Part shown: piece after piece, positions 1-50,263 of the stretch
How the letters are laid out: each line of letters starts with the position of its first letter
How positions within the stretch are numbered: position 1 is the stretch's first letter
Source of the DNA: an uncultured Oscillospiraceae bacterium
Lineage (GTDB): Bacteria > Bacillota > Clostridia > Oscillospirales > Oscillospiraceae
DNA: 50,263 bases
Assembly: GCA_947628805.1 (NCBI GenBank)
Contig: CANRBG010000010.1
Location: 1-50,263, forward strand
Direction: 5' to 3'
The notes under the pieces: generated by a model
What the model saw: only the letters and a program-made list of their open reading frames with translations
What the model was told of the DNA's origin: nothing
Database searches by the model: none
Position numbers and translations under genes: made by a program

Positions 1-43
1 CCCCCACACACATTCTCATACTCTCTTCCCCCATTATACCAAA

Positions 44-64
44 AACTCCCCTGTTTGGGGAGTT
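44..64 (-). terminator. Intrinsic terminator of the O-antigen-ligase-like gene
   Basis: AACTCCCC (44-51) pairs with GGGGAGTT (57-64). Read on the minus strand the stem is followed by TTTTTGG, downstream of the leftward gene that stops at 123. Confidence 0.75.
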
Positions 65-77
65 CTTTGACAGACTG

Positions 78-104
78 GCGCGCCGCGGAGTATCCGCGGC
101 GCGC
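78..104. terminator. GC-rich 12-bp hairpin, probable terminator for rightward transcription
   Basis: Perfect 12-bp arms GCGCGCCGCGGA (78-89) and TCCGCGGCGCGC (93-104) with a 3-nt loop. On the plus strand it is followed by TTCATTTTATT. It probably ends transcription entering from a gene left of the window. Confidence 0.6.
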
Positions 105-122
105 TTCATTTTATTATCCATA

Positions 123-1406
123 TCATTCCGTTTCCGTCTCCAAAAGCCCCCACACCACCCACATCATGGGGGCGGTCAGGCACAGGCCCAGGCCGAAAAA
201 GTCCTGAATGAGATAGCACACGAACCCCGCGCCCAAAGCGGGATACAGGGCGTTTCGCTTCCGCCGCCGGACCCAGGTCACCACCGTGCAGCCGATGGCG
301 GCCAGATAGGCCAGCAGCGCGAAAATACCCATATTCACAAGGTAGCCCAGATAGACGTTGTGGCAGTTGGAGACCACCGCCGTCTTGTTGCGCACTTCGC
401 TGTACCAGCGGATGTCGAACCGCCTGGCAGTGGAGCCCGGACCGCCGCCCAGCCAGGGCTTTTCCAGGAAAAGCCCCCAGGCCTGCTTCCAGATCTGTCC
501 CCGGTGGGAACCGAATTCATCGGCCAGATGGCCGTGGAGGACCTGGCTCATCTCATAGAGGGTGCCGCTCTTCCCCGGCCAGAAATACAGCGTCCCCAGT
601 CCCGCCGCCGCCAGCGCGCCGCTGACGCAGCCGGCCGCTTTGGCTGCCCTGTCATTTTGGATCGCCACCGGCACGGCTATCAGCGCGCAGCCCGCCAGAG
701 CCGTCACGCCCGCGTCCACGTCGCAGACCGCCAGCATGCCCAGACCCAGCAGCCCGGGCAGGAACAGGATCCTGTCCCGCTTCGTCCGGGACAGCACGGC
801 GTATACCGTCAGCAGCGGCGCGGCCAGACACAGGTAGGCCGCGAACAGCCCGGCGTTGCCGATGGTGCCCAGAAACGCGCTGTTGTAGGCCACATATTTG
901 TCGTAGTAATTGGTCCCATCCGGGTAAAATCCCAGCGGGTCCAGCCCGCAAAGCTGCATCACAGCCACGGCGCTGCACACCGTGGCGGATACGCCCAGCG
1001 CCCACATATACCGCCGCCGGGGCCGGCCCAACAGGGATACCCCGAAGAAAATGAGACCGCACAGCACCGTGGTCAGATAGCCGTCAAAACGGCTCCCGCC
1101 CAGAAAACAAACGGTACCGTACTCGGAAACAGCGGCGGACACGCCTCCGATGGCCAGAAAGAGCCCCACGGCCAGGTGGGCCGGCCGGACCTCCGTCCGG
1201 TACCGCTCCCCTGTGATCAGGCCGCAGACCAGAAGCGTCAGCGTCACCGCCGCCCACACCCCTGTGGCCACGGCGAAAAACCAAAACTTGGAGGCCGTCA
1301 CGTTATCGTAGCCCTCAAAGCCTACGAACAGTGGGAACACACCCAGCATCACCAGTATGAACTTGTCCGTGACCCACTTGGCCCGGTCCAGAAAGGGATA
1401 GTCCAT
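123..1406 (-). CDS. O-antigen ligase / Wzy-C-like polytopic membrane protein
   Basis: A 427-residue protein with about ten hydrophobic segments. Near the C-terminus it carries the Wzy_C-type signature: SHRGQIW at about residue 300, then GGGPGS, then a CHNVYLGYLVNMGI stretch at about 349-362. In this family the Arg and His regions lie in or next to a periplasmic loop and transfer or polymerise lipid-linked glycans. The start is set at ATG 1406 because AAAGGAG lies just upstream; the open frame extends further but without a ribosome site. No glycan gene cluster is adjacent, so the substrate (capsule, teichoic-like polymer or protein glycan) cannot be named. It has its own promoter at 1432-1460. 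Confidence 0.8.
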   Translation of the reverse strand: MDYPFLDRAKWVTDKFILVMLGVFPLFVGFEGYDNVTASKFWFFAVATGVWAAVTLTLLVCGLITGERYRTEVRPAHLAVGLFLAIGGVSAAVSEYGTVCFLGGSRFDGYLTTVLCGLIFFGVSLLGRPRRRYMWALGVSATVCSAVAVMQLCGLDPLGFYPDGTNYYDKYVAYNSAFLGTIGNAGLFAAYLCLAAPLLTVYAVLSRTKRDRILFLPGLLGLGMLAVCDVDAGVTALAGCALIAVPVAIQNDRAAKAAGCVSGALAAAGLGTLYFWPGKSGTLYEMSQVLHGHLADEFGSHRGQIWKQAWGLFLEKPWLGGGPGSTARRFDIRWYSEVRNKTAVVSNCHNVYLGYLVNMGIFALLAYLAAIGCTVVTWVRRRKRNALYPALGAGFVCYLIQDFFGLGLCLTAPMMWVVWGLLETETE

Positions 1407-1431
1407 GATCCGCTCCTTTGTCGCTGGGGCT

Positions 1432-1460
1432 ATTATAACGTGGAAAGGCGGAAAGCACAA
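1432..1460 (-). promoter_or_regulatory. Promoter of the O-antigen-ligase-like gene
   Basis: Read leftward: TTGTGC (1455-1460), 17-nt spacer, TATAAT (1432-1437), then AAAGGAG and the start codon at 1406. Confidence 0.7.
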
Positions 1461-1464
1461 GTGA

Positions 1465-1493
1465 TTGAAAAATCTGGGGGTATATGATATAGT
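1465..1493 (+). promoter_or_regulatory. Promoter of the yfbR-glyQS operon
   Basis: TTGAAA (1465-1470), 17-nt spacer, TATAGT (1488-1493), 30 bases before the yfbR start. It is divergent from, and interleaved with, the leftward promoter. Confidence 0.75.
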
Positions 1494-1523
1494 AAAGAAT
1501 ACTTTGGATAAGGATGGTACGGG

Positions 1524-2150
1524 ATGGACAACTTCTACGCCCTCATCGCCCGGATGAAGAATATCAGCCGCTGGGCGCTGATGCGGTCGGTAACGCCGGA
1601 GAACGTGCAGGAGCACAGCCACATGGTGGCGGTGCTGGCTCACGCGCTGGCGGTGATACGCCGGGACGTGTTCGGCGCGCCCTGCGATCCCAATGCCGCG
1701 GCGGCGGCCGCCCTGTTCCACGACGCCGGGGAGATCCTGACCGGGGACCTGCCCACGCCCATCAAGTACCGCAACGAGACTATCCAGGCCGCCTACCGGC
1801 AGGTGGAGGCGGAGGCGTCGGCCAAGCTTTTGGACATGCTGCCGGCGGCGCTGCGCCCGGCCTACGAGCCTTTGCTCGCCGGGCCGGACCCAGAATTGAA
1901 GCCCCTGGTGAAAGCGGCCGACAAGCTGTCGGCCTACATCAAGTGCATCGAGGAGCGGCGGGCCGGCAACGACGAGTTTTTACAGGCGGAGCAGAAATCC
2001 CTGGAGGCCCTGCGGGGTTACGGCATGCCCGAGGTGGATTACTTCTTGGAGCAGTTCATCCCCGCCTTCGAACGGACGCTGGACGAGCTGGGGACCATGG
2101 AGTATAAAGAACCGAAGCTGAATACACTTTCCATAAAGGAGACGGAATAA
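1524..2150 (+). CDS. yfbR: HD-domain 5'-deoxynucleotidase, YfbR type
   Basis: This 208-aa protein matches E. coli YfbR along its whole length from memory, including ENVxEHS (around H31/H33), the HD pair FHDAGE (H66-D67), the TGDLPTP(I/V)KY stretch and the distal aspartate at about D133 in KAADKL. A tryptophan at about residue 17 in the SRWALM segment matches the residue that makes YfbR reject ribonucleotides. YfbR removes the 5' phosphate from deoxyribonucleoside monophosphates in the cytosol, using a divalent metal. It is the first gene after the promoter, and its stop codon directly abuts the glyQS start. Confidence 0.93.
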   Translation: MDNFYALIARMKNISRWALMRSVTPENVQEHSHMVAVLAHALAVIRRDVFGAPCDPNAAAAAALFHDAGEILTGDLPTPIKYRNETIQAAYRQVEAEASAKLLDMLPAALRPAYEPLLAGPDPELKPLVKAADKLSAYIKCIEERRAGNDEFLQAEQKSLEALRGYGMPEVDYFLEQFIPAFERTLDELGTMEYKEPKLNTLSIKETE

Positions 2151-3587
2151 ATGCGCATGAAAGCCCAAGACAAGACGATGGAAAAGATCGTGGCCCTGTG
2201 CAAGAACAGGGGCTTTATCTTCGCCGGGTCCGAGATATACGGCGGTCTGGCAAACTCCTGGGACTACGGTCCCCTGGGCGTGCTGATGAAGCAGAACGTG
2301 AAAAATGCCTGGTGGAAGAAGTTCGTCCAGGAGAGCCCCTATAACGTGGGTCTGGACGCGGGCATCCTGATGAATCCCCGAGTGTGGGAGGCCTCCGGCC
2401 ACGTGACCAACTTCAACGACCCCCTCATCGACTGCAAGGGCTGCAAGCGCCGCCACCGGGCCGATAAGCTCATCGAAGAATGGGCGAAGGAGACCGGCAC
2501 GGACATCAATGTGGAGGCCCTCACCAACGACGAGATGGTGGCCTATATCCGGGAGAAGAAGATCCCCTGCCCCGGCTGCGGCGCCACGGATTTTTCCGAC
2601 ATCAAGAAATTCAATCTGATGTTCAAGACCCACCAGGGCGTCACGGAGGAATCCGGCACGGACGTGTACCTGCGGCCCGAGACCGCCCAGGGCATCTTCG
2701 TGGACTACAAGAGCGTGCTGCGCACCACCCGTAAAAAGCTGCCCTTTGGCATCTGCCAGATCGGCAAATCCTTCCGCAACGAGATCACCCCGGGCAACTT
2801 CACGTTCCGGATCCTGGAATTCGAGCAGATGGAGCTGGAGTTCTTCTGCCAGCCGGGCTCTGACCTGGAGTGGTTTAAGTACTGGCGGGAGTTCTGCCAC
2901 AAGTGGCTGCTGGAGCTGGGCATGACGGATGAGTACCTGCGCCTGCGTGACCACACCCCCGAAGAGCTGAGCTTCTACTCCAAGGCCACCACAGACTTTG
3001 AGTATCTCTTCCCCTTTGGCTGGGGCGAGCTGTGGGGCATCGCGGACCGGACCGACTATGACCTGACCCAGCACCAGACCTTCTCCGGCGAGAAGATGGA
3101 ATACAAGGAAGAGGGCATGGCCGAGGGCTTCATCCCCTACGTCATCGAGCCCAGCCTGGGCGCGGACCGGGTCATGCTGGCTTTCCTGATCGACGCCTAC
3201 GACGAGGAACAGGTTGGCGTGGACAAGAAGGGCAACCCCGACGTGCGCACGGTGCTGCATCTGCACCCCCAGCTGGCGCCCTATAAATGCGCGGTGCTGC
3301 CGCTTTCCAAGAAAGACGTCCTCTCCGGCCCCGCCAAGGAGCTTTACGCGCAGCTCGCCAAGGAATTTTCCTGCGACTACGACGAGACCGGCTCCATCGG
3401 CAAGCGGTACCGCCGTCAGGACGAGATCGGCACGCCGTTCTGCGTGACGTTGGACTTCCAGACCGTGGGCGACGGGGACATCCCCGCCGACAACTGCGTC
3501 ACCGTCCGGGAGCGGGACTCCATGGAGCAGGTCCGCATCCCCATGGATCAGGTGGCGGACTATATCGCCCAGCGGATCAAATACTGA
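2151..3587 (+). CDS. glyQS: Glycyl-tRNA synthetase, single-chain alpha2 type
   Basis: A 478-aa class II synthetase of the single-subunit kind, not the GlyQ/GlyS alpha-beta pair. Class II motif 2 is visible as [11 protein letters not shown] near residue 207, and motif 3 as GADRVMLAF near 338. An insertion with cysteines CKGC (95/98) and CPGC (140/143) can bind zinc. The C-terminal anticodon-binding domain begins around [14 protein letters not shown]. It charges tRNA-Gly with glycine. The start abuts the yfbR stop; ATG 2157 is an alternative. No T-box leader precedes it, because yfbR occupies the upstream region, so T-box control from this position is not apparent. Confidence 0.96.
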
Positions 3588-3589
3588 AC

Positions 3590-3964
3590 ATGGACGAGGA
3601 AAAGCAGCCCGCGCAGGGGGAGAACCTCACCGCCGGTCAGGCTTTCGTCAAAAGCATCCGCCCGGCGGGGTGCGCGCTGTTTCTGATCGTGGCTGTGCTG
3701 GTGGCGGCGGTGTGCCTCACCGCCGGCCGGGACCCCATCCCGGGTTACAGGCCCCCGGAGCGGGCCAGCTATGAAAACGACCTGCCCGCGCTGGTATCGG
3801 TGCTGGAAGAGCAGGTGTTCCCCCGACTGCCGGAATACGATATGACCGCCGCCATCACCGGCGAGACCGTCACCGTGACGGTGGAGCAAGGCAACTTCGC
3901 GGCGGCCCGGTCCGCCATTTTGCGGTATTTTCCCCAAGACCTCATCACCTTTGAAAGGGGCTGA
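3590..3964 (+). CDS. Small single-pass membrane protein, unknown function
   Basis: A 124-aa protein starting at the ATG two bases after the glyQS stop. A hydrophilic N-terminus of about 25 residues is followed by one transmembrane segment (about 26-46), then an outside-facing domain of about 75 residues rich in acidic residues and beta-prone stretches (ITGETVTVTV). The motif DLPALVSVLEEQVFP is conserved-looking, but I do not recognise the family. Translation is probably coupled to glyQS. It sits six bases upstream of the degenerate NadE gene. No enzymatic motif is visible. Confidence 0.7.
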   Translation: MDEEKQPAQGENLTAGQAFVKSIRPAGCALFLIVAVLVAAVCLTAGRDPIPGYRPPERASYENDLPALVSVLEEQVFPRLPEYDMTAAITGETVTVTVEQGNFAAARSAILRYFPQDLITFERG

Positions 3965-3970
3965 CAAGCC

Positions 3971-5170
3971 ATGCGCATCAAAGTGGCCGCCGCGGCGCCG
4001 GAGCTTCTGCCCGGCCGTCCCGGCCAGAACATGGCCAACGTCCTGGCCGCCATCAGCCGGGCCCGGGACGACGGCGCATCCATCCTGGTGTTGCCGGCGG
4101 ACCTGCCGGAGGACATGAACCGGGGCGCCCTGGAGCGGCAGGCAGGCAAGATGACCGTCTATCCCATCATGGCCGATCCCCTGCCCCGGGAGGACCTGTT
4201 GAGCCATCACGACGATATGGACATCCTGTGCTGCTGCGCCGACACGCCCACCACCGTATCCTCCCACTACGATAACATCAACCTGGCGGGCCTCGCCAGC
4301 CACGAGAACATGGCCGTGGTGGTCATGGCCTGTCCCCAGGGGGGCGACGGCAGCGGCAAGCTGTACACCGGCCAGTGCCTGATCGCCCAGAACGGCGCCA
4401 TTTTGCAGAGTGCGGACGGCTACGCCCTGGCCCGGGTCACCATCCCCAGCCGGGAGACCAAAGCCCCCTTGGAGGAACTGGTCACCGACCATCCCACGAC
4501 CCCCTGGACGCCTTTCCCCGTGATGCTGCCCCGGGTGATCAAGCTGGCCGCCGACGGGCTGGCCCGGCGGATGATGGCCCTGGGGGAGACACAGCTGACC
4601 GTCTCCATCGGCCGCAACGCATCCTCCCTGCTGGCCCTGGCCGCCTGCGTGGCGGCGGTGGACCGGCTGAAGCTGTCCCACAAGAACATCCACGTGACCG
4701 CCGACGGCAACCGGGCCAACCAGATCGCCGCCGCTCTGGGCGTGACCCTTGGGGGCGAGGCGGGTCTGGCGGTGGACAGCACGGACCTGACCGCCCGGGC
4801 CCTGGACGGGACCCAGCCGGAGCACTACGCCGTCAACGCCACCGTGCCCCGGAGCGTGGCACGGCTTGTCATGCGCTATTACGCCAATACCTGCGGCAAT
4901 ATGGCCCTGTCCGTGCCCATCCGGTCCATCGTCCACGACGACGACAGCCAGCCCTGGGAGCTTTACGACTTTCTGCTGCACTACTCACTCGTCTACGACA
5001 TGTCCAAGTGGACCCAGGCCCGGCTCTTGGAGGACACCTTTGAAGACCGCTTCCCCCACGAGACCATCCTGTCGGCCCTGGACCGCTTCTTCGACGACTT
5101 CCGCCGCCCCGGCCCCTGCCAGGGCCCGGAGGTATTCTCCCTGGACGTGGTCCGCGACGCCGAACACTGA
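3971..5170 (+). CDS. Degenerate NAD+ synthetase paralogue (nitrilase + synthetase remnants, catalytic residues lost)
   Basis: A 399-aa protein whose order of segments follows glutamine-dependent NAD synthetase (NadE, about 640 aa). There is an N-terminal nitrilase strand (RIKVAAAAPE), then TGQCLIAQNGAILQ (family: SGHSLIAENGTLL), then a synthetase half with STDLTARALDG (family: TGDLSELALGW), YAVNATVPRSVARLVMRYYA and a C-terminal ELYDFLLHY...RFFDDFRRPGP block. The ATP loop SGGLDST has become SIGRNASS (about 212-219). The nitrilase Glu-Lys-Cys triad region is missing or rewritten. The frame is intact, with a start at ATG 3971. I infer a pseudoenzyme with a binding or regulatory role. It is unlikely to make NAD. 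Confidence 0.8.
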   Translation: MRIKVAAAAPELLPGRPGQNMANVLAAISRARDDGASILVLPADLPEDMNRGALERQAGKMTVYPIMADPLPREDLLSHHDDMDILCCCADTPTTVSSHYDNINLAGLASHENMAVVVMACPQGGDGSGKLYTGQCLIAQNGAILQSADGYALARVTIPSRETKAPLEELVTDHPTTPWTPFPVMLPRVIKLAADGLARRMMALGETQLTVSIGRNASSLLALAACVAAVDRLKLSHKNIHVTADGNRANQIAAALGVTLGGEAGLAVDSTDLTARALDGTQPEHYAVNATVPRSVARLVMRYYANTCGNMALSVPIRSIVHDDDSQPWELYDFLLHYSLVYDMSKWTQARLLEDTFEDRFPHETILSALDRFFDDFRRPGPCQGPEVFSLDVVRDAEH

Positions 5171-5202
5171 GATATCCGCCCCGTACACAAAGGAGCCTGA
5201 TC

Positions 5203-6027
5203 ATGCGCAAACTGTTCGCCATCCTGCTTGCCGCCGCGCTGCTGGTCACGCCGGCCTATGCCGCCGCCGACAGCGGCCGGTCCGCCGTGGGCGTGGACCC
5301 GGACCACTGCAGCCACCACTTTGAGGTGTCCGTGCTGCGGGAGGCCACCTGCGCCGAAAAGGGGTTGCTGGCCTACACCTGCTCCAAGTGCGGGCTGACC
5401 TATACGGCGGAGACCCTGCCCGACGGGGAGCACGACTATGAGCTGACGGACACCACCGCCACCTGCGTCCTGGACGGGGACGCCACCTATACCTGCACCC
5501 GCTGCGGCGAAAGCTACACCGAGCACGTGACCGCCCCCGGCCATGTGGCCGAGGACCGGCCCGCCACCTGCACCCACAGCCGGGTCTGCGTCAACTGCGG
5601 CCAGGTGCTGGAACCCGCCACCGGCCACGACTATACATACCAGTACGACGCGGAGCGTACCCAGGACGGCGCTTTCGTCACCTACGGCACCTGGCGGTGC
5701 GAAAGCTGCGGCCGGGTCCTGGACGCCACAGAGGATAACGCTGTTTACTATTACGATCTGCTGGCCCGGCAGGAGGCGGAGGCGGCCCAGGCCGCCGCCA
5801 TCAAGGCGGCCGCCCTGGAGAAGGACTCCGGCACGGACGCCATAGTCCAGGCGGAGGATGACTCCGGCGCCGATACGGCGGCCGGCGAGGAACCGTCCGA
5901 CAGTGATACGGCGGCCGGACTGGGGTCCGAGCTGTGGCTCATCGTCTCCGGCACGGCGGTTTTGATCATCGTGGTGGAGACGATCGTGCTGGTCCGGTCT
6001 TTGAAAAAGGCCAAGGCTGCCCGCTGA
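5203..6027 (+). CDS. Exported protein with four CxxC modules and a C-terminal membrane anchor
   Basis: A 274-aa protein with a clear signal peptide ending in AYA-A (residues 1-21), four spaced CxxC knuckles (CSKCG, CTRCG, CVNCG, CESCG) in the first 180 residues, an Ala/Glu-rich helical stretch, an acidic SDSDTAAG-type linker with a repeated DTAAG, and a final transmembrane helix followed by KKAKAAR. The repeats have an alternating ATC...CxxCG pattern and end in GH(D/V). Such modules are common in surface proteins of gut Clostridia, but their function is not established to my knowledge. Metal binding or structural disulfides are both possible. A Shine-Dalgarno site (AAAGGAG) precedes ATG 5203. 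Confidence 0.75.
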   Translation: MRKLFAILLAAALLVTPAYAAADSGRSAVGVDPDHCSHHFEVSVLREATCAEKGLLAYTCSKCGLTYTAETLPDGEHDYELTDTTATCVLDGDATYTCTRCGESYTEHVTAPGHVAEDRPATCTHSRVCVNCGQVLEPATGHDYTYQYDAERTQDGAFVTYGTWRCESCGRVLDATEDNAVYYYDLLARQEAEAAQAAAIKAAALEKDSGTDAIVQAEDDSGADTAAGEEPSDSDTAAGLGSELWLIVSGTAVLIIVVETIVLVRSLKKAKAAR

Positions 6028-6049
6028 GCGGCCCGGAGGTTTCGTCTGC

Positions 6050-7321
6050 ATGTTCAGGAACAAAAAATTCGGTTTTTACGCCGTCACGCTCTGCCTGACG
6101 GGGCTGGCGTACACCCTGGTGTGCGCGGCTTTGGAGACGGGTCTGACGGGCGTGGTCCAGCGCTTTGTAAAGAGCTGGTCCGGCCAGACCACAGAGCTTC
6201 CCACCTTGGTGGGGAGCTTTCTTGCGGTCCCGGCGGCCTTCCTATGCGGGCGGGCCGTCGTGAAAAGCGGGCCCCGGCAGGCCCTGCTCGTCTGCGCGGC
6301 TGTCGCGGCCCTGGGCTGCGCGGGACTGGCCGCCGCCGGCGGGATCTATCCGCTGTTTTTCGTGTCCGCGGCGGCGATCCGCTGCGCCTGCGCGCTGATC
6401 TACATCTGCCTGGCCGTCCTGTGCGCCGGCTGGTCCATCCGCTACCGGGGCCGGATCATGGGCATCGTCACCCTGGGCGCGCCGCTGATGGGCGCGGTGG
6501 GCGCGGGCACCGTGACCCGGCTTATCTCCGGATACCTCTCCGGCGACTACAGGCCCTATTTTCTGGGTCTGGCCGGGGCGCTGATGCTGCTGGCGCTGCT
6601 GGACCGGTTTTTGCTGCGGGACCTGCCGGAGGAAGCCGGGCTTTATCCCGACGGGGCCGGCCGGCCCCCCTTGTCCGAGCCCGAGGATGAACAGCCGCCC
6701 CTGACCCCGAAGCAGATATGCAAAGACGGCCGCGCCTGGCTCCTGTTTGTGATCTGCGGCGCGCTGGCGGCCGTGGCGGCCGGATGCATGGGCGGCATGG
6801 GCGCCCGGTTCCTGGCCCTGGGCGGCGAAGAGCTGTGGCTGTCCGCCAGCCGCTGGCTGGCCCTGGGAGCCATTTTGAGCATCCCCGCCAGCTACATCTT
6901 CGGCGTGATCGACGACTGCGCCGGGTCCGCTGTGGCCGTTATCCTGCTGGCCGCCATGGAGCTTCTGTGCGCGCTGGCGCTGCTCATGACCCCGGCGGCG
7001 GGGAGCCCGCTGTGGGGCGTCGCCCTGTGCGCGGGCGGGGCCTGTCTGCTGGGCGGGCCGTCCACCGTGATCCCCTGCGCCATCGGCCGGGTCTATGGCC
7101 GGCGGCAATTCGCCGCCGCGGGGGCGATCCTGCTGCCCGCGGTGCTGCTGCCCGCTGCCGCCGCGCCCGTCGTCACGGTACAGCTGATCCAGGCGGGCCT
7201 TGGCCGGACCGCCTGCATGGCGCTGGTGGGTCTGGCCGCCATCGGCCTGGCGGCGGCGCTGCTGCTGATCCCCATCAGGGACGCCAACGCCCCCGACCGT
7301 GGCCGGGACAATAAAACTTGA
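6050..7321 (+). CDS. Major facilitator superfamily transporter
   Basis: A 423-aa protein with about twelve hydrophobic helices and a central hydrophilic loop (PLSEPEDEQPPLTPKQICKD, near 205-225) that separates two six-helix halves. The layout resembles the OFA (oxalate/formate antiporter-like) branch of MFS carriers, which is a family-level guess; the substrate cannot be read from the sequence. GGAGG lies ten bases before ATG 6050. The gene follows the CxxC protein by 22 bases and is the last of the rightward series. A palindromic repeat copy begins directly after its stop. Confidence 0.8.
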   Translation: MFRNKKFGFYAVTLCLTGLAYTLVCAALETGLTGVVQRFVKSWSGQTTELPTLVGSFLAVPAAFLCGRAVVKSGPRQALLVCAAVAALGCAGLAAAGGIYPLFFVSAAAIRCACALIYICLAVLCAGWSIRYRGRIMGIVTLGAPLMGAVGAGTVTRLISGYLSGDYRPYFLGLAGALMLLALLDRFLLRDLPEEAGLYPDGAGRPPLSEPEDEQPPLTPKQICKDGRAWLLFVICGALAAVAAGCMGGMGARFLALGGEELWLSASRWLALGAILSIPASYIFGVIDDCAGSAVAVILLAAMELLCALALLMTPAAGSPLWGVALCAGGACLLGGPSTVIPCAIGRVYGRRQFAAAGAILLPAVLLPAAAAPVVTVQLIQAGLGRTACMALVGLAAIGLAAALLLIPIRDANAPDRGRDNKT

Positions 7322-7326
7322 AAATT

Positions 7327-7456
7327 GGCTGTTCTGTTTTGGTGTCGGAGCCAGTCCGAAAGTATCCCTCGCCCGCACAGTTTCGCTTCGCTCAACACCA
7401 TGCGGTTCGAGGGACACTTCCGGTCCTGGCTCTCAAACTTTTAGTGCCTAGGTGCG
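7327..7456 (+). repeat. Palindromic dispersed repeat, copy 1
   Basis: A long imperfect hairpin: GCCAGTCCGAAAGT...CCCTCG on the left pairs with TTCGAGGGACACTTCCGG...CTGGC on the right, around the loop CAGTTTCGCTTCGCTCAACA. It shares more than 80 nearly identical bases with copies at 22518 and 42431. It lies between the converging MFS and sfsA genes. Confidence 0.85.
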
Positions 7457-7473
7457 CCGGTCTAAATGAATAA

Positions 7474-7506
7474 ATAAGACCTGCTGGGAAGCAGGTCTTA
7501 TTTTGC
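7474..7506. terminator. Bidirectional terminator between the MFS and sfsA genes
   Basis: ATAAGACCTGCT / AGCAGGTCTTAT (7474-7501), with TTTT on the plus side and TTTATTCATT on the minus side. It serves both converging genes. Confidence 0.85.
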
Positions 7507-7507
7507 T

Positions 7508-8290
7508 TTACAGCCGTACCGCCACCGGCGCGTTCAGCTCCATGCTGTCCGGGGCCACCCGGCAGTCATAGGCCAGGATATGCACCCCTGCGGCGACGGC
7601 CGCTTTCAGGGCCGCGGCAAAGGCCGGGTCCGTGGCGGCATTGGGCTCGAAATGGTCCACGCCCTCCATCTGGATCACGAAAAGCACATACGCCGGCCCC
7701 GGAAAGGCCGCCAGCTCCCGCAAATGCTTGGTCCCCCGCTCCGTTGGCGCGTCCGGGAACAGGACCACGCCGTCCCCAACGGGGCCCCCACGCGAATCCA
7801 GCGAAGCGAATCGCGTGGGGAGAGGAGAAACCGCGGAGCACTCGAACTCCGGCGCAAGCGCCGGAGAGAGACCTGCGGAGCGTGTTTCGACGAGTGTGAC
7901 GCCTTTCACCTCCAGCAGCGCCAGCTCCGGGGTAAAAAGCCCAAAGTCGAACCGGCTGTCGCCGTAACGAAACTCCGGCTTTATCTCCGTCCCCGGCGGG
8001 AACAGCTCTCCCCTTTTCAGCCATTCCAGCACCGCCGCGTTGGGGGCCTGGCTGTCCATGTTGATCAGCCTTGCCCCTTTCTCTACGGCGATCAGATCAT
8101 ACCGGGTCCTGCGGCCCGTATCCTCCCCCGCGTCGGCCAGATACACCCGGGCCCTCGGGACCAGCAGCTCCCGGCAGCGGCCCGTGTTCTTCACGTGTAC
8201 CGTCTCCACGCGTCCGTCCAGCTCCACATGGGCGATAAACCGGTTGGGCCGGTCCAGGAATCGGGCCGGGACCACTCGCTCGTACCGCAT
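7508..8290 (-). CDS. sfsA: SfsA-like sugar fermentation stimulation / DNA-binding nuclease-fold protein carrying an in-frame repeat insertion
   Basis: A 260-aa protein. N-terminal SfsA features are present ([30 protein letters not shown]) and so is the core (PEFRYGDSRFDFGL, LLEVKGVTL, DGVVLFPDAPTERGTKHLREL, HILAYDC). The family is about 225-235 aa. The excess is a block of about 39 residues between EVKGVTL and DGVVLFP, where SfsA normally has two or three residues. That block is encoded by the palindromic module at 7775-7888. SfsA is a nuclease-fold protein linked to nucleic-acid binding. The start ATG overlaps the stop of the upstream ABC ATPase (TGATG), so it is translationally coupled as the last gene of the peptide-transport operon. 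Whether the protein still folds is unknown. Confidence 0.9.
   Translation of the reverse strand: MRYERVVPARFLDRPNRFIAHVELDGRVETVHVKNTGRCRELLVPRARVYLADAGEDTGRRTRYDLIAVEKGARLINMDSQAPNAAVLEWLKRGELFPPGTEIKPEFRYGDSRFDFGLFTPELALLEVKGVTLVETRSAGLSPALAPEFECSAVSPLPTRFASLDSRGGPVGDGVVLFPDAPTERGTKHLRELAAFPGPAYVLFVIQMEGVDHFEPNAATDPAFAAALKAAVAAGVHILAYDCRVAPDSMELNAPVAVRL
7775..7888. repeat. Two-hairpin palindromic module inserted in-frame in sfsA
   Basis: Hairpin 1: CCCCACGCGA (7786-7795) with TCGCGTGGGG (7811-7820). A 26-nt linker AGAGGAGAAACCGCG... follows. Hairpin 2: CTCCGGCGC (7847-7855) with GCGCCGGAG (7858-7866), then GAGACCTG. The same arrangement, with different stem sequences but 19 of 26 linker bases shared, is found at 22598-22690. 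In the sfsA frame it is open throughout. Confidence 0.85.
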
Positions 8291-9030
8291 CAGCGCACCG
8301 CCTGGATCAGCTTTTTCGTGTACTCGTGCCGGGGGTGGTCGTACACCTCGTCCACCGTGCCGGACTCGATGATCCGGCCCTCCTGCATCACCAGCACCCG
8401 GTCGCAAATGGAGTAGACCACGTTCAGGTCGTGGCTGATGAACAGATAGCTCAGATCCAGCTCCTTGCGAAGGTCCCACAAGAGGTCCAGCACCTGGGCC
8501 TGGATGGTCACGTCCAGGGCCGACACCGGCTCGTCCGCGATGATGAACCGGGGCCGCTGGATCAGGGCCAGGGCGATAGCCACCCGCTGGCGCTGACCGC
8601 CGGACAGTTCCTTGGGCTTTTGGTTTACATAATCTTCATCCAGCCCCACCCGTTCCAGCATGTCCGCCACCCGGCGCTTCCGCTCGGGGGCGTCGTATTT
8701 GCCGAAGATGCGCAGGGGCTCTTCCAAGATCCAGCCCACGGTCCGGGCGGGATTCAGGCTGGCATAGGGGTCTTGAAACACCATCTGGGGCCGCTTTGTG
8801 TAGTGCCTGACCGTGCCGGTCACGTCCTGGGCCGGCAGCATGCCCAATATGGCTTTGGAGAGGGTGGACTTGCCGCAGCCGGACTCGCCCACCAGGCCCA
8901 CGATCTCGCCATAGTTTACATAAAAACTGACGTCGTGGACCGTCTCCTTCCCCTTCCGGCGGCCGAACACGGTGGCGTCGGAGTAACGGACGGTCAAGTG
9001 TTCCACCTCCAGCACCCGGGTCTCATTCAT
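8290..9030 (-). CDS. Peptide ABC transporter ATP-binding protein, DppF/OppF type
   Basis: A 246-aa ATPase with Walker [11 protein letters not shown]-loop region [12 protein letters not shown], signature [15 protein letters not shown], Walker [13 protein letters not shown] and the switch histidine in LFISHDL. At 246 aa it lacks most of the C-terminal oligopeptide extension common in OppF, which is usually about 310-330 aa. That shorter form also occurs in Nik/Dpp-like systems. It pairs with the upstream ATPase to energise the two permeases. It overlaps that gene by 8 bases and the sfsA start by one base. The solute is probably a di- or oligopeptide, but nickel or another small ligand is not excluded. 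Confidence 0.9.
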
Positions 9031-9811
9031 GGCGTTTCCTCTTGGGTATGGCGGCGATGAGCCGCTTGGTGTACTCGTCCTGGGGGTCGTTGAACACCCG
9101 GTCGGTGTCCCCCCGCTCCACGATCTGGCCCTTGTACATGACGCACACGTTCTCGCAGAGCTTGCGCACCACGGACAGGTCGTGGCTGATCAAGAAGACG
9201 GCCACGCCGAATTCCTCGCTGATGGACCGCAGCAGGGCCAGTATCTGGGCCTGGACGGTCACGTCCAGGGCGGTGGTGGGCTCGTCGCAGATGAGCAGCT
9301 TTGGGTGTATGACCATGGCGGAGGCGATAACGGCCCGCTGGCGCTGGCCGCCGGAGAGCTGGTGAGGATACTTCTCGTATGTCCGCTCCGGTTCCGGCAG
9401 ACCCACCTGGGTCATGGCCTCCAGGGCCCGGGCCTTACGTTCCTCGGCGGACAGGTCCGTGTGTATCTTCAAAACCTCCTCCACCTGCCGGCCCACCTTC
9501 ATCAGGGGGTTCAGGCTGGTCATGGGCTCCTGGAACACCACGCCGATGTCCTTGCCCTGGACGGCGCGCAGCTGGCCCCGGGAGCAGGCCAGCAGGTCCC
9601 GGCCCTCAAAGAGGACCTGGCCCGTCATATTCACGTTCCACCGCTCGATAAGCCCCGACAGGGCCATGGCGGTGACGGTCTTGCCGGAGCCGGACTCCCC
9701 CACCAGGCCCAGCCGCTGGCCGGGCTCCATGGTCAGGTCCACCCCCCGGACAGCCTCCTTGCCCGTGGACAGGAACGTCACGTGCAGATCGCGGATGTCA
9801 AGCAGCGCCAT
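9023..9811 (-). CDS. Peptide ABC transporter ATP-binding protein, DppD/OppD type
   Basis: A 262-aa ATPase with Walker [26 protein letters not shown], signature [15 protein letters not shown], Walker [13 protein letters not shown] and FLISHDL. The start chosen is ATG 9811, which has GGAGG at a good distance; the ATG at 9832 has no ribosome site. The gene overlaps the end of the DppC-like gene by 14 bases, so the two are probably coupled in translation. It ends shortly after [13 protein letters not shown]...PKRKRHE and therefore also has a short C-terminal tail. Confidence 0.9.
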
Positions 9812-10604
9812 ACTCGCCTCCCATTCCCTCACTGAGCAGACCGAAGCCCAGCACCAGCAGGATGATGGCCACGCCGGCGCTGAGGGCGTACCAGGGGGCC
9901 GTCAGCAGGTACCCCTGGGCCTCGTTCAGCATCCGGCCCAGACTGGCGTCCGGGGGCTGGACCCCCACGCTCAGATAGCTCATGGACGCCTCCGCCAGCA
10001 CGGCGTTGTTGAAGCCGATGGCCACGCTGGGCAGCAGCACGGGGATGATGTTGGGCAGGATGTGCAGAAAGAGGATGCGCATATCCCCCGCCCCCATGAG
10101 CCGGGCCCCGGCCACATAGTCCAGGCTCTTCTGCCGGGCCACCTCCGAGCGGACAACCCGGGCGAAGCTGGGGATGAACAGCAGCCCCAGCGCCAGGATG
10201 ATGTTATACTTGCCGCTGCCGAAAAGGGCGATTAGCACCAGGGCCAGCAAAATGCTGGGAAAGGCGGCCACGGCGTCGTTGAAGCGCATGATCACCTCGT
10301 CCAGCCAGCCCCCGTAATAGCCGGTGAGCCCGCCGATCACAAGGCCCGCCACCAGCCCGATGGCTACGGTGGCGGCGGCGATGATGAAGGTGGCGCCGGC
10401 CCCCTCCACCACCCGGGACAGGATGTCCCGGCCGAAGTTGTCCGTGCCCAAGGGATGGGCCAGGCATGGCGAGAGCATCCGGTCCTTGCCGCTCATGGCG
10501 TTGGGATCATAGGGGGTCCAGACCATGCCGATCAGGATCACCGCCAGCATGAACGCGGTGATGACGGCCCCGGCTGTGAAGTTTTTGTTGTGTTTGATCT
10601 TCAC
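9798..10604 (-). CDS. Peptide ABC transporter permease, DppC/OppC type
   Basis: A 268-aa inner-membrane permease. An N-terminal helix ([18 protein letters not shown]) is followed by the family signature [16 protein letters not shown] and [15 protein letters not shown], then five more helices. A cytoplasmic EAA loop is visible near [23 protein letters not shown]. The GTG at 10604 fits the usual N-terminal length; the frame continues upstream only through a repeat cluster. It pairs with the DppB-like permease to form the channel. Confidence 0.9.
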
Positions 10605-10771
10605 AAGGCGCCTCGCAGAGTTCGCCGCCGGAGCGGCGAATAAAGTGGGATATGATTTCCGGGGGCGTGTACCTCGGAAATCATTCTTATCAGCCTGCAA
10701 ACGTGCGAGCGCAGCGAGTGCGCTGCAGCAGGCTGCAGCCTTTTCGCTTGAAAGGCTCTGCCTTTCAAGCG
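10605..10771. repeat. Cluster of four hairpins inside the peptide-transport operon
   Basis: Arms: TTCGCCGC/GCGGCGAA (10621-10640), TGATTTCCG/CGGAAATCA (10653-10683), CAGCCTGC/GCAGGCTG (10691-10735) and CGCTTGAAAGGC/GCCTTTCAAGCG (10745-10771). It separates the two permease genes by 160 bases, where such genes normally touch. The last hairpin contains the DppB stop codon. Confidence 0.85.
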
Positions 10772-11706
10772 AGACGAACGCGTGGGTCTATGTACTGGGT
10801 CACCACGTCCGCCAGGTAGTTCATGAACACCACCACAAAGGCGATGATCACCACGATGCACTGGACCACGGGATAGTCCCGGTTGCCGATGCTGGCCAGC
10901 AGGAGCCGGCCCAGTCCCGGCAAGGCGAACACCTGCTCCACGATGATGGACCCGGCCACGATGTCCGCCAGGGTCATGGCCACAAAGGTGACCACCGGCA
11001 GGATGGCGTTTCGCAGTACGTGCCCCCGAATGACCCCCCAGCGGGAATTGCCCCGGCTGTAGGCGGTGCGGACATAGTTTTCCCCCATCTGGTTGATGAT
11101 GGACGAGCGCAGCAGCTTCGTCACCATGGCGGCCTTGGGGATGGCGATGGCCAGCGCCGGGAACGCCAGGTAACCCAGAAAGCCCCAAAAGCTGCTCTGG
11201 GGACTGATGAAGCCCCCGGGCACGAACAGGTGCAGTACCAGCCCGAAGATGTAGGTGAACAGGATACCCAGGAAAAACGGCGGAATGGCCATGAACACCT
11301 GGTTCATGGCCACGCACGCCCGGTCCAGCCGGCCTCCCTGCCAGCGGGCCAGCGTGATGCCCAGGGGGATGCTGATGGCGATGACCAGCAGCCACGCCAT
11401 GAGGGACAAGGCCGCCGTGACGACGCCCTTGCCCTCCATGACCTGCCGCACGCCCATACCGTAGCTGTAGCTGACGCCAAGATCGCCGGTCACAAAACCG
11501 GTCAGCCAGTCTACGTAGCGCACCAGCACGTTCCTGTTAAGCCCCATCTCCTCCCGGAGAGCCGCCGCCCGCTCCGGGCTGTACTCGCTGCCCAGAAGCT
11601 TGGTGGTGGGGTCCCCCGGGACGATCTGGAACGCAAGAAACGCCAGCAGGGAGATAAGGAGCAGCGTTATGAGCAATACTCCTGTTTTTTTCAGTATGTA
11701 CCGCAC
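10765..11706 (-). CDS. Peptide ABC transporter permease, DppB/OppB type
   Basis: A 313-aa permease with the typical start RYILKKTGVLLITLLLISLLAF, FQIVPGDPT, LGLN(R)-like and GDLGVSY motifs, six membrane helices and the EAA-type loop YVRTAYSRGNSRWGVIRGHVLRN. The start is a GTG that directly follows the TAA stop of the substrate-binding gene, implying coupled translation. Its last codon and stop lie inside the first palindrome of the downstream repeat cluster. The C-terminal YIDPRVRLA is typical of the family, so no large part is missing. Confidence 0.92.
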   Translation of the reverse strand: MRYILKKTGVLLITLLLISLLAFLAFQIVPGDPTTKLLGSEYSPERAAALREEMGLNRNVLVRYVDWLTGFVTGDLGVSYSYGMGVRQVMEGKGVVTAALSLMAWLLVIAISIPLGITLARWQGGRLDRACVAMNQVFMAIPPFFLGILFTYIFGLVLHLFVPGGFISPQSSFWGFLGYLAFPALAIAIPKAAMVTKLLRSSIINQMGENYVRTAYSRGNSRWGVIRGHVLRNAILPVVTFVAMTLADIVAGSIIVEQVFALPGLGRLLLASIGNRDYPVVQCIVVIIAFVVVFMNYLADVVTQYIDPRVRLA

Positions 11707-13239
11707 TTACCCGGCGCGGTACACCGTGGACATATCCATGACGTACAGGGGATAGAACGCATACCCCTCCACGTCCGGCTGGGTCACCACGAAGTCCGCC
11801 AGGTCCTGGATGTACACGTTGGCGGCGTTCTCCGTGAGGATCGTTTCGCACTCCTTGAATTTGGCGGTCTGCTCCGCCTCGTCGGTGGTGGCGAGGGCGG
11901 CGGCGTAGGCCGCGTCGTAGTCGGCGTTTTCAAAGCCGATGAAATTCTTGGGGCTGTCGCTGACGAACCGGCCCAGCAGCGCGGAGGCGGTCAGGGTGGA
12001 GGCGTCCATGCCGGTGATGGTGGCGTCGAAGTCCCGGCCCTGATAGGCCTCGGAATACCAGGCGGCGTTTTCCATCTGCTTGATCTCGGCCTCCACGCCC
12101 ACCTGCCGCAGCAGCTCCACGATCACCTGGGCGGTGTTCACATGGGGGGTGTAGGCCGACACGACGGCGATGGTGAATTTCAAAGGATCGTCAGGACCGT
12201 AGCCCGCCTCGGCCAAGAGATCGCGGGCCTTGTCCAGATCGTTCTCGTAGTAGTCCGTCAGGCTGTCGTCAAAATACTTTCCGAAAGCGGGGTACATGCT
12301 GCTGCCCAGGGGCGTGCCGTGGCCCTCCCCGGCCAGGTCGATGACCATCTGCTTGTCGATGGCGTAGCACAGGGCCTGCCGGACCAGGGGATCGTCAAAG
12401 GGGGACCGGGCGTTATTGAGGTACATGGCCTGCACCAGGTTCATGCTCCCCTCCAGCACGTTCAGGCCGCTCAGCTCCGCCACCTGGCTGGCGTCCAGAT
12501 GGGCCGCCATGTCGATGGCGCCGGAGCGCAGGCTCATGACCATGGTCTGGCCGTCCTCGATGATCTTGAATACCACCCGATCCGCCTTGGCGGGCTCGCC
12601 CCAGTACTCGTCAAATTTTTCGATGACGATGTTCTCCTGCACGGAGCGGGACACGTACTTGAACGGTCCCGTGCCCACGATCCCGTCGGCGGGATCGCTG
12701 CCATCGGGGATGATGGCGGCGGTCATGTAGGCGATGAACTCCGCGTCCGGGGCGGAGAGGGTGACGACGACGGTTTTGTCGTCGGTGGCTTCCACGCTGG
12801 CGACGCCGGCCAGGGTAGCCATGAGAGGCTCCCCGGTCTCCAGACCTGCGGCACGGGTCAGAGAATAAACGACATCCCCGACCGTGACCTCGCTCCCGTC
12901 ATGGAACCGCACGCCCTCACGGAGAGTGAAGGTGTATTCGTCTGCGGTGTCGTTGACGGTGTAATCTTCGGCGACGGCGGGGATGAGATTTCCTTGGGTG
13001 TCGGGCTTCATGAGCCCTTCATAGATGTTGAATAGGACTTCTCTGGTTCCTGCCAACGACGAAGATACGTGCGGGTCAAGACTGCTGTCCAGGTCTGAGG
13101 CGATCCCGACGGTGATCTCACCGCCGGCGGCATCGCCGGTGGAGCCGGTCTCGGCGGCTAAGGCTGACTGGCCGCCTCCGATGAAGAGTGCCGCCGTCAT
13201 GATGACCGCCAACGCAAGAGTGAGAATACGCTTTGTCAT
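11707..13239 (-). CDS. Peptide ABC transporter substrate-binding protein (SBP family 5)
   Basis: A 510-aa exported protein. The signal sequence (TKRILTLALAVIMTAALFIGGGQSALAA) ends at an Ala-x-Ala site, not a lipobox cysteine, so anchoring is unclear for a Gram-positive cell. Family-5 features are the LDPH opening, NIYEGLMKPD, YTFTLREGVRFHDGSEVTVGDVVYS, GTGPFKYV, FDDPLVRQALCYAIDKQMVI and KARDLLAEAGY. It captures the peptide or small ligand for the four downstream subunits. The start ATG 13239 is preceded by AAGGAG. Promoter at 13289-13317. Confidence 0.92.
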   Translation of the reverse strand: MTKRILTLALAVIMTAALFIGGGQSALAAETGSTGDAAGGEITVGIASDLDSSLDPHVSSSLAGTREVLFNIYEGLMKPDTQGNLIPAVAEDYTVNDTADEYTFTLREGVRFHDGSEVTVGDVVYSLTRAAGLETGEPLMATLAGVASVEATDDKTVVVTLSAPDAEFIAYMTAAIIPDGSDPADGIVGTGPFKYVSRSVQENIVIEKFDEYWGEPAKADRVVFKIIEDGQTMVMSLRSGAIDMAAHLDASQVAELSGLNVLEGSMNLVQAMYLNNARSPFDDPLVRQALCYAIDKQMVIDLAGEGHGTPLGSSMYPAFGKYFDDSLTDYYENDLDKARDLLAEAGYGPDDPLKFTIAVVSAYTPHVNTAQVIVELLRQVGVEAEIKQMENAAWYSEAYQGRDFDATITGMDASTLTASALLGRFVSDSPKNFIGFENADYDAAYAAALATTDEAEQTAKFKECETILTENAANVYIQDLADFVVTQPDVEGYAFYPLYVMDMSTVYRAG

Positions 13240-13288
13240 AGTGATTTCTCCTTTTGGCTCCAATATTAAATTTTCTCTTGGCGGCTAG

Positions 13289-13317
13289 AGGATACCACAA
13301 ATGCATCTTATCGTCAA
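13289..13317 (-). promoter_or_regulatory. Promoter of the peptide-transport operon
   Basis: Read leftward: TTGACG (13312-13317), 17-nt spacer, TATCCT (13289-13294), about 50 bases before the substrate-binding-protein start. Confidence 0.7.
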
Positions 13318-13330
13318 GGGGCGCGAACGG

Positions 13331-13355
13331 AAAAAGCCCCCTCGCCGGAGGGGGC
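13331..13355 (-). terminator. Intrinsic terminator of the DUF4358 gene
   Basis: GCCCCCTC (13336-13343) pairs with GAGGGGGC (13348-13355); on the minus strand it is followed by TTTTT. Confidence 0.9.
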
Positions 13356-13378
13356 CATTTCTGTGGGTTTTGACGGTC

Positions 13379-13846
13379 TTATTTCACGTACTTGTCCACG
13401 ACGGTCTTGGCAGCGGCGCTGTCGTTAGCCACCACCAGGACCACATAGACCCCGCTGCGGACGATCACCGCGCTCTGCAGCCGGGGGATGGCGTCGGGAT
13501 TGTAGCTGGCCAGCACCGTCTGCTGGTTGGCCACCCGGTCCTTGCAAAGCTGCTCCAGACTGGCGGCGGCGTCCTCGCCGGAGGCCTGGGCCAGGAAGAT
13601 CTCCTCGGCGGTGCCGTTGTTGTAGTAGAATTTCACGTTGGTCACGTCGGCGGCCTCATAGCCGTAGGTGGGCGCGGCCAGCTCTCCCTGCATGGCGTAC
13701 TGGCCCATATCCATGGTGAACGCGGTACTGGCCGTCAGCTCCGACGCCAGGGCGTCCAGGTCCACTTCGGTCTTTTTGCCGCCCCCGCAGGCGGTCAAGG
13801 TCAGGATCAGGCACAGGGCAAGCAGGCAGGCAATGGTCTTTTTCAT
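13379..13846 (-). CDS. DUF4358-type lipoprotein
   Basis: A 155-aa protein with a lipoprotein signal: hydrophobic stretch and lipobox LTAC, lipidated Cys at 20. The mature part contains the pattern of DUF4358 proteins: VTNVKFYYNNGTAEEIFLAQA in the middle and SAVIVRSGVYVVLVVANDS near the end. Function is not established. In gut Clostridia such proteins often lie next to SGNH hydrolases and membrane O-acyltransferases, and here an SGNH hydrolase gene is directly upstream, 51 bases away, on the same strand. I infer a role at the cell envelope. Confidence 0.82.
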   Translation of the reverse strand: MKKTIACLLALCLILTLTACGGGKKTEVDLDALASELTASTAFTMDMGQYAMQGELAAPTYGYEAADVTNVKFYYNNGTAEEIFLAQASGEDAAASLEQLCKDRVANQQTVLASYNPDAIPRLQSAVIVRSGVYVVLVVANDSAAAKTVVDKYVK

Positions 13847-13897
13847 ATCTCGTTCCTCTTTCTGGCTTTATATATGTTTTCTCGCTTGTTTTTTCTG

Positions 13898-14827
13898 TCA
13901 GCCGGCGGGCGCTTCCGGAGGGATCTGGCCGCCGTCCTCCGCCGCCGGGGCCTCCTCCCCCTCGGCGGGGGCCGGCGTGGTCACATAGTCATTGCCGTCG
14001 GGGACATAGTGGGTCATCAGGTAGTCGAACCAGTGCTGGTAGTGGGCGGGCGAGAAGTGGACGCCATCCGGGGTCACGTCGGAGGGCAGGTACCCGTCCT
14101 CCCCGCACAGCGCCGGGTACACGTCCAGATACCAGACCTGCTGCTCCCTGGCGATGTCCCGGAGCATCTCGTTGAAGGCGATCACCGCGCCCTGCTTCAA
14201 GGAACGGTTGGCGTCGCAGTAGGCGCTGACCGGCGTGACGCTCATCAGGTAGATGATGGCGTCAGGATGGTCCGCCTGCAGCTGGTCAATGACGCCGTTG
14301 AACGCCTCCCGCAGGGTGTTCTGGTCATAGTTCAGCTCGTTGATGCCCAGCTCGATGTAGATCTTGCCGAAGTCATAGCCCGCCATCTGGGCCGCGTAGG
14401 GAGACGCGCCCATGACGGTCAGGCTGTCCTGCCAAAACCAATGGCTGGCGTCCGAGGGCAGAAGCAGGTCATTGTTATAAAGCCACAGGCCCGACAAAAC
14501 AGAGTTGCCCAAAAATCCCGCGTCGGCAAAATACTCTGCCGGGGCGGAGATGGGCTGGGCCTTCACCTCCGGTCCCGGCCAGGGACTGGCCGTGGGCTCC
14601 GGGGTATCGGTGGGCGCGGGGGTGTCGGTGGGCGCCGGCGTATCCGTAGGGCCCGCCGGGGTATCGGCAGGTCCCTCCGGGGCGGCCGTGACCGCGGCCG
14701 GCTCCGTGCTCTGGGGCCGCTGCGCCGCGTCGGCCTCGCCGTACAGGCGCAGACCCATCGTCAGCGATATCGCCGCCAGGATCACGCTCACCCCCAAAAG
14801 GAGGAGCGCCGCTGTTTTATGTCTCAT
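13898..14827 (-). CDS. Membrane-anchored SGNH (GDSL-like) hydrolase
   Basis: A 309-aa protein: N-terminal signal anchor (residues 8-28), a low-complexity Pro/Thr linker with tandem PTDTPA repeats (about 45-80), then an SGNH fold. The nucleophile serine is in FLGNSVLSG (GNS in place of GDS), the third block Asn in IELGINELN, and the Asp/His pair in PDGVHFSP. SGNH enzymes remove or add acyl groups; at this position it may act on acetylated wall polymers outside the membrane. The rich linker suggests reach through the wall. It is transcribed with the DUF4358 lipoprotein from the promoter at 14890-14918. Confidence 0.85.
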   Translation of the reverse strand: MRHKTAALLLLGVSVILAAISLTMGLRLYGEADAAQRPQSTEPAAVTAAPEGPADTPAGPTDTPAPTDTPAPTDTPEPTASPWPGPEVKAQPISAPAEYFADAGFLGNSVLSGLWLYNNDLLLPSDASHWFWQDSLTVMGASPYAAQMAGYDFGKIYIELGINELNYDQNTLREAFNGVIDQLQADHPDAIIYLMSVTPVSAYCDANRSLKQGAVIAFNEMLRDIAREQQVWYLDVYPALCGEDGYLPSDVTPDGVHFSPAHYQHWFDYLMTHYVPDGNDYVTTPAPAEGEEAPAAEDGGQIPPEAPAG

Positions 14828-14889
14828 ACCGTCTCCTGAAGCGTCACACTTCGCGTAGTTGCATATTATGTCATTTTATGTCTACCGGT

Positions 14890-14918
14890 ACTATACCACG
14901 TTTCCCTTCTGTATGCAA
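14890..14918 (-). promoter_or_regulatory. Promoter of the SGNH hydrolase / DUF4358 pair
   Basis: Read leftward: TTGCAT (14913-14918), 17-nt spacer, TATAGT (14890-14895). The leader is about 60 bases. Between this and the recJ promoter (14919-15037) I see only a short GTTCCC/GGGGAC inverted repeat and no gene. Confidence 0.75.
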
Positions 14919-15037
14919 GAGGCAAACAGGCGGGCCGGTCAAAGGCTATTTTATCCATGCCCAACCCAGTCTCATGCGTTCGGGGGACGGACGGGGCGGA
15001 AAATGTTCCCAAATGGGGACCGGATCGCCGTTTGCGA

Positions 15038-15066
15038 TTGCAATGTGGAAAAAAATGGCGTATAAT
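15038..15066 (+). promoter_or_regulatory. Promoter of the recJ-relA operon
   Basis: TTGCAA (15038-15043), 17-nt spacer, TATAAT (15061-15066). Transcription should begin near 15073. Confidence 0.8.
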
Positions 15067-15103
15067 TAATTAAATATATGTCTAAGTGAGTAAAAAAGAG
15101 CGC

Positions 15104-17095
15104 ATGAAAGAACGAACATGGAATATACCTGAGGCGGCCGTCATACCGGAGGAGCTGCTGCAGGCAGGATGCACGCCGCTTCTGGCGGCGGTGCTGGCGT
15201 CCCGGGGCGTGACCACGGCGGACCAGGCCCGGGCGTTTTTATCGGGCGGTCCGCCGAAGCTGGCCGATCCCTTTCTGCTGGCGGATATGGACGCGGCCGC
15301 GGCCCGCATCCGTCTGGCAAAGGACCGGGGCGAGACCGTGGCGGTCTACGGGGACTACGACGTGGACGGCATCACCGCCACCTGTCTTTTGACGGAGCAT
15401 CTGCGGGGCATGGGACTAAGCGTGCACAGCTACATCCCCGACCGGCTCCAGGAGGGCTACGGCGTCAACACCGGGGCCATCGACCGGCTGCTGGCCAAGG
15501 GCGTGACGCTGATCGTCACGGTGGACTGCGGTATCACCGCCGTGCAGGAGGCAGCCTACGCCGCTGAGCATGGGGTGGACATGATCGTCACCGACCACCA
15601 CGAGTGCCAGGCGGAGCTGCCGGCGGCGGTGGCGGTGGTGGACCCCAAGCGGGCCGACAGTCCCGCGGCGGGGCGGAATCTGGCGGGGGTAGGCGTGGCT
15701 TTCAAGCTGGCCTGCGCCCTGAGCGGGGACGCGCAGACCATGCTGGAGCGGTTTTCCGATTTGGTGGCCGTGGGCACCGTGGCGGACGTGATGCCTCTGA
15801 CGGGAGAGAACCGGGCCATCGTGAAGGCGGGCCTGGAAAAGCTGCGCACCCGTCCCCGGCCGGGTCTGGCCGCGCTGATGGAGCAGGCCGGGGTCAACAC
15901 CTCCCGGCTGGGCGCCTCCACGGTGGGCTTCACCCTGGCCCCCCGCATCAACGCCGCCGGCCGGCTGGGCCGGGCCTGGCACGCGGCGGAGCTGGTGCTG
16001 GAGCAGGACCCGGACCGGGCCGCCCGGCTGGCGGAGGAGCTTTGCGACATGAACCGCCAGCGGCAGGCGCTGGAGGCGGCCATCTGGGACGAGGCGGCGG
16101 AGATGCTGGCCGGACAGACCGTGGACGGCCCCATCGTGCTGGCCCGGGAAAACTGGCACCAGGGCGTAGTGGGCATCGTGGCCTCCCGGCTTTCGGAGAC
16201 CTACCGGGTCCCCACGGTGATGATCTCCCTGGACGGGGACAGAGGAAAAGGCTCCTGCCGGAGCTGGGGCGGATTCAACCTCTTTGACGCCCTGGCGGCC
16301 TGCGGGGAGCATCTGGACTCCTTCGGCGGGCACGCCCTGGCGGCGGGGCTGAATCTGCAAAAGGCGAACATCCCGGCCTTCCGGGACGCGCTGCGGGCGT
16401 ATTATTTGGCCCATCCCCCCGCTGGAGAGGAGGGGCTGTCGCCGGACCTGCTGGTGACGGGGCCGGAGCTTCTTACCATGGCCTGCGTGGAGAGCCTGGA
16501 GGCCATGGAGCCCTACGGCAGCGGCAACCAGCGGCCCACCCTGTGCATGACGGACGCGGCGCTGACGGAGGTGACGGCCATCGGCGGCGGGAAGCATCTG
16601 CGTCTGGGTCTGGAGAAATTCGGCCAGCGGTACGAGTGCGTCTGGTTCGGCAAGCGGGCGGCGGATCTGGGTCTGACGGTTGGCCAGGAGGTGGACGCGG
16701 CCTTCTTCCCCCAGATCAGCGAGCACCGGGGCCGGCGGAGCGTACAGCTGCTGATGGTGGACATGCGCCAGACGGACCTGGCGGGCCTGTGCCGGCATAT
16801 ATTGGAGCGGGGCGGCCCCTGCGGCCGGACCATGACCCGGGCGGAGCTGGTCCGGCTGTGGCGGACCCTGGAGGGCCGGTGCCCCTGCCGGGTACGGCTG
16901 AGCCGCCTGTCCGGGCTGGACGGAAAGCTCCACCCGGCCCAGATCGCCATGGGGCTGCGGGTGCTGTCGGAGCTGGGTCTGGCCGCCGTCGGTACGGACG
17001 GGCAGGATGTGGACGTCCGGCTCATCGCCTGGACGGACAAGACCGAGCTGGACCGCTCCCCTACCTGGCGGGCGCAATCCCGGAAAAAGGCCTGA
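15104..17095 (+). CDS. recJ: Single-stranded-DNA-specific exonuclease RecJ
   Basis: A 663-aa DHH-family nuclease. The DHH domain shows YGDYDVDGITAT near residue 78 and VTDHHE near 160, the metal-binding motifs. The DHHA1 domain shows FGGHALAAGLN near 405, followed by an OB-type region (LRLGLEKFGQRYECVWFG) and a C-terminal domain of about 90 residues with winged-helix-like character. RecJ degrades 5' ends of single-stranded DNA during repair and recombination. ATG 15104 is preferred, with a weak AAAGAG just upstream; an upstream GTG at 15086 has no ribosome site but cannot be excluded. It is the first gene of the recJ-relA-dtd series typical of Clostridia. Confidence 0.95.
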   Translation: MKERTWNIPEAAVIPEELLQAGCTPLLAAVLASRGVTTADQARAFLSGGPPKLADPFLLADMDAAAARIRLAKDRGETVAVYGDYDVDGITATCLLTEHLRGMGLSVHSYIPDRLQEGYGVNTGAIDRLLAKGVTLIVTVDCGITAVQEAAYAAEHGVDMIVTDHHECQAELPAAVAVVDPKRADSPAAGRNLAGVGVAFKLACALSGDAQTMLERFSDLVAVGTVADVMPLTGENRAIVKAGLEKLRTRPRPGLAALMEQAGVNTSRLGASTVGFTLAPRINAAGRLGRAWHAAELVLEQDPDRAARLAEELCDMNRQRQALEAAIWDEAAEMLAGQTVDGPIVLARENWHQGVVGIVASRLSETYRVPTVMISLDGDRGKGSCRSWGGFNLFDALAACGEHLDSFGGHALAAGLNLQKANIPAFRDALRAYYLAHPPAGEEGLSPDLLVTGPELLTMACVESLEAMEPYGSGNQRPTLCMTDAALTEVTAIGGGKHLRLGLEKFGQRYECVWFGKRAADLGLTVGQEVDAAFFPQISEHRGRRSVQLLMVDMRQTDLAGLCRHILERGGPCGRTMTRAELVRLWRTLEGRCPCRVRLSRLSGLDGKLHPAQIAMGLRVLSELGLAAVGTDGQDVDVRLIAWTDKTELDRSPTWRAQSRKKA

Positions 17096-17128
17096 CCTTT
17101 TTTGTACGATAAAGGAAGAGACAGACAC

Positions 17129-19321
17129 ATGGCAGAATTTTCGCCTGACAAAGCATTTGCGGATCTGGCGGCGGTGCTGGAGGAAAACAGCCCCGGCGCG
17201 GATCTGGCGCGCATCCGCCGGGCCTTCGACTTCGCCGTGACAGCCCACGAGGGGCAGAAGCGGCGGGACGGCTCGCCCTATGTGACCCACGCCATCGCCG
17301 CGGCCAAGATCGCCGGGGAGATGGGCCTGGACGACGAGTCCATCATGGCCGCGCTGCTGCACGACGTGCTGGAGGATACCGACACCACCCATGAGGAGCT
17401 GGAAAAGGAATTCGGCTCGGACGTGGCAGACATCGTGGAGGGCGTCACCAAGCTGACCCGGGTCCAGTACAGCACCCTGGAGGAGACTCAGATGGAGAAC
17501 CTCCGCAAGATGCTCATGGCCATGGCCAAGGACATCCGGGTGATCCTGATCAAGCTGGCGGACCGGCTGCACAACATGCGCACCATGGAATTCCAGAGCC
17601 CGGAAAAGCAGCTTTCCAAGTCCCGGGAGACCATGGAGATATACGCCCCCATCGCCCACCGGCTGGGCGTGGAGAAGATGAAGGACGAGCTGGAGGATCT
17701 GGCTCTGCTGTATCTGGACCCGGTGGGTTACCGGGAGATCACCAGCATCCTGGACCGGCGGCGAGAGGTGCTGGAGCAATTCATGTCCTCCATGGAGAAG
17801 CGCATCGGCCAGCGTATGGAGCGGGAGGGCATCGACTGCAAGGCCTACGGCCGGCTCAAGCATATCTACAGCATCTACCGGAAGATGTACGCTCAGCACC
17901 TGGGCGTGGAGGAGATATTCGACCTGTGCGCTTTCCGGGTGATCGTCAACGACCTGGCGGACTGCTACAACGTGCTTGGCATCATCCACGAGATGTTCCG
18001 CCCAGTGCCAGGCCGGTTCAAGGACTATATCTCCACCCCCAAGCCCAATAACTACCAGAGCTTGCACACCACCGTCATCGGCACCGAAGGCATCCCGTTT
18101 GAGGTACAGATCCGCACCTGGCAGATGCACATGACAGCCGAGTACGGCGTGGCCGCCCACTGGAAATATAAATCTGGCGGCGTGGGCTCCAAGGTGGGCG
18201 ACGAGGAAAAATTCGCCTGGATACGCCGGCTTCTGGAGACCCAGCAGGACTCCGGGGACGTGCAGGACTTTTACCACGACCTGAAGATGGACCTGTTCGA
18301 CGACGAGGTGTTCGTCTTCACCCCCAACGGGGACGTGAAGAGCCTGCCCGCCGGGGCCACCCCCATCGACTTCGCCTACGCCATCCACTCCGCCGTGGGC
18401 AATTCCATGACCGGGGCCAAGGTGAACGGCCGCATCGTACCCATCGCCTACCCCCTGCAAAACGGGGACATCGTGTCCATCATCACCTCCCACGGCTCCT
18501 CCGGCCCCAGCCGGGACTGGCTGAACATCGCCAAGAGCGGCGAGGCCCGCTCCAAGATCAAGCAGTGGTTCAAGCGGGAGCGCCGGGAGGAGAACATCGT
18601 CCAGGGCCGGGAGATGTTCGAGGCCGAGGCCCGGCGGGTGGGGCTGTCCATGGCGGACGTGAACGACCCGGAGATGGTGCCGCTGATCCTCAAGCGCATG
18701 GCCGTCATGGACATGGACGATATCTACGCCTCCATCGGCTACGGTGGCATGACCGCCTCCCACGCGGTGGGCCGCATCCGGGACGAGGTGGCCCGTAATC
18801 GCACGTCCGTCCGCAAGACGGAGTTGGACAAGATGCAGGAGCGGGCCGACCGCCGCCAGCAGAAGCAGCTCAAGGCCGTTCAGGGCGTGCTGGTGGAGGG
18901 GCTGGACAACTGCCTCATCAAATTCTCCCGCTGCTGCACCCCCGTGCCCGGGGACCCCATCGTGGGCTTCATCACCCGGGGCCTGGGCGTGTCCATCCAC
19001 CGGCGGGACTGCGTCAACTACCGCCGGGACGACGACAAGGGCCGGTGGATCAGCGTGTCCTGGGCCGACCACATCACCGACAACTACGCCGCGGACCTGT
19101 ACATCACCTCCGACGAGCGGGGCGGTCTGGTCATGGACATCGCCACCATTTTGAATTCGCTCAACGCCAAGGTCCGCAGCCTCACCGCCCGGGACACCGG
19201 CAAGGGGTCATCCATGGTCATCATCACCCTGGAGGTGAAGCAGTCCGCCGAACTGCAGACCATCATCAACAAGCTCCAGGCCGTCCGGGGCGTGCGGGAG
19301 ATCAACCGGGGAGGGATATGA
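17129..19321 (+). CDS. relA: Bifunctional (p)ppGpp synthetase/hydrolase
   Basis: A 730-aa RelA/SpoT homologue. The HD hydrolase domain is intact (HAIAAAKIAGEMG...LLHDVLEDT), and the synthetase domain has RFKDYISTPKPNNYQSLHT and EVQIRTWQMH...GVAAHWKYK. Then come TGS (VFVFTPNGDVKSLPAGATPIDFAY), the conserved cysteine region (FSRCCTPVPGDPIVGFIT) and a C-terminal ACT domain. It sets the alarmone level during amino-acid starvation on the ribosome. ATG 17129 has AAGGAAGAG upstream and is preferred over the in-frame ATG 27 bases earlier. It is often named relA or rel in Firmicutes. Confidence 0.96.
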   Translation: MAEFSPDKAFADLAAVLEENSPGADLARIRRAFDFAVTAHEGQKRRDGSPYVTHAIAAAKIAGEMGLDDESIMAALLHDVLEDTDTTHEELEKEFGSDVADIVEGVTKLTRVQYSTLEETQMENLRKMLMAMAKDIRVILIKLADRLHNMRTMEFQSPEKQLSKSRETMEIYAPIAHRLGVEKMKDELEDLALLYLDPVGYREITSILDRRREVLEQFMSSMEKRIGQRMEREGIDCKAYGRLKHIYSIYRKMYAQHLGVEEIFDLCAFRVIVNDLADCYNVLGIIHEMFRPVPGRFKDYISTPKPNNYQSLHTTVIGTEGIPFEVQIRTWQMHMTAEYGVAAHWKYKSGGVGSKVGDEEKFAWIRRLLETQQDSGDVQDFYHDLKMDLFDDEVFVFTPNGDVKSLPAGATPIDFAYAIHSAVGNSMTGAKVNGRIVPIAYPLQNGDIVSIITSHGSSGPSRDWLNIAKSGEARSKIKQWFKRERREENIVQGREMFEAEARRVGLSMADVNDPEMVPLILKRMAVMDMDDIYASIGYGGMTASHAVGRIRDEVARNRTSVRKTELDKMQERADRRQQKQLKAVQGVLVEGLDNCLIKFSRCCTPVPGDPIVGFITRGLGVSIHRRDCVNYRRDDDKGRWISVSWADHITDNYAADLYITSDERGGLVMDIATILNSLNAKVRSLTARDTGKGSSMVIITLEVKQSAELQTIINKLQAVRGVREINRGGI

Positions 19322-19324
19322 AAT

Positions 19325-19771
19325 ATGCGCGCTGTTGTCACAAGAGTGAAAAACGCCTCCGTGGAGATAGAGGGCTCCATCCACGGCCAGATCGGCCAGG
19401 GCTTTCTGGTGCTGCTGGGTGTCCATACGGACGACGGGCCCAAGGAGGCGGAAAAGATCGCCGACAAGATCTGCGGTCTGCGGGTCTTTGAGGACGAAAA
19501 CGGCAAGATGAATCTCAATCCCACGGACGCGGGGGCCAACAATCTCCTCATCATCAGCCAGTTCACCCTCTTCGCCGACTGCCGCAGCCGCCGGCCCGGC
19601 TTTTCCGCCGCCGCCCGGCCGGAGCAGGCTATCCCCCTGTACGAGCAGGTCATCGACCTGTGCCGGCAGCGGGGCTTTACCGTCCAGACCGGCGTGTTCG
19701 GCGCGGACATGCAGGTCCGCAGCCAGAACGACGGGCCCGTCACCATAATTCTCGACACAAAGGAGCTTTGA
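19325..19771 (+). CDS. dtd: D-aminoacyl-tRNA deacylase
   Basis: A 148-aa protein, full length for DTD. The two family motifs are present: SQFTLFADCRSRRPGFS at about 78-94, and NDGPVTIILDT near the C-terminus (the DGPVT variant of GPVT). DTD removes D-amino acids or glycine wrongly attached to tRNA. It begins three bases after the relA stop, a classic Firmicutes neighbour pair. With an alanine racemase elsewhere in the window, protection from D-Ala misacylation is a reasonable role. Confidence 0.95.
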   Translation: MRAVVTRVKNASVEIEGSIHGQIGQGFLVLLGVHTDDGPKEAEKIADKICGLRVFEDENGKMNLNPTDAGANNLLIISQFTLFADCRSRRPGFSAAARPEQAIPLYEQVIDLCRQRGFTVQTGVFGADMQVRSQNDGPVTIILDTKEL

Positions 19772-19774
19772 ATC

Positions 19775-20377
19775 ATGCTGATCAAGACCTTGACCGTGGG
19801 CCAGATCGAGACCAACTGCTACATCGTCACCGATGAGAACACCCTCCAGTGCGCCGTGATCGATCCCGGCGATGAGTCCAACACCGTCCTCAACTACCTG
19901 GAGGAAAACCACCTGACCGCCAAGTACATCTTCCTGACCCACGGCCACTTCGACCACACCATGGCGGTATACCCGGTCCAGGAGGAAACGGGGGCCGCCG
20001 TGTGCATGGACCGGAAGGACACCGGCAAAGGAGATTACGCCTTCGACCCGCCCAAGGGCACCATCTTTTACGGGGAGGGCGATACCTTCACCGTAGGGAG
20101 CCTGGTCTTTCACGTCATGGAGACCCCGGGCCACACCCCCGGCGGGGTGTGCCTGCTCTGCGAGGACGCCATCTTCTCCGGGGACACCCTGTTCCGGGAC
20201 TCCTGCGGCCGGACCGATCTGCCCGGCGGGGACATGGGCCAGCTGCTGGCCAGCCTGAAGCGGCTGCACGACCTGCCCGGGGACTATGAGGTCTGGCCGG
20301 GCCACATGGGCCCCACCACCCTGGACCGGGAGCGCCGGACCAATTACTACATGAAATACGCCATGGGGGTGAATTGA
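19775..20377 (+). CDS. MBL-fold metallo-hydrolase, glyoxalase-II-like
   Basis: A 200-aa single-domain metallo-beta-lactamase-fold protein. The zinc site is visible: THGHFDHT near residue 53, the later histidine in TPGHTPGG near 116, the bridging Asp in FSGDTLFRDSCGR near 132, and the last His in WPGHMGPTT near 177. Family members of this length hydrolyse thioesters such as S-lactoylglutathione or related acyl-thiols. In an organism of this kind without obvious glutathione, the natural substrate is uncertain. It starts three bases after dtd and is followed one base later by the MaoC-like gene, so it belongs to the recJ operon. Confidence 0.88.
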   Translation: MLIKTLTVGQIETNCYIVTDENTLQCAVIDPGDESNTVLNYLEENHLTAKYIFLTHGHFDHTMAVYPVQEETGAAVCMDRKDTGKGDYAFDPPKGTIFYGEGDTFTVGSLVFHVMETPGHTPGGVCLLCEDAIFSGDTLFRDSCGRTDLPGGDMGQLLASLKRLHDLPGDYEVWPGHMGPTTLDRERRTNYYMKYAMGVN

Positions 20378-20378
20378 C

Positions 20379-20780
20379 ATGCCGCTGCAGCCGGGCCAGA
20401 CAGCCAGCTTTGCCAAGACCGTCTCCGAGTGGGACATCTACGCCATCGCCGGGGCCACCGGGGACATGAACCCCTTGCATGTGAACGCCCAGCGGGCCGC
20501 CGAGAGCCCCTTTGGCGAGCGCATCGCCCACTCCATCCTCCCCGCTGGGCTCATCTCCACGGTGCTGGGCATGTACCTGCCCGGGCCCGGGACGATCTAT
20601 CTGCACCAGTCGTTGGATTTCACAGCTCCCGTGAAGATCGGGGACACCGTCACCGCCACCGTCACGGTGCTGGACGTGCTCAACCCGCACAAGGGCATCT
20701 ACCGGTTGGAGACCGTCTGTACCAACCAGCGGGGCGAGACCGTGGCCGACGGTGAGGCCGTGGTCAAGTACCAGGGCTGA
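20379..20780 (+). CDS. MaoC-like (R)-specific enoyl-CoA hydratase
   Basis: A 133-aa hot-dog-fold protein. The hydratase active site is visible as GDMNPLHVN, fitting the D-x-N-P-x-H consensus of (R)-hydratases (PhaJ and MaoC families), near residues 28-36. FGERIAHSILPAGLIS, the second signature, follows. It likely hydrates enoyl-CoA in fatty-acid or butanoate metabolism, though small MaoC proteins are also used elsewhere. It starts one base after the MBL gene stop, and a strong terminator closes the operon. Confidence 0.88.
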   Translation: MPLQPGQTASFAKTVSEWDIYAIAGATGDMNPLHVNAQRAAESPFGERIAHSILPAGLISTVLGMYLPGPGTIYLHQSLDFTAPVKIGDTVTATVTVLDVLNPHKGIYRLETVCTNQRGETVADGEAVVKYQG

Positions 20781-20794
20781 CGAAAATAGAATGA

Positions 20795-20830
20795 ACAGGC
20801 CCGCTGCGGCGCAGCGGGCCTGTACTTTTT
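20795..20830 (+). terminator. Terminator of the recJ-relA-dtd operon
   Basis: ACAGGCCCGCTGC (20795-20807) and GCAGCGGGCCTGT (20811-20823) form a 13-bp stem followed by ACTTTTT. Confidence 0.92.
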
Positions 20831-20837
20831 ACATCTA

Positions 20838-21254
20838 TTATATCCTTCTGAACCGCGCCGCGCCCACCGCGTGGGCCAGGGCCGTCAGATTCTCCGCCTC
20901 CTCGGACCGGACGATCAGCTCCTGCCAGCCGTCCTCCCCCACCGGGCCCAGAGCAAAGTCGCACCAGACCGCGTCCAGGCCGTGGCCGAAGACCATCGTG
21001 TCCCGTCCGTTCCGGTCCCGGAAAGCCCCCAGGCACGCCTCCGGCCCGCCGCTGATCGCCTCCCGGCCCGGGCCGATGAACCCTTCCGCTTTTGCCAGCG
21101 CCGTCAGGGCTTCCTCCAGGCTCCGGCCCGGCTCCGCCGCCCGGGCCCGGTACCGCCGGCGCACCGGCCCCGCCGGTCCCCAGGGCACCCGGGGGAAATA
21201 CTTCCGCCGCAGCGCCTCCAGATCGTCCTCCGCGAAGACTCTATCAGTTGACAT
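20838..21254 (-). CDS. Hypothetical protein
   Basis: A 138-aa soluble protein; I do not recognise the family. The N-terminus is highly basic (DLEALRRKYFPRVPWGPAGPVRRRYRARA) and acidic or hydrophobic segments follow, including WCDFALGPVGEDGWQELIVRSEEAENL. A signal peptide and membrane helices are absent. The start is set at ATG 21254, which has GGAGGAAGAG upstream; an upstream ATG at 21284 lacks a site. The gene is isolated: the recJ operon converges on it and the pyruvate-kinase-like gene diverges from it. Confidence 0.65.
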   Translation of the reverse strand: MSTDRVFAEDDLEALRRKYFPRVPWGPAGPVRRRYRARAAEPGRSLEEALTALAKAEGFIGPGREAISGGPEACLGAFRDRNGRDTMVFGHGLDAVWCDFALGPVGEDGWQELIVRSEEAENLTALAHAVGAARFRRI

Positions 21255-21414
21255 AATATCTCTTCCTCCGACAGGATGCGTCATGCATAGTTATCCAAAC
21301 GCATGGGATATTCGGCGGGATGCGGCACGCATAGGCTGAAAAGGTCCGTATACCGCCCTTTTTCGGCTGCATAAACGCCGTATAGCGCGTGGATATGCCG
21401 TTATTTTACCGTAT

Positions 21415-21473
21415 CCGGACCCGGCCGTCAATCGCTGTCGGCTCTTGCGCCCGGGTCCGGGATGTGTTACCCT
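21415..21473 (+). promoter_or_regulatory. Promoter with palindrome bracketing its -35 box (pyruvate-kinase-like gene)
   Basis: Perfect 10-bp inverted repeat CCGGACCCGG (21415-21424) / CCGGGTCCGG (21451-21460). The -35 TTGCGC (21445-21450) is the end of the loop; the right arm fills the spacer; -10 TACCCT is at 21468-21473. Confidence 0.6.
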
Positions 21474-21502
21474 GTCAGGGAAGAACAAAAGGGGGTATCG
21501 TC

Positions 21503-22498
21503 ATGGATATATACGGCACGCTGGGTCCCGCCTGCACCGACGCCGATACGCTGGAGGCCATGTTCCGGGCCGGCATGACCGGGGTGCGGCTGAATCTGTC
21601 CCACGTGACGCTGCCGGACGCGGCGGATCAGATCGAAAAGCTGCATTTGGCCGCGGACCGGTGTGGGATCAAGGCGAAACTGCTTATCGACATGCAGGGG
21701 CCGGAGCTGCGGGTTGGAACGCTGCCGTCTCCGCTGGAGCTGCCCACCGGCGGGTCTGTGATGCTGGGACCCGGCAGCATCCCCGTGCCGGAGCCGGTGC
21801 TGGGCCATCTGCCGCTGGGGCAGGAGGTGCTTTTGGACGACGGAAAGCTGCTGCTGCGGGTGACGGCCCGGCGGGCCGACGGCGGCGCGCTGGCGGAAGT
21901 GATCCGGGGCGGGACGCTCCGAAGCCACAAGAGCATCGCCCTGCCGGGGGCAGATGTCCGCTCCCCCGCCATGACCGACACGGACCGGGCCAACATCCTT
22001 GTCGCCGGGGACTATGGCGTCACCGGCGTAATGCAGCCCTTCGTCCGGAGCCGGAGGGATCTGGAGACGGTCCGGGCCGCTCTGGACGCCGCCGGCGGGC
22101 GGGGCATCCGGCTGCTTGCCAAGATCGAAAACCTGACCGGGGCGGAAAAGCTGCCGGAGCTGCTGCCCGCCGCGGACGAGATCGTCATCGCCCGGGGAGA
22201 TCTGGGCAACGCCCTGCCCCTGTGGGAGCTGCCGGCCCTGCAAAAGCGCATCGCCGCCCAATGCCGGGCGGCGGGCAGGCCCTTTATGGTGGTGACACAG
22301 ATGCTGGCCTCCATGGAGACCAGCCCCGTGCCCACCCGGGCGGAAGTCAGCGACGTGTTCAACGCCGTTTTGGACGGGGCCGCGTCGGTGATGGTCACCG
22401 GGGAGACCGCCGTGGGCCAATACCCCGTGGAGGTCATCCGGTATCTTGCCAACACCGCCAAAGAGGCGGAGAAGTTTTTGCGAAACTTTTCAGCCTGA
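21503..22498 (+). CDS. Short pyruvate-kinase-like protein lacking the C-terminal domain
   Basis: A 331-aa protein against about 470-590 aa for pyruvate kinase. The TIM-barrel A domain is well kept: YGTLGPACTDADTLEAMFRAGM, RLNLSH, a short B-domain, LLAKIEN, EIVIARGDLGNALPLWELPALQ, TQMLASMETSPVPTRAEVSDV and VTGETAVGQYPVEVI. The allosteric C-domain is missing completely. The catalytic Lys, Arg and the metal-binding Glu/Asp motifs are present, so PEP or a related enol-phosphate may still be a substrate. GGGGG precedes ATG 21503. The gene stands alone, and a 241-bp repeat element follows its stop. Confidence 0.82.
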   Translation: MDIYGTLGPACTDADTLEAMFRAGMTGVRLNLSHVTLPDAADQIEKLHLAADRCGIKAKLLIDMQGPELRVGTLPSPLELPTGGSVMLGPGSIPVPEPVLGHLPLGQEVLLDDGKLLLRVTARRADGGALAEVIRGGTLRSHKSIALPGADVRSPAMTDTDRANILVAGDYGVTGVMQPFVRSRRDLETVRAALDAAGGRGIRLLAKIENLTGAEKLPELLPAADEIVIARGDLGNALPLWELPALQKRIAAQCRAAGRPFMVVTQMLASMETSPVPTRAEVSDVFNAVLDGAASVMVTGETAVGQYPVEVIRYLANTAKEAEKFLRNFSA

Positions 22499-22517
22499 GT
22501 AACGGCGGGGCGCTTAG

Positions 22518-22758
22518 GCACCAAAGGTTTGAGAGCCAGGACCGGAAGTGTCCCTCGACCCGCATGGTGTTGAGCGCAGCGAAACTGTGCGGGCGATTGG
22601 GGTCCCCAAAAGGCACGCCTGCCTTTTGGGGAGAGGAGGAGCCGCGAGCCATTCGAGCTTTGCCGCTTGCGGCAAAGGGAGACCTGGCTTGCGGGCGACG
22701 ACGACGGCCGAGCTCCGACACCGAGATAGAACGCTCCTGGCCTTCAAGCCTTTGGTGC
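22518..22758. mobile_element. 241-bp MITE-like palindromic element with terminal inverted repeats
   Basis: Left TIR 22518-22541 and right TIR 22735-22758 are inverted copies matching at 21 of 24 positions (GCACCAAAGG... / ...CCTTTGGTGC). The left half is the dispersed repeat (copy 2, reverse orientation relative to copies 1 and 3). The middle holds a two-hairpin module: CCCCAAAAGGCA/TGCCTTTTGGGG (22604-22631) and CTTTGCCGC/GCGGCAAAG (22658-22677). It encodes no protein and lies between converging genes, overlapping the end of the FAD/Rieske gene. Confidence 0.82.
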
Positions 22759-24186
22759 GATATCCTTTTGGGCCGGACCGGAAAGGAGCGCGCCGGTGTG
22801 GTCGAAGCGTGAGCCGTGGCAGGGGCAGTCCCAGGTCTTCTCGTCCGCGTTCCAGGTGAGCTGGCACCCCAGGTGGGGGCACCTGACGCCAACCACATGG
22901 TCCTGACCCTCTCCATCCCGGTAAAGGCCCGCCTTTTGGCCGCGCAGCTCTACTACCCCGCCGTGGCCCGGGGGCATCTCCCCGGCGGGATCCTTCGCCG
23001 TGCCAAAATAGCTCCGCACCAGGCTCCGAGCCGTGACGGACATGTCCTGCGCCAGGGTCCCAAGGCTGGCCCGCAGCCGGAACCGATGGGGCGAAAACAC
23101 CGCCGCGCAGTCGTTGGCCCGGCCCAGGATGGCGTCGGCAAGGATGTGCGCCGCGGCCATGGAGGTGGTCATGCCCCACTTCTGAAAGCCGGTGGCCACG
23201 TACCAGTCCGGCCGGGAAGCGGCGAACTGTCCGATGAAGGGGACTCCGTCCTGGGGGATACAGTCCTGGGCAGACCAGGCGGCTGTCTCCCGGCTGCCCG
23301 GCCAATACCGGCGAGCCGCCCGGCGCAGACGGTCATACCGGCCTCCGGCGGCGTTGTCCCCGGTCCGGTGCTCCCCGCCGCCCAGCAGCAACACGTCCCC
23401 CGCCATGCGGAAGCTGAGCGCGTCCGGGTCTATGCCGTAGTACATCCCCTCCAGCCTCCGGGTACGCTCCAGGGCCAGCACGTAGCTGCGGGCCTGATGC
23501 ATCCGGGCAAAATACAGCCCGGGGAAGTTCACAAAGGGAAAGTGGCAGGCAAATATCACCTTTCCGGCCGATACCCTGCCCCGGTCTGTGATCAGCGTGC
23601 CGCCTTCCACACGCAGGACTGGCGTATGCTCAAAGACGGTCAGCTCCCGCGCCAGGCCCCGCAGAAACTTCAGCGGGTGGAACTGGGCCTGCTTTTCAAA
23701 TCGCAGGGCCTCCGCCACGGGAAAGGGCAGGTCCGTCGCCGTGGTGAGCCGGGCCGGCAGCCCCAGCTGCACCGCCGCGGACCACTCCCGCTGCAGCGCC
23801 GAGGGGCTCTGGGTGGTGTACAGATACGCCGGCAGCTCCTGAAGATCGCAGTCGATGCCCTCCGTCTCCACAAGGGCCCTGTACTGCTCCACGGCCCGCT
23901 GGTTGGCCCGGGCGTACTGGCCCGCCAGGTCCGGGCCCAGCTGGGTGATGAGCCGGTCATAGATAAGTCCGTGCTGGCTGGTGATCTTGGCGGTGGTGCC
24001 GCCGGTCTGGCCGGAGCCCAGCCGGTCCGCCTCCAGCACGACTGTCCGCAGACCCTCCTTTTGCAGCAGATAGGCTGTCAGGCACCCGGCCAGTCCCCCG
24101 CCGATCACCGCCGCGTCCGCCCGCAGGTCCCCGTTCAGGCTGCCCCGGGGCGGTATATCGACTTCTTCCCACCATATCGAACGCAT
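22744..24186 (-). CDS. FAD-dependent oxidoreductase with C-terminal Rieske domain
   Basis: A 480-aa fusion. The N-terminal DadA-like FAD domain has VIGGGLAGCLTAYLL (dinucleotide-binding loop) and GSGQTGGTTAKITSQHG; GVPFIGQF and ATGFQKWGMTTS mark the FAD C-terminal half. The last 90 residues are a Rieske [2Fe-2S] domain, CPHLGCQLTW...WDCPCHGSRFD, with the two Cys-x-His / Cys-x2-His ligand pairs complete. Such fusions oxidise amines or amino acids and pass electrons to the cluster. The start is taken at ATG 24186, which lies six bases from GGGAGGG; ATG 24192 touches that site directly. The final codons and TGA lie inside the right TIR of the repeat. Confidence 0.9.
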   Translation of the reverse strand: MRSIWWEEVDIPPRGSLNGDLRADAAVIGGGLAGCLTAYLLQKEGLRTVVLEADRLGSGQTGGTTAKITSQHGLIYDRLITQLGPDLAGQYARANQRAVEQYRALVETEGIDCDLQELPAYLYTTQSPSALQREWSAAVQLGLPARLTTATDLPFPVAEALRFEKQAQFHPLKFLRGLARELTVFEHTPVLRVEGGTLITDRGRVSAGKVIFACHFPFVNFPGLYFARMHQARSYVLALERTRRLEGMYYGIDPDALSFRMAGDVLLLGGGEHRTGDNAAGGRYDRLRRAARRYWPGSRETAAWSAQDCIPQDGVPFIGQFAASRPDWYVATGFQKWGMTTSMAAAHILADAILGRANDCAAVFSPHRFRLRASLGTLAQDMSVTARSLVRSYFGTAKDPAGEMPPGHGGVVELRGQKAGLYRDGEGQDHVVGVRCPHLGCQLTWNADEKTWDCPCHGSRFDHTGALLSGPAQKDIAPKA

Positions 24187-24230
24187 GTCCATCCCTCCCG
24201 ACTATATCCTAAACACCGGGCAGGAAAAAT

Positions 24231-24270
24231 AAACGGACCCCTTTGCACCGGGCCCGTTTCATGCTATACT
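24231..24270 (+). promoter_or_regulatory. Promoter of the threonine-aldolase-like gene with palindrome around the -35
   Basis: AAACGGACCC (24231-24240) / GGGCCCGTTT (24250-24259), 9 of 10 paired, loops out TTGCAC (24243-24248). The -10 TATACT is at 24265-24270, spacer 16. On the minus strand the same hairpin is followed by ATTTTT, so it can also act as a leftward terminator. Confidence 0.65.
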
Positions 24271-24302
24271 TTCCCCATTCCTACCACATGAGAGGAGACG
24301 CC

Positions 24303-25331
24303 ATGATCCGTTTCAACAACGACTACTCCCAGGGCGCGCATCCCGCCGTGCTGCAGGCCCTGGCCGATACGAACCATGAAAGCTACGCCGGCTACGGCCT
24401 GGACCCCCAGTGCGAGCGGGCCGCCGGACTGATAAAAGAGCATCTGAACTGCCCCGCCGCCGCTATCCACTTCGTGGTGGGCGGCACCCAGGCAAACTAC
24501 ATCGCCGTGGCCGCCTGCCTGCGGCCCTATCAGTCCGTGATCTGCGCTGACAGCGGCCATATCCACGCCCATGAGACCGGCGCGGTGGAGCACGGCGGTC
24601 ACAAGATCCTGACTCTCCCCGCCGAAAACGGCAAGCTTGCCGCCAGTCAGATCGCCGCCGTGGCGGAGGATTACCGGTCCAGCCCCATCCCGGAGCATAT
24701 CACCCAGCCCAAGCTGGTATACATCTCCTTCCCCACCGAGTACGGCACGGTCTACACCAGGGCGGAGCTGGCCGCCATCCGGACGGTGTGCGACAAATAC
24801 GGTCTGTACCTGTTCGTGGACGGGGCCCGGATGGGCTACGGCCTGGCGGCCTCGGACGCGACGCTGGCGGATATGGCCCGCTTCGCGGACATCTTCACCA
24901 TCGGCGGCACCAAGTGCGGGACCCTCTTCGGGGAAGCGGTGGTCATCCCCAACGGCGCGCTCCAGCCCCACTTCCGCAGCTTCATCAAGCAAAACGGCGC
25001 CATGCTGGCGAAGGGGTGGCTGCTGGGCGTGCAATTCGCGGCGCTCTTTGAGACGGGCCTTTACTTCGATATCTGCCGCCGGGCGGTGGAGCTGGCCATG
25101 GATATCCGCGCCGCCTTTGCCGCCAAGGGCGTCCCCGCTTTCATCGACAGCCCCACCAATCAGCAGTTCGTGGTGCTGACCCACGCCCAGGCGGATAAGC
25201 TGGCAGAAAAATATATCTACGAGCCGGAGCAGACCGTGGACCAGGACCGGATCTGCGTGCGCTTTTGCACAAGCTGGTACACGGACCCGGCGGATGTGGC
25301 GGCCCTGGTGGAGGATATCAAAAATCTCTGA
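24303..25331 (+). CDS. Low-specificity L-threonine aldolase / beta-eliminating lyase family
   Basis: A 342-aa PLP enzyme of fold type I. MIRFNNDYSQGAHPAVLQAL at the N-terminus and VGGTQANYIAVAA match the aldolase/Gly1 family. The PLP Asp lies in VDGARMGYGLA and the Schiff-base Lys in FTIGGTKCGTLFGEAVV. A late segment RFCTSWYTDPADVAALVEDI carries the phosphate/carboxylate-binding Arg. It probably cleaves L-threonine or allo-threonine to glycine and acetaldehyde, but related lyases on other beta-hydroxy amino acids look similar. ATG 24303 is chosen because GAGAGGAG precedes it. A single gene; it lies upstream of the riboswitch-controlled ribU. Confidence 0.88.
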   Translation: MIRFNNDYSQGAHPAVLQALADTNHESYAGYGLDPQCERAAGLIKEHLNCPAAAIHFVVGGTQANYIAVAACLRPYQSVICADSGHIHAHETGAVEHGGHKILTLPAENGKLAASQIAAVAEDYRSSPIPEHITQPKLVYISFPTEYGTVYTRAELAAIRTVCDKYGLYLFVDGARMGYGLAASDATLADMARFADIFTIGGTKCGTLFGEAVVIPNGALQPHFRSFIKQNGAMLAKGWLLGVQFAALFETGLYFDICRRAVELAMDIRAAFAAKGVPAFIDSPTNQQFVVLTHAQADKLAEKYIYEPEQTVDQDRICVRFCTSWYTDPADVAALVEDIKNL

Positions 25332-25340
25332 TATTGGGTA

Positions 25341-25369
25341 TTGCACATCGCGCGTTAAAGTGCTATAGT
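25341..25369 (+). promoter_or_regulatory. Promoter of the FMN riboswitch-ribU unit
   Basis: TTGCAC (25341-25346), 17-nt spacer, TATAGT (25364-25369); transcription should start about 20-25 bases before the aptamer. Confidence 0.75.
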
Positions 25370-25397
25370 ATGTAGCGACAACTGAAAAGGCAGCGAT

Positions 25398-25550
25398 GTC
25401 TTCAGGGCAGGGTGAGATCCCCGACCGGCGGTACAGTCCGCGAACGCGCAGCGCGGCAGGCGACCGGCCTTTTGGCCGGCGCGAACACGCAAAGCGCGCC
25501 GACCCGGTGCAACTCCGGGACCGACAGTTACAGTCTGGATGGAAGAAGAT
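25398..25550 (+). ncRNA. FMN riboswitch (RFN element)
   Basis: The conserved FMN aptamer is read directly: TCTTCAGGGCAGGGTGAGAT, CCCGACCGGCGGT, a variable extended P3-type arm (GCGCGGC...GCGCGCCGACC), CCGGTGCAACTCCGGGACCG, ACAGTTACAGTCTGGATG, and the closing GAAGA. It senses FMN and turns off the downstream riboflavin importer. A hairpin at 25610-25647 (TTGACACCT/AGGTGTCAA) before the ribU start is the likely expression platform. It is not followed by a good U tract, so termination versus translation control is unclear. Confidence 0.97.
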
Positions 25551-25609
25551 GTGTTGAGCGGCGCAGTTGGCGCGGCGGACTTCGGCCCCCGCCATGACGC
25601 GGCCCCATA

Positions 25610-25647
25610 TTGACACCTGGAAGGCATGAAAGCTTTCGAGGTGTCAA
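25610..25647 (+). promoter_or_regulatory. Expression-platform hairpin between FMN aptamer and ribU
   Basis: TTGACACCT (25610-25618) / AGGTGTCAA (25639-25647), with six further inner pairs GAAGGC/GCTTTC. The tail ATATTATAT is U-rich but not a U run. GGGAGG and the ribU start follow. Confidence 0.55.
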
Positions 25648-25671
25648 ATATTATATGGGAGGTATTATCCT

Positions 25672-26349
25672 ATGGACAGTCACCCCACCGCCCGCCGCGC
25701 CGCCAGCGCGCGCCGGCCCGCCACCATCGGCATGCTCTGCGCCGTGGCCTATGCCGCCATGCTCATCGGCCAGGTGGTCCCCGCCGTGCAGGGCATCCTC
25801 AGCTACGACCCCAAGGATGTGGTCGTGGTCATCGGCGGGTTCATCTACGGCCCGCTGACCGCCGTGCTCATCTCCGCCATCACCAGTCTGGTGGAGATGC
25901 TCACCGTTTCCTCCACCGGCCCCGTGGGCTTCATCATGAACGTGGTGAGCACCTGCTCCTTCGCCGTGCCCGCAGCGCTGATCTACAAGAAGGCCCGGAG
26001 CATGAAGGGCGCCATCGGCAGCCTGGCCGCCGGCGTGGCCGTCATGGCCGCCATGATGTGCCTGTGGAACTACATCGTGACCCCCATCTACCAGGGCGTG
26101 CCCCGGCAGGTGGTGGCCTCCATGCTGCCCACGCTGTTTCTGCCGTTCAACCTGGTGAAAGGGGCCATCAACGCGGGACTGACCCTGCTTTTGTATAAGC
26201 CCGTCGTCACCGCCCTGCGCAAGGCCAACCTTGTGGAGGAATCCTCCTCCGCCGGCAAGGGCAAGGTGAACACAGGGGCGCTGCTGCTGGGCGGGGCCCT
26301 GGTGGTCACCGGCACGCTGCTGATCCTGGTGCTGCTGGAAGTGATCTGA
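25672..26349 (+). CDS. ribU: Riboflavin ECF transporter substrate-binding component RibU
   Basis: A 225-aa integral membrane protein of the S-component class. Six hydrophobic segments are visible, with an N-terminal arginine-rich stretch (RRAASARRPATIGML). VVVVIGGFIYGPLTAVLISAITSLVEM and SSTGPVGFIMNVVSTCSFA are typical RibU segments. It captures riboflavin and works with the shared EcfT/EcfA module encoded elsewhere. The preceding FMN riboswitch makes the assignment firm. The start has GGGAGG at a suitable distance. A final helix of about 25 residues at the C-terminus is longer than in compact RibU proteins. Confidence 0.95.
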   Translation: MDSHPTARRAASARRPATIGMLCAVAYAAMLIGQVVPAVQGILSYDPKDVVVVIGGFIYGPLTAVLISAITSLVEMLTVSSTGPVGFIMNVVSTCSFAVPAALIYKKARSMKGAIGSLAAGVAVMAAMMCLWNYIVTPIYQGVPRQVVASMLPTLFLPFNLVKGAINAGLTLLLYKPVVTALRKANLVEESSSAGKGKVNTGALLLGGALVVTGTLLILVLLEVI

Positions 26350-26365
26350 ATCCCGACGCGATCCG

Positions 26366-26397
26366 CGCCCCCGTCCCACGGACGGGGGCGTCTCTTT
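26366..26397 (+). terminator. Terminator of ribU
   Basis: CGCCCCCGTCC (26366-26376) / GGACGGGGGCG (26380-26390), 11 bp, then TCTCTTT. Confidence 0.85.
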
Positions 26398-26409
26398 CCC
26401 TAAAGGGTG

Positions 26410-26461
26410 TTGACATCTCCAAACTATTGTGATAGTGTATACCAAACTATTGCAGTAGTTT
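26410..26461 (+). promoter_or_regulatory. Promoter with twin palindromic operator, regulator unknown
   Basis: TTGACA (26410-26415), 17-nt spacer, TAGTGT (26433-26438). Two similar dyads lie 23 bp apart: AAACTATTGTGATAGTGT (26421-26438), over the spacer and -10, and AAACTATTGCAGTAGTTT (26444-26461), at the expected start. This looks like a two-site repressor target. No repressor gene is next to it. Transcripts would run into the DUF4015 gene. Confidence 0.65.
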
Positions 26462-26533
26462 AAAAACCGCGTTATGTCACCGGATACACTTTTGCTGGCG
26501 TTCAAACCGAAAAAAAGCCCAATATATGGTCTG

Positions 26534-26576
26534 CATCCCCCACCCGCTTGCATTTTTTGGGGGGGTGTGATATGAT
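26534..26576 (+). promoter_or_regulatory. Second promoter of the DUF4015 gene
   Basis: TTGCAT (26548-26553), 17-nt spacer, TATGAT (26571-26576). The -35 sits in the loop of an imperfect inverted repeat, CATCCCCCA (26534-26542) / TGGGGGGGTG (26558-26567). The start codon follows 29 bases after the -10. Confidence 0.65.
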
Positions 26577-26605
26577 TTTATGGGATTTGATCCCCGGGAG
26601 GCAAT

Positions 26606-28453
26606 ATGGCTACGTCTCGAACGGTTAAAAGGACGCGCAAGCGCCATCATATGACGCCCGGTCAGAAGCTGCTGTTCATCGTGGCGCTGTTGGCGGTATT
26701 CGCGGTGTGCAGCACGGTCTTCTTTGACCTGAACTCCATGGAAGAGGCATATGAGCCCGCGGTGGACAGCTCCGACTGGCCCGACCCTGTGCACGCCTAT
26801 GTGCTGGCCCAGGAGGGCAGCCTGACGGCCACGTTCTACAACGAGGGCTTGGCCCCCGTGGGCGAGTACGGCCGCGGCACGGAGATCGAGCTGGAGAACT
26901 GGGAGCCATTTAAGGCCGAGAACGGCGAGGAATACTACCACGCCTACCTGGACGGGCACATGGGCTACATCCCCTGCCAGAACGTGACCGACGACCAGTC
27001 CGCCCTGCTGCAGGAAGCCCAGCTGTACGTCCGCTCCACGGTCAATATGCTCCAGGAGTCCAACGACATCCTGATCGGGCCCCTGGCCCAGAAGGGCACG
27101 TTGCTGCGCATCGTGGGCTATGACTATTTCCGCCCCGACGGCACGGTCAACATGTACCACGTCATGATGGGCGAGGAATTCGGTTGGATCAAGTCCGAAT
27201 ACGTGGCGCTGGATTACGGCGAGGCCATGAGCAACTGGAATAACGACAAGGACAGCTATGGCGACCACGTCTTCCGGGGCGACGATTACGGCGGCGGCGA
27301 CGCCGGCGCGCTGGACTACTGGCCCCATGAGAAAGGCGACTTTTCCGACGAGGGCAACGTGATGCCCGTGGATACATACGCCCTGTATATCACCGCCGAT
27401 CAGGTCAATCCGAATACGGTCTCCCAGTATCTGGACCTGGCGAAGGATACCCAGATCAACGCCTTCGTGGTCACCCTGATGGAGAACTTCCAGCTGGCCT
27501 ATCCCTCTCCCTGGCTGAAGCAGGCGGAGCTGCTGGATGATTACACCGTGACCGGGACCCTGGACGAGGCCAAGGAAGCCATTCAGATGCTCAAGGACGC
27601 GGGCTATTACGTGATCGGCCGTCTGACCACGTTCCAGGACTCGGCCCTGGCCACCGCCCGCCCCGACTGGAGCATCACCGACTGGGGCGGCCAGCTCATG
27701 CAGATGAGCGAGAGCTTCTGGCCCAGTCCTTTCTGCCGGGACGTGTGGCAGGTAAAGGTGGCCTTCGCCGCGGAGGCGGTGGATACCTTTGATCTCAACG
27801 AGGTCCAGTTCGACTACGTCCGTTTTCCCGACTACATCCAGAACTATGAAAACGAGGGCACGGTGGACCTGAAAAACGCCGGCAACGAGTCCAAGGCCCA
27901 GGCCCTGCAGCGGTTCCTCACCTACGCCACCGATGTGATCCACTCCCATGGCGCCTATGTGGCCGCGGATATGTTCGGCGAGACCGGCAACTACTACGTG
28001 GCCCCTTACGGCCAGTACTGGCCCGCCATCTCCAACGTGGTGGACGTGGTCTGCGGCATGCCCTATCCGGACCACTTTGGCACCTACTATGAGAATAACG
28101 ACCGTATCGTGCCCTATAAGCGGCCCTATAAGTCCACCAACGACTGGGCCATCAAGGTCAGCGACCGGCAGACGGAGTGCGGCTCCCCCGCCGTCGTCCG
28201 CACCTGGATCCAGACCTGGGACGATTACGGCTATGAGTACGACTCGCTGAACATCATCCGCCAGATCGTGGCGCTTTATGACGCGGACATCACCGGCGGG
28301 TACATGCTCTGGCACGGCAACGGGTCGCTGTTCGTGTCGGAAAAGCTGCCGGAGGTGCTCCAGTACGACTTCCTGTCCCTCTATGAAAAATCCGAGCAGG
28401 CCAACCAACTCCTGTCCGATTACATGAACATCAAGACCGAAGACGATGGCTGA
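26606..28453 (+). CDS. DUF4015 putative glycosyl hydrolase domain protein, membrane anchored
   Basis: A 615-aa protein with a basic N-terminus (RTVKRTRKRHHM), a signal anchor at about 22-42, two beta-rich SH3-like segments (about 70-200: TATFYNEGLAPVGEYGRGTEIELE, GTLLRIVGYDYFRPDGTVNMYHV), and a C-terminal TIM-barrel-like DUF4015 domain from about 255 (YALYITADQVN) to 590. The barrel has FDLNEVQFDYVRFPDY, VAADMFGET and GYMLWHGNGS, all family landmarks, and aspartate/glutamate residues at the expected strand ends. These proteins are wall-attached putative glycosidases with unknown substrate. It is next to the MurT/GatD pair, so a cell-envelope role is inferred. GGGAGG precedes the start. Two promoters, one with a twin operator, lie upstream. 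Confidence 0.88.
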   Translation: MATSRTVKRTRKRHHMTPGQKLLFIVALLAVFAVCSTVFFDLNSMEEAYEPAVDSSDWPDPVHAYVLAQEGSLTATFYNEGLAPVGEYGRGTEIELENWEPFKAENGEEYYHAYLDGHMGYIPCQNVTDDQSALLQEAQLYVRSTVNMLQESNDILIGPLAQKGTLLRIVGYDYFRPDGTVNMYHVMMGEEFGWIKSEYVALDYGEAMSNWNNDKDSYGDHVFRGDDYGGGDAGALDYWPHEKGDFSDEGNVMPVDTYALYITADQVNPNTVSQYLDLAKDTQINAFVVTLMENFQLAYPSPWLKQAELLDDYTVTGTLDEAKEAIQMLKDAGYYVIGRLTTFQDSALATARPDWSITDWGGQLMQMSESFWPSPFCRDVWQVKVAFAAEAVDTFDLNEVQFDYVRFPDYIQNYENEGTVDLKNAGNESKAQALQRFLTYATDVIHSHGAYVAADMFGETGNYYVAPYGQYWPAISNVVDVVCGMPYPDHFGTYYENNDRIVPYKRPYKSTNDWAIKVSDRQTECGSPAVVRTWIQTWDDYGYEYDSLNIIRQIVALYDADITGGYMLWHGNGSLFVSEKLPEVLQYDFLSLYEKSEQANQLLSDYMNIKTEDDG

Positions 28454-28470
28454 AGATCGATCTGCGCCTT

Positions 28471-28506
28471 GCCCGCCCCTGACCGGGGCGGGCAGTTTTT
28501 GTTTTT
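28471..28506 (+). terminator. Terminator of the DUF4015 gene
   Basis: GCCCGCCCC (28471-28479) / GGGGCGGGC (28485-28493), then AGTTTTTGTTTTTG. Confidence 0.92.
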
Positions 28507-28516
28507 GTGGGACGAT

Positions 28517-28545
28517 TTGACTTTCCGCCGGCTGTGTATTATACT
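28517..28545 (+). promoter_or_regulatory. Promoter of the MurT/GatD-like operon
   Basis: TTGACT (28517-28522), 17-nt spacer, TATACT (28540-28545). The leader of about 60 bases has no strong ribosome site close to the start at 28613. Confidence 0.8.
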
Positions 28546-28612
28546 TTTTTAATGTCGAATATTATACTATTGAATAACACCGCACGGGCGGAAAGGCACA
28601 GGTATACAAAAG

Positions 28613-29986
28613 ATGGGTAAGCTGAAGTTTTATATGGCCCTCTGGGCGGCCAAGCTGTCCAAGCCGGCTTTGAAGATCACAAAACACAACGGCACCAACT
28701 TCCCCGGGGAGCTGGCGATCAAAATATGCCCGGACTTTCTCCGGTACGTGGCCAAGCCCGAGCATGTCATCGCCGTCACCGGCACCAACGGCAAGACCAC
28801 CGTGTCGAACCTTTTGTGCGACATTCTGGAGATGAGCGGCAAGAAAGTGCTGGACAACCGCTACGGCTCCAACATCATCTCCGGCGTCTCCACCAGCCTG
28901 GCGGGCGGCGTCAGCGTCTTCAACCGGTCCAAGTACCATGTGGCGGTGCTGGAGATCGACGAGCGGTCCTCCAAGCGCATCTATCCTTTCATGAAGCCGG
29001 ACATCTTGGCCCTGACGAATCTTTTCCGGGACTCCATCATGCGCAACGCCCACCCCCAGTATATCGCGGACTTTCTCACCGACAGCATCCCTCCCGAGAC
29101 CAAGCTGGTGGTGAACGCGGACGATCTGATCGCCGCCTCTGTGGCCCCGGACAACCCCCGGGTGTACTTCGGCATTGAGCGCATGGCCACGGATGTGACC
29201 GAGTGCGTCAACCTGATCAACGACATCCGCATCTGCCCCAAGTGCAACGGGGACCTGCAATACGAGTACCTGCGCTATCACCACATCGGCAAGGCCTACT
29301 GCCCCCGCTGCGGCTTCCGGGCCCCGGATTACGACTACGCGGGCAGGGACGTGGACCTGGAGCACATGACCATGACCATCGGGGACAAGGACGACTCGGC
29401 CACCTACCGGCTGCTGTCGGACGGGGTGTTCAACATCTACAACATGGTCACCGCCGCCGCGGTGCTGCGCCAGCTTGGCATGACCCATGCGGAGATCGCC
29501 GGATACATGGACAGAGCCCACGTGGTGGAGACCCGCTATAACGTGGAGCACGTGGGGAACGTGGACCTGGTGATGCAGATGGCCAAGGAGAAAAACGCCC
29601 TGGCCTGCTCCCGGGCTTTCGACTACGTATCCCAGCAGCCCGGCCACAAGGAGCTGTTTCTCATGATGAATTGTCTGGGGGACGAAAAGCACTGGTCGGA
29701 AAACGTTTGCTGGCTGTATGACTGCGACTTTGAGTTCCTGGCCCGGGAGGGCGTGGATCACCTGGTAGCCACCGGGCCCCGGGCCCTGGATTACCGGCTG
29801 CGGCTGCTGCTGGCGGGGGTGCCGGATGAGCGCATCGACTGCGAGCCGGACGAATTCAAGGCCACGGAGCTTCTGCGCTTCGAGCCCGGCAGTCAGGTCT
29901 ATATGTTCTATGGCACCGACTCTCTGACCCTGGCCTACAAGGTCCGGGAGAAGGTGAAAAAGCTGGCGGAGGAGGCGGCAAAATGA
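28613..29986 (+). CDS. murT: MurT-like Mur ligase family protein (divergent amidotransferase partner region)
   Basis: A 457-aa protein with the ATP loop VTGTNGKTTVSN (about 56-67), the Mur ligase core, the MurT-specific four-cysteine zinc ribbon (CPKC at 208/211 and CPRC at 230/233) and the C-terminal domain. In S. aureus MurT, with GatD, amidates lipid II glutamate to isoglutamine. The segment that supplies the MurT aspartate to the GatD triad (family DGRDTSW) reads HWSENVCW at about 360-367, without an aspartate, and the NGR-type substrate loop is also changed. It overlaps gatD by 4 bases (ATGA). I infer a divergent paralogue; a changed substrate is likely. Confidence 0.85.
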   Translation: MGKLKFYMALWAAKLSKPALKITKHNGTNFPGELAIKICPDFLRYVAKPEHVIAVTGTNGKTTVSNLLCDILEMSGKKVLDNRYGSNIISGVSTSLAGGVSVFNRSKYHVAVLEIDERSSKRIYPFMKPDILALTNLFRDSIMRNAHPQYIADFLTDSIPPETKLVVNADDLIAASVAPDNPRVYFGIERMATDVTECVNLINDIRICPKCNGDLQYEYLRYHHIGKAYCPRCGFRAPDYDYAGRDVDLEHMTMTIGDKDDSATYRLLSDGVFNIYNMVTAAAVLRQLGMTHAEIAGYMDRAHVVETRYNVEHVGNVDLVMQMAKEKNALACSRAFDYVSQQPGHKELFLMMNCLGDEKHWSENVCWLYDCDFEFLAREGVDHLVATGPRALDYRLRLLLAGVPDERIDCEPDEFKATELLRFEPGSQVYMFYGTDSLTLAYKVREKVKKLAEEAAK

Positions 29987-30702
29987 AGATAGAAGTCCTA
30001 TACCCGGAGCTCTGCAACCTTTACGGCGACCTGGCCAACGCCAAGTACCTGGCCCGGTCCGGCGGCGCGGAGCTGATCGACACCCCCCTGGCCGCCCAGC
30101 CGCGGTTCCTGACGGAGGATATCGCCATGGTGTACATGGGCGGCACCACCGAGCGTGGCCAGGTCATCGTCCGGGACGCCTTCGCCCCCTATCTGGACGG
30201 GCTGAAAAAGCGCACCGAGGCGGGGGGCCTCACCCTGATCACCGGCAACGCCATGGAAATCTTCGGCGAGTACATTGAGGACGAGGACGGCTCCCGGGAG
30301 GCCATGCTGAACCTGTTCCCTTTCCACGCGGACCGGCATTTCATGAACCGCTACAACTCCCTGTACCTGGGCAAGCTGGCGGACGAGGACCAGGACATGG
30401 ACATCGTGGGTTTTAAGAGCCAGTTTGGCCACTCTTACGGCGTCAACAACGAGCCCCTGTTCCAGACCGTCCGGGGCGCGGGCATCAATCCCGCCGAGAA
30501 GGCCGAGGGCATCCGGCGCAATAACCTGCTGGCCACCTATGTGATCGGCCCGCTGGTGCTGCTGAATCCCCCTTTCGCCAAATATCTGCTGCGCCTTATG
30601 GGGGTGGCGGAGCCCGCCCTGGCCTTTGAGCAGGCCGCCATGGACGTGTACGCCCACCGGCTGGAGCAATTCTCCGAGCCAGACCGGGGCTTCATCTATT
30701 GA
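29983..30702 (+). CDS. gatD: GatD-like protein lacking the glutaminase catalytic residues
   Basis: A 239-aa CobQ/CobB-type class I glutaminase fold aligned by eye to S. aureus GatD over its whole length (LCNLYGDLANAKYL, VYMGGTTERGQ, MDIVGFKSQFGHSYG, NNLLATYVIGPLVLLNP). The catalytic cysteine region CGGYQ reads TGNAM (Thr at 87), and the catalytic histidine in TYLHGP is isoleucine in TYVIGP (188). The two residues needed to hydrolyse glutamine are therefore missing. The fold and the tight coupling with the MurT-like gene are kept. It may act as a structural partner, or use another nitrogen source. It ends at a strong terminator. Confidence 0.85.
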   Translation: MKIEVLYPELCNLYGDLANAKYLARSGGAELIDTPLAAQPRFLTEDIAMVYMGGTTERGQVIVRDAFAPYLDGLKKRTEAGGLTLITGNAMEIFGEYIEDEDGSREAMLNLFPFHADRHFMNRYNSLYLGKLADEDQDMDIVGFKSQFGHSYGVNNEPLFQTVRGAGINPAEKAEGIRRNNLLATYVIGPLVLLNPPFAKYLLRLMGVAEPALAFEQAAMDVYAHRLEQFSEPDRGFIY

Positions 30703-30715
30703 GTGAAACAAACAA

Positions 30716-30756
30716 AGCGCGGGAACGGATAGATCCGTTCCCGCGCTGCTTTTTTG
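30716..30756. terminator. Bidirectional terminator between gatD and reverse rubrerythrin
   Basis: AGCGCGGGAACGGAT / ATCCGTTCCCGCGCT (30716-30747), 15 bp, then TTTTTT on the plus strand. It serves both converging genes. Confidence 0.93.
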
Positions 30757-30763
30757 TGGCGTA

Positions 30764-31309
30764 TCACTCGCCGAAATACCGCTTCAGCAGGCCCTGGAAA
30801 GCCTTGCCGTGTCTCGCCTCGTCACGAGCCATTTCATGGACCGTGTCGTGGATGGCGTCCAGATTCAGGGCCTTGGCCTTCTTGGCCAGCTCGAACTTGC
30901 CGGCGGTGGCGCCGTTCTCGGCCTCCACGCGCATCTGCAGGTTCTTCTTGGTGGAGTCGGTGACCACCTCGCCCAGCAGCTCCGCGAACTTGGCCGCGTG
31001 CTCGGCCTCTTCATAGGCGGCCTTCTCCCAGTACAGGCCGATCTCGGGATAGCCCTCACGATGGGCCACACGGGCCATGGCCAGGTACATGCCCACCTCG
31101 GTGCACTCGCCGTTGAAGTTGGCGCGCAGGCCCTCGATGATCTCGGGATCAACGCCCTGGGCCACGCCCACCACATGCTCGGCGGCCCAAGTCATCTCAC
31201 CGGCCTGCTTGGTGAACTTCTCCGCCGGAGCCTTGCACACCGGGCAGGACTCGGGGGGCTCGTCGCCCTCATGTACGTAACCGCAAACGCTGCAAACCCA
31301 CTTTGCCAT
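30764..31309 (-). CDS. Reverse rubrerythrin (N-terminal rubredoxin, C-terminal di-iron domain)
   Basis: A 181-aa oxygen/peroxide defence protein in the reversed domain order known from clostridia. The rubredoxin domain comes first ([22 protein letters not shown]), and then the four-helix di-iron domain with [29 protein letters not shown] and [11 protein letters not shown] ligand motifs. Proteins of this type take electrons from NADH-linked partners and reduce hydrogen peroxide and oxygen to water in the cytoplasm. It is a single gene with a strong promoter and a palindrome in the leader that resembles a Fur/PerR family site. GGAGG precedes ATG 31309. Confidence 0.95.
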
Positions 31310-31332
31310 AAAAATATACCTCCATGATATTT

Positions 31333-31347
31333 TAGGAATAATTCCTA
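31333..31347 (-). promoter_or_regulatory. 7-1-7 palindrome in the rubrerythrin leader, possible PerR-type site
   Basis: TAGGAATAATTCCTA is a perfect 7-1-7 palindrome around the AAT-N-ATT core of PerR/Fur boxes. It lies just after the predicted transcription start. PerR control of clostridial reverse rubrerythrin is established; that this site is a PerR site is inference. Confidence 0.45.
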
Positions 31348-31359
31348 TATGTCTCCATC

Positions 31360-31405
31360 ATTATAGCATATCCGCCCGGATTGTCAATAGGACAGGCCGG
31401 GCGGA
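31360..31405 (-). promoter_or_regulatory. Promoter of reverse rubrerythrin, -35 in a hairpin loop
   Basis: Read leftward: left arm TCCGCCCGG (31397-31405), TTGACA (31382-31387), right arm CCGGGCGGA (31371-31379), 16-nt spacer, TATAAT (31360-31365). The hairpin may also end transcription from the ATP-grasp gene. Confidence 0.75.
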
Positions 31406-31417
31406 TACGAGCGTGTT

Positions 31418-32437
31418 TTATCGCTTGAAGTCGGGCACGTATTTCATAAACACGGGGAGCATGCCGGTCTTCTCCGGGGTCTGGGCGGGCAACTGCCAGA
31501 AGTCGTGGGCGCAGTAGTTGTTGCCCTCGATGATGGCGGGGCCGTCGGGGGTGATGCCCACGTCCCAGCCCACATAGCGCATTTTGGGGAACACCATGGC
31601 AGCCTTCTTCACCAGCTCGCAGGCCTCCTGGAAGCAGGGGACCTGCCGGCCCACCAGCTTCACGTGGGTCATGGGGTGCTCGTCGTAGACGATGCCCAAA
31701 GAGCCGTCCCCGCTGACACCGGGGGAGCGGATACAGCCGGTCTCCAGGTCCACCCGGCAGCCGAAGCCGTAGTTGTCCACCACCCGGCCGTTGAGGCCGT
31801 ACTTCTGGGTGACGAAGATCACGTGGGGCACGCCCTCATTATCGATCAGGGTGATCATGCGCATGCAGTTCATGGCGTTGGGATAGACCGCCGCGTTCTG
31901 GGGGTGCTGCTCCAGGACCTGCTCCAAAAGCCAGGCGTCATTCTTTTGCAGCTCCGCATAAAAGCTGTCGAAGTCCGCAAAATCCGCCAGGCTCACCTTG
32001 CTGCAGCCCTTGCCGCAGGAGCCGTGGGCGGGCTTGGAGAAGAGGGTCTGATGCTTCTCGGCGAAAGCCTTGACCTCCTCCTTGGAGGCCTTGCGGAAGT
32101 TGATCCAGTCCCGGCGGATGAAGTCGGCAAAGGTGGTGTTGAATTCCTCTTTGTCGTTGAAGTAGTGCTCGAAGGACATGTCGTTCAGGAACATGACCAG
32201 ATCCTTGGAGATCATGCGGGTCACGTAGGTGGACCGCTGCTCATCGTTCAGGTCCCAGAAGCCGAAGGTCACATAGTCGAAATACCCCGCGCCGAATTTC
32301 CGGGCGCAGTGGACCATATCGGCGGTGAGCCACAGCTTGCTCTTGCCGGACTTGTCGTGGGCCCGCTGGAGGACCTCGGCGAATTTCTTATAACGCATGC
32401 CGGACAGCACGCGCAGATAGTACTTGACGGACGCCAT
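31418..32437 (-). CDS. Sugar-transfer-associated ATP-grasp protein
   Basis: A 339-aa protein of the ATP-grasp type linked with polysaccharide decoration. There is an N-terminal helical part, then FSKPAHGSCGKGC (nucleotide-binding lysine and glycine loop at about 135-148), EQVLEQHP, NAMNCMRMITL (NxxRxxT), a strand with GVSGDGSLGIVYDEHP, and the metal-binding YVGWDVGITPDGPAIIEGNN near the end. The family joins amino acids or peptides to sugars or polymers at the cell envelope, by inference from genome context. Here it directly follows nhaC and is in the ECF sigma operon with alr, so a D-amino-acid substrate is possible but unproven. Confidence 0.87.
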   Translation of the reverse strand: MASVKYYLRVLSGMRYKKFAEVLQRAHDKSGKSKLWLTADMVHCARKFGAGYFDYVTFGFWDLNDEQRSTYVTRMISKDLVMFLNDMSFEHYFNDKEEFNTTFADFIRRDWINFRKASKEEVKAFAEKHQTLFSKPAHGSCGKGCSKVSLADFADFDSFYAELQKNDAWLLEQVLEQHPQNAAVYPNAMNCMRMITLIDNEGVPHVIFVTQKYGLNGRVVDNYGFGCRVDLETGCIRSPGVSGDGSLGIVYDEHPMTHVKLVGRQVPCFQEACELVKKAAMVFPKMRYVGWDVGITPDGPAIIEGNNYCAHDFWQLPAQTPEKTGMLPVFMKYVPDFKR

Positions 32438-32440
32438 TTA

Positions 32441-33886
32441 TTATTGGTCCCCTTTCACGGCAGCACCGGCCTTTTTCAGCTTGATATAGCGCACGCCGTT
32501 GGCGTCGGCCACCGTGATGCCCATAAAGGCCATGGCGATGGCGGCGATGGGCATGAGCCAGTTGAAGATGGCCCAGGGAGCGTAGGTGCTCACGCCGATA
32601 CCCAGGGTGCCCAGGATGAACACACCGCAGGTGTTCCAGGGGATCAGGCAGGAGCTGACCGTGCCCGCGCTCTCCAGGGCGTTGGACAGGCACTGGGGCG
32701 CCAGGCCCCGCTTTTTGTACTCCTCGGCGTACATCCGGCCGGGGACCACGATGGAGATGTACTGCTCCGGCATGAGGGCGTTGGAGGCCACGCAGGTAGC
32801 CTCGGTGAGGGCCACCAGGGAGGCGGGCCGCTTGGCCAGCCCCGTCAGCTTGTTCACGATGACCTCCAGCTGGTGGCTGTCCTCCATGATCCCGCCGAAC
32901 ATCATGGCGATGATGGTCATGGAGATGGAGAACATCATGCTCATAAGGCCGCCGCTGTTGAGAAGCTCGTCGATCTCATAGATGCCGGTCTCACACACGT
33001 AGCCGTTCATACCGCAGGAGAACAGGGTCCCCAGGTTGCAGTCTGGCTGGCAGATGAGGCCCACCAGCGCGCCGGTGACGATGCCCAGGGTGATGCCGGG
33101 GATGGCGGGCATTTTGCAGGCCACCGCCACGATGACCACCACCGGGGGCAGCAGCAGGACCGGGTTGATGTTGAACATGTTGGTGAGGGCTTCCTGCAGC
33201 TCCTCCACCTTGCTCATGTCCGCCGCGCCGCCGTGGTACTGCATCACGCCCAGCACGCCGAAGAACACGATGCTGATACCGTACACGATGGCCGTGGGCA
33301 GGATCATGAATTTCACGTGGGTCATCACGTCCGTGCCGGCCATGGCGGGGGCCAGGTTGGTGGTGTCGGAAAGGGGGCTCATCTTATCGCCGAAGTAGGC
33401 GCCGGACAATATCGCGCCGGCGGTCATGCCAGGGCTCATGCCCAGGCCGTAGCCGATGCCCATCAGGGCCACGCCCATGGTGCCGATGGTGCCCCAGCTG
33501 GTGCCGGTGGCAAGGCTGGTGATGGAGCAGATCAGAAGCGTGGCGATGAAGAAGATGGAGGGCTTCAGGATCTTCAGGCCGTAGTAGATCATGGCCGGGA
33601 CCGTGCCCGCGTCCAGCCACACGCCGATCAAAATACCGATGATGGCCAGGATGATGATGGACTGCATGGCCTTGTTGATGCCGCTGAACATGGCCTGTTC
33701 CACTTCCTGCCACTTGTAGCCCAGCCGCAGGGCCATCAGGGCCGCGCCCATGGTGCCCACGAACATGGGCACGTGGGGGTCCACGCCGTAGACCATGATG
33801 CCGATGGCCAGCATAGCCACCAGGAAGGCCAGAGTCAGCAGGGCCTCCCACATCTTTGGCATGCGGTGATTGTTGTTCTCATTCAT
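32441..33886 (-). CDS. nhaC: NhaC-family Na+/H+ antiporter
   Basis: A 481-aa membrane protein with about twelve helices. The NhaC core is seen in GTSWGTIGTMGVALMGIGYGLGMSP and SGAYFGDKMSPLSDTTNLAPAMAGTD. Such carriers exchange sodium for protons; relatives exchange malate/lactate or amino acids, so the true solute is open. The gene lies between alr and the ATP-grasp gene with 54- and 3-base gaps, in one transcription unit. Its start at 33886 has GGAGAAAGGA upstream. Its being sandwiched between a racemase and a ligase suggests that its substrate may be an amino acid. Confidence 0.88.
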   Translation of the reverse strand: MNENNNHRMPKMWEALLTLAFLVAMLAIGIMVYGVDPHVPMFVGTMGAALMALRLGYKWQEVEQAMFSGINKAMQSIIILAIIGILIGVWLDAGTVPAMIYYGLKILKPSIFFIATLLICSITSLATGTSWGTIGTMGVALMGIGYGLGMSPGMTAGAILSGAYFGDKMSPLSDTTNLAPAMAGTDVMTHVKFMILPTAIVYGISIVFFGVLGVMQYHGGAADMSKVEELQEALTNMFNINPVLLLPPVVVIVAVACKMPAIPGITLGIVTGALVGLICQPDCNLGTLFSCGMNGYVCETGIYEIDELLNSGGLMSMMFSISMTIIAMMFGGIMEDSHQLEVIVNKLTGLAKRPASLVALTEATCVASNALMPEQYISIVVPGRMYAEEYKKRGLAPQCLSNALESAGTVSSCLIPWNTCGVFILGTLGIGVSTYAPWAIFNWLMPIAAIAMAFMGITVADANGVRYIKLKKAGAAVKGDQ

Positions 33887-33940
33887 TTTCTTCTCGTCCT
33901 TTCTCCAATGGGTTTATATGGAAAATTAATGAAACGCTCC

Positions 33941-35059
33941 TTATGTCCCCGTATAGACCCGGGGCACCCGGGCCGTGATACCGCAGGACAGCTCATCGAC
34001 ACTGACGCCGGAGAGCTCACTCATCCGCCGGATGGTCATGCCGCCGCCCAGCAGCACGGCCTCGTCCCCCCGGCGCACCCCGGGGATGTCCGTCACGTCT
34101 ACCATGAACTGGTCCATGCACACCCGGCCCAAAATGGGGGCCTCCTGACCCCGGATCAGCACCGCGCCCTTGTTGGACAGCCGCCGGCTGTAGCCGTCGG
34201 CATAGCCCACCGGGATGGTGGCCACCACCGTCTGCCGGTCCGTCACGTATGTCCCGCCGTAGCCGATGGCCGCCCCCGCCGGGACCGTCTTCACAAGACT
34301 GACCCGGGCGGACCAGGTCATGACCTCCTCCAGGCCCAGCGCGTCCCAGGGCCTGTCGTCTACGGTGATCAGCCCGTAGAGGATGTCCCCTACCCGGACC
34401 GCGTCCAGGGCCGTGGCCGGCCGGAGGATCACGGCGGCGGAGTTGGCCGCGTGGATCATGGGCAGGGATATGCCCGCGTCCTGGATGCCCTTTACGGTCT
34501 CCAGAAACCGCTCCATCTGCCGCTCTGTCTCCGGCGAGGCCGGATCGTCCGCCTTGGCGAAGTGGGTGAAGGCCCCCTCGATGCGGAGGTTTTCCATAGC
34601 GGCGATGCGCTTTGCCGCCGGTACGGCGGCCTCGCCCCAGGGCAGGCCGATGCGGTTCATGCCCGTGTCGATCTTCAACTGGATGGGCTGTACCACGCCA
34701 GCGGCCCGGGCCAGGCCGTTGAGTCTGGCGGCGGTGGCCGGATCAAAGATCGCGGGGGTCAGCCGGTGCTCGATCACCTTGTCCAGTTCCTCGTCCCACA
34801 CGTCCGCCAGCAGGAGTATCTCGTCCTCCAGCCCGGCGGAGCGCAGCGCGGCCCCCTCCTGCCAGTAGGCCACGGCGAACCGGCGCACCCCGCAGCCGTG
34901 GAGGGCGGGCCAGACGCCCGCCGCCCCAAGACCGTAGGCGTCCGCTTTCAGCACGGCGACGATCTCCGTCTCCGGGCCCAGCAGCGCCCGGGTCTTTTCC
35001 AGGTTGGCGGCCAGCCGGTCCAGGTGGATCACCGCCTCGGTCCTTCCCTTTGTGAGCAT
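33941..35059 (-). CDS. alr: Alanine racemase
   Basis: A 372-aa PLP enzyme. The Schiff-base lysine is in AVLKADAYGLGA (near residue 40). The catalytic tyrosine of the second subunit is in VGYADGYSR near 256, and GRVCMDQFMVDVTD follows. IDTGMNRIGLP and GDILYG are further family landmarks. It interconverts L- and D-alanine for peptidoglycan. ATG 35059 is chosen, with AGGAG six bases upstream; ATG 35065 touches that site directly. It sits between an anti-sigma factor and an antiporter and so is controlled by an ECF system, which is unusual for a housekeeping racemase. A second alr may exist elsewhere. Confidence 0.93.
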   Translation of the reverse strand: MLTKGRTEAVIHLDRLAANLEKTRALLGPETEIVAVLKADAYGLGAAGVWPALHGCGVRRFAVAYWQEGAALRSAGLEDEILLLADVWDEELDKVIEHRLTPAIFDPATAARLNGLARAAGVVQPIQLKIDTGMNRIGLPWGEAAVPAAKRIAAMENLRIEGAFTHFAKADDPASPETERQMERFLETVKGIQDAGISLPMIHAANSAAVILRPATALDAVRVGDILYGLITVDDRPWDALGLEEVMTWSARVSLVKTVPAGAAIGYGGTYVTDRQTVVATIPVGYADGYSRRLSNKGAVLIRGQEAPILGRVCMDQFMVDVTDIPGVRRGDEAVLLGGGMTIRRMSELSGVSVDELSCGITARVPRVYTGT

Positions 35060-35071
35060 AGCCATCTCCTA

Positions 35072-36031
35072 TTATCCCTTATAGCGGCTTCGTTTATAGG
35101 CCTGCCGGATGCCCCAGGCCACCAGGACCAGACCCAGGACCGTGGAGCCTGTCAGCAGCCAGAAGCCCCCAGTGCAGCTGGCAGCGATCACGTCCTTTTC
35201 CGCGCCGGTCAACAGCAGAAACGGCCGGATCAGCCAGGTGAGCCCGTTGCCGGCCAGGGCGACACACAGGCCCGCCCGGACCGTTTTATTGAGAGGCAGC
35301 CTGGTCGCCAAGCCGTATTCCGTCAGGCACAGCGCCGCCAGCGCGCCCACCGCGCCGATCCCCAGCAGTACCGGAGACCACCGTGAGCGGGTCATGCACC
35401 AAGCCGTCACCGTCAGAAAGGCAAAGCCACCGTCCCAGGCGGCCAGGGCCAGGCCCTTGTTCTTTCCGAAACCCCCTTGCAGGGGCAGCTCCTTTACCGC
35501 CCAGGGGACCAACACCGCCGCCGACAGGGCGTACAGAGCCGCCACCGCCGCCTTGAAATACCAGGCGTTGGTGTAGACCATGCAGGCCAGAAGCAGCAAG
35601 AGAAGGCTCCCCGTGAAGCCCAGCAGGGTCCACCGGCCCGTGTACCGCCTGGTCCGCAGGGGCAGGACCGTGGCGCTCATCTCCACCAGCAGGGACGGGG
35701 CCAGCAGCAGCAGCCAGCCCCAGTCCATGGTCATGCCGCATTTCCGGGCCGGGACCACCACCGCCAGCAGGCACGCCGGCACGCATAAAAACGCCGCCAG
35801 CGCGCAGCTCACCGCGAAAGCCCGGTTCCGCCACCGGCGGGGGGCCAGCACCGCGGAGGTCTCCTGGCGGAGAGAGTTCTCGCAGGCGTCGTTTTGCAAT
35901 TGCTTGTATATCTTCTCACAGGCGGGACAGGTGCGGATATGTTCCTCGGCAAAAGCGCGGCTGGCGTCGGAGCAGGCACCGTCTACCACCAGCGGCAGCA
36001 GGTCCCGCACTATATCGCAGGTCTTATCCAT
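35072..36031 (-). CDS. Zinc-finger anti-sigma factor, multi-spanning
   Basis: A 319-aa protein. The N-terminal zinc-finger anti-sigma domain has H31-x3-C35-x2-C38 (HIRTCPACEKIY) preceded by CDIVRDLLPLVVDGACS, as in the zf-HC2/ZAS family. It is followed by about eight membrane helices and a basic C-terminus (YKRSRYKG). The soluble finger should hold the sigma factor encoded upstream; a membrane signal would release it. ATG 36031 is preferred; GTG 36037 is an alternative. It overlaps the sigma gene by 8 bases. Confidence 0.85.
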   Translation of the reverse strand: MDKTCDIVRDLLPLVVDGACSDASRAFAEEHIRTCPACEKIYKQLQNDACENSLRQETSAVLAPRRWRNRAFAVSCALAAFLCVPACLLAVVVPARKCGMTMDWGWLLLLAPSLLVEMSATVLPLRTRRYTGRWTLLGFTGSLLLLLLACMVYTNAWYFKAAVAALYALSAAVLVPWAVKELPLQGGFGKNKGLALAAWDGGFAFLTVTAWCMTRSRWSPVLLGIGAVGALAALCLTEYGLATRLPLNKTVRAGLCVALAGNGLTWLIRPFLLLTGAEKDVIAASCTGGFWLLTGSTVLGLVLVAWGIRQAYKRSRYKG

Positions 36032-36518
36032 CCTCACCCATCCTTTCCTGTATCTGCAGCCGGGCCCGGTGGTAGGTCACCCGGGCCCAGGTCTCCGTCT
36101 TGCCGAATATCCGGCCGATCTCCCGAAACGCCAGCTCCCCGAACACCCGCAGCTGGAACACTTCCTTGTAGGGCTCCGGCATGTCGTGGAGGATCAGGTG
36201 GATCCGGAAGGCCATGTCCCGGTCCAGGGCGTCGTCCTCCATGGGGCCGGCGGCCGGGGCGGCGGGCCCTTCCTCCGGCAGCTCCGACTGGCGGGAGCGG
36301 CGGCGCTGCTCGTCCAGGTAGAGGTTTTTCGCGATGGCGCACAGCCACGTCAGCTCCGACCCCTCCCCCCGAAACTCGCTTTGAGTGGTCATGGCCTTGT
36401 AAAAGGTCTGGGCCGTCAGCTCCTCCGAGAGGCCTCGGTCCCTGGACATGGTCAGAAGAAAGGAGTACACCTGCATGTAACAGGCGTCGTAGAGACCCTC
36501 GTAGTCCAGTGCCGACAC
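36024..36518 (-). CDS. ECF sigma factor
   Basis: A 164-aa sigma-70 family protein with region 2 (YDACYMQVYSFLLTMSRDRGLSEELTAQTFYKAM... LTWLCAIAKNLYLDEQRRR) and region 4 (MPEPYKEVFQLRVFGELAFREIGRIFGKTETWARVTYHRARLQIQE). It forms a pair with the zinc-finger anti-sigma gene that overlaps its end. A GTG start at 36518 is used, with AAAGGGA upstream. An ECF-type promoter (36537-36562) directly before it suggests self-activation. It should activate alr, nhaC and the ATP-grasp gene downstream when released. Confidence 0.88.
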   Translation of the reverse strand: MSALDYEGLYDACYMQVYSFLLTMSRDRGLSEELTAQTFYKAMTTQSEFRGEGSELTWLCAIAKNLYLDEQRRRSRQSELPEEGPAAPAAGPMEDDALDRDMAFRIHLILHDMPEPYKEVFQLRVFGELAFREIGRIFGKTETWARVTYHRARLQIQERMGEDG

Positions 36519-36536
36519 CTCCCATCCCTTTGGTTA

Positions 36537-36562
36537 GACGTGGTTCTTTCTCGTTCGTTACA
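36537..36562 (-). promoter_or_regulatory. ECF-type promoter before the sigma gene
   Basis: Read leftward: TGTAAC (36557-36562), 16 bases, CGTC (36537-36540), about 19 bases before the sigma start codon. This matches the general ECF consensus (for example B. subtilis SigM/SigX class). Direct reading; the matching to this sigma is inference. Confidence 0.65.
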
Positions 36563-36711
36563 AGAAAAGCAAAAAAATTTTTGCTTTTCTTAATGACGCC
36601 ATTACTTTTGCTCCGCAAAAGTCCTCGCTCCGCTCGCCGCGCAAAGCGCGGGGCGTCAGATCTGATTCGAGGCGGGACTCCCGCCCCCTCGAGCTCCCCC
36701 TTGCAAAAAAT
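36562..36711. repeat. Palindrome cluster between the PAP2-GDPD gene and the sigma operon
   Basis: AAGAAAAGCAAAAA/TTTTTGCTTTTCTT (36562-36591) is a 14-bp AT-rich hairpin and the likely terminator of the PAP2-GDPD gene. TGACGCC (36594-36600) and GGCGTCA (36652-36658) enclose ACTTTTGC/GCAAAAGT and CCGCGC/GCGCGG. GGCGGG/CCCGCC lies at 36671-36685, flanked by CGAG motifs. No coding sequence. Confidence 0.8.
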
Positions 36712-38622
36712 CTACGGCTGGTTCAAGACCCCCACGCCCAGCTCCGGCAGGTCCGTCATGACGGCGTCCGCGCCGATGGATTGCAGCCGGGCCATCTCCG
36801 CCGGGTCGTTGATAGTCCAGTACTGGACCGCGATGTCGTGCTCATGGGCGTAATTCACCACCCGGGCCGTGCCCAGGTTCACCACATAGTCCGTGGTGGG
36901 GATCTGCAGCGCCCGGAAAGCGAAAGTGTCGTTATCCCTGTGCAAGTCCAGAAGCGCCGCCACGTAAAACCCAATGGCCTCCCGGACCCCCGCGCTGCGG
37001 TGCATGTCCGGGTAGTTATCGGTCATGTAGGCCGTGACCTCGTTGTGGAAGGTGCCTACCACCGTCCGGTCCAGGCAGCCGTGCTCCCGCAGGGTGGCGT
37101 ACAGCTTATCCGCCGCCTCGAAACCCCGCTCCCCGTCATTTTTGATCTCGATGATATAGCGGTAGTCCCGCTCCGCAGACTCTAGGTACGTCAGCGCCTG
37201 GTCCACAGTGATGATCCGCAGGTCCTCCGGCACGTCGTCCCCGTGCAGGTCCGCGTAGGGCATGGAGCCGTCGTCGGCGATGAATTGAGCGCCCATATTC
37301 AGCTTTTTAAGCTGGTCAAAGGTCAGGGTACCAACCTCCACGTTGGGCCGGCCGAATACCTCCTGGGCGTCGCTGGTCCGGTCCAGGGTGCTGTCGTGCA
37401 GCAGCACCAGGACCCCGTCCGCCGTCAGGTGCAGGTCGAATTCAAAGATATCCAGCTGATAGTCCTCGCACTCCACGCAGTTTTTCAGCGCCATCATGGT
37501 GTTCTCCGGGGCCGCGCCGCCTCCGGCCCGGTGGCCGGACAGCATAGTGACGCCCAGGGGCGTGATGAGGGGGTTCGTGGCCTCCGGAAAGTCCCGGGGC
37601 GCCATGGAGGAATCCCGGGTCACCGCCCACAGCAGCGCCGCCGCCAGCAGCGCGATCACGAGAAGCACGATACCCATTATCTTCAATGCCTTTCTCCATC
37701 CCCGGCTCATGGGACAGCCCTTTTCAAACCAGGGGAACGTCAGCGGCCAGACCAGGATCGCCGCCAGCACCATGACGCAGTACCGCACCGCCCCGGCCGC
37801 GAGGCTGCCGCCGAACAGGGCGTTCAGGGGGGCTTTCAGCCCGATCCGCAGCCCCATCACCACCGCTAGGCCCAGCAGGCATTTCAGCACCTGGGCCCAC
37901 AGAGGGGCCTGCGTTTTGAAATCCACATACCGCCGCTCCAGGGGGCAGGCGATCAGCACCCCCGCGGCCACCCCCAGCATGGTGAAGCTGTTTTTTTGAA
38001 ACTCCGCCAGATTTTCCGCGTCCACGTCGGCGGGCCAGGCGTGGAGCTGGCCGTACAGGGCGGAGGCCAGGGCCAGGGCCGCCGTCACGGCGAACACCGC
38101 CGTCACGGCCCGGGTCTCGTCCCCGTGGTTTTTAAAGACCGGCCACAGCCCGAACACCAGCGCCAGACCGATCGCCGCGCCCACGGCCACGTCCTCCGGG
38201 GTGTGGACCCCCAGATACATCCGGGAAAAGCACACCAGCCCCGCCAGGATCCACAGCGCCGCCCGGAGCCAGGTCTTTTTCAACGTCATGGCCGCGCCGC
38301 CCAGGGCCGACACCGCGATCTGGCTGTGACCGCTGGGGAAAGAATAGCCCCCCGCCCCCGCCCGGGCGGACTCCACGATGGTAAAATCTGGGTCCCGGAC
38401 CCAGGGCCGGGGCACGGCGCAGACGATCTTCATGGTCTGGCTGATCACCGTGCCGCCCACCCCGGCGGCAATGAGATAGTAGCCGTTTTTCTTGCTGACG
38501 CACCAGAACACCACGATGGCCACCGCGATGAAAAGCCCCTCGCCGCCGAAAGCCGTCACGGCGGACATCAGCCGGTCCAGCGCCGGCGTGCGCAGCCCCT
38601 CTAAAACACGCAGAAATCCCAT
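36712..38622 (-). CDS. PAP2-family phosphatase fused to glycerophosphodiester phosphodiesterase
   Basis: A 636-aa membrane fusion. The first half is a PAP2 lipid phosphatase with all three motifs: KIVCAVPRP, SFPSGHS and SRMYLGVHTPEDV. After further helices and a basic loop (MSRGWRKALK) comes a signal-anchor-like helix, then an exposed GDPD domain (about 340-636) with SGHRAGGGAAPENT, IFEFDLHLTADGVLVLLHDSTLDRT and, near the end, AVQYWTIND. The two parts could act in sequence on phospholipid or lipoteichoic head-group material outside the membrane. The fusion joins two activities usually found as separate genes. The gene is transcribed alone towards the ECF operon. Confidence 0.92.
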   Translation of the reverse strand: MGFLRVLEGLRTPALDRLMSAVTAFGGEGLFIAVAIVVFWCVSKKNGYYLIAAGVGGTVISQTMKIVCAVPRPWVRDPDFTIVESARAGAGGYSFPSGHSQIAVSALGGAAMTLKKTWLRAALWILAGLVCFSRMYLGVHTPEDVAVGAAIGLALVFGLWPVFKNHGDETRAVTAVFAVTAALALASALYGQLHAWPADVDAENLAEFQKNSFTMLGVAAGVLIACPLERRYVDFKTQAPLWAQVLKCLLGLAVVMGLRIGLKAPLNALFGGSLAAGAVRYCVMVLAAILVWPLTFPWFEKGCPMSRGWRKALKIMGIVLLVIALLAAALLWAVTRDSSMAPRDFPEATNPLITPLGVTMLSGHRAGGGAAPENTMMALKNCVECEDYQLDIFEFDLHLTADGVLVLLHDSTLDRTSDAQEVFGRPNVEVGTLTFDQLKKLNMGAQFIADDGSMPYADLHGDDVPEDLRIITVDQALTYLESAERDYRYIIEIKNDGERGFEAADKLYATLREHGCLDRTVVGTFHNEVTAYMTDNYPDMHRSAGVREAIGFYVAALLDLHRDNDTFAFRALQIPTTDYVVNLGTARVVNYAHEHDIAVQYWTINDPAEMARLQSIGADAVMTDLPELGVGVLNQP

Positions 38623-38751
38623 GGCGAATACCTCTTATATAAAACTACCGCCCATTGTAACACAGGCGGGAAAAATATGCTAGAATTTATCCGCCCGGCG
38701 CACATTTTGCCCGCTCAGCCGTTATACAAGGTGAAGGAGCCTTCAACGTCC

Positions 38752-39204
38752 ATGGACCTGGAAGAACGCTACGACAAGATATATCGGTACTGCTACCGGC
38801 GGCTCGGCAGCCGGGAGGCGGCGGAGGACGCGGTCCAGGAGACTTTTGTCCGGTATTTCGCCGCGCCGGAAAGCCGCCGGGACCGGGGCGGGGGCATGGG
38901 GTATCTCTATACCATCGCCCGGAACCTGTGCGCGGACCACTACCGCCGGCCCCAGGCCGAGCCCCTGCCGGCGCACCTGCCCGCCCCGGAGGACCCGGAA
39001 AAAGCCGCCGCGGTCCTGGCTCTCCGGCAGGCCCTGGCGTCTCTTTCCCAGGAGGAACAGGAGTTGCTATTGTTGCGTTATGTTAACCAAGAGCCCGTAT
39101 CTCTTATCGCCGCCGCCACGGGCATGAGCCGGTTCGCCGTGTACCGGCGGACCCGGGCGGCATTGGAGACTCTGCGGCGGATGCTATCGGAGGAGGAGCC
39201 ATGA
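38752..39204 (+). CDS. Second ECF-like sigma factor
   Basis: A 150-aa sigma-70 family protein beginning MDLEERYDKIYRYCYRRLGS. Region 2 is YRYCYRRLGSREAAEDAVQETFVRYF with YLYTIARNLCADHYRRP; region 4 is LSQEEQELLLLRYVNQEPVSLIAAATGMSRFAVYRRTRAALETLRRML. ATG 38752 is chosen from the family length and AAGGAG 13 bases upstream; the frame extends to 38677 with a non-family N-terminus. It diverges from the PAP2-GDPD gene. Its stop overlaps the start of a membrane protein (ATGA), which I take as its partner. Confidence 0.82.
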   Translation: MDLEERYDKIYRYCYRRLGSREAAEDAVQETFVRYFAAPESRRDRGGGMGYLYTIARNLCADHYRRPQAEPLPAHLPAPEDPEKAAAVLALRQALASLSQEEQELLLLRYVNQEPVSLIAAATGMSRFAVYRRTRAALETLRRMLSEEEP

Positions 39205-39899
39205 AAAAAAGCGAGCTGATCGGCCTGCTGGCGGAGGCGTACCCCGGGCCGGACCCGGCCCGGAAGCGTGCATTCCTACGGGCCGCGCCGGTCCCGCCGG
39301 TGAGCCACGCGTCCTTCATGCTGAGCCAGGCAGGGTATGTGGGAAAGGCGGTATGGGCCGTGTCGGCGGCGGTGTTCGTCCTGGCCCTGGCGGCCAGCCG
39401 GCTGATCCCGGCGGAGGGGATCTGGATCGGGGCCGCGCTGACGCCCTTCGCTGCCATGGCCGCCGTATCGGAGCAGGGCCGGGCGGTCCTGTACGGCATG
39501 GAGGAGCTGGAGCTTGCCAGCCGGTTCGGCCGCAAAAGCGTTGTTCTGGCCCGGATGGGGGCCGTGGGCCTGGTCCATCTGGGGGCGCTGCTGGCCCTGG
39601 CCCTGCTGGGGGGCGGCGACGCCCTGCGCCGGGGGATATACCTGCTGGTCCCCTATCTGCTGACGGACCTGCTGTGTTTGGAGGCGGTTCGGCGGGTCCG
39701 GGGCCGGGAATCCCTGTACGTCTGCGCCGGGGCGGCGGTGCTGACGGCGGGACTGGCGGCGGCTATGTCCCAGCACCGGGGGGCCTACGATCCCGTCAAC
39801 TTTCACTGGTGGCTGCTGGCCCTGGCCGCCGCCGCCGTTCTCACCGGCCGGGCCTATGCCCGGACCGTCCGAAAAATGGAGGAACTTTCATGGAACTAG
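39201..39899 (+). CDS. Membrane protein, likely partner of the second sigma factor
   Basis: A 232-aa protein with a short cytoplasmic N-terminus (about 40 residues: KKSELIGLLAEAYPGPDPARKRAFLRAAP) and about six membrane helices. It has no zinc-finger anti-sigma motif. Its ATG overlaps the sigma stop codon and its end overlaps the next ABC gene, so all four genes form one translationally coupled operon. By position it may be an anti-sigma or sensor subunit. A direct homologue is not recognised. Confidence 0.7.
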   Translation: MKKSELIGLLAEAYPGPDPARKRAFLRAAPVPPVSHASFMLSQAGYVGKAVWAVSAAVFVLALAASRLIPAEGIWIGAALTPFAAMAAVSEQGRAVLYGMEELELASRFGRKSVVLARMGAVGLVHLGALLALALLGGGDALRRGIYLLVPYLLTDLLCLEAVRRVRGRESLYVCAGAAVLTAGLAAAMSQHRGAYDPVNFHWWLLALAAAAVLTGRAYARTVRKMEELSWN

Positions 39900-40597
39900 T
39901 CACAGACCGGCTTTCCAAGCAATTTCAAAGCAAGATCGCCGTGGACCGGGTGAGTCTGCGCCTGGGGCCCGGGGTCACGGGCCTTTTAGGTCCCAACGGA
40001 GCCGGCAAGACCACCCTCATGCGGCTGATCTGCGGCATTTTGAAGCCCACCGCCGGGGCCGTCCGCTTCGACGGCCTGGACGTGACGGCGGAGGAATACC
40101 GGGCCCTTTTGGGGTACCTGCCCCAGGACTTCGGCTATTACCCGGACTTCACGGGGCTGGATTTTCTGCTGTACATGTCCGCCCTGAAGGGGCTTGGCAA
40201 AAACGCGGCCCGCCGCCGGAGCATGGAGCTTCTGGACACGGTAGGCCTGGGGCGGGTGTACAAGAAGAAGATCAGGACCTGGTCCGGGGGCATGCGCCGG
40301 CGGCTGGGCATCGCTCAGGCCCTTTTGAACGACCCGAAGCTGCTCATCCTGGACGAGCCCACCGCCGGGCTGGACCCCAAGGAGCGGGTCCGGTTCCGGG
40401 AGCTGATCGCCCGGCTGGGCCGGGACAGCGTGGTGCTGCTGTCCACCCATATCGTCTCCGACGTGGAGCACATCGCGGACCGGGTGCTGATGATGCGGGC
40501 CGGGCAGATCACCTTTGACGGTGCCTGGGACCCGGAGGACGATCTGGAGGACTTCTATCTGCGCCGATTTGGAGGGGAGGCGGAAAGCGATGCGTAA
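39890..40597 (+). CDS. ABC transporter ATP-binding protein (ABC-2 exporter type)
   Basis: A 235-aa ATPase with Walker A GPNGAGKTT, Q-loop YLPQDFGYYPDF, signature WSGGMRRRLGIAQALL, Walker B LLILDEPTAGLDP and switch STHIVSDVEH. It resembles ATPases of the BcrA/YhaQ and multi-drug/peptide exporter class, which move antimicrobial peptides or lipids out or alter membranes. It overlaps the preceding gene by 10 bases and the permease by 8, consistent with a complex. Its expression with a sigma factor suggests a stress-inducible resistance or envelope-maintenance pump. Confidence 0.93.
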   Translation: MELVTDRLSKQFQSKIAVDRVSLRLGPGVTGLLGPNGAGKTTLMRLICGILKPTAGAVRFDGLDVTAEEYRALLGYLPQDFGYYPDFTGLDFLLYMSALKGLGKNAARRRSMELLDTVGLGRVYKKKIRTWSGGMRRRLGIAQALLNDPKLLILDEPTAGLDPKERVRFRELIARLGRDSVVLLSTHIVSDVEHIADRVLMMRAGQITFDGAWDPEDDLEDFYLRRFGGEAESDA

Positions 40598-41873
40598 TTT
40601 TGGCACACTGTACCGTTTCGAGCTGAAAAAGCTCTTCCAGCGAAAGATGCTGTGGGCCGCCCTGGTGATCCTGACGGCAGTGTCGACCTTCCTGCCCGCC
40701 ATGGACGTGATGGGCACCATGTACATCTCCGGCGAAGCGACGGGCCGGGAGCCGCTGGTCTGCTCCGACTACGACCTGATCCAATGCCAGCGCAGCGACC
40801 CGGCGGGGCTGGACGGCCGGCCTTTCGATACGGACCTCATCCGGGAGACCATCCGGCAGATGGGCGTGGTGGACGAGACGGACCGGGTCGTCTCCAGCGG
40901 CGAGGACGGCCAGGGCAACCAGGTCACCGTCCGCCGGGTGATGGGCAGCGCACCCATGGACTGGTCCTTGGAGGGGTACGTGACGCGGCTGGAATATACC
41001 TCCCTCTGGGACGCGCTGCGGCTGAATGTGGCCAATGAGGACCTGAACGAAAGCCTGACCCTGGAGACCTACCAGGCCGGTGTGGATACCATACGGGACA
41101 ATTACTATGACCTCATGGGCCTGTCCCAGGGCCAGCGGGACTGGTGGGCGGCCCAGCGGGAAAAGCTGCCCTCGCCCCTGATCCTGAACGGCTATCCCAG
41201 CGGCGGCTGGGCCCGGATCGAACAGCAGGCCTACACGGTGGATATCCTGATACTCCTGTTCGCCACCGTCGCCCTGGCGGGGCTGTTTCCCATGGAGCGG
41301 CAGCGGCGGACGGACGCGCTGGCCCGGTGCGCCCGGTTCGGCGGGACACCCCTGTATTGGGCCAAGATCCTGGCGGGGCTCACGGTGAGCTTTTGCGGCG
41401 CGGCGATCATGCTGGGGACCCTGGCCGGGACCAGCCTGCTCCTGCTTGGCCCGGAGGACGGCCCCACCGCCGTGCAGCAGCATCTCAACATCCTGTATGA
41501 CGAACCCATGACCGTGCGGCGGCTGGCACTGATCGCCTGCGGGCTGTACCTGGCCGCCGGGGTCCTGTACGGTGCCTTCGTGATGGCGGTGAGCCTTATC
41601 ACAAAGGGAGGGACAGCCGCCATGGGGGTGTGCTTCGGCGTGCTGCTTGCCAGCATCATGATCCCGTCCCTGCCCCCCAAGTGGGGCCCGGTCAGCCAGA
41701 TATGGAGCCTGCTGCCCAGCATCATCGGCGTCAAGGGCTACACGGACCCCCGGCTGGTCCGTCTGGGCGGATACCTGACCTGCTATCAGGCCGCGCCGCT
41801 GCTGTGGCTGGTCCTGACCCTGGCCCTGGCGGGGCTGGGGCTGGCGATCCGCCGGCGGACGCCCGACCGGTAA
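40590..41873 (+). CDS. ABC-2 type exporter permease
   Basis: A 427-aa membrane protein. It starts RNFGTLYRFELKKLFQRKMLWAAL, then has a large extracytoplasmic domain of about 180 residues between helix 1 and helix 2, and five more helices (IDILILLFATVALAGLF onward). FPMERQRRTDALARCARFGG is the cytoplasmic coupling loop. This layout is typical of ABC-2 permeases in bacitracin- and lantibiotic-type exporters. The ATPase gene upstream overlaps it by 8 bases. The large outside domain may sense or bind the exported ligand. Confidence 0.85.
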   Translation: MRNFGTLYRFELKKLFQRKMLWAALVILTAVSTFLPAMDVMGTMYISGEATGREPLVCSDYDLIQCQRSDPAGLDGRPFDTDLIRETIRQMGVVDETDRVVSSGEDGQGNQVTVRRVMGSAPMDWSLEGYVTRLEYTSLWDALRLNVANEDLNESLTLETYQAGVDTIRDNYYDLMGLSQGQRDWWAAQREKLPSPLILNGYPSGGWARIEQQAYTVDILILLFATVALAGLFPMERQRRTDALARCARFGGTPLYWAKILAGLTVSFCGAAIMLGTLAGTSLLLLGPEDGPTAVQQHLNILYDEPMTVRRLALIACGLYLAAGVLYGAFVMAVSLITKGGTAAMGVCFGVLLASIMIPSLPPKWGPVSQIWSLLPSIIGVKGYTDPRLVRLGGYLTCYQAAPLLWLVLTLALAGLGLAIRRRTPDR

Positions 41874-41884
41874 AAGACAAAAGC

Positions 41885-41936
41885 TTGCGCCCCCTCTCGG
41901 AATGTGCTATCTTCGTTCCGAAAGGGGGCGTTTTTT
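41885..41936 (+). promoter_or_regulatory. Terminator of the ABC operon with the ogt promoter and ribosome site embedded
   Basis: A 15-bp hairpin, CGCCCCCTCTCGGAA / TTCCGAAAGGGGGCG (41889-41930) with one mismatch, ends in TTTTTT that abuts the ogt ATG. TTGCGC (41885-41890), 17 bases and TATCTT (41908-41913) form a promoter through the stem and loop, and the GGGGG of the right arm is the ogt ribosome site. Confidence 0.65.
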
Positions 41937-42428
41937 ATGGAGTTTTGCGCCTGGTATCCCTCCCCGGCGGGCCGGATGCTGCTGGCCTCGGACGGGGCGG
42001 CCTTGACGGGGCTTTGGTTCGACGGGCAGAAATATTTCCCCAAAAAGCCCATGGAGCCCCGGGAGGACCTGGCCCTGTTCGGCACGGTCCGGGCCTGGCT
42101 GGACGGCTACTTCGCCGGGGACGAGCCAGACCCCCGGGTCCTGCCCCTGGCCCCCGCCGGCAGCGGTTTTCGCCGGCTGGTATGGGACCTGCTCTTGGAT
42201 ATTCCCTACGGGGAGGTGACCACCTATGGGGCCCTGGCGGACAAGGCTGCCCGGCGGATGGGCCGCTATACCATGTCCGCCCAGGCGGTGGGCGGCGCGG
42301 TGGGCCACAACCCTATCTCCGTCATCATCCCCTGCCACCGGGTGGTGGGCTCGGACGGCTCTCTCACCGGCTACGCGGCGGGTCTGGGCGTCAAAAGCTG
42401 GCTTTTGCAGCACGAGGCCGCGTTGTAG
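41937..42428 (+). CDS. ogt: Methylated-DNA--protein-cysteine methyltransferase
   Basis: A 163-aa protein with the invariant active site IPCHRVVGSDGSLTGYAAGLGVK near residues 122-144, where the cysteine accepts the alkyl group from O6-alkylguanine. PYGEVTTYGALA and AVGGAVGHNPI are the DNA-binding helix signatures. ATG 41937 is used; a GTG at 41904 would need a ribosome site that is missing. Its promoter and ribosome site lie inside the terminator of the preceding operon. A palindromic repeat copy follows its stop. Confidence 0.95.
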   Translation: MEFCAWYPSPAGRMLLASDGAALTGLWFDGQKYFPKKPMEPREDLALFGTVRAWLDGYFAGDEPDPRVLPLAPAGSGFRRLVWDLLLDIPYGEVTTYGALADKAARRMGRYTMSAQAVGGAVGHNPISVIIPCHRVVGSDGSLTGYAAGLGVKSWLLQHEAAL

Positions 42429-42430
42429 AT

Positions 42431-42554
42431 CGGCTGTTCTATCTGGGTATCGGGACCAGCCCGAAAGTATCCCTCGCCCGCACAGTTTCGCTTCGCTCAA
42501 CACCATGCGGGTCGAGGGACACTTCCGGTTCTGGTCTTCGGACTTTTACTGCGC
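42431..42554 (+). repeat. Palindromic dispersed repeat, copy 3
   Basis: Nearly identical to copy 1: GGCTGTTCT...CCGAAAGTATCCCTCGCCCGCA, loop CAGTTTCGCTTCGCTCAACA, then TGCGGGTCGAGGGACACTTC. The two halves form a long imperfect hairpin. It lies between converging ogt and the deaminase gene. Confidence 0.85.
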
Positions 42555-42584
42555 CGCTCTTAAGGGGCGGCGGACCGTTACTTC

Positions 42585-43841
42585 TTATCCCAGGATAGCG
42601 CGGGTGTATTTCTCCGCGGTACGGTAGACGCTCTCCGGGTCCTCGCCCACGTAAAACTCGCCGTTTTCGTACAGCACCTTGCCGGCGATCATGGTCATAC
42701 GCACGTTGGAGGGGTCGCCGGAGTAGATCAGGTTCTTCACCACGTTGTTCACCGGGCGCATATTGGGCCGGTGCATGTCGATGCGGACCATGTCCGCCTG
42801 CTTGCCCGAGGCGATGGCGTCGCAGTCCCCGAGCCCCATGGCCCGGGCGCCGCCGGACACTGCCGCGTCCAGGATCAGGGCCGGGTCACCGGCCGCGGCG
42901 TTGGACTCCCGGAGCTTGGCGTAGGTGTTGATCAGGTACATCTCCCGGAACATGTCCAGGGCGTTGTTGGAGGCGGGGCCGTCGGTGCCCACCGCCAGCT
43001 TCACGCCCTTTTCCATGGCCTCCCGCAGACGGAAGATGCCGCTGGCAAGCTTGCCGTTGGAGCCGGCGTTCAGCACCGCGTAGGCCCCCCGACGGGCGAA
43101 GATGTCCATGTCCTCGTCGGTGAAGTAGACGCAGTGATACCCGCCGCCGCCGTAGTCGTAAAGGCCCAGGTCGTCAAAAAGCCGGGTGGGCGTGACGCCG
43201 TGGCGGGCGATGCATTCGTCCACCTCTTTTTTCGTCTCGGAATTGTGGCACCACACGGGGGCTTTGAGGTGGTGGGCCGCCTCGGACACGGTCTTGAAGG
43301 TCTCCAGGCCGTTGGTGTACTCCGCGTGGAAGCCCAGCCGGTAGCCCACAAAGGGGCCCATGCTGTTGTACTTCTCATAGCGGTCGTAGACCCGCTGGGG
43401 ATCGTCCCCGGCGGTCAGGCTCTCGCACATGATGGCTCGGAAGCCCCAGTCCTTCGCCACCTGCACGAACTGGTCCGGGAAGAAATACATGTCGAAGCAG
43501 GCGGTGATGCCGTTTGCGATGTACTCCAAAAACGCAACCTTTACAAAGGCGGTCAGGCTCTCCGCTGTCAGCTTCGCCTCGTTGGGAAACACCTGCTTTT
43601 CCAGCCACTCCTGCAAGGGCAGATCGTCCGCCGCCGAGCGCAAAAAGGTCATGCCCGAATGGGTGTGGGCGTCTTTGAAGCCGGGGATCAAAAGATCGCC
43701 GCCCAGGTCCACCTGCCGCTCAAAGGCAGGCATGTCCTCCCGGGCCGGGCCCACGTAGCTGATGGCGGTCCCGTCCACCCAGACCTCGTTTTCCGTGACG
43801 CCGCCGGGCTCCAGCGTAAGGCCGTTATAAAAACGTATCAT
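42585..43841 (-). CDS. mtaD: Methylthioadenosine / S-adenosylhomocysteine deaminase family amidohydrolase
   Basis: A 418-aa metal-dependent amidohydrolase. The zinc ligands can be read: DAHTHSG (HxH, near 59-61), GFHAEY, the motif YHCVYFTDED, and AVGTDGPASNNALDMF with the catalytic Asp. The C-terminal GKQADMVRIDMHRPNMRPVNN segment is typical of the MTA/SAH deaminase branch. It would deaminate 5'-methylthioadenosine to methylthioinosine. A nucleoside phosphorylase and MtnA are encoded about 2 kb away, so the three could form a deamination route. Promoter in hairpin at 43891-43930. Confidence 0.87.
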   Translation of the reverse strand: MIRFYNGLTLEPGGVTENEVWVDGTAISYVGPAREDMPAFERQVDLGGDLLIPGFKDAHTHSGMTFLRSAADDLPLQEWLEKQVFPNEAKLTAESLTAFVKVAFLEYIANGITACFDMYFFPDQFVQVAKDWGFRAIMCESLTAGDDPQRVYDRYEKYNSMGPFVGYRLGFHAEYTNGLETFKTVSEAAHHLKAPVWCHNSETKKEVDECIARHGVTPTRLFDDLGLYDYGGGGYHCVYFTDEDMDIFARRGAYAVLNAGSNGKLASGIFRLREAMEKGVKLAVGTDGPASNNALDMFREMYLINTYAKLRESNAAAGDPALILDAAVSGGARAMGLGDCDAIASGKQADMVRIDMHRPNMRPVNNVVKNLIYSGDPSNVRMTMIAGKVLYENGEFYVGEDPESVYRTAEKYTRAILG

Positions 43842-43890
43842 CTCGCGTCTCCTTTGCTATATCCGTTTATTCCGCAGCCATGTTTCCATG

Positions 43891-43930
43891 ATTATAACAT
43901 GTCCCTCCGCCTGTGTGCAAGCGGAGGGAC
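43891..43930 (-). promoter_or_regulatory. Promoter of mtaD, -35 in a perfect hairpin loop
   Basis: GTCCCTCCGC / GCGGAGGGAC (43901-43910 and 43921-43930), 10 bp perfect, with TTGCAC (43915-43920, read leftward) in the 10-nt loop. -10 TATAAT (43891-43896), spacer 18. The hairpin can also terminate the 66-aa gene. Confidence 0.75.
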
Positions 43931-43971
43931 TTTCCTCGTCAGAGGGATGCACATTACTCAGTGCGCGTACT

Positions 43972-44172
43972 TCATTTCGCGCCGGCGTTCTTTTCCGACT
44001 GGTCTGCCAGCGGTATGACATTGGAAGTCTCTATATACACTTCCTCCGCTTCCTGAAGAAGCGTCTCCAACCGCTGGTAAATGCTCTGAAACTCGCCGTC
44101 AGCCCGCATATCATCCAAAACAGACGATACGCCGGCGCGCAGCAGATAATACATCCTCCGATAGTCCGGCAT
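43972..44172 (-). CDS. Small helical protein, unknown
   Basis: A 66-aa protein starting at MPDYRRMYYLLRAGVSSVLDDM, with a heptad-like C-terminal half (IYQRLETLLQEAEEVYIETS). Similar very small helical proteins are common in Clostridia but have no known function that I can name. ATG 44172 has GGGGTGAG at a proper distance; the open frame reaches 44214 only from a TTG. It is divergent from an XRE regulator, and its promoter carries an inverted repeat that suits that regulator. Confidence 0.75.
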   Translation of the reverse strand: MPDYRRMYYLLRAGVSSVLDDMRADGEFQSIYQRLETLLQEAEEVYIETSNVIPLADQSEKNAGAK

Positions 44173-44203
44173 ATACTCACCCCACTTTGTATTTCCGACC
44201 CAT

Positions 44204-44232
44204 ATTTTAGACAAAAATTATCTAAAAGTCAA
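44204..44232 (-). promoter_or_regulatory. Promoter with dyad operator of the 66-aa gene
   Basis: TTGACT (44227-44232), 17 bases, TAAAAT (44204-44209), read leftward. The inverted repeat TTTTAGA (44205-44211) / TCTAAAA (44221-44227) covers the spacer and -10. A repressor bound here would block the promoter; the divergent XRE protein is the natural candidate. Confidence 0.65.
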
Positions 44233-44294
44233 TGGGGGAAACTACCCTGGGCTATATTGAAGCCAGAAGCTGCCGGACAAAGGGGGTGGACGCC

Positions 44295-44501
44295 ATGCAA
44301 AATCGGGTACGGGACCTGCGGGAGGACCATGACCTGACCCAGCAAAAGGTGGCGGATGCCCTGGGCATCACCCAGCGGAAATACAGCTATGTGGAGACGG
44401 GCACCCAGCCATTGACCGACGAGCTGCTGGTCAAGCTGGCCCGGTTTTACGGCGTGAGCACTGATTACATCCTGTGTCTGACCGATAAGTCAAACGGATA
44501 A
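44295..44501 (+). CDS. XRE-family transcriptional regulator
   Basis: A 68-aa protein made of one helix-turn-helix domain: QNRVRDLREDHDLTQQKVADALGITQRKYSYVETGTQPLTDELLVKLARFYGVSTDYIL. The recognition helix lies at about 26-34. There is no second domain. ATG 44295 is preferred because AGGGGGTGG is near; the frame from 44232 lacks a site. It faces the 66-aa gene across a shared operator region with a TTTTAGA/TCTAAAA dyad, so it probably represses that gene. Confidence 0.9.
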   Translation: MQNRVRDLREDHDLTQQKVADALGITQRKYSYVETGTQPLTDELLVKLARFYGVSTDYILCLTDKSNG

Positions 44502-44530
44502 AAACACCGCCCATCCGGGCGGCGTTTTTC
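44502..44530. terminator. Bidirectional terminator between the XRE gene and mtnA
   Basis: CACCGCCC / GGGCGGCG with loop ATCC (44505-44524); TTTTT on the plus side and TTTTT on the minus side. The mtnA stop codon lies in the plus-side T tract. Confidence 0.88.
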
Positions 44531-45578
44531 ATTGTCCAAACATCTTTTTCAGATTCACGTCGTAGGGCGGGTACAAAACGCCCTTTTCCGTCACCACCGC
44601 AGTGATCAATTCGTGGTCCGTCACATCAAAGGCCGGGTCCCAGCACTTCACCCCCGCCGGGGCCATGGGGCTGGCGTACCACATGGACCGTATCTCCTCC
44701 CCGTCCCGTTCCTCGATGGGGATGTCCGCTCCGGTGGGACAGGCCAGGTCGATGGTGCTGGAGGGCAGAAGGATATAGACCGGCACGCCGTAGTGCTTGG
44801 CGATGATGGCCGCGCCGGAGGTGCCTATCTTGTTGGCGGCGTCCCCGTTGGCGGCCATCCGGTCACAGCCGGCCAGCACCGCCTGGATGCGGCCCTGCTT
44901 CATCGCCAGAGCGGCCATATTGTCGCAGATCAGGGTGCAGCCCACCCCGGCGTTCATGAGCTCCCAGGCCGTGAGCCGGGCCCCCTGCAGCAGGGGCCGG
45001 GTCTCGTCCACATAGGCCCGGATATCTATGCCCCGCTCCGCCGCCAGCAGCAGCGGGCCCAGGCCCGTGCCATACTCGCTGGTAGCCAGGGGCCCCGCGT
45101 TGCAGTGGGTCAGCACCGTGTCCCCGGGGTGGAGCAGGTCCAGCCCCGCCTGGGCAATGGCCCGGCACATGGCGATATCCTCCCGGTGGATGGCCTCCGC
45201 CTCCCGGCCCAGCGCCGCCGCGATATCGGCCGCCGCCGCGCCGCGCATACCGTAGGCCCGCGCCCGCATCCGCTCCGTCTGCCGGGCCAGGTTCACCGCC
45301 GTGCGACGGCTTGCGCTCAGCGCGTCGCAGTCCGCGTCCAGCCTCGCGAAAAAGTCCTCCGCCGGATAGCTCTTCGCCAACACGTACACACACCAGGCCG
45401 CGAAGATGCCGATGGCTGGGGCCCCCCGGACCCGGAGGGACACGATCGCCTCCACCATGGCGTCCCGCTCCCACAGGTCCAGGTATACAAGCTCTCCCGG
45501 CAGCCGGGTCTGGTCCACAATGCGCACCGCGCTCCCGTCAGGCGAGAGCGCGATGTTTTTCACTTTTTGCCCGCTCAC
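44529..45578 (-). CDS. mtnA: S-methyl-5-thioribose-1-phosphate isomerase
   Basis: A 349-aa protein with the MtnA signatures: VRGAPAIGIFAAW, LTHCNAGPLATSEYGT (active-site Cys), LAGCDRMAANGDAANKIGT (catalytic Asp), and ELITAVVTEKGVLYPPY. It converts methylthioribose-1-phosphate to methylthioribulose-1-phosphate. A GTG start at 45578 overlaps the stop of the phosphorylase gene by 4 bases (GTGA); GTG 45563 is possible. It forms a unit with the nucleoside phosphorylase and xpaC. The next enzyme (MtnB) is not in the window. Confidence 0.94.
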   Translation of the reverse strand: MSGQKVKNIALSPDGSAVRIVDQTRLPGELVYLDLWERDAMVEAIVSLRVRGAPAIGIFAAWCVYVLAKSYPAEDFFARLDADCDALSASRRTAVNLARQTERMRARAYGMRGAAAADIAAALGREAEAIHREDIAMCRAIAQAGLDLLHPGDTVLTHCNAGPLATSEYGTGLGPLLLAAERGIDIRAYVDETRPLLQGARLTAWELMNAGVGCTLICDNMAALAMKQGRIQAVLAGCDRMAANGDAANKIGTSGAAIIAKHYGVPVYILLPSSTIDLACPTGADIPIEERDGEEIRSMWYASPMAPAGVKCWDPAFDVTDHELITAVVTEKGVLYPPYDVNLKKMFGQ

Positions 45579-46408
45579 GCCTTGTCGATGGCGGGGATGG
45601 CGGCGGTCACCAAGGCGGAGAACCGCTCCGCGATGGCGTCGCCGGCGGCCATGACTTCCTCGTGGCACAGGGGCGCGTCGGTCAGACCGGCGCCCAGGTT
45701 GGCGATGCAGCTGATGCCGCACACCCGCAGCCCCATATGCCGGGCCGCCACGGCCTCGCAGGCGGTGGACATACCCACCGCGCCGCCGCCTATGCTGCCA
45801 AAGTAGCGCACCTCAAAGGGCGTCTCGAAGCTGGGGCCGGACAGCTGGATATAGACACCCTCCTCCAGCTTCTGGCCCAGCTTGGCGGCGGTCTCGTGCA
45901 GGACCTTGCGCAGAGCGGGATCGTAAATGTCGCTCATATCCGGGAACCGGGGGCCCAGCTCGTCCAGATTGGGCCCCATCAGCGGATTGGGCAGGTTGAA
46001 CATCATCTGGTCCCGGATCACCATCAAAGACGGGATGTCCATCTTGGGGTCCAGACCCCCGGCGGCGTTGGTGAGGAACAGGGTCTTGATGCCCAGCAGC
46101 CCCATCACCCGCGCGGGCAGGACCACATCGTGTATATCGAAGCCCTCGTAGTAGTGGACCCGGCCCTGCATGCATACCACCGGCACCCCGCCGATGTACC
46201 CGAACAGGAACCGGCCCGCGTGGCCCGGCACCGTGGAGACGGGAAAGCCCGGCAGGTCCTTATAGTCCACCGTCGCCACGATGTCCATGGTTTCCGCCAC
46301 GGGGCCCAGGCCGGAGCCCAGCGTCAGCCCGATCCGGGGCTGGAAGTCCGTCTTCGCCCGGACCGCGTCCCGGCAACGGATGAGCTTTTCATAATACTCG
46401 TTCGCCAT
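45575..46408 (-). CDS. Purine-nucleoside / methylthioinosine phosphorylase (PunA/MTAP family)
   Basis: A 277-aa trimeric-type phosphorylase. Family landmarks are IGLTLGSGLGPVAE, STVPGHAGRFLFGYIGG, GRVHYYEGFD, LFLTNAAGGLDPKMDIPSLMVIRDQMM, LSGPSFETPFEVRYF and GAVGMSTACEAVAARHMG, then CIANLGAGL in the base pocket. In this class the protein accepts hypoxanthine/guanine nucleosides. Placed before mtnA and with an MTA deaminase nearby, it could split methylthioinosine to methylthioribose-1-phosphate. GGAGG precedes ATG 46408. It overlaps mtnA by 4 bases. Confidence 0.92.
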   Translation of the reverse strand: MANEYYEKLIRCRDAVRAKTDFQPRIGLTLGSGLGPVAETMDIVATVDYKDLPGFPVSTVPGHAGRFLFGYIGGVPVVCMQGRVHYYEGFDIHDVVLPARVMGLLGIKTLFLTNAAGGLDPKMDIPSLMVIRDQMMFNLPNPLMGPNLDELGPRFPDMSDIYDPALRKVLHETAAKLGQKLEEGVYIQLSGPSFETPFEVRYFGSIGGGAVGMSTACEAVAARHMGLRVCGISCIANLGAGLTDAPLCHEEVMAAGDAIAERFSALVTAAIPAIDKA

Positions 46409-46409
46409 A

Positions 46410-47600
46410 TCAATGTCCTCCCATCGGTTTTCCGAAATCGTTTTGATCTGCCAGACCGTCCCGGCGGAGCATGTTCTCAATGACACTCACGTCTCCGGCG
46501 ATGTCCACCGCCTCGGCGCTGTAAAGCTTGTCCAGCTGTTTTTCGTACCCGGCCACCAGGGTATCCGCTATGCCCTCGATGTCCTTTTTGGCCTTGGCCA
46601 TGTTCTCTCCCGTGACGCCCTGGGCTTCGATGCGGGCATAGGATTCCAGCAGCTTCAACGTGGTGGGCAGATAATAGGTCATGAACCGGTCGATCTGGGA
46701 CCGCTTCTCCGGGTGGGCCTCCACCTCGGCGAAGATGGACGCGGTCAGATTCTGCATCCGGCGGATCTTCTCGCTCATGACCTCGTCGGCGATGTCGATA
46801 TCCGCCTGGCGGATGCGCTCCACGTACCGCTCATACTCCGACATCTTTGACTGCGTGTCCGCCGCATCCCGGGCCTTTTTCGCCTCGTCCTCCCGGCGGT
46901 ACACATCCCGCATCTCCTCCACGTCAATGACCAGCAAACACCGCTCGTGGTCGATGTAGGCCTTCTCGCCGTAATAGCCCCGGTCCACCATCTCGGTCAG
47001 GAGCTTGTCGGCCTCCTCCAGCTTGACGCCCAGGGTCCTGGCCAGCTTTTTGATATCCACCACGCCCTGATCGCCGCTGACGGCCATGCACCGGCGGAAC
47101 TTGGCCTCCTTCCGGCGGCCCAGGATGCCCGAAAAGGCCAGCACGCCGCCGCTCAGGGCCACCGCCACCATGCTCAGCACCTGCCACAGGCCGCTGCCGA
47201 TGGACCCTATGGCCGACGCCGCGCCAAAAGCCGCCAATATCCACCCGGCCACAGTCTTGACGGTGGCGCCGGTATCCGCCCGGCGCACGTCGTCAAAGCG
47301 CTCGCTCTCCGCCTCCCCGGCCTTGGGCTCTTTCTTTGCCTTGGCCGCCTTTTTGGGCGCGGAATATTGCCGGGCGGGCCGGTCGCCGAATATCCGCTGC
47401 AGCAGGTTCCCCAAAATATCGTGTCCCGCCGCATGGGAAAAGGTCAAAAGGAACCCCAGCGGCCCTACCGCCACGGTCAGGATCATCCCCAGCACCCAGC
47501 TGACGCCGCCCCAGTCCGTATCCCGCCGCGGGGGACGGGGGCCCGGCGAGCCCGGGCCCGGGCCGGGGGAATTATTAAAATTATAATGATACTCACTCAT
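46410..47600 (-). CDS. xpaC: XpaC-like 5-bromo-4-chloroindolyl-phosphate hydrolysis family protein
   Basis: A 396-aa protein. A Pro/Gly-rich head (SEYHYNFNNSPGPGPGSPG) comes first, followed by a membrane helix near 35-55, a charged linker and a helix pair near 115-155. Then there is the XpaC-type domain: VVDIKKLARTLGV (winged-helix-like), EEMRDVYRRED, the coiled region YERYVERIRQADIDIADEVMSEKI and RFMTYYLPTTLKLLESYARI, a family hallmark. The cellular role is not known despite the old name. It is the first gene of the operon with the phosphorylase and mtnA. There is no ribosome site before ATG 47600; see the leaderless promoter. Confidence 0.88.
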   Translation of the reverse strand: MSEYHYNFNNSPGPGPGSPGPRPPRRDTDWGGVSWVLGMILTVAVGPLGFLLTFSHAAGHDILGNLLQRIFGDRPARQYSAPKKAAKAKKEPKAGEAESERFDDVRRADTGATVKTVAGWILAAFGAASAIGSIGSGLWQVLSMVAVALSGGVLAFSGILGRRKEAKFRRCMAVSGDQGVVDIKKLARTLGVKLEEADKLLTEMVDRGYYGEKAYIDHERCLLVIDVEEMRDVYRREDEAKKARDAADTQSKMSEYERYVERIRQADIDIADEVMSEKIRRMQNLTASIFAEVEAHPEKRSQIDRFMTYYLPTTLKLLESYARIEAQGVTGENMAKAKKDIEGIADTLVAGYEKQLDKLYSAEAVDIAGDVSVIENMLRRDGLADQNDFGKPMGGH

Positions 47601-47609
47601 AGTAGTTTA

Positions 47610-47615
47610 ATTGTA
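47610..47615 (-). promoter_or_regulatory. Candidate -10 box giving a leaderless xpaC transcript
   Basis: TACAAT (read leftward) lies nine bases before the ATG, with no Shine-Dalgarno sequence between. The -35 is weak. If it is active, the mRNA starts within three bases of the start codon. Confidence 0.4.
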
Positions 47616-47733
47616 CCACACCCCCGCCAAAAGGAAAAGTACCCAATGATTAAACTTTGGTTAAAATGTCGCGCTTTCCCTTCTGCCGCCGGTCTGGTAT
47701 ACTGGTCCCGTCAGGCAAAGGAGGCCGACCGTT

Positions 47734-49062
47734 ATGCAGCAGACCGTTTTCGATCTGGACCATCTGCCCCGGACCTATTTCAAGCTGGCTCTGCCGGTGA
47801 TGCTGGGCATGGTGGTGACGCTCATATACAATCTGGCGGATACCTGGTTCATCGCCCGGACCGGGGTCACGGACCTGGTGGCGGGGGTGTCTCTGTGCAG
47901 TCCCGTGTTCACCGCCCTGATGGCCTTTGGAAACATCTACGGCCAGGGCGGCAGCTCCCTGATCTCCCGGATGCTGGGCCAGAACGACCGGGACGGCGTG
48001 CGGCGGGTCAGCTCCTTTTGCTTTTATATGGCTATCGCCACGGGCCTGGTCCTGGCGGCGCCGGGGCTTCTCTTCCGCCGGCAGCTGCTGGCCCTCATCG
48101 GCGCAGACGTACACACCCTCCCCTACGCCGGGGAATACTTCTCCGTGCTGGTGGGCTGCGCGCCCATCGTCATCTTGAATTTCATCCACTCCAATCTGCT
48201 GCGCTGCGAGGGCATGAGCGGCCTGTCCATGGCGGGCACCGTGGGTGGCGCGGCGGTGAATATCGTCCTGGACCCCATTTTGATCTCCGTGCTGGGCTGG
48301 GGCGCGCTGGGCGCGGCCATCGCCACGGTGATCGGCTACGCATGCAGCGACCTGTTTCTGCTGGTCATGCTCCGGCGCAGGAGCCGGTATCTGTCCGTGG
48401 ACATCCGGGCCTGCCATGTCTCCGGGGACGAGCTGCGGCAGATCCTGCTGATCGGCGTGTCCGCCGCCCTGACCAACCTCATGAGCAGCCTGAGCCTGGT
48501 GCTGATGAACAAGTACCTGGCCGTCTACGGCAGCGGCAGGGTGGCCGCCATGGGCATCGCTTTGAAGATCAACATGATCGCTCAGTGCTTCCTGATCGGC
48601 CTGTCCTTCGGCGGGGTGCCGCTGTTCGGCTACCTGTACGGGGCGGAGGACCGGATGCGGCTTAGAAAGCTCACCCGCTTCTGCCTGACCTTCCTGTGCG
48701 CCCTGGCCGCCGCTCTGAGCCTGGCATTGGCCCTGACCGCCCCCGCTCTGATGGCCGCTTTCGTCCGGGACGGGGACATCATCGCCCAGGGCGCGGCCAT
48801 GCTCCGCTGGCAGACCGCCGGGACCGTGTTCGCGGCGGTGGTGATGCTGCTGACCTGCCTTTTCCAGGCAACGGGCCGGGTGGTCCCCTCCTTTATCCTG
48901 TCCGTGAGCCGGCAGGGGCTGGTGTTCATCGCCGTGCTGGCCGCCGCCCGGGCCCTGGCGGGCTACGACGGCCTGCTGGCCGCCCAGGCCGTGGCCGACC
49001 TTCTCAGCGCGGGACTGGCACTGGGCCTGTACGTTTCCGTATTCGGCAAGGGCCGGGTTTAA
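47734..49062 (+). CDS. MATE family efflux transporter
   Basis: A 442-aa carrier with twelve hydrophobic helices. LPVMLGMVVTLIYNLADTWFIARTGVTDLVAGVSLCSPV is the N-half signature; GGSSLISRMLGQND and NFIHSNLLRCEGMSGLSM follow; the C-half begins around GDELRQILLIGVSAALTNLMSSLS. It exports cationic compounds in exchange for sodium or protons. AAAGGAGG is well placed before ATG 47734. A TATACT box lies at about 47698 with a weak -35. It is not in an operon. Confidence 0.93.
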   Translation: MQQTVFDLDHLPRTYFKLALPVMLGMVVTLIYNLADTWFIARTGVTDLVAGVSLCSPVFTALMAFGNIYGQGGSSLISRMLGQNDRDGVRRVSSFCFYMAIATGLVLAAPGLLFRRQLLALIGADVHTLPYAGEYFSVLVGCAPIVILNFIHSNLLRCEGMSGLSMAGTVGGAAVNIVLDPILISVLGWGALGAAIATVIGYACSDLFLLVMLRRRSRYLSVDIRACHVSGDELRQILLIGVSAALTNLMSSLSLVLMNKYLAVYGSGRVAAMGIALKINMIAQCFLIGLSFGGVPLFGYLYGAEDRMRLRKLTRFCLTFLCALAAALSLALALTAPALMAAFVRDGDIIAQGAAMLRWQTAGTVFAAVVMLLTCLFQATGRVVPSFILSVSRQGLVFIAVLAAARALAGYDGLLAAQAVADLLSAGLALGLYVSVFGKGRV

Positions 49063-49081
49063 ATTCCACAAACATAAACAG

Positions 49082-49115
49082 GCGCCCCCGCTCGTCGCGG
49101 GGGCGCGTTCAATAT
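49082..49115. terminator. Bidirectional terminator between the MATE gene and the anion carrier
   Basis: GCGCCCCCGC (49082-49091) / GCGGGGGCGC (49097-49106), loop TCGTC. T-rich tails follow on both sides. Confidence 0.88.
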
Positions 49116-49124
49116 TATGTCAAC

Positions 49125-50263
49125 TTAATGCCACACGAACCAGCAGAACAGGTATCCGGTCATGACGGCGGCCAGGGTGAAAGGCACGCCGATGCGCATG
49201 AAGTCCCGGGTGGAGACCTCGTAGTTCTGCCGGCGCAGGATGCCGATGGTGGTGATGTTGGCGGAGGCGCCGATGGGGGTGATGTTGCCCCCCAGGGTGG
49301 CCCCGGTGAGCAGGCCAAAGTACAGCAAAATGGGCGAGCAGTCCATGCTGACGGCGATGCCGCTGACCACGGGCAGCATAGTCGCCACGTAGGGGATGTT
49401 GTCCACGAAGGCGGAAAACAGCACCGAGCCCCAGACGATGATGGTGTACATCACGAACAGGTTCGATCCGCCCAGCCGCACGAACAGCGCGGCGATGGCG
49501 TCGATGACGCCTCCCTCCGTGATGCCGGCGATGACCACGAACAGTCCCGCCAGCAGCAGCAGGGTCTGGTAGTCGATCTCCAAAAACGCGGCTTTCACGT
49601 TGTGCCAGCTCTTCTCCCGCAGCCGGGAGTGGACCGCTCCCACCAGAAACACACCCACGCAGATCAGTCCGTTGGTGATGGCAGGCTTGCCGGGGATGAA
49701 GGAGGCGCAGATCAGCAGCACCACCGTACCCACCAGCAGGACCGTGGGGAAGTAGTTGGTCACTTCCGTCCTGTCCGGGATGGTCACCGGCTCCCGCTGG
49801 TCCCGGAAAAGCCACAGGATGATGGGCACCGTCATGACCGCCCCCAGCTCCACCGCCCAGAAGATGGAGAATCTGCCGTCCATGAAGAAGAAGTCCAGAA
49901 AGTCCATACCGGCATAGCCGCCCAGCATGATGGAGGTGGTATCCCCCACCAGGGTGGCGGCCCCCTGCAGGTTGGAGCTGACGGCGATGGAGATCAAAAG
50001 CGGCACCGGGCTGGCGCCAAGCTTTGCGGCGATGGCAAGCCCCACCGGGGCCAGCATCAGCACTGTGGCTACGTTGTCCACGAACGCGCTCACCACCCCG
50101 GCGAACAGGCTCATGGCCACCGCCACCCACATGACGTTGGGCGTCTTGGTCAGCAGCACCTCCGCCATGCGGTTTGGCATTTTCGACTCGATGAACAGGC
50201 TCACCGTGCCCATGGTGCCCGCCAGCATCATCAGCACGTTCCAGTCGATGGCTCCCGCCAGGG
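49125..50263 (-). CDS. ArsB/NhaD (SLC13-like) anion or Na+/H+ carrier, 5' end outside the window
   Basis: At least 379 residues are visible; the frame stays open to the right edge (LAGAIDWNVLMMLAGTMGT), so the true start is outside. About ten helices are present. Two related repeats, FVDNVATVLMLAPVGLAIA and FVDNIPYVATMLPVVSGIA, each followed by an SSNLQGAATLVGDTT / GATLGGNITPIGASANI segment, are the signature of the ion transporter superfamily that includes ArsB, NhaD and CitM. No arsenic-resistance gene is next to it, so a sodium-proton or organic-anion role is as likely. Confidence 0.88.
   Translation of the reverse strand, partial: LAGAIDWNVLMMLAGTMGTVSLFIESKMPNRMAEVLLTKTPNVMWVAVAMSLFAGVVSAFVDNVATVLMLAPVGLAIAAKLGASPVPLLISIAVSSNLQGAATLVGDTTSIMLGGYAGMDFLDFFFMDGRFSIFWAVELGAVMTVPIILWLFRDQREPVTIPDRTEVTNYFPTVLLVGTVVLLICASFIPGKPAITNGLICVGVFLVGAVHSRLREKSWHNVKAAFLEIDYQTLLLLAGLFVVIAGITEGGVIDAIAALFVRLGGSNLFVMYTIIVWGSVLFSAFVDNIPYVATMLPVVSGIAVSMDCSPILLYFGLLTGATLGGNITPIGASANITTIGILRRQNYEVSTRDFMRIGVPFTLAAVMTGYLFCWFVWH

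Follow-up and report, generated by a model that had tools for sequence, protein, structure and literature searches.

The sfsA gene of an uncultured Oscillospiraceae bacterium contains, in frame and without a stop codon, a real copy of a structured repeat family that is dispersed through the genomes of its genus. The family is very probably a non-autonomous, hairpin-type mobile repeat of Clostridia of about 100-120 nt that inserted in frame into sfsA. In the window, meaning here the whole stretch of 50,263 nucleotides that was analysed, sfsA occupies positions 7508-8290 of the minus strand and comprises 260 codons (260 amino acids including the insert) with no internal stop. The encoded protein consists of an OB domain and a PD-(D/E)XK-type (restriction-endonuclease-like) nuclease domain, and matches Pfam SfsA_N and SfsA as well as NCBIfam TIGR00230, the equivalog 'DNA/RNA nuclease SfsA'. 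Protein and codon alignments of 26 SfsA genes of the genus place the net insert at 7781-7891 (minus strand), i.e., 37 codons or 111 nt encoding residues 134-170, VETRSAGLSPALAPEFECSAVSPLPTRFASLDSRGGP, immediately C-terminal of EVKGVTL and before DGVVLFP. The spacing from VTL to DG is 39 residues in the window protein versus two in congeners with an empty site (VTL-E-R/Q-DG). The first-pass annotation of this DNA, which had postulated an in-frame insertion at a position normally holding two or three residues, was correct in both respects, the number being two in this genus.

On the DNA level, the structured element extends from 7780 to 7893 on the plus strand, antisense to sfsA, and scores 106 bits with the covariance model R1, in whose training set this copy is included; the module had initially been placed a few bases away, at 7775-7888. 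It is composed of hairpin 1 (7786-7820, CCCCACGCGA ... TCGCGTGGGG), a conserved purine-rich linker (7821-7835, AGAGGAGAAACCGCG), hairpin 2 within an enclosing stem (7847-7866, CTCCGGCGC AA GCGCCGGAG), and a conserved end (7885-7893, TTTCGACGA) that reads TCGTC on the opposite strand, all given for the plus strand. A second copy (22598-22704, plus strand, 120 bits with the covariance model, likewise a training copy) lies between a pyruvate kinase-like gene and a DAO/Rieske gene. It is the same intergenic module that had been recognised at 22598-22690, its end now set at 22704 by the covariance model. When up to 3 mismatches are allowed, the 19-nt linker pattern has two occurrences in the window, compared to 0.15 expected, and 1 of 100 shuffles reached that count. 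The segment 7765-7905 folds better on the plus strand than 200 of 200 shuffles (z -3.89), and more weakly on the minus (coding) strand (z -2.75, equalled by 3 of 200 shuffles). An assembly artefact is unlikely because the same insert is found at the same sfsA site in four further genomes of the genus. Based on the linker shuffles, these other sfsA copies and the covariation described below, a chance palindrome or an assembly error was rejected.

Copies of the repeat were gathered via the linker, with a GGGNCCCC-like start and an ACGA end required. This yielded 98 distinct copies without and 18 with a Ruminococcus-type flag, and the 98 were reduced to 75 by dereplication and to 69 in the alignment after exclusion of three Ruminococcus-like rows and of three copies whose ends or inner segments were doubtful (L014, L080 and L172). 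In the 69-copy alignment RNAalifold gives 29 pairs, of which 24 show compensatory changes, and pairing holds in 97.4 percent of 1992 cells. The covariation score is 0.521, versus 0.218 when shuffled and at most 0.127 when slid. Covariation thus shows the fold of the repeat to be hairpin 1, the purine-rich linker, and hairpin 2 within the enclosing stem. GT wobbles outnumber AC mismatches by 117 to 18 over all pairs of alignment A1, by 79 to 17 in A1 minus the hairpin-1 base pair and one further pair, and by 81 to 15 in alignment A2, which indicates that the folded strand is that of the linker, i.e., the antisense strand of sfsA. By eye, TCGTC stands at one end of most copies, in a set for whose extraction the ACGA end was a requirement. 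The Ruminococcus-type copies L082, L091, L132 and L143 differ in their inner part (GAGGTCAAGGCATACC...), with hairpin 1, linker and ACGA end retained. At Rfam gathering scores nothing matches the element, and the sole match in the whole window is an FMN riboswitch (25394-25554, plus strand, 101.8 bits). Near the 22.6 kb copy, a search at E ≤5 returned just weak mir-4659 matches outside the element. A known Rfam RNA family as the identity of the repeat was therefore rejected, as no curated model matches the element.

The earlier proposal that the insert belongs to a dispersed palindromic module is borne out by the covariance model, which detects at least 695 copies in 29 of the 35 genus genomes (0-71 per genome) and at least 12 in the window's own genome, these counts being lower bounds as only part of the candidates was scored. 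In a class-wide sample of 391 Clostridia genomes from 223 genera, the model matches 53 genomes and 38 genera (E ≤1e-4, the E-values of this model being rough), and the order of the parts is unchanged in distant copies. A restriction of the repeat to a single genus, suggested by the exact linker (present in 21 of 60 genomes, and in a single genus among 26), was overturned by this search. Among the matches listed, which contain some unrelated chance matches, the named hosts of extracted copies comprise rabbit-gut Oscillospiraceae MAGs, an Oscillibacter sp. MAG, Candidatus Galloscillospira and Ruminococcus MAGs, among others. Phage records, plasmid records (queried with one copy) and viral contigs (searched with the exact 19-nt pattern) yielded no copy. 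A literature search, conducted mostly outside subscription papers, gave no account of such an element in Clostridia. Many structured RNAs have been predicted in human microbiomes (PMC8040213), and the repeat motif may figure among those described there.

Copies are present in some and absent from other closely related species, and some lie within other dispersed repeats. One intergenic site (G011:C13) is filled in genome G011 and empty in G034, with a clean junction, and in G009, with an extra gap of about 15 nt alongside; the empty G034 sequence already has GACGA at the position of the element's end. The 22.6 kb copy in the window is nested in a repeat termed H2, one arm of which (22506-22596) is broken by the element and forms the inverted repeat I1 with 7369-7459 (92 percent identity). 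Uninterrupted H2 copies are found at 7318-7447, between an MFS gene and sfsA, and at 42423-42552 (86 percent identical to the former). H3, a third dispersed repeat of the genus of about 145 nt, also occurs in empty and element-filled copies (L339, L341, L342 and L343). In H2 at the 22.6 kb copy and in H3, the element substitutes about 9-10 nt of the host repeat. With a clean junction at one site versus replacement at H2 and H3, no single insertion chemistry is shown. Clean insertion at a fixed TCGTC target fits the G011/G034 site and not H2 or H3, and is not claimed here.

The repeat would presumably be mobilised in trans by an enzyme recognising its fold. REP/RAYT elements derived from IS200/IS605 carry hairpins near their ends, are without terminal inverted repeats and bear a short tag at one end. 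The Clostridia repeat resembles them in all three features, terminal inverted repeats likewise not being seen, but differs in that no association with Y1 transposases was seen. Of the 53 class genomes with a model match, 31 have Y1 transposases (PF01797), versus 233 of 391 overall (the overlap was counted by hand). Within the genus they occur in 12 of 35 genomes, the window's own being without. Fourteen Y1 loci of the genus were inspected, each 2.2-3.4 kb long and two of them adjacent, and one contains a copy of the element. A Y1 transposase as the mover was rejected given this lack of association in class and genus, and no mover is therefore assigned.

In the contexts examined, copies of the family lie between genes, sfsA being the one gene in which coding copies were confirmed. 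A codon-frame scan based on codon usage covered 138 of 144 distinct contexts (6 at edges were left out) and classified 87 as coding on neither side, 39 on one side, 4 on both sides in different frames and 8 as having one frame running through. Five of these 8 are sfsA, and none of the other three (L211, L225 and L179) was confirmed. L225 lies in a 114-nt gap between genes matching the HIGH_NTase1 and RF-1 families; this copy fills the gap and adjoins the start of one gene and the stop of the other. L211 is situated between class II tRNA synthetase and Mg-chelatase-like genes, and neither the frame spanning it nor the frames through L179 have a Pfam match. The scan caught five of the seven known sfsA copies and assigned both copies of genome G032 to the 39 contexts coding on one side, and other coding copies may thus hide in that class. 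All 15 of 15 insert-peptide hits outside sfsA looked on inspection like chance open frames over intergenic copies. Given the high GC content of the element, any one of whose six frames is free of stops in 70-104 of 134 copies, an open frame alone carries little weight. Invasion of many genes by the repeat is unsupported.

Within the genus, sfsA is found in filled, empty and decayed states. The 26 genes compared were obtained from 35 genomes, including that of the window, with the fragmentary G004 gene left out. At the position following EVKGVTL (site B), a full insert is present in five genomes (G000, which is that of the window, G011, G013, G033 and G032) and an in-frame remnant in two species (G010 and G007). 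A second position 14 codons upstream (site A) is occupied in G021 and in G032, the latter being the species with both sites filled, which brings full inserts to six species and two sites. Orientation and frame are identical in the copies at both sites. Six of the 35 genomes match an sfsA-type 28-nt pattern (up to 3 mismatches), each at a single place that coincides with the sfsA coordinates; the pattern does not pick up the G032 site-A copy. In 18 of the 26 genes, neither site is occupied and two residues stand at site B. The G008 protein (L066), counted among these 18, has a short unlike insertion, VPPTSP, near site A that may be an old remnant. Closely related species differ in state, with G011 filled and G034 empty at 93.7 percent identity outside the insert, and G000 filled and G002 empty at 88.8 percent. 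The comparison with close relatives suggested in the first-pass annotation has thus revealed relatives with an empty site, and the module is present elsewhere in the window's genome, so that neither of the two outcomes named there as refuting was obtained. In a search for SfsA with this insert outside the genus, 207 of 391 class genomes (the window's own counted) gave a match, and among the matches listed none but the window's own reaches into residues 140-172.

Because of the alternation of filled and empty species, and because the sfsA copies resemble a single subfamily, we lean slightly towards sfsA having been filled more than once rather than once anciently, although the likeness of the copies may stem from constraint on the fold. 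It is quite possible, if on the whole somewhat improbable, that a single insertion in the sfsA of the genus ancestor was inherited vertically under pressure on the fold, and was repeatedly and precisely lost via recombination with empty alleles. The resemblance of the sfsA copies to one subfamily speaks for this course as well, the decayed G010 and G007 remnants show that loss occurs, and the G032 site-A copy is diverged (82-88 percent identical to the other sfsA inserts) like an old copy. In addition, the copies in front of the tmRNA of G000 and G021 are 92 percent identical (9 of 113 positions differ) and hence similarly conserved, so that low divergence of the sfsA copies alone proves nothing. 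A single origin is harder to reconcile with the sfsA tree, in which the five states require at least 7 changes, of which branches with good support impose a minimum of 4 for the empty state and of 3 for the full site-B state. It is also harder to reconcile with the empty alleles, which carry the usual E-R/Q codons and no scars. Counting against our preferred reading, 12 of the 23 inner branches of the tree are weak, and the clustering of states does not exceed that of shuffles, 43 of 200 of which need as few changes. The seven sfsA inserts are 82-100 percent identical, and without the G032 site-A copy 91-100 percent, with third positions at 89-100 percent, whereas the sfsA genes are 75-92 percent identical with third positions at 55-83 percent. 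Variable sites are spread evenly over the codon positions of the insert (9, 9 and 8) compared to 69, 55 and 161 in the genes. No clear co-conversion of flanks was observed among filled sfsA alleles, the flanks not clearly tracking the insert. Repeated filling could also take a more specialised form, which we regard as rather doubtful: a subfamily dedicated to sfsA would re-enter at the same codon or at site A, species after species. Such behaviour would be homing-like, always in a translatable orientation and frame and without neighbouring DNA, but in an element that measures only about 110 nt and lacks a protein of its own.

Alternatively, the repeat could be a functional RNA (a leader, attenuator or antisense RNA) kept for regulation, the sfsA copy regulating sfsA from the antisense strand. 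The strong strand-specific covariation is consistent with this, as is the position of the copies L006, L038 and L146, whose last base directly precedes the predicted 5' end of tmRNA, so that they would form a tmRNA leader. Copy numbers of 0-71 per genome, presence and absence between sister species, and nesting within other repeats make a regulatory role an unlikely account of the family. Still further from the observations would be a true RPE-like system, i.e., one resembling the Rickettsia palindromic elements (RPE), that spreads into many protein genes in a preferred frame. While the shared orientation and frame at the two sfsA sites would agree with such a system, sfsA is the only gene confirmed in the 138 scanned contexts (a scan that missed two of seven sfsA copies and left 39 contexts coding on one side) and no NCBIfam or Pfam model matches the insert peptides, which renders it highly improbable.

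SfsA has been described with a catalytic motif ID-EVK of the PD-(D/E)XK type (PMC1189080). Site A lies between the two halves of this motif and site B directly past EVK. In an AlphaFold2 model based on an alignment of 26 close sequences (mean pLDDT 77.9, mostly confident outside the loop), residues 135-176, between strands 122-133 and 177-179, have a pLDDT below 50 and are predicted to be disordered, and site A falls at the turn between strands 112-120 and 122-133. Solved structures of relatives are 4da2 and 4dap. A filled sfsA would accordingly encode, as modelled, an SfsA with a disordered loop of 37 residues. With no stop, a length that is a multiple of three and a position in a turn after the catalytic EVK strand, the insert would probably allow SfsA production to continue. 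Filled genes look alive and still under purifying selection, as derived synonymous/non-synonymous codon changes on filled branches (G000 15/8, G011 14/6, G013 19/5, G033 13/5, G032 31/15 and G021 23/19) resemble those on empty ones (G002 20/12, G034 11/1, G030 17/9, G017 25/19 and G020 26/17). Selection is less evident on the branches of the two species with remnants (G010 24/24 and G007 33/24). The insert itself is altered in amino acid at 14 of its 19 variable codons, and the even distribution of its changes over codon positions indicates no visible pressure on the insert peptide.

Rickettsia palindromic elements were reportedly described by Ogata et al. in 2000 and 2002. The insert peptides had no match at E ≤5 in Pfam or in NCBIfam, which includes RPE models, a comparison made at the protein level. 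According to a review (PMC10969869), RPE are short palindromic repeats located in frame within functional genes, whose products gain an extra peptide; R. conorii has 44 insertions, and nearly half of RPEs are within genes. The Clostridia repeat is likewise a dispersed palindrome that occurs in frame inside a functional gene. It differs in belonging to another phylum, in its conserved linker and two-hairpin architecture, and in being confirmed in sfsA only (138 contexts scanned, five of seven sfsA copies caught), whereas the review places RPEs in many unrelated genes. The parallel drawn in the first-pass annotation is therefore partly supported, applying to the behaviour in one gene and not to membership. 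CGTC-tagged REPs, as characterised by Di Nocera et al. 2013 (PMC3733652), are also palindromic, dispersed and mostly intergenic, with some located within genes in several species, and RPE-4 and RPE-6 are counted among them; RAYTs are treated there too. REPs carry an unpaired CGTC motif at one end, where most copies of the Clostridia repeat, extracted with the ACGA end required, show TCGTC by eye. The Clostridia repeat shares the general properties, but its roughly 100-120 nt form two hairpins and an enclosing stem, whereas REPs are given as 20-40 bp with a single stem of 8-9 bp. In the main text of that paper, 'clostridi' and 'firmicutes' occur 0 times. Membership of the Clostridia repeat in RPE or CGTC-tagged REPs is not shown. 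Coding palindromic inserts are known chiefly from Rickettsia, with reports for REPs from several other bacteria, and one is hereby found in gut Clostridia. As filled, empty and decayed alleles of the same gene can be compared, the question of how a mobile repeat becomes part of a protein can be put directly. With strong covariation, no Rfam match and a presence in 38 of 223 sampled Clostridia genera, the family deserves a name and an identified mover.

Insertion into tRNA genes was also considered, and the joined flanks of 240 extracted copies (duplicates included and no positive control) yielded no tRNA. In a distant genome (L279), the element is oppositely oriented and directly adjoins the tmRNA 3' end, and a similar junction without a tmRNA call is seen at L282 and L284. 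At L137, the element stands beside a partial duplicate of the 3' end of tRNA-Thr that resembles an attachment-site remnant.
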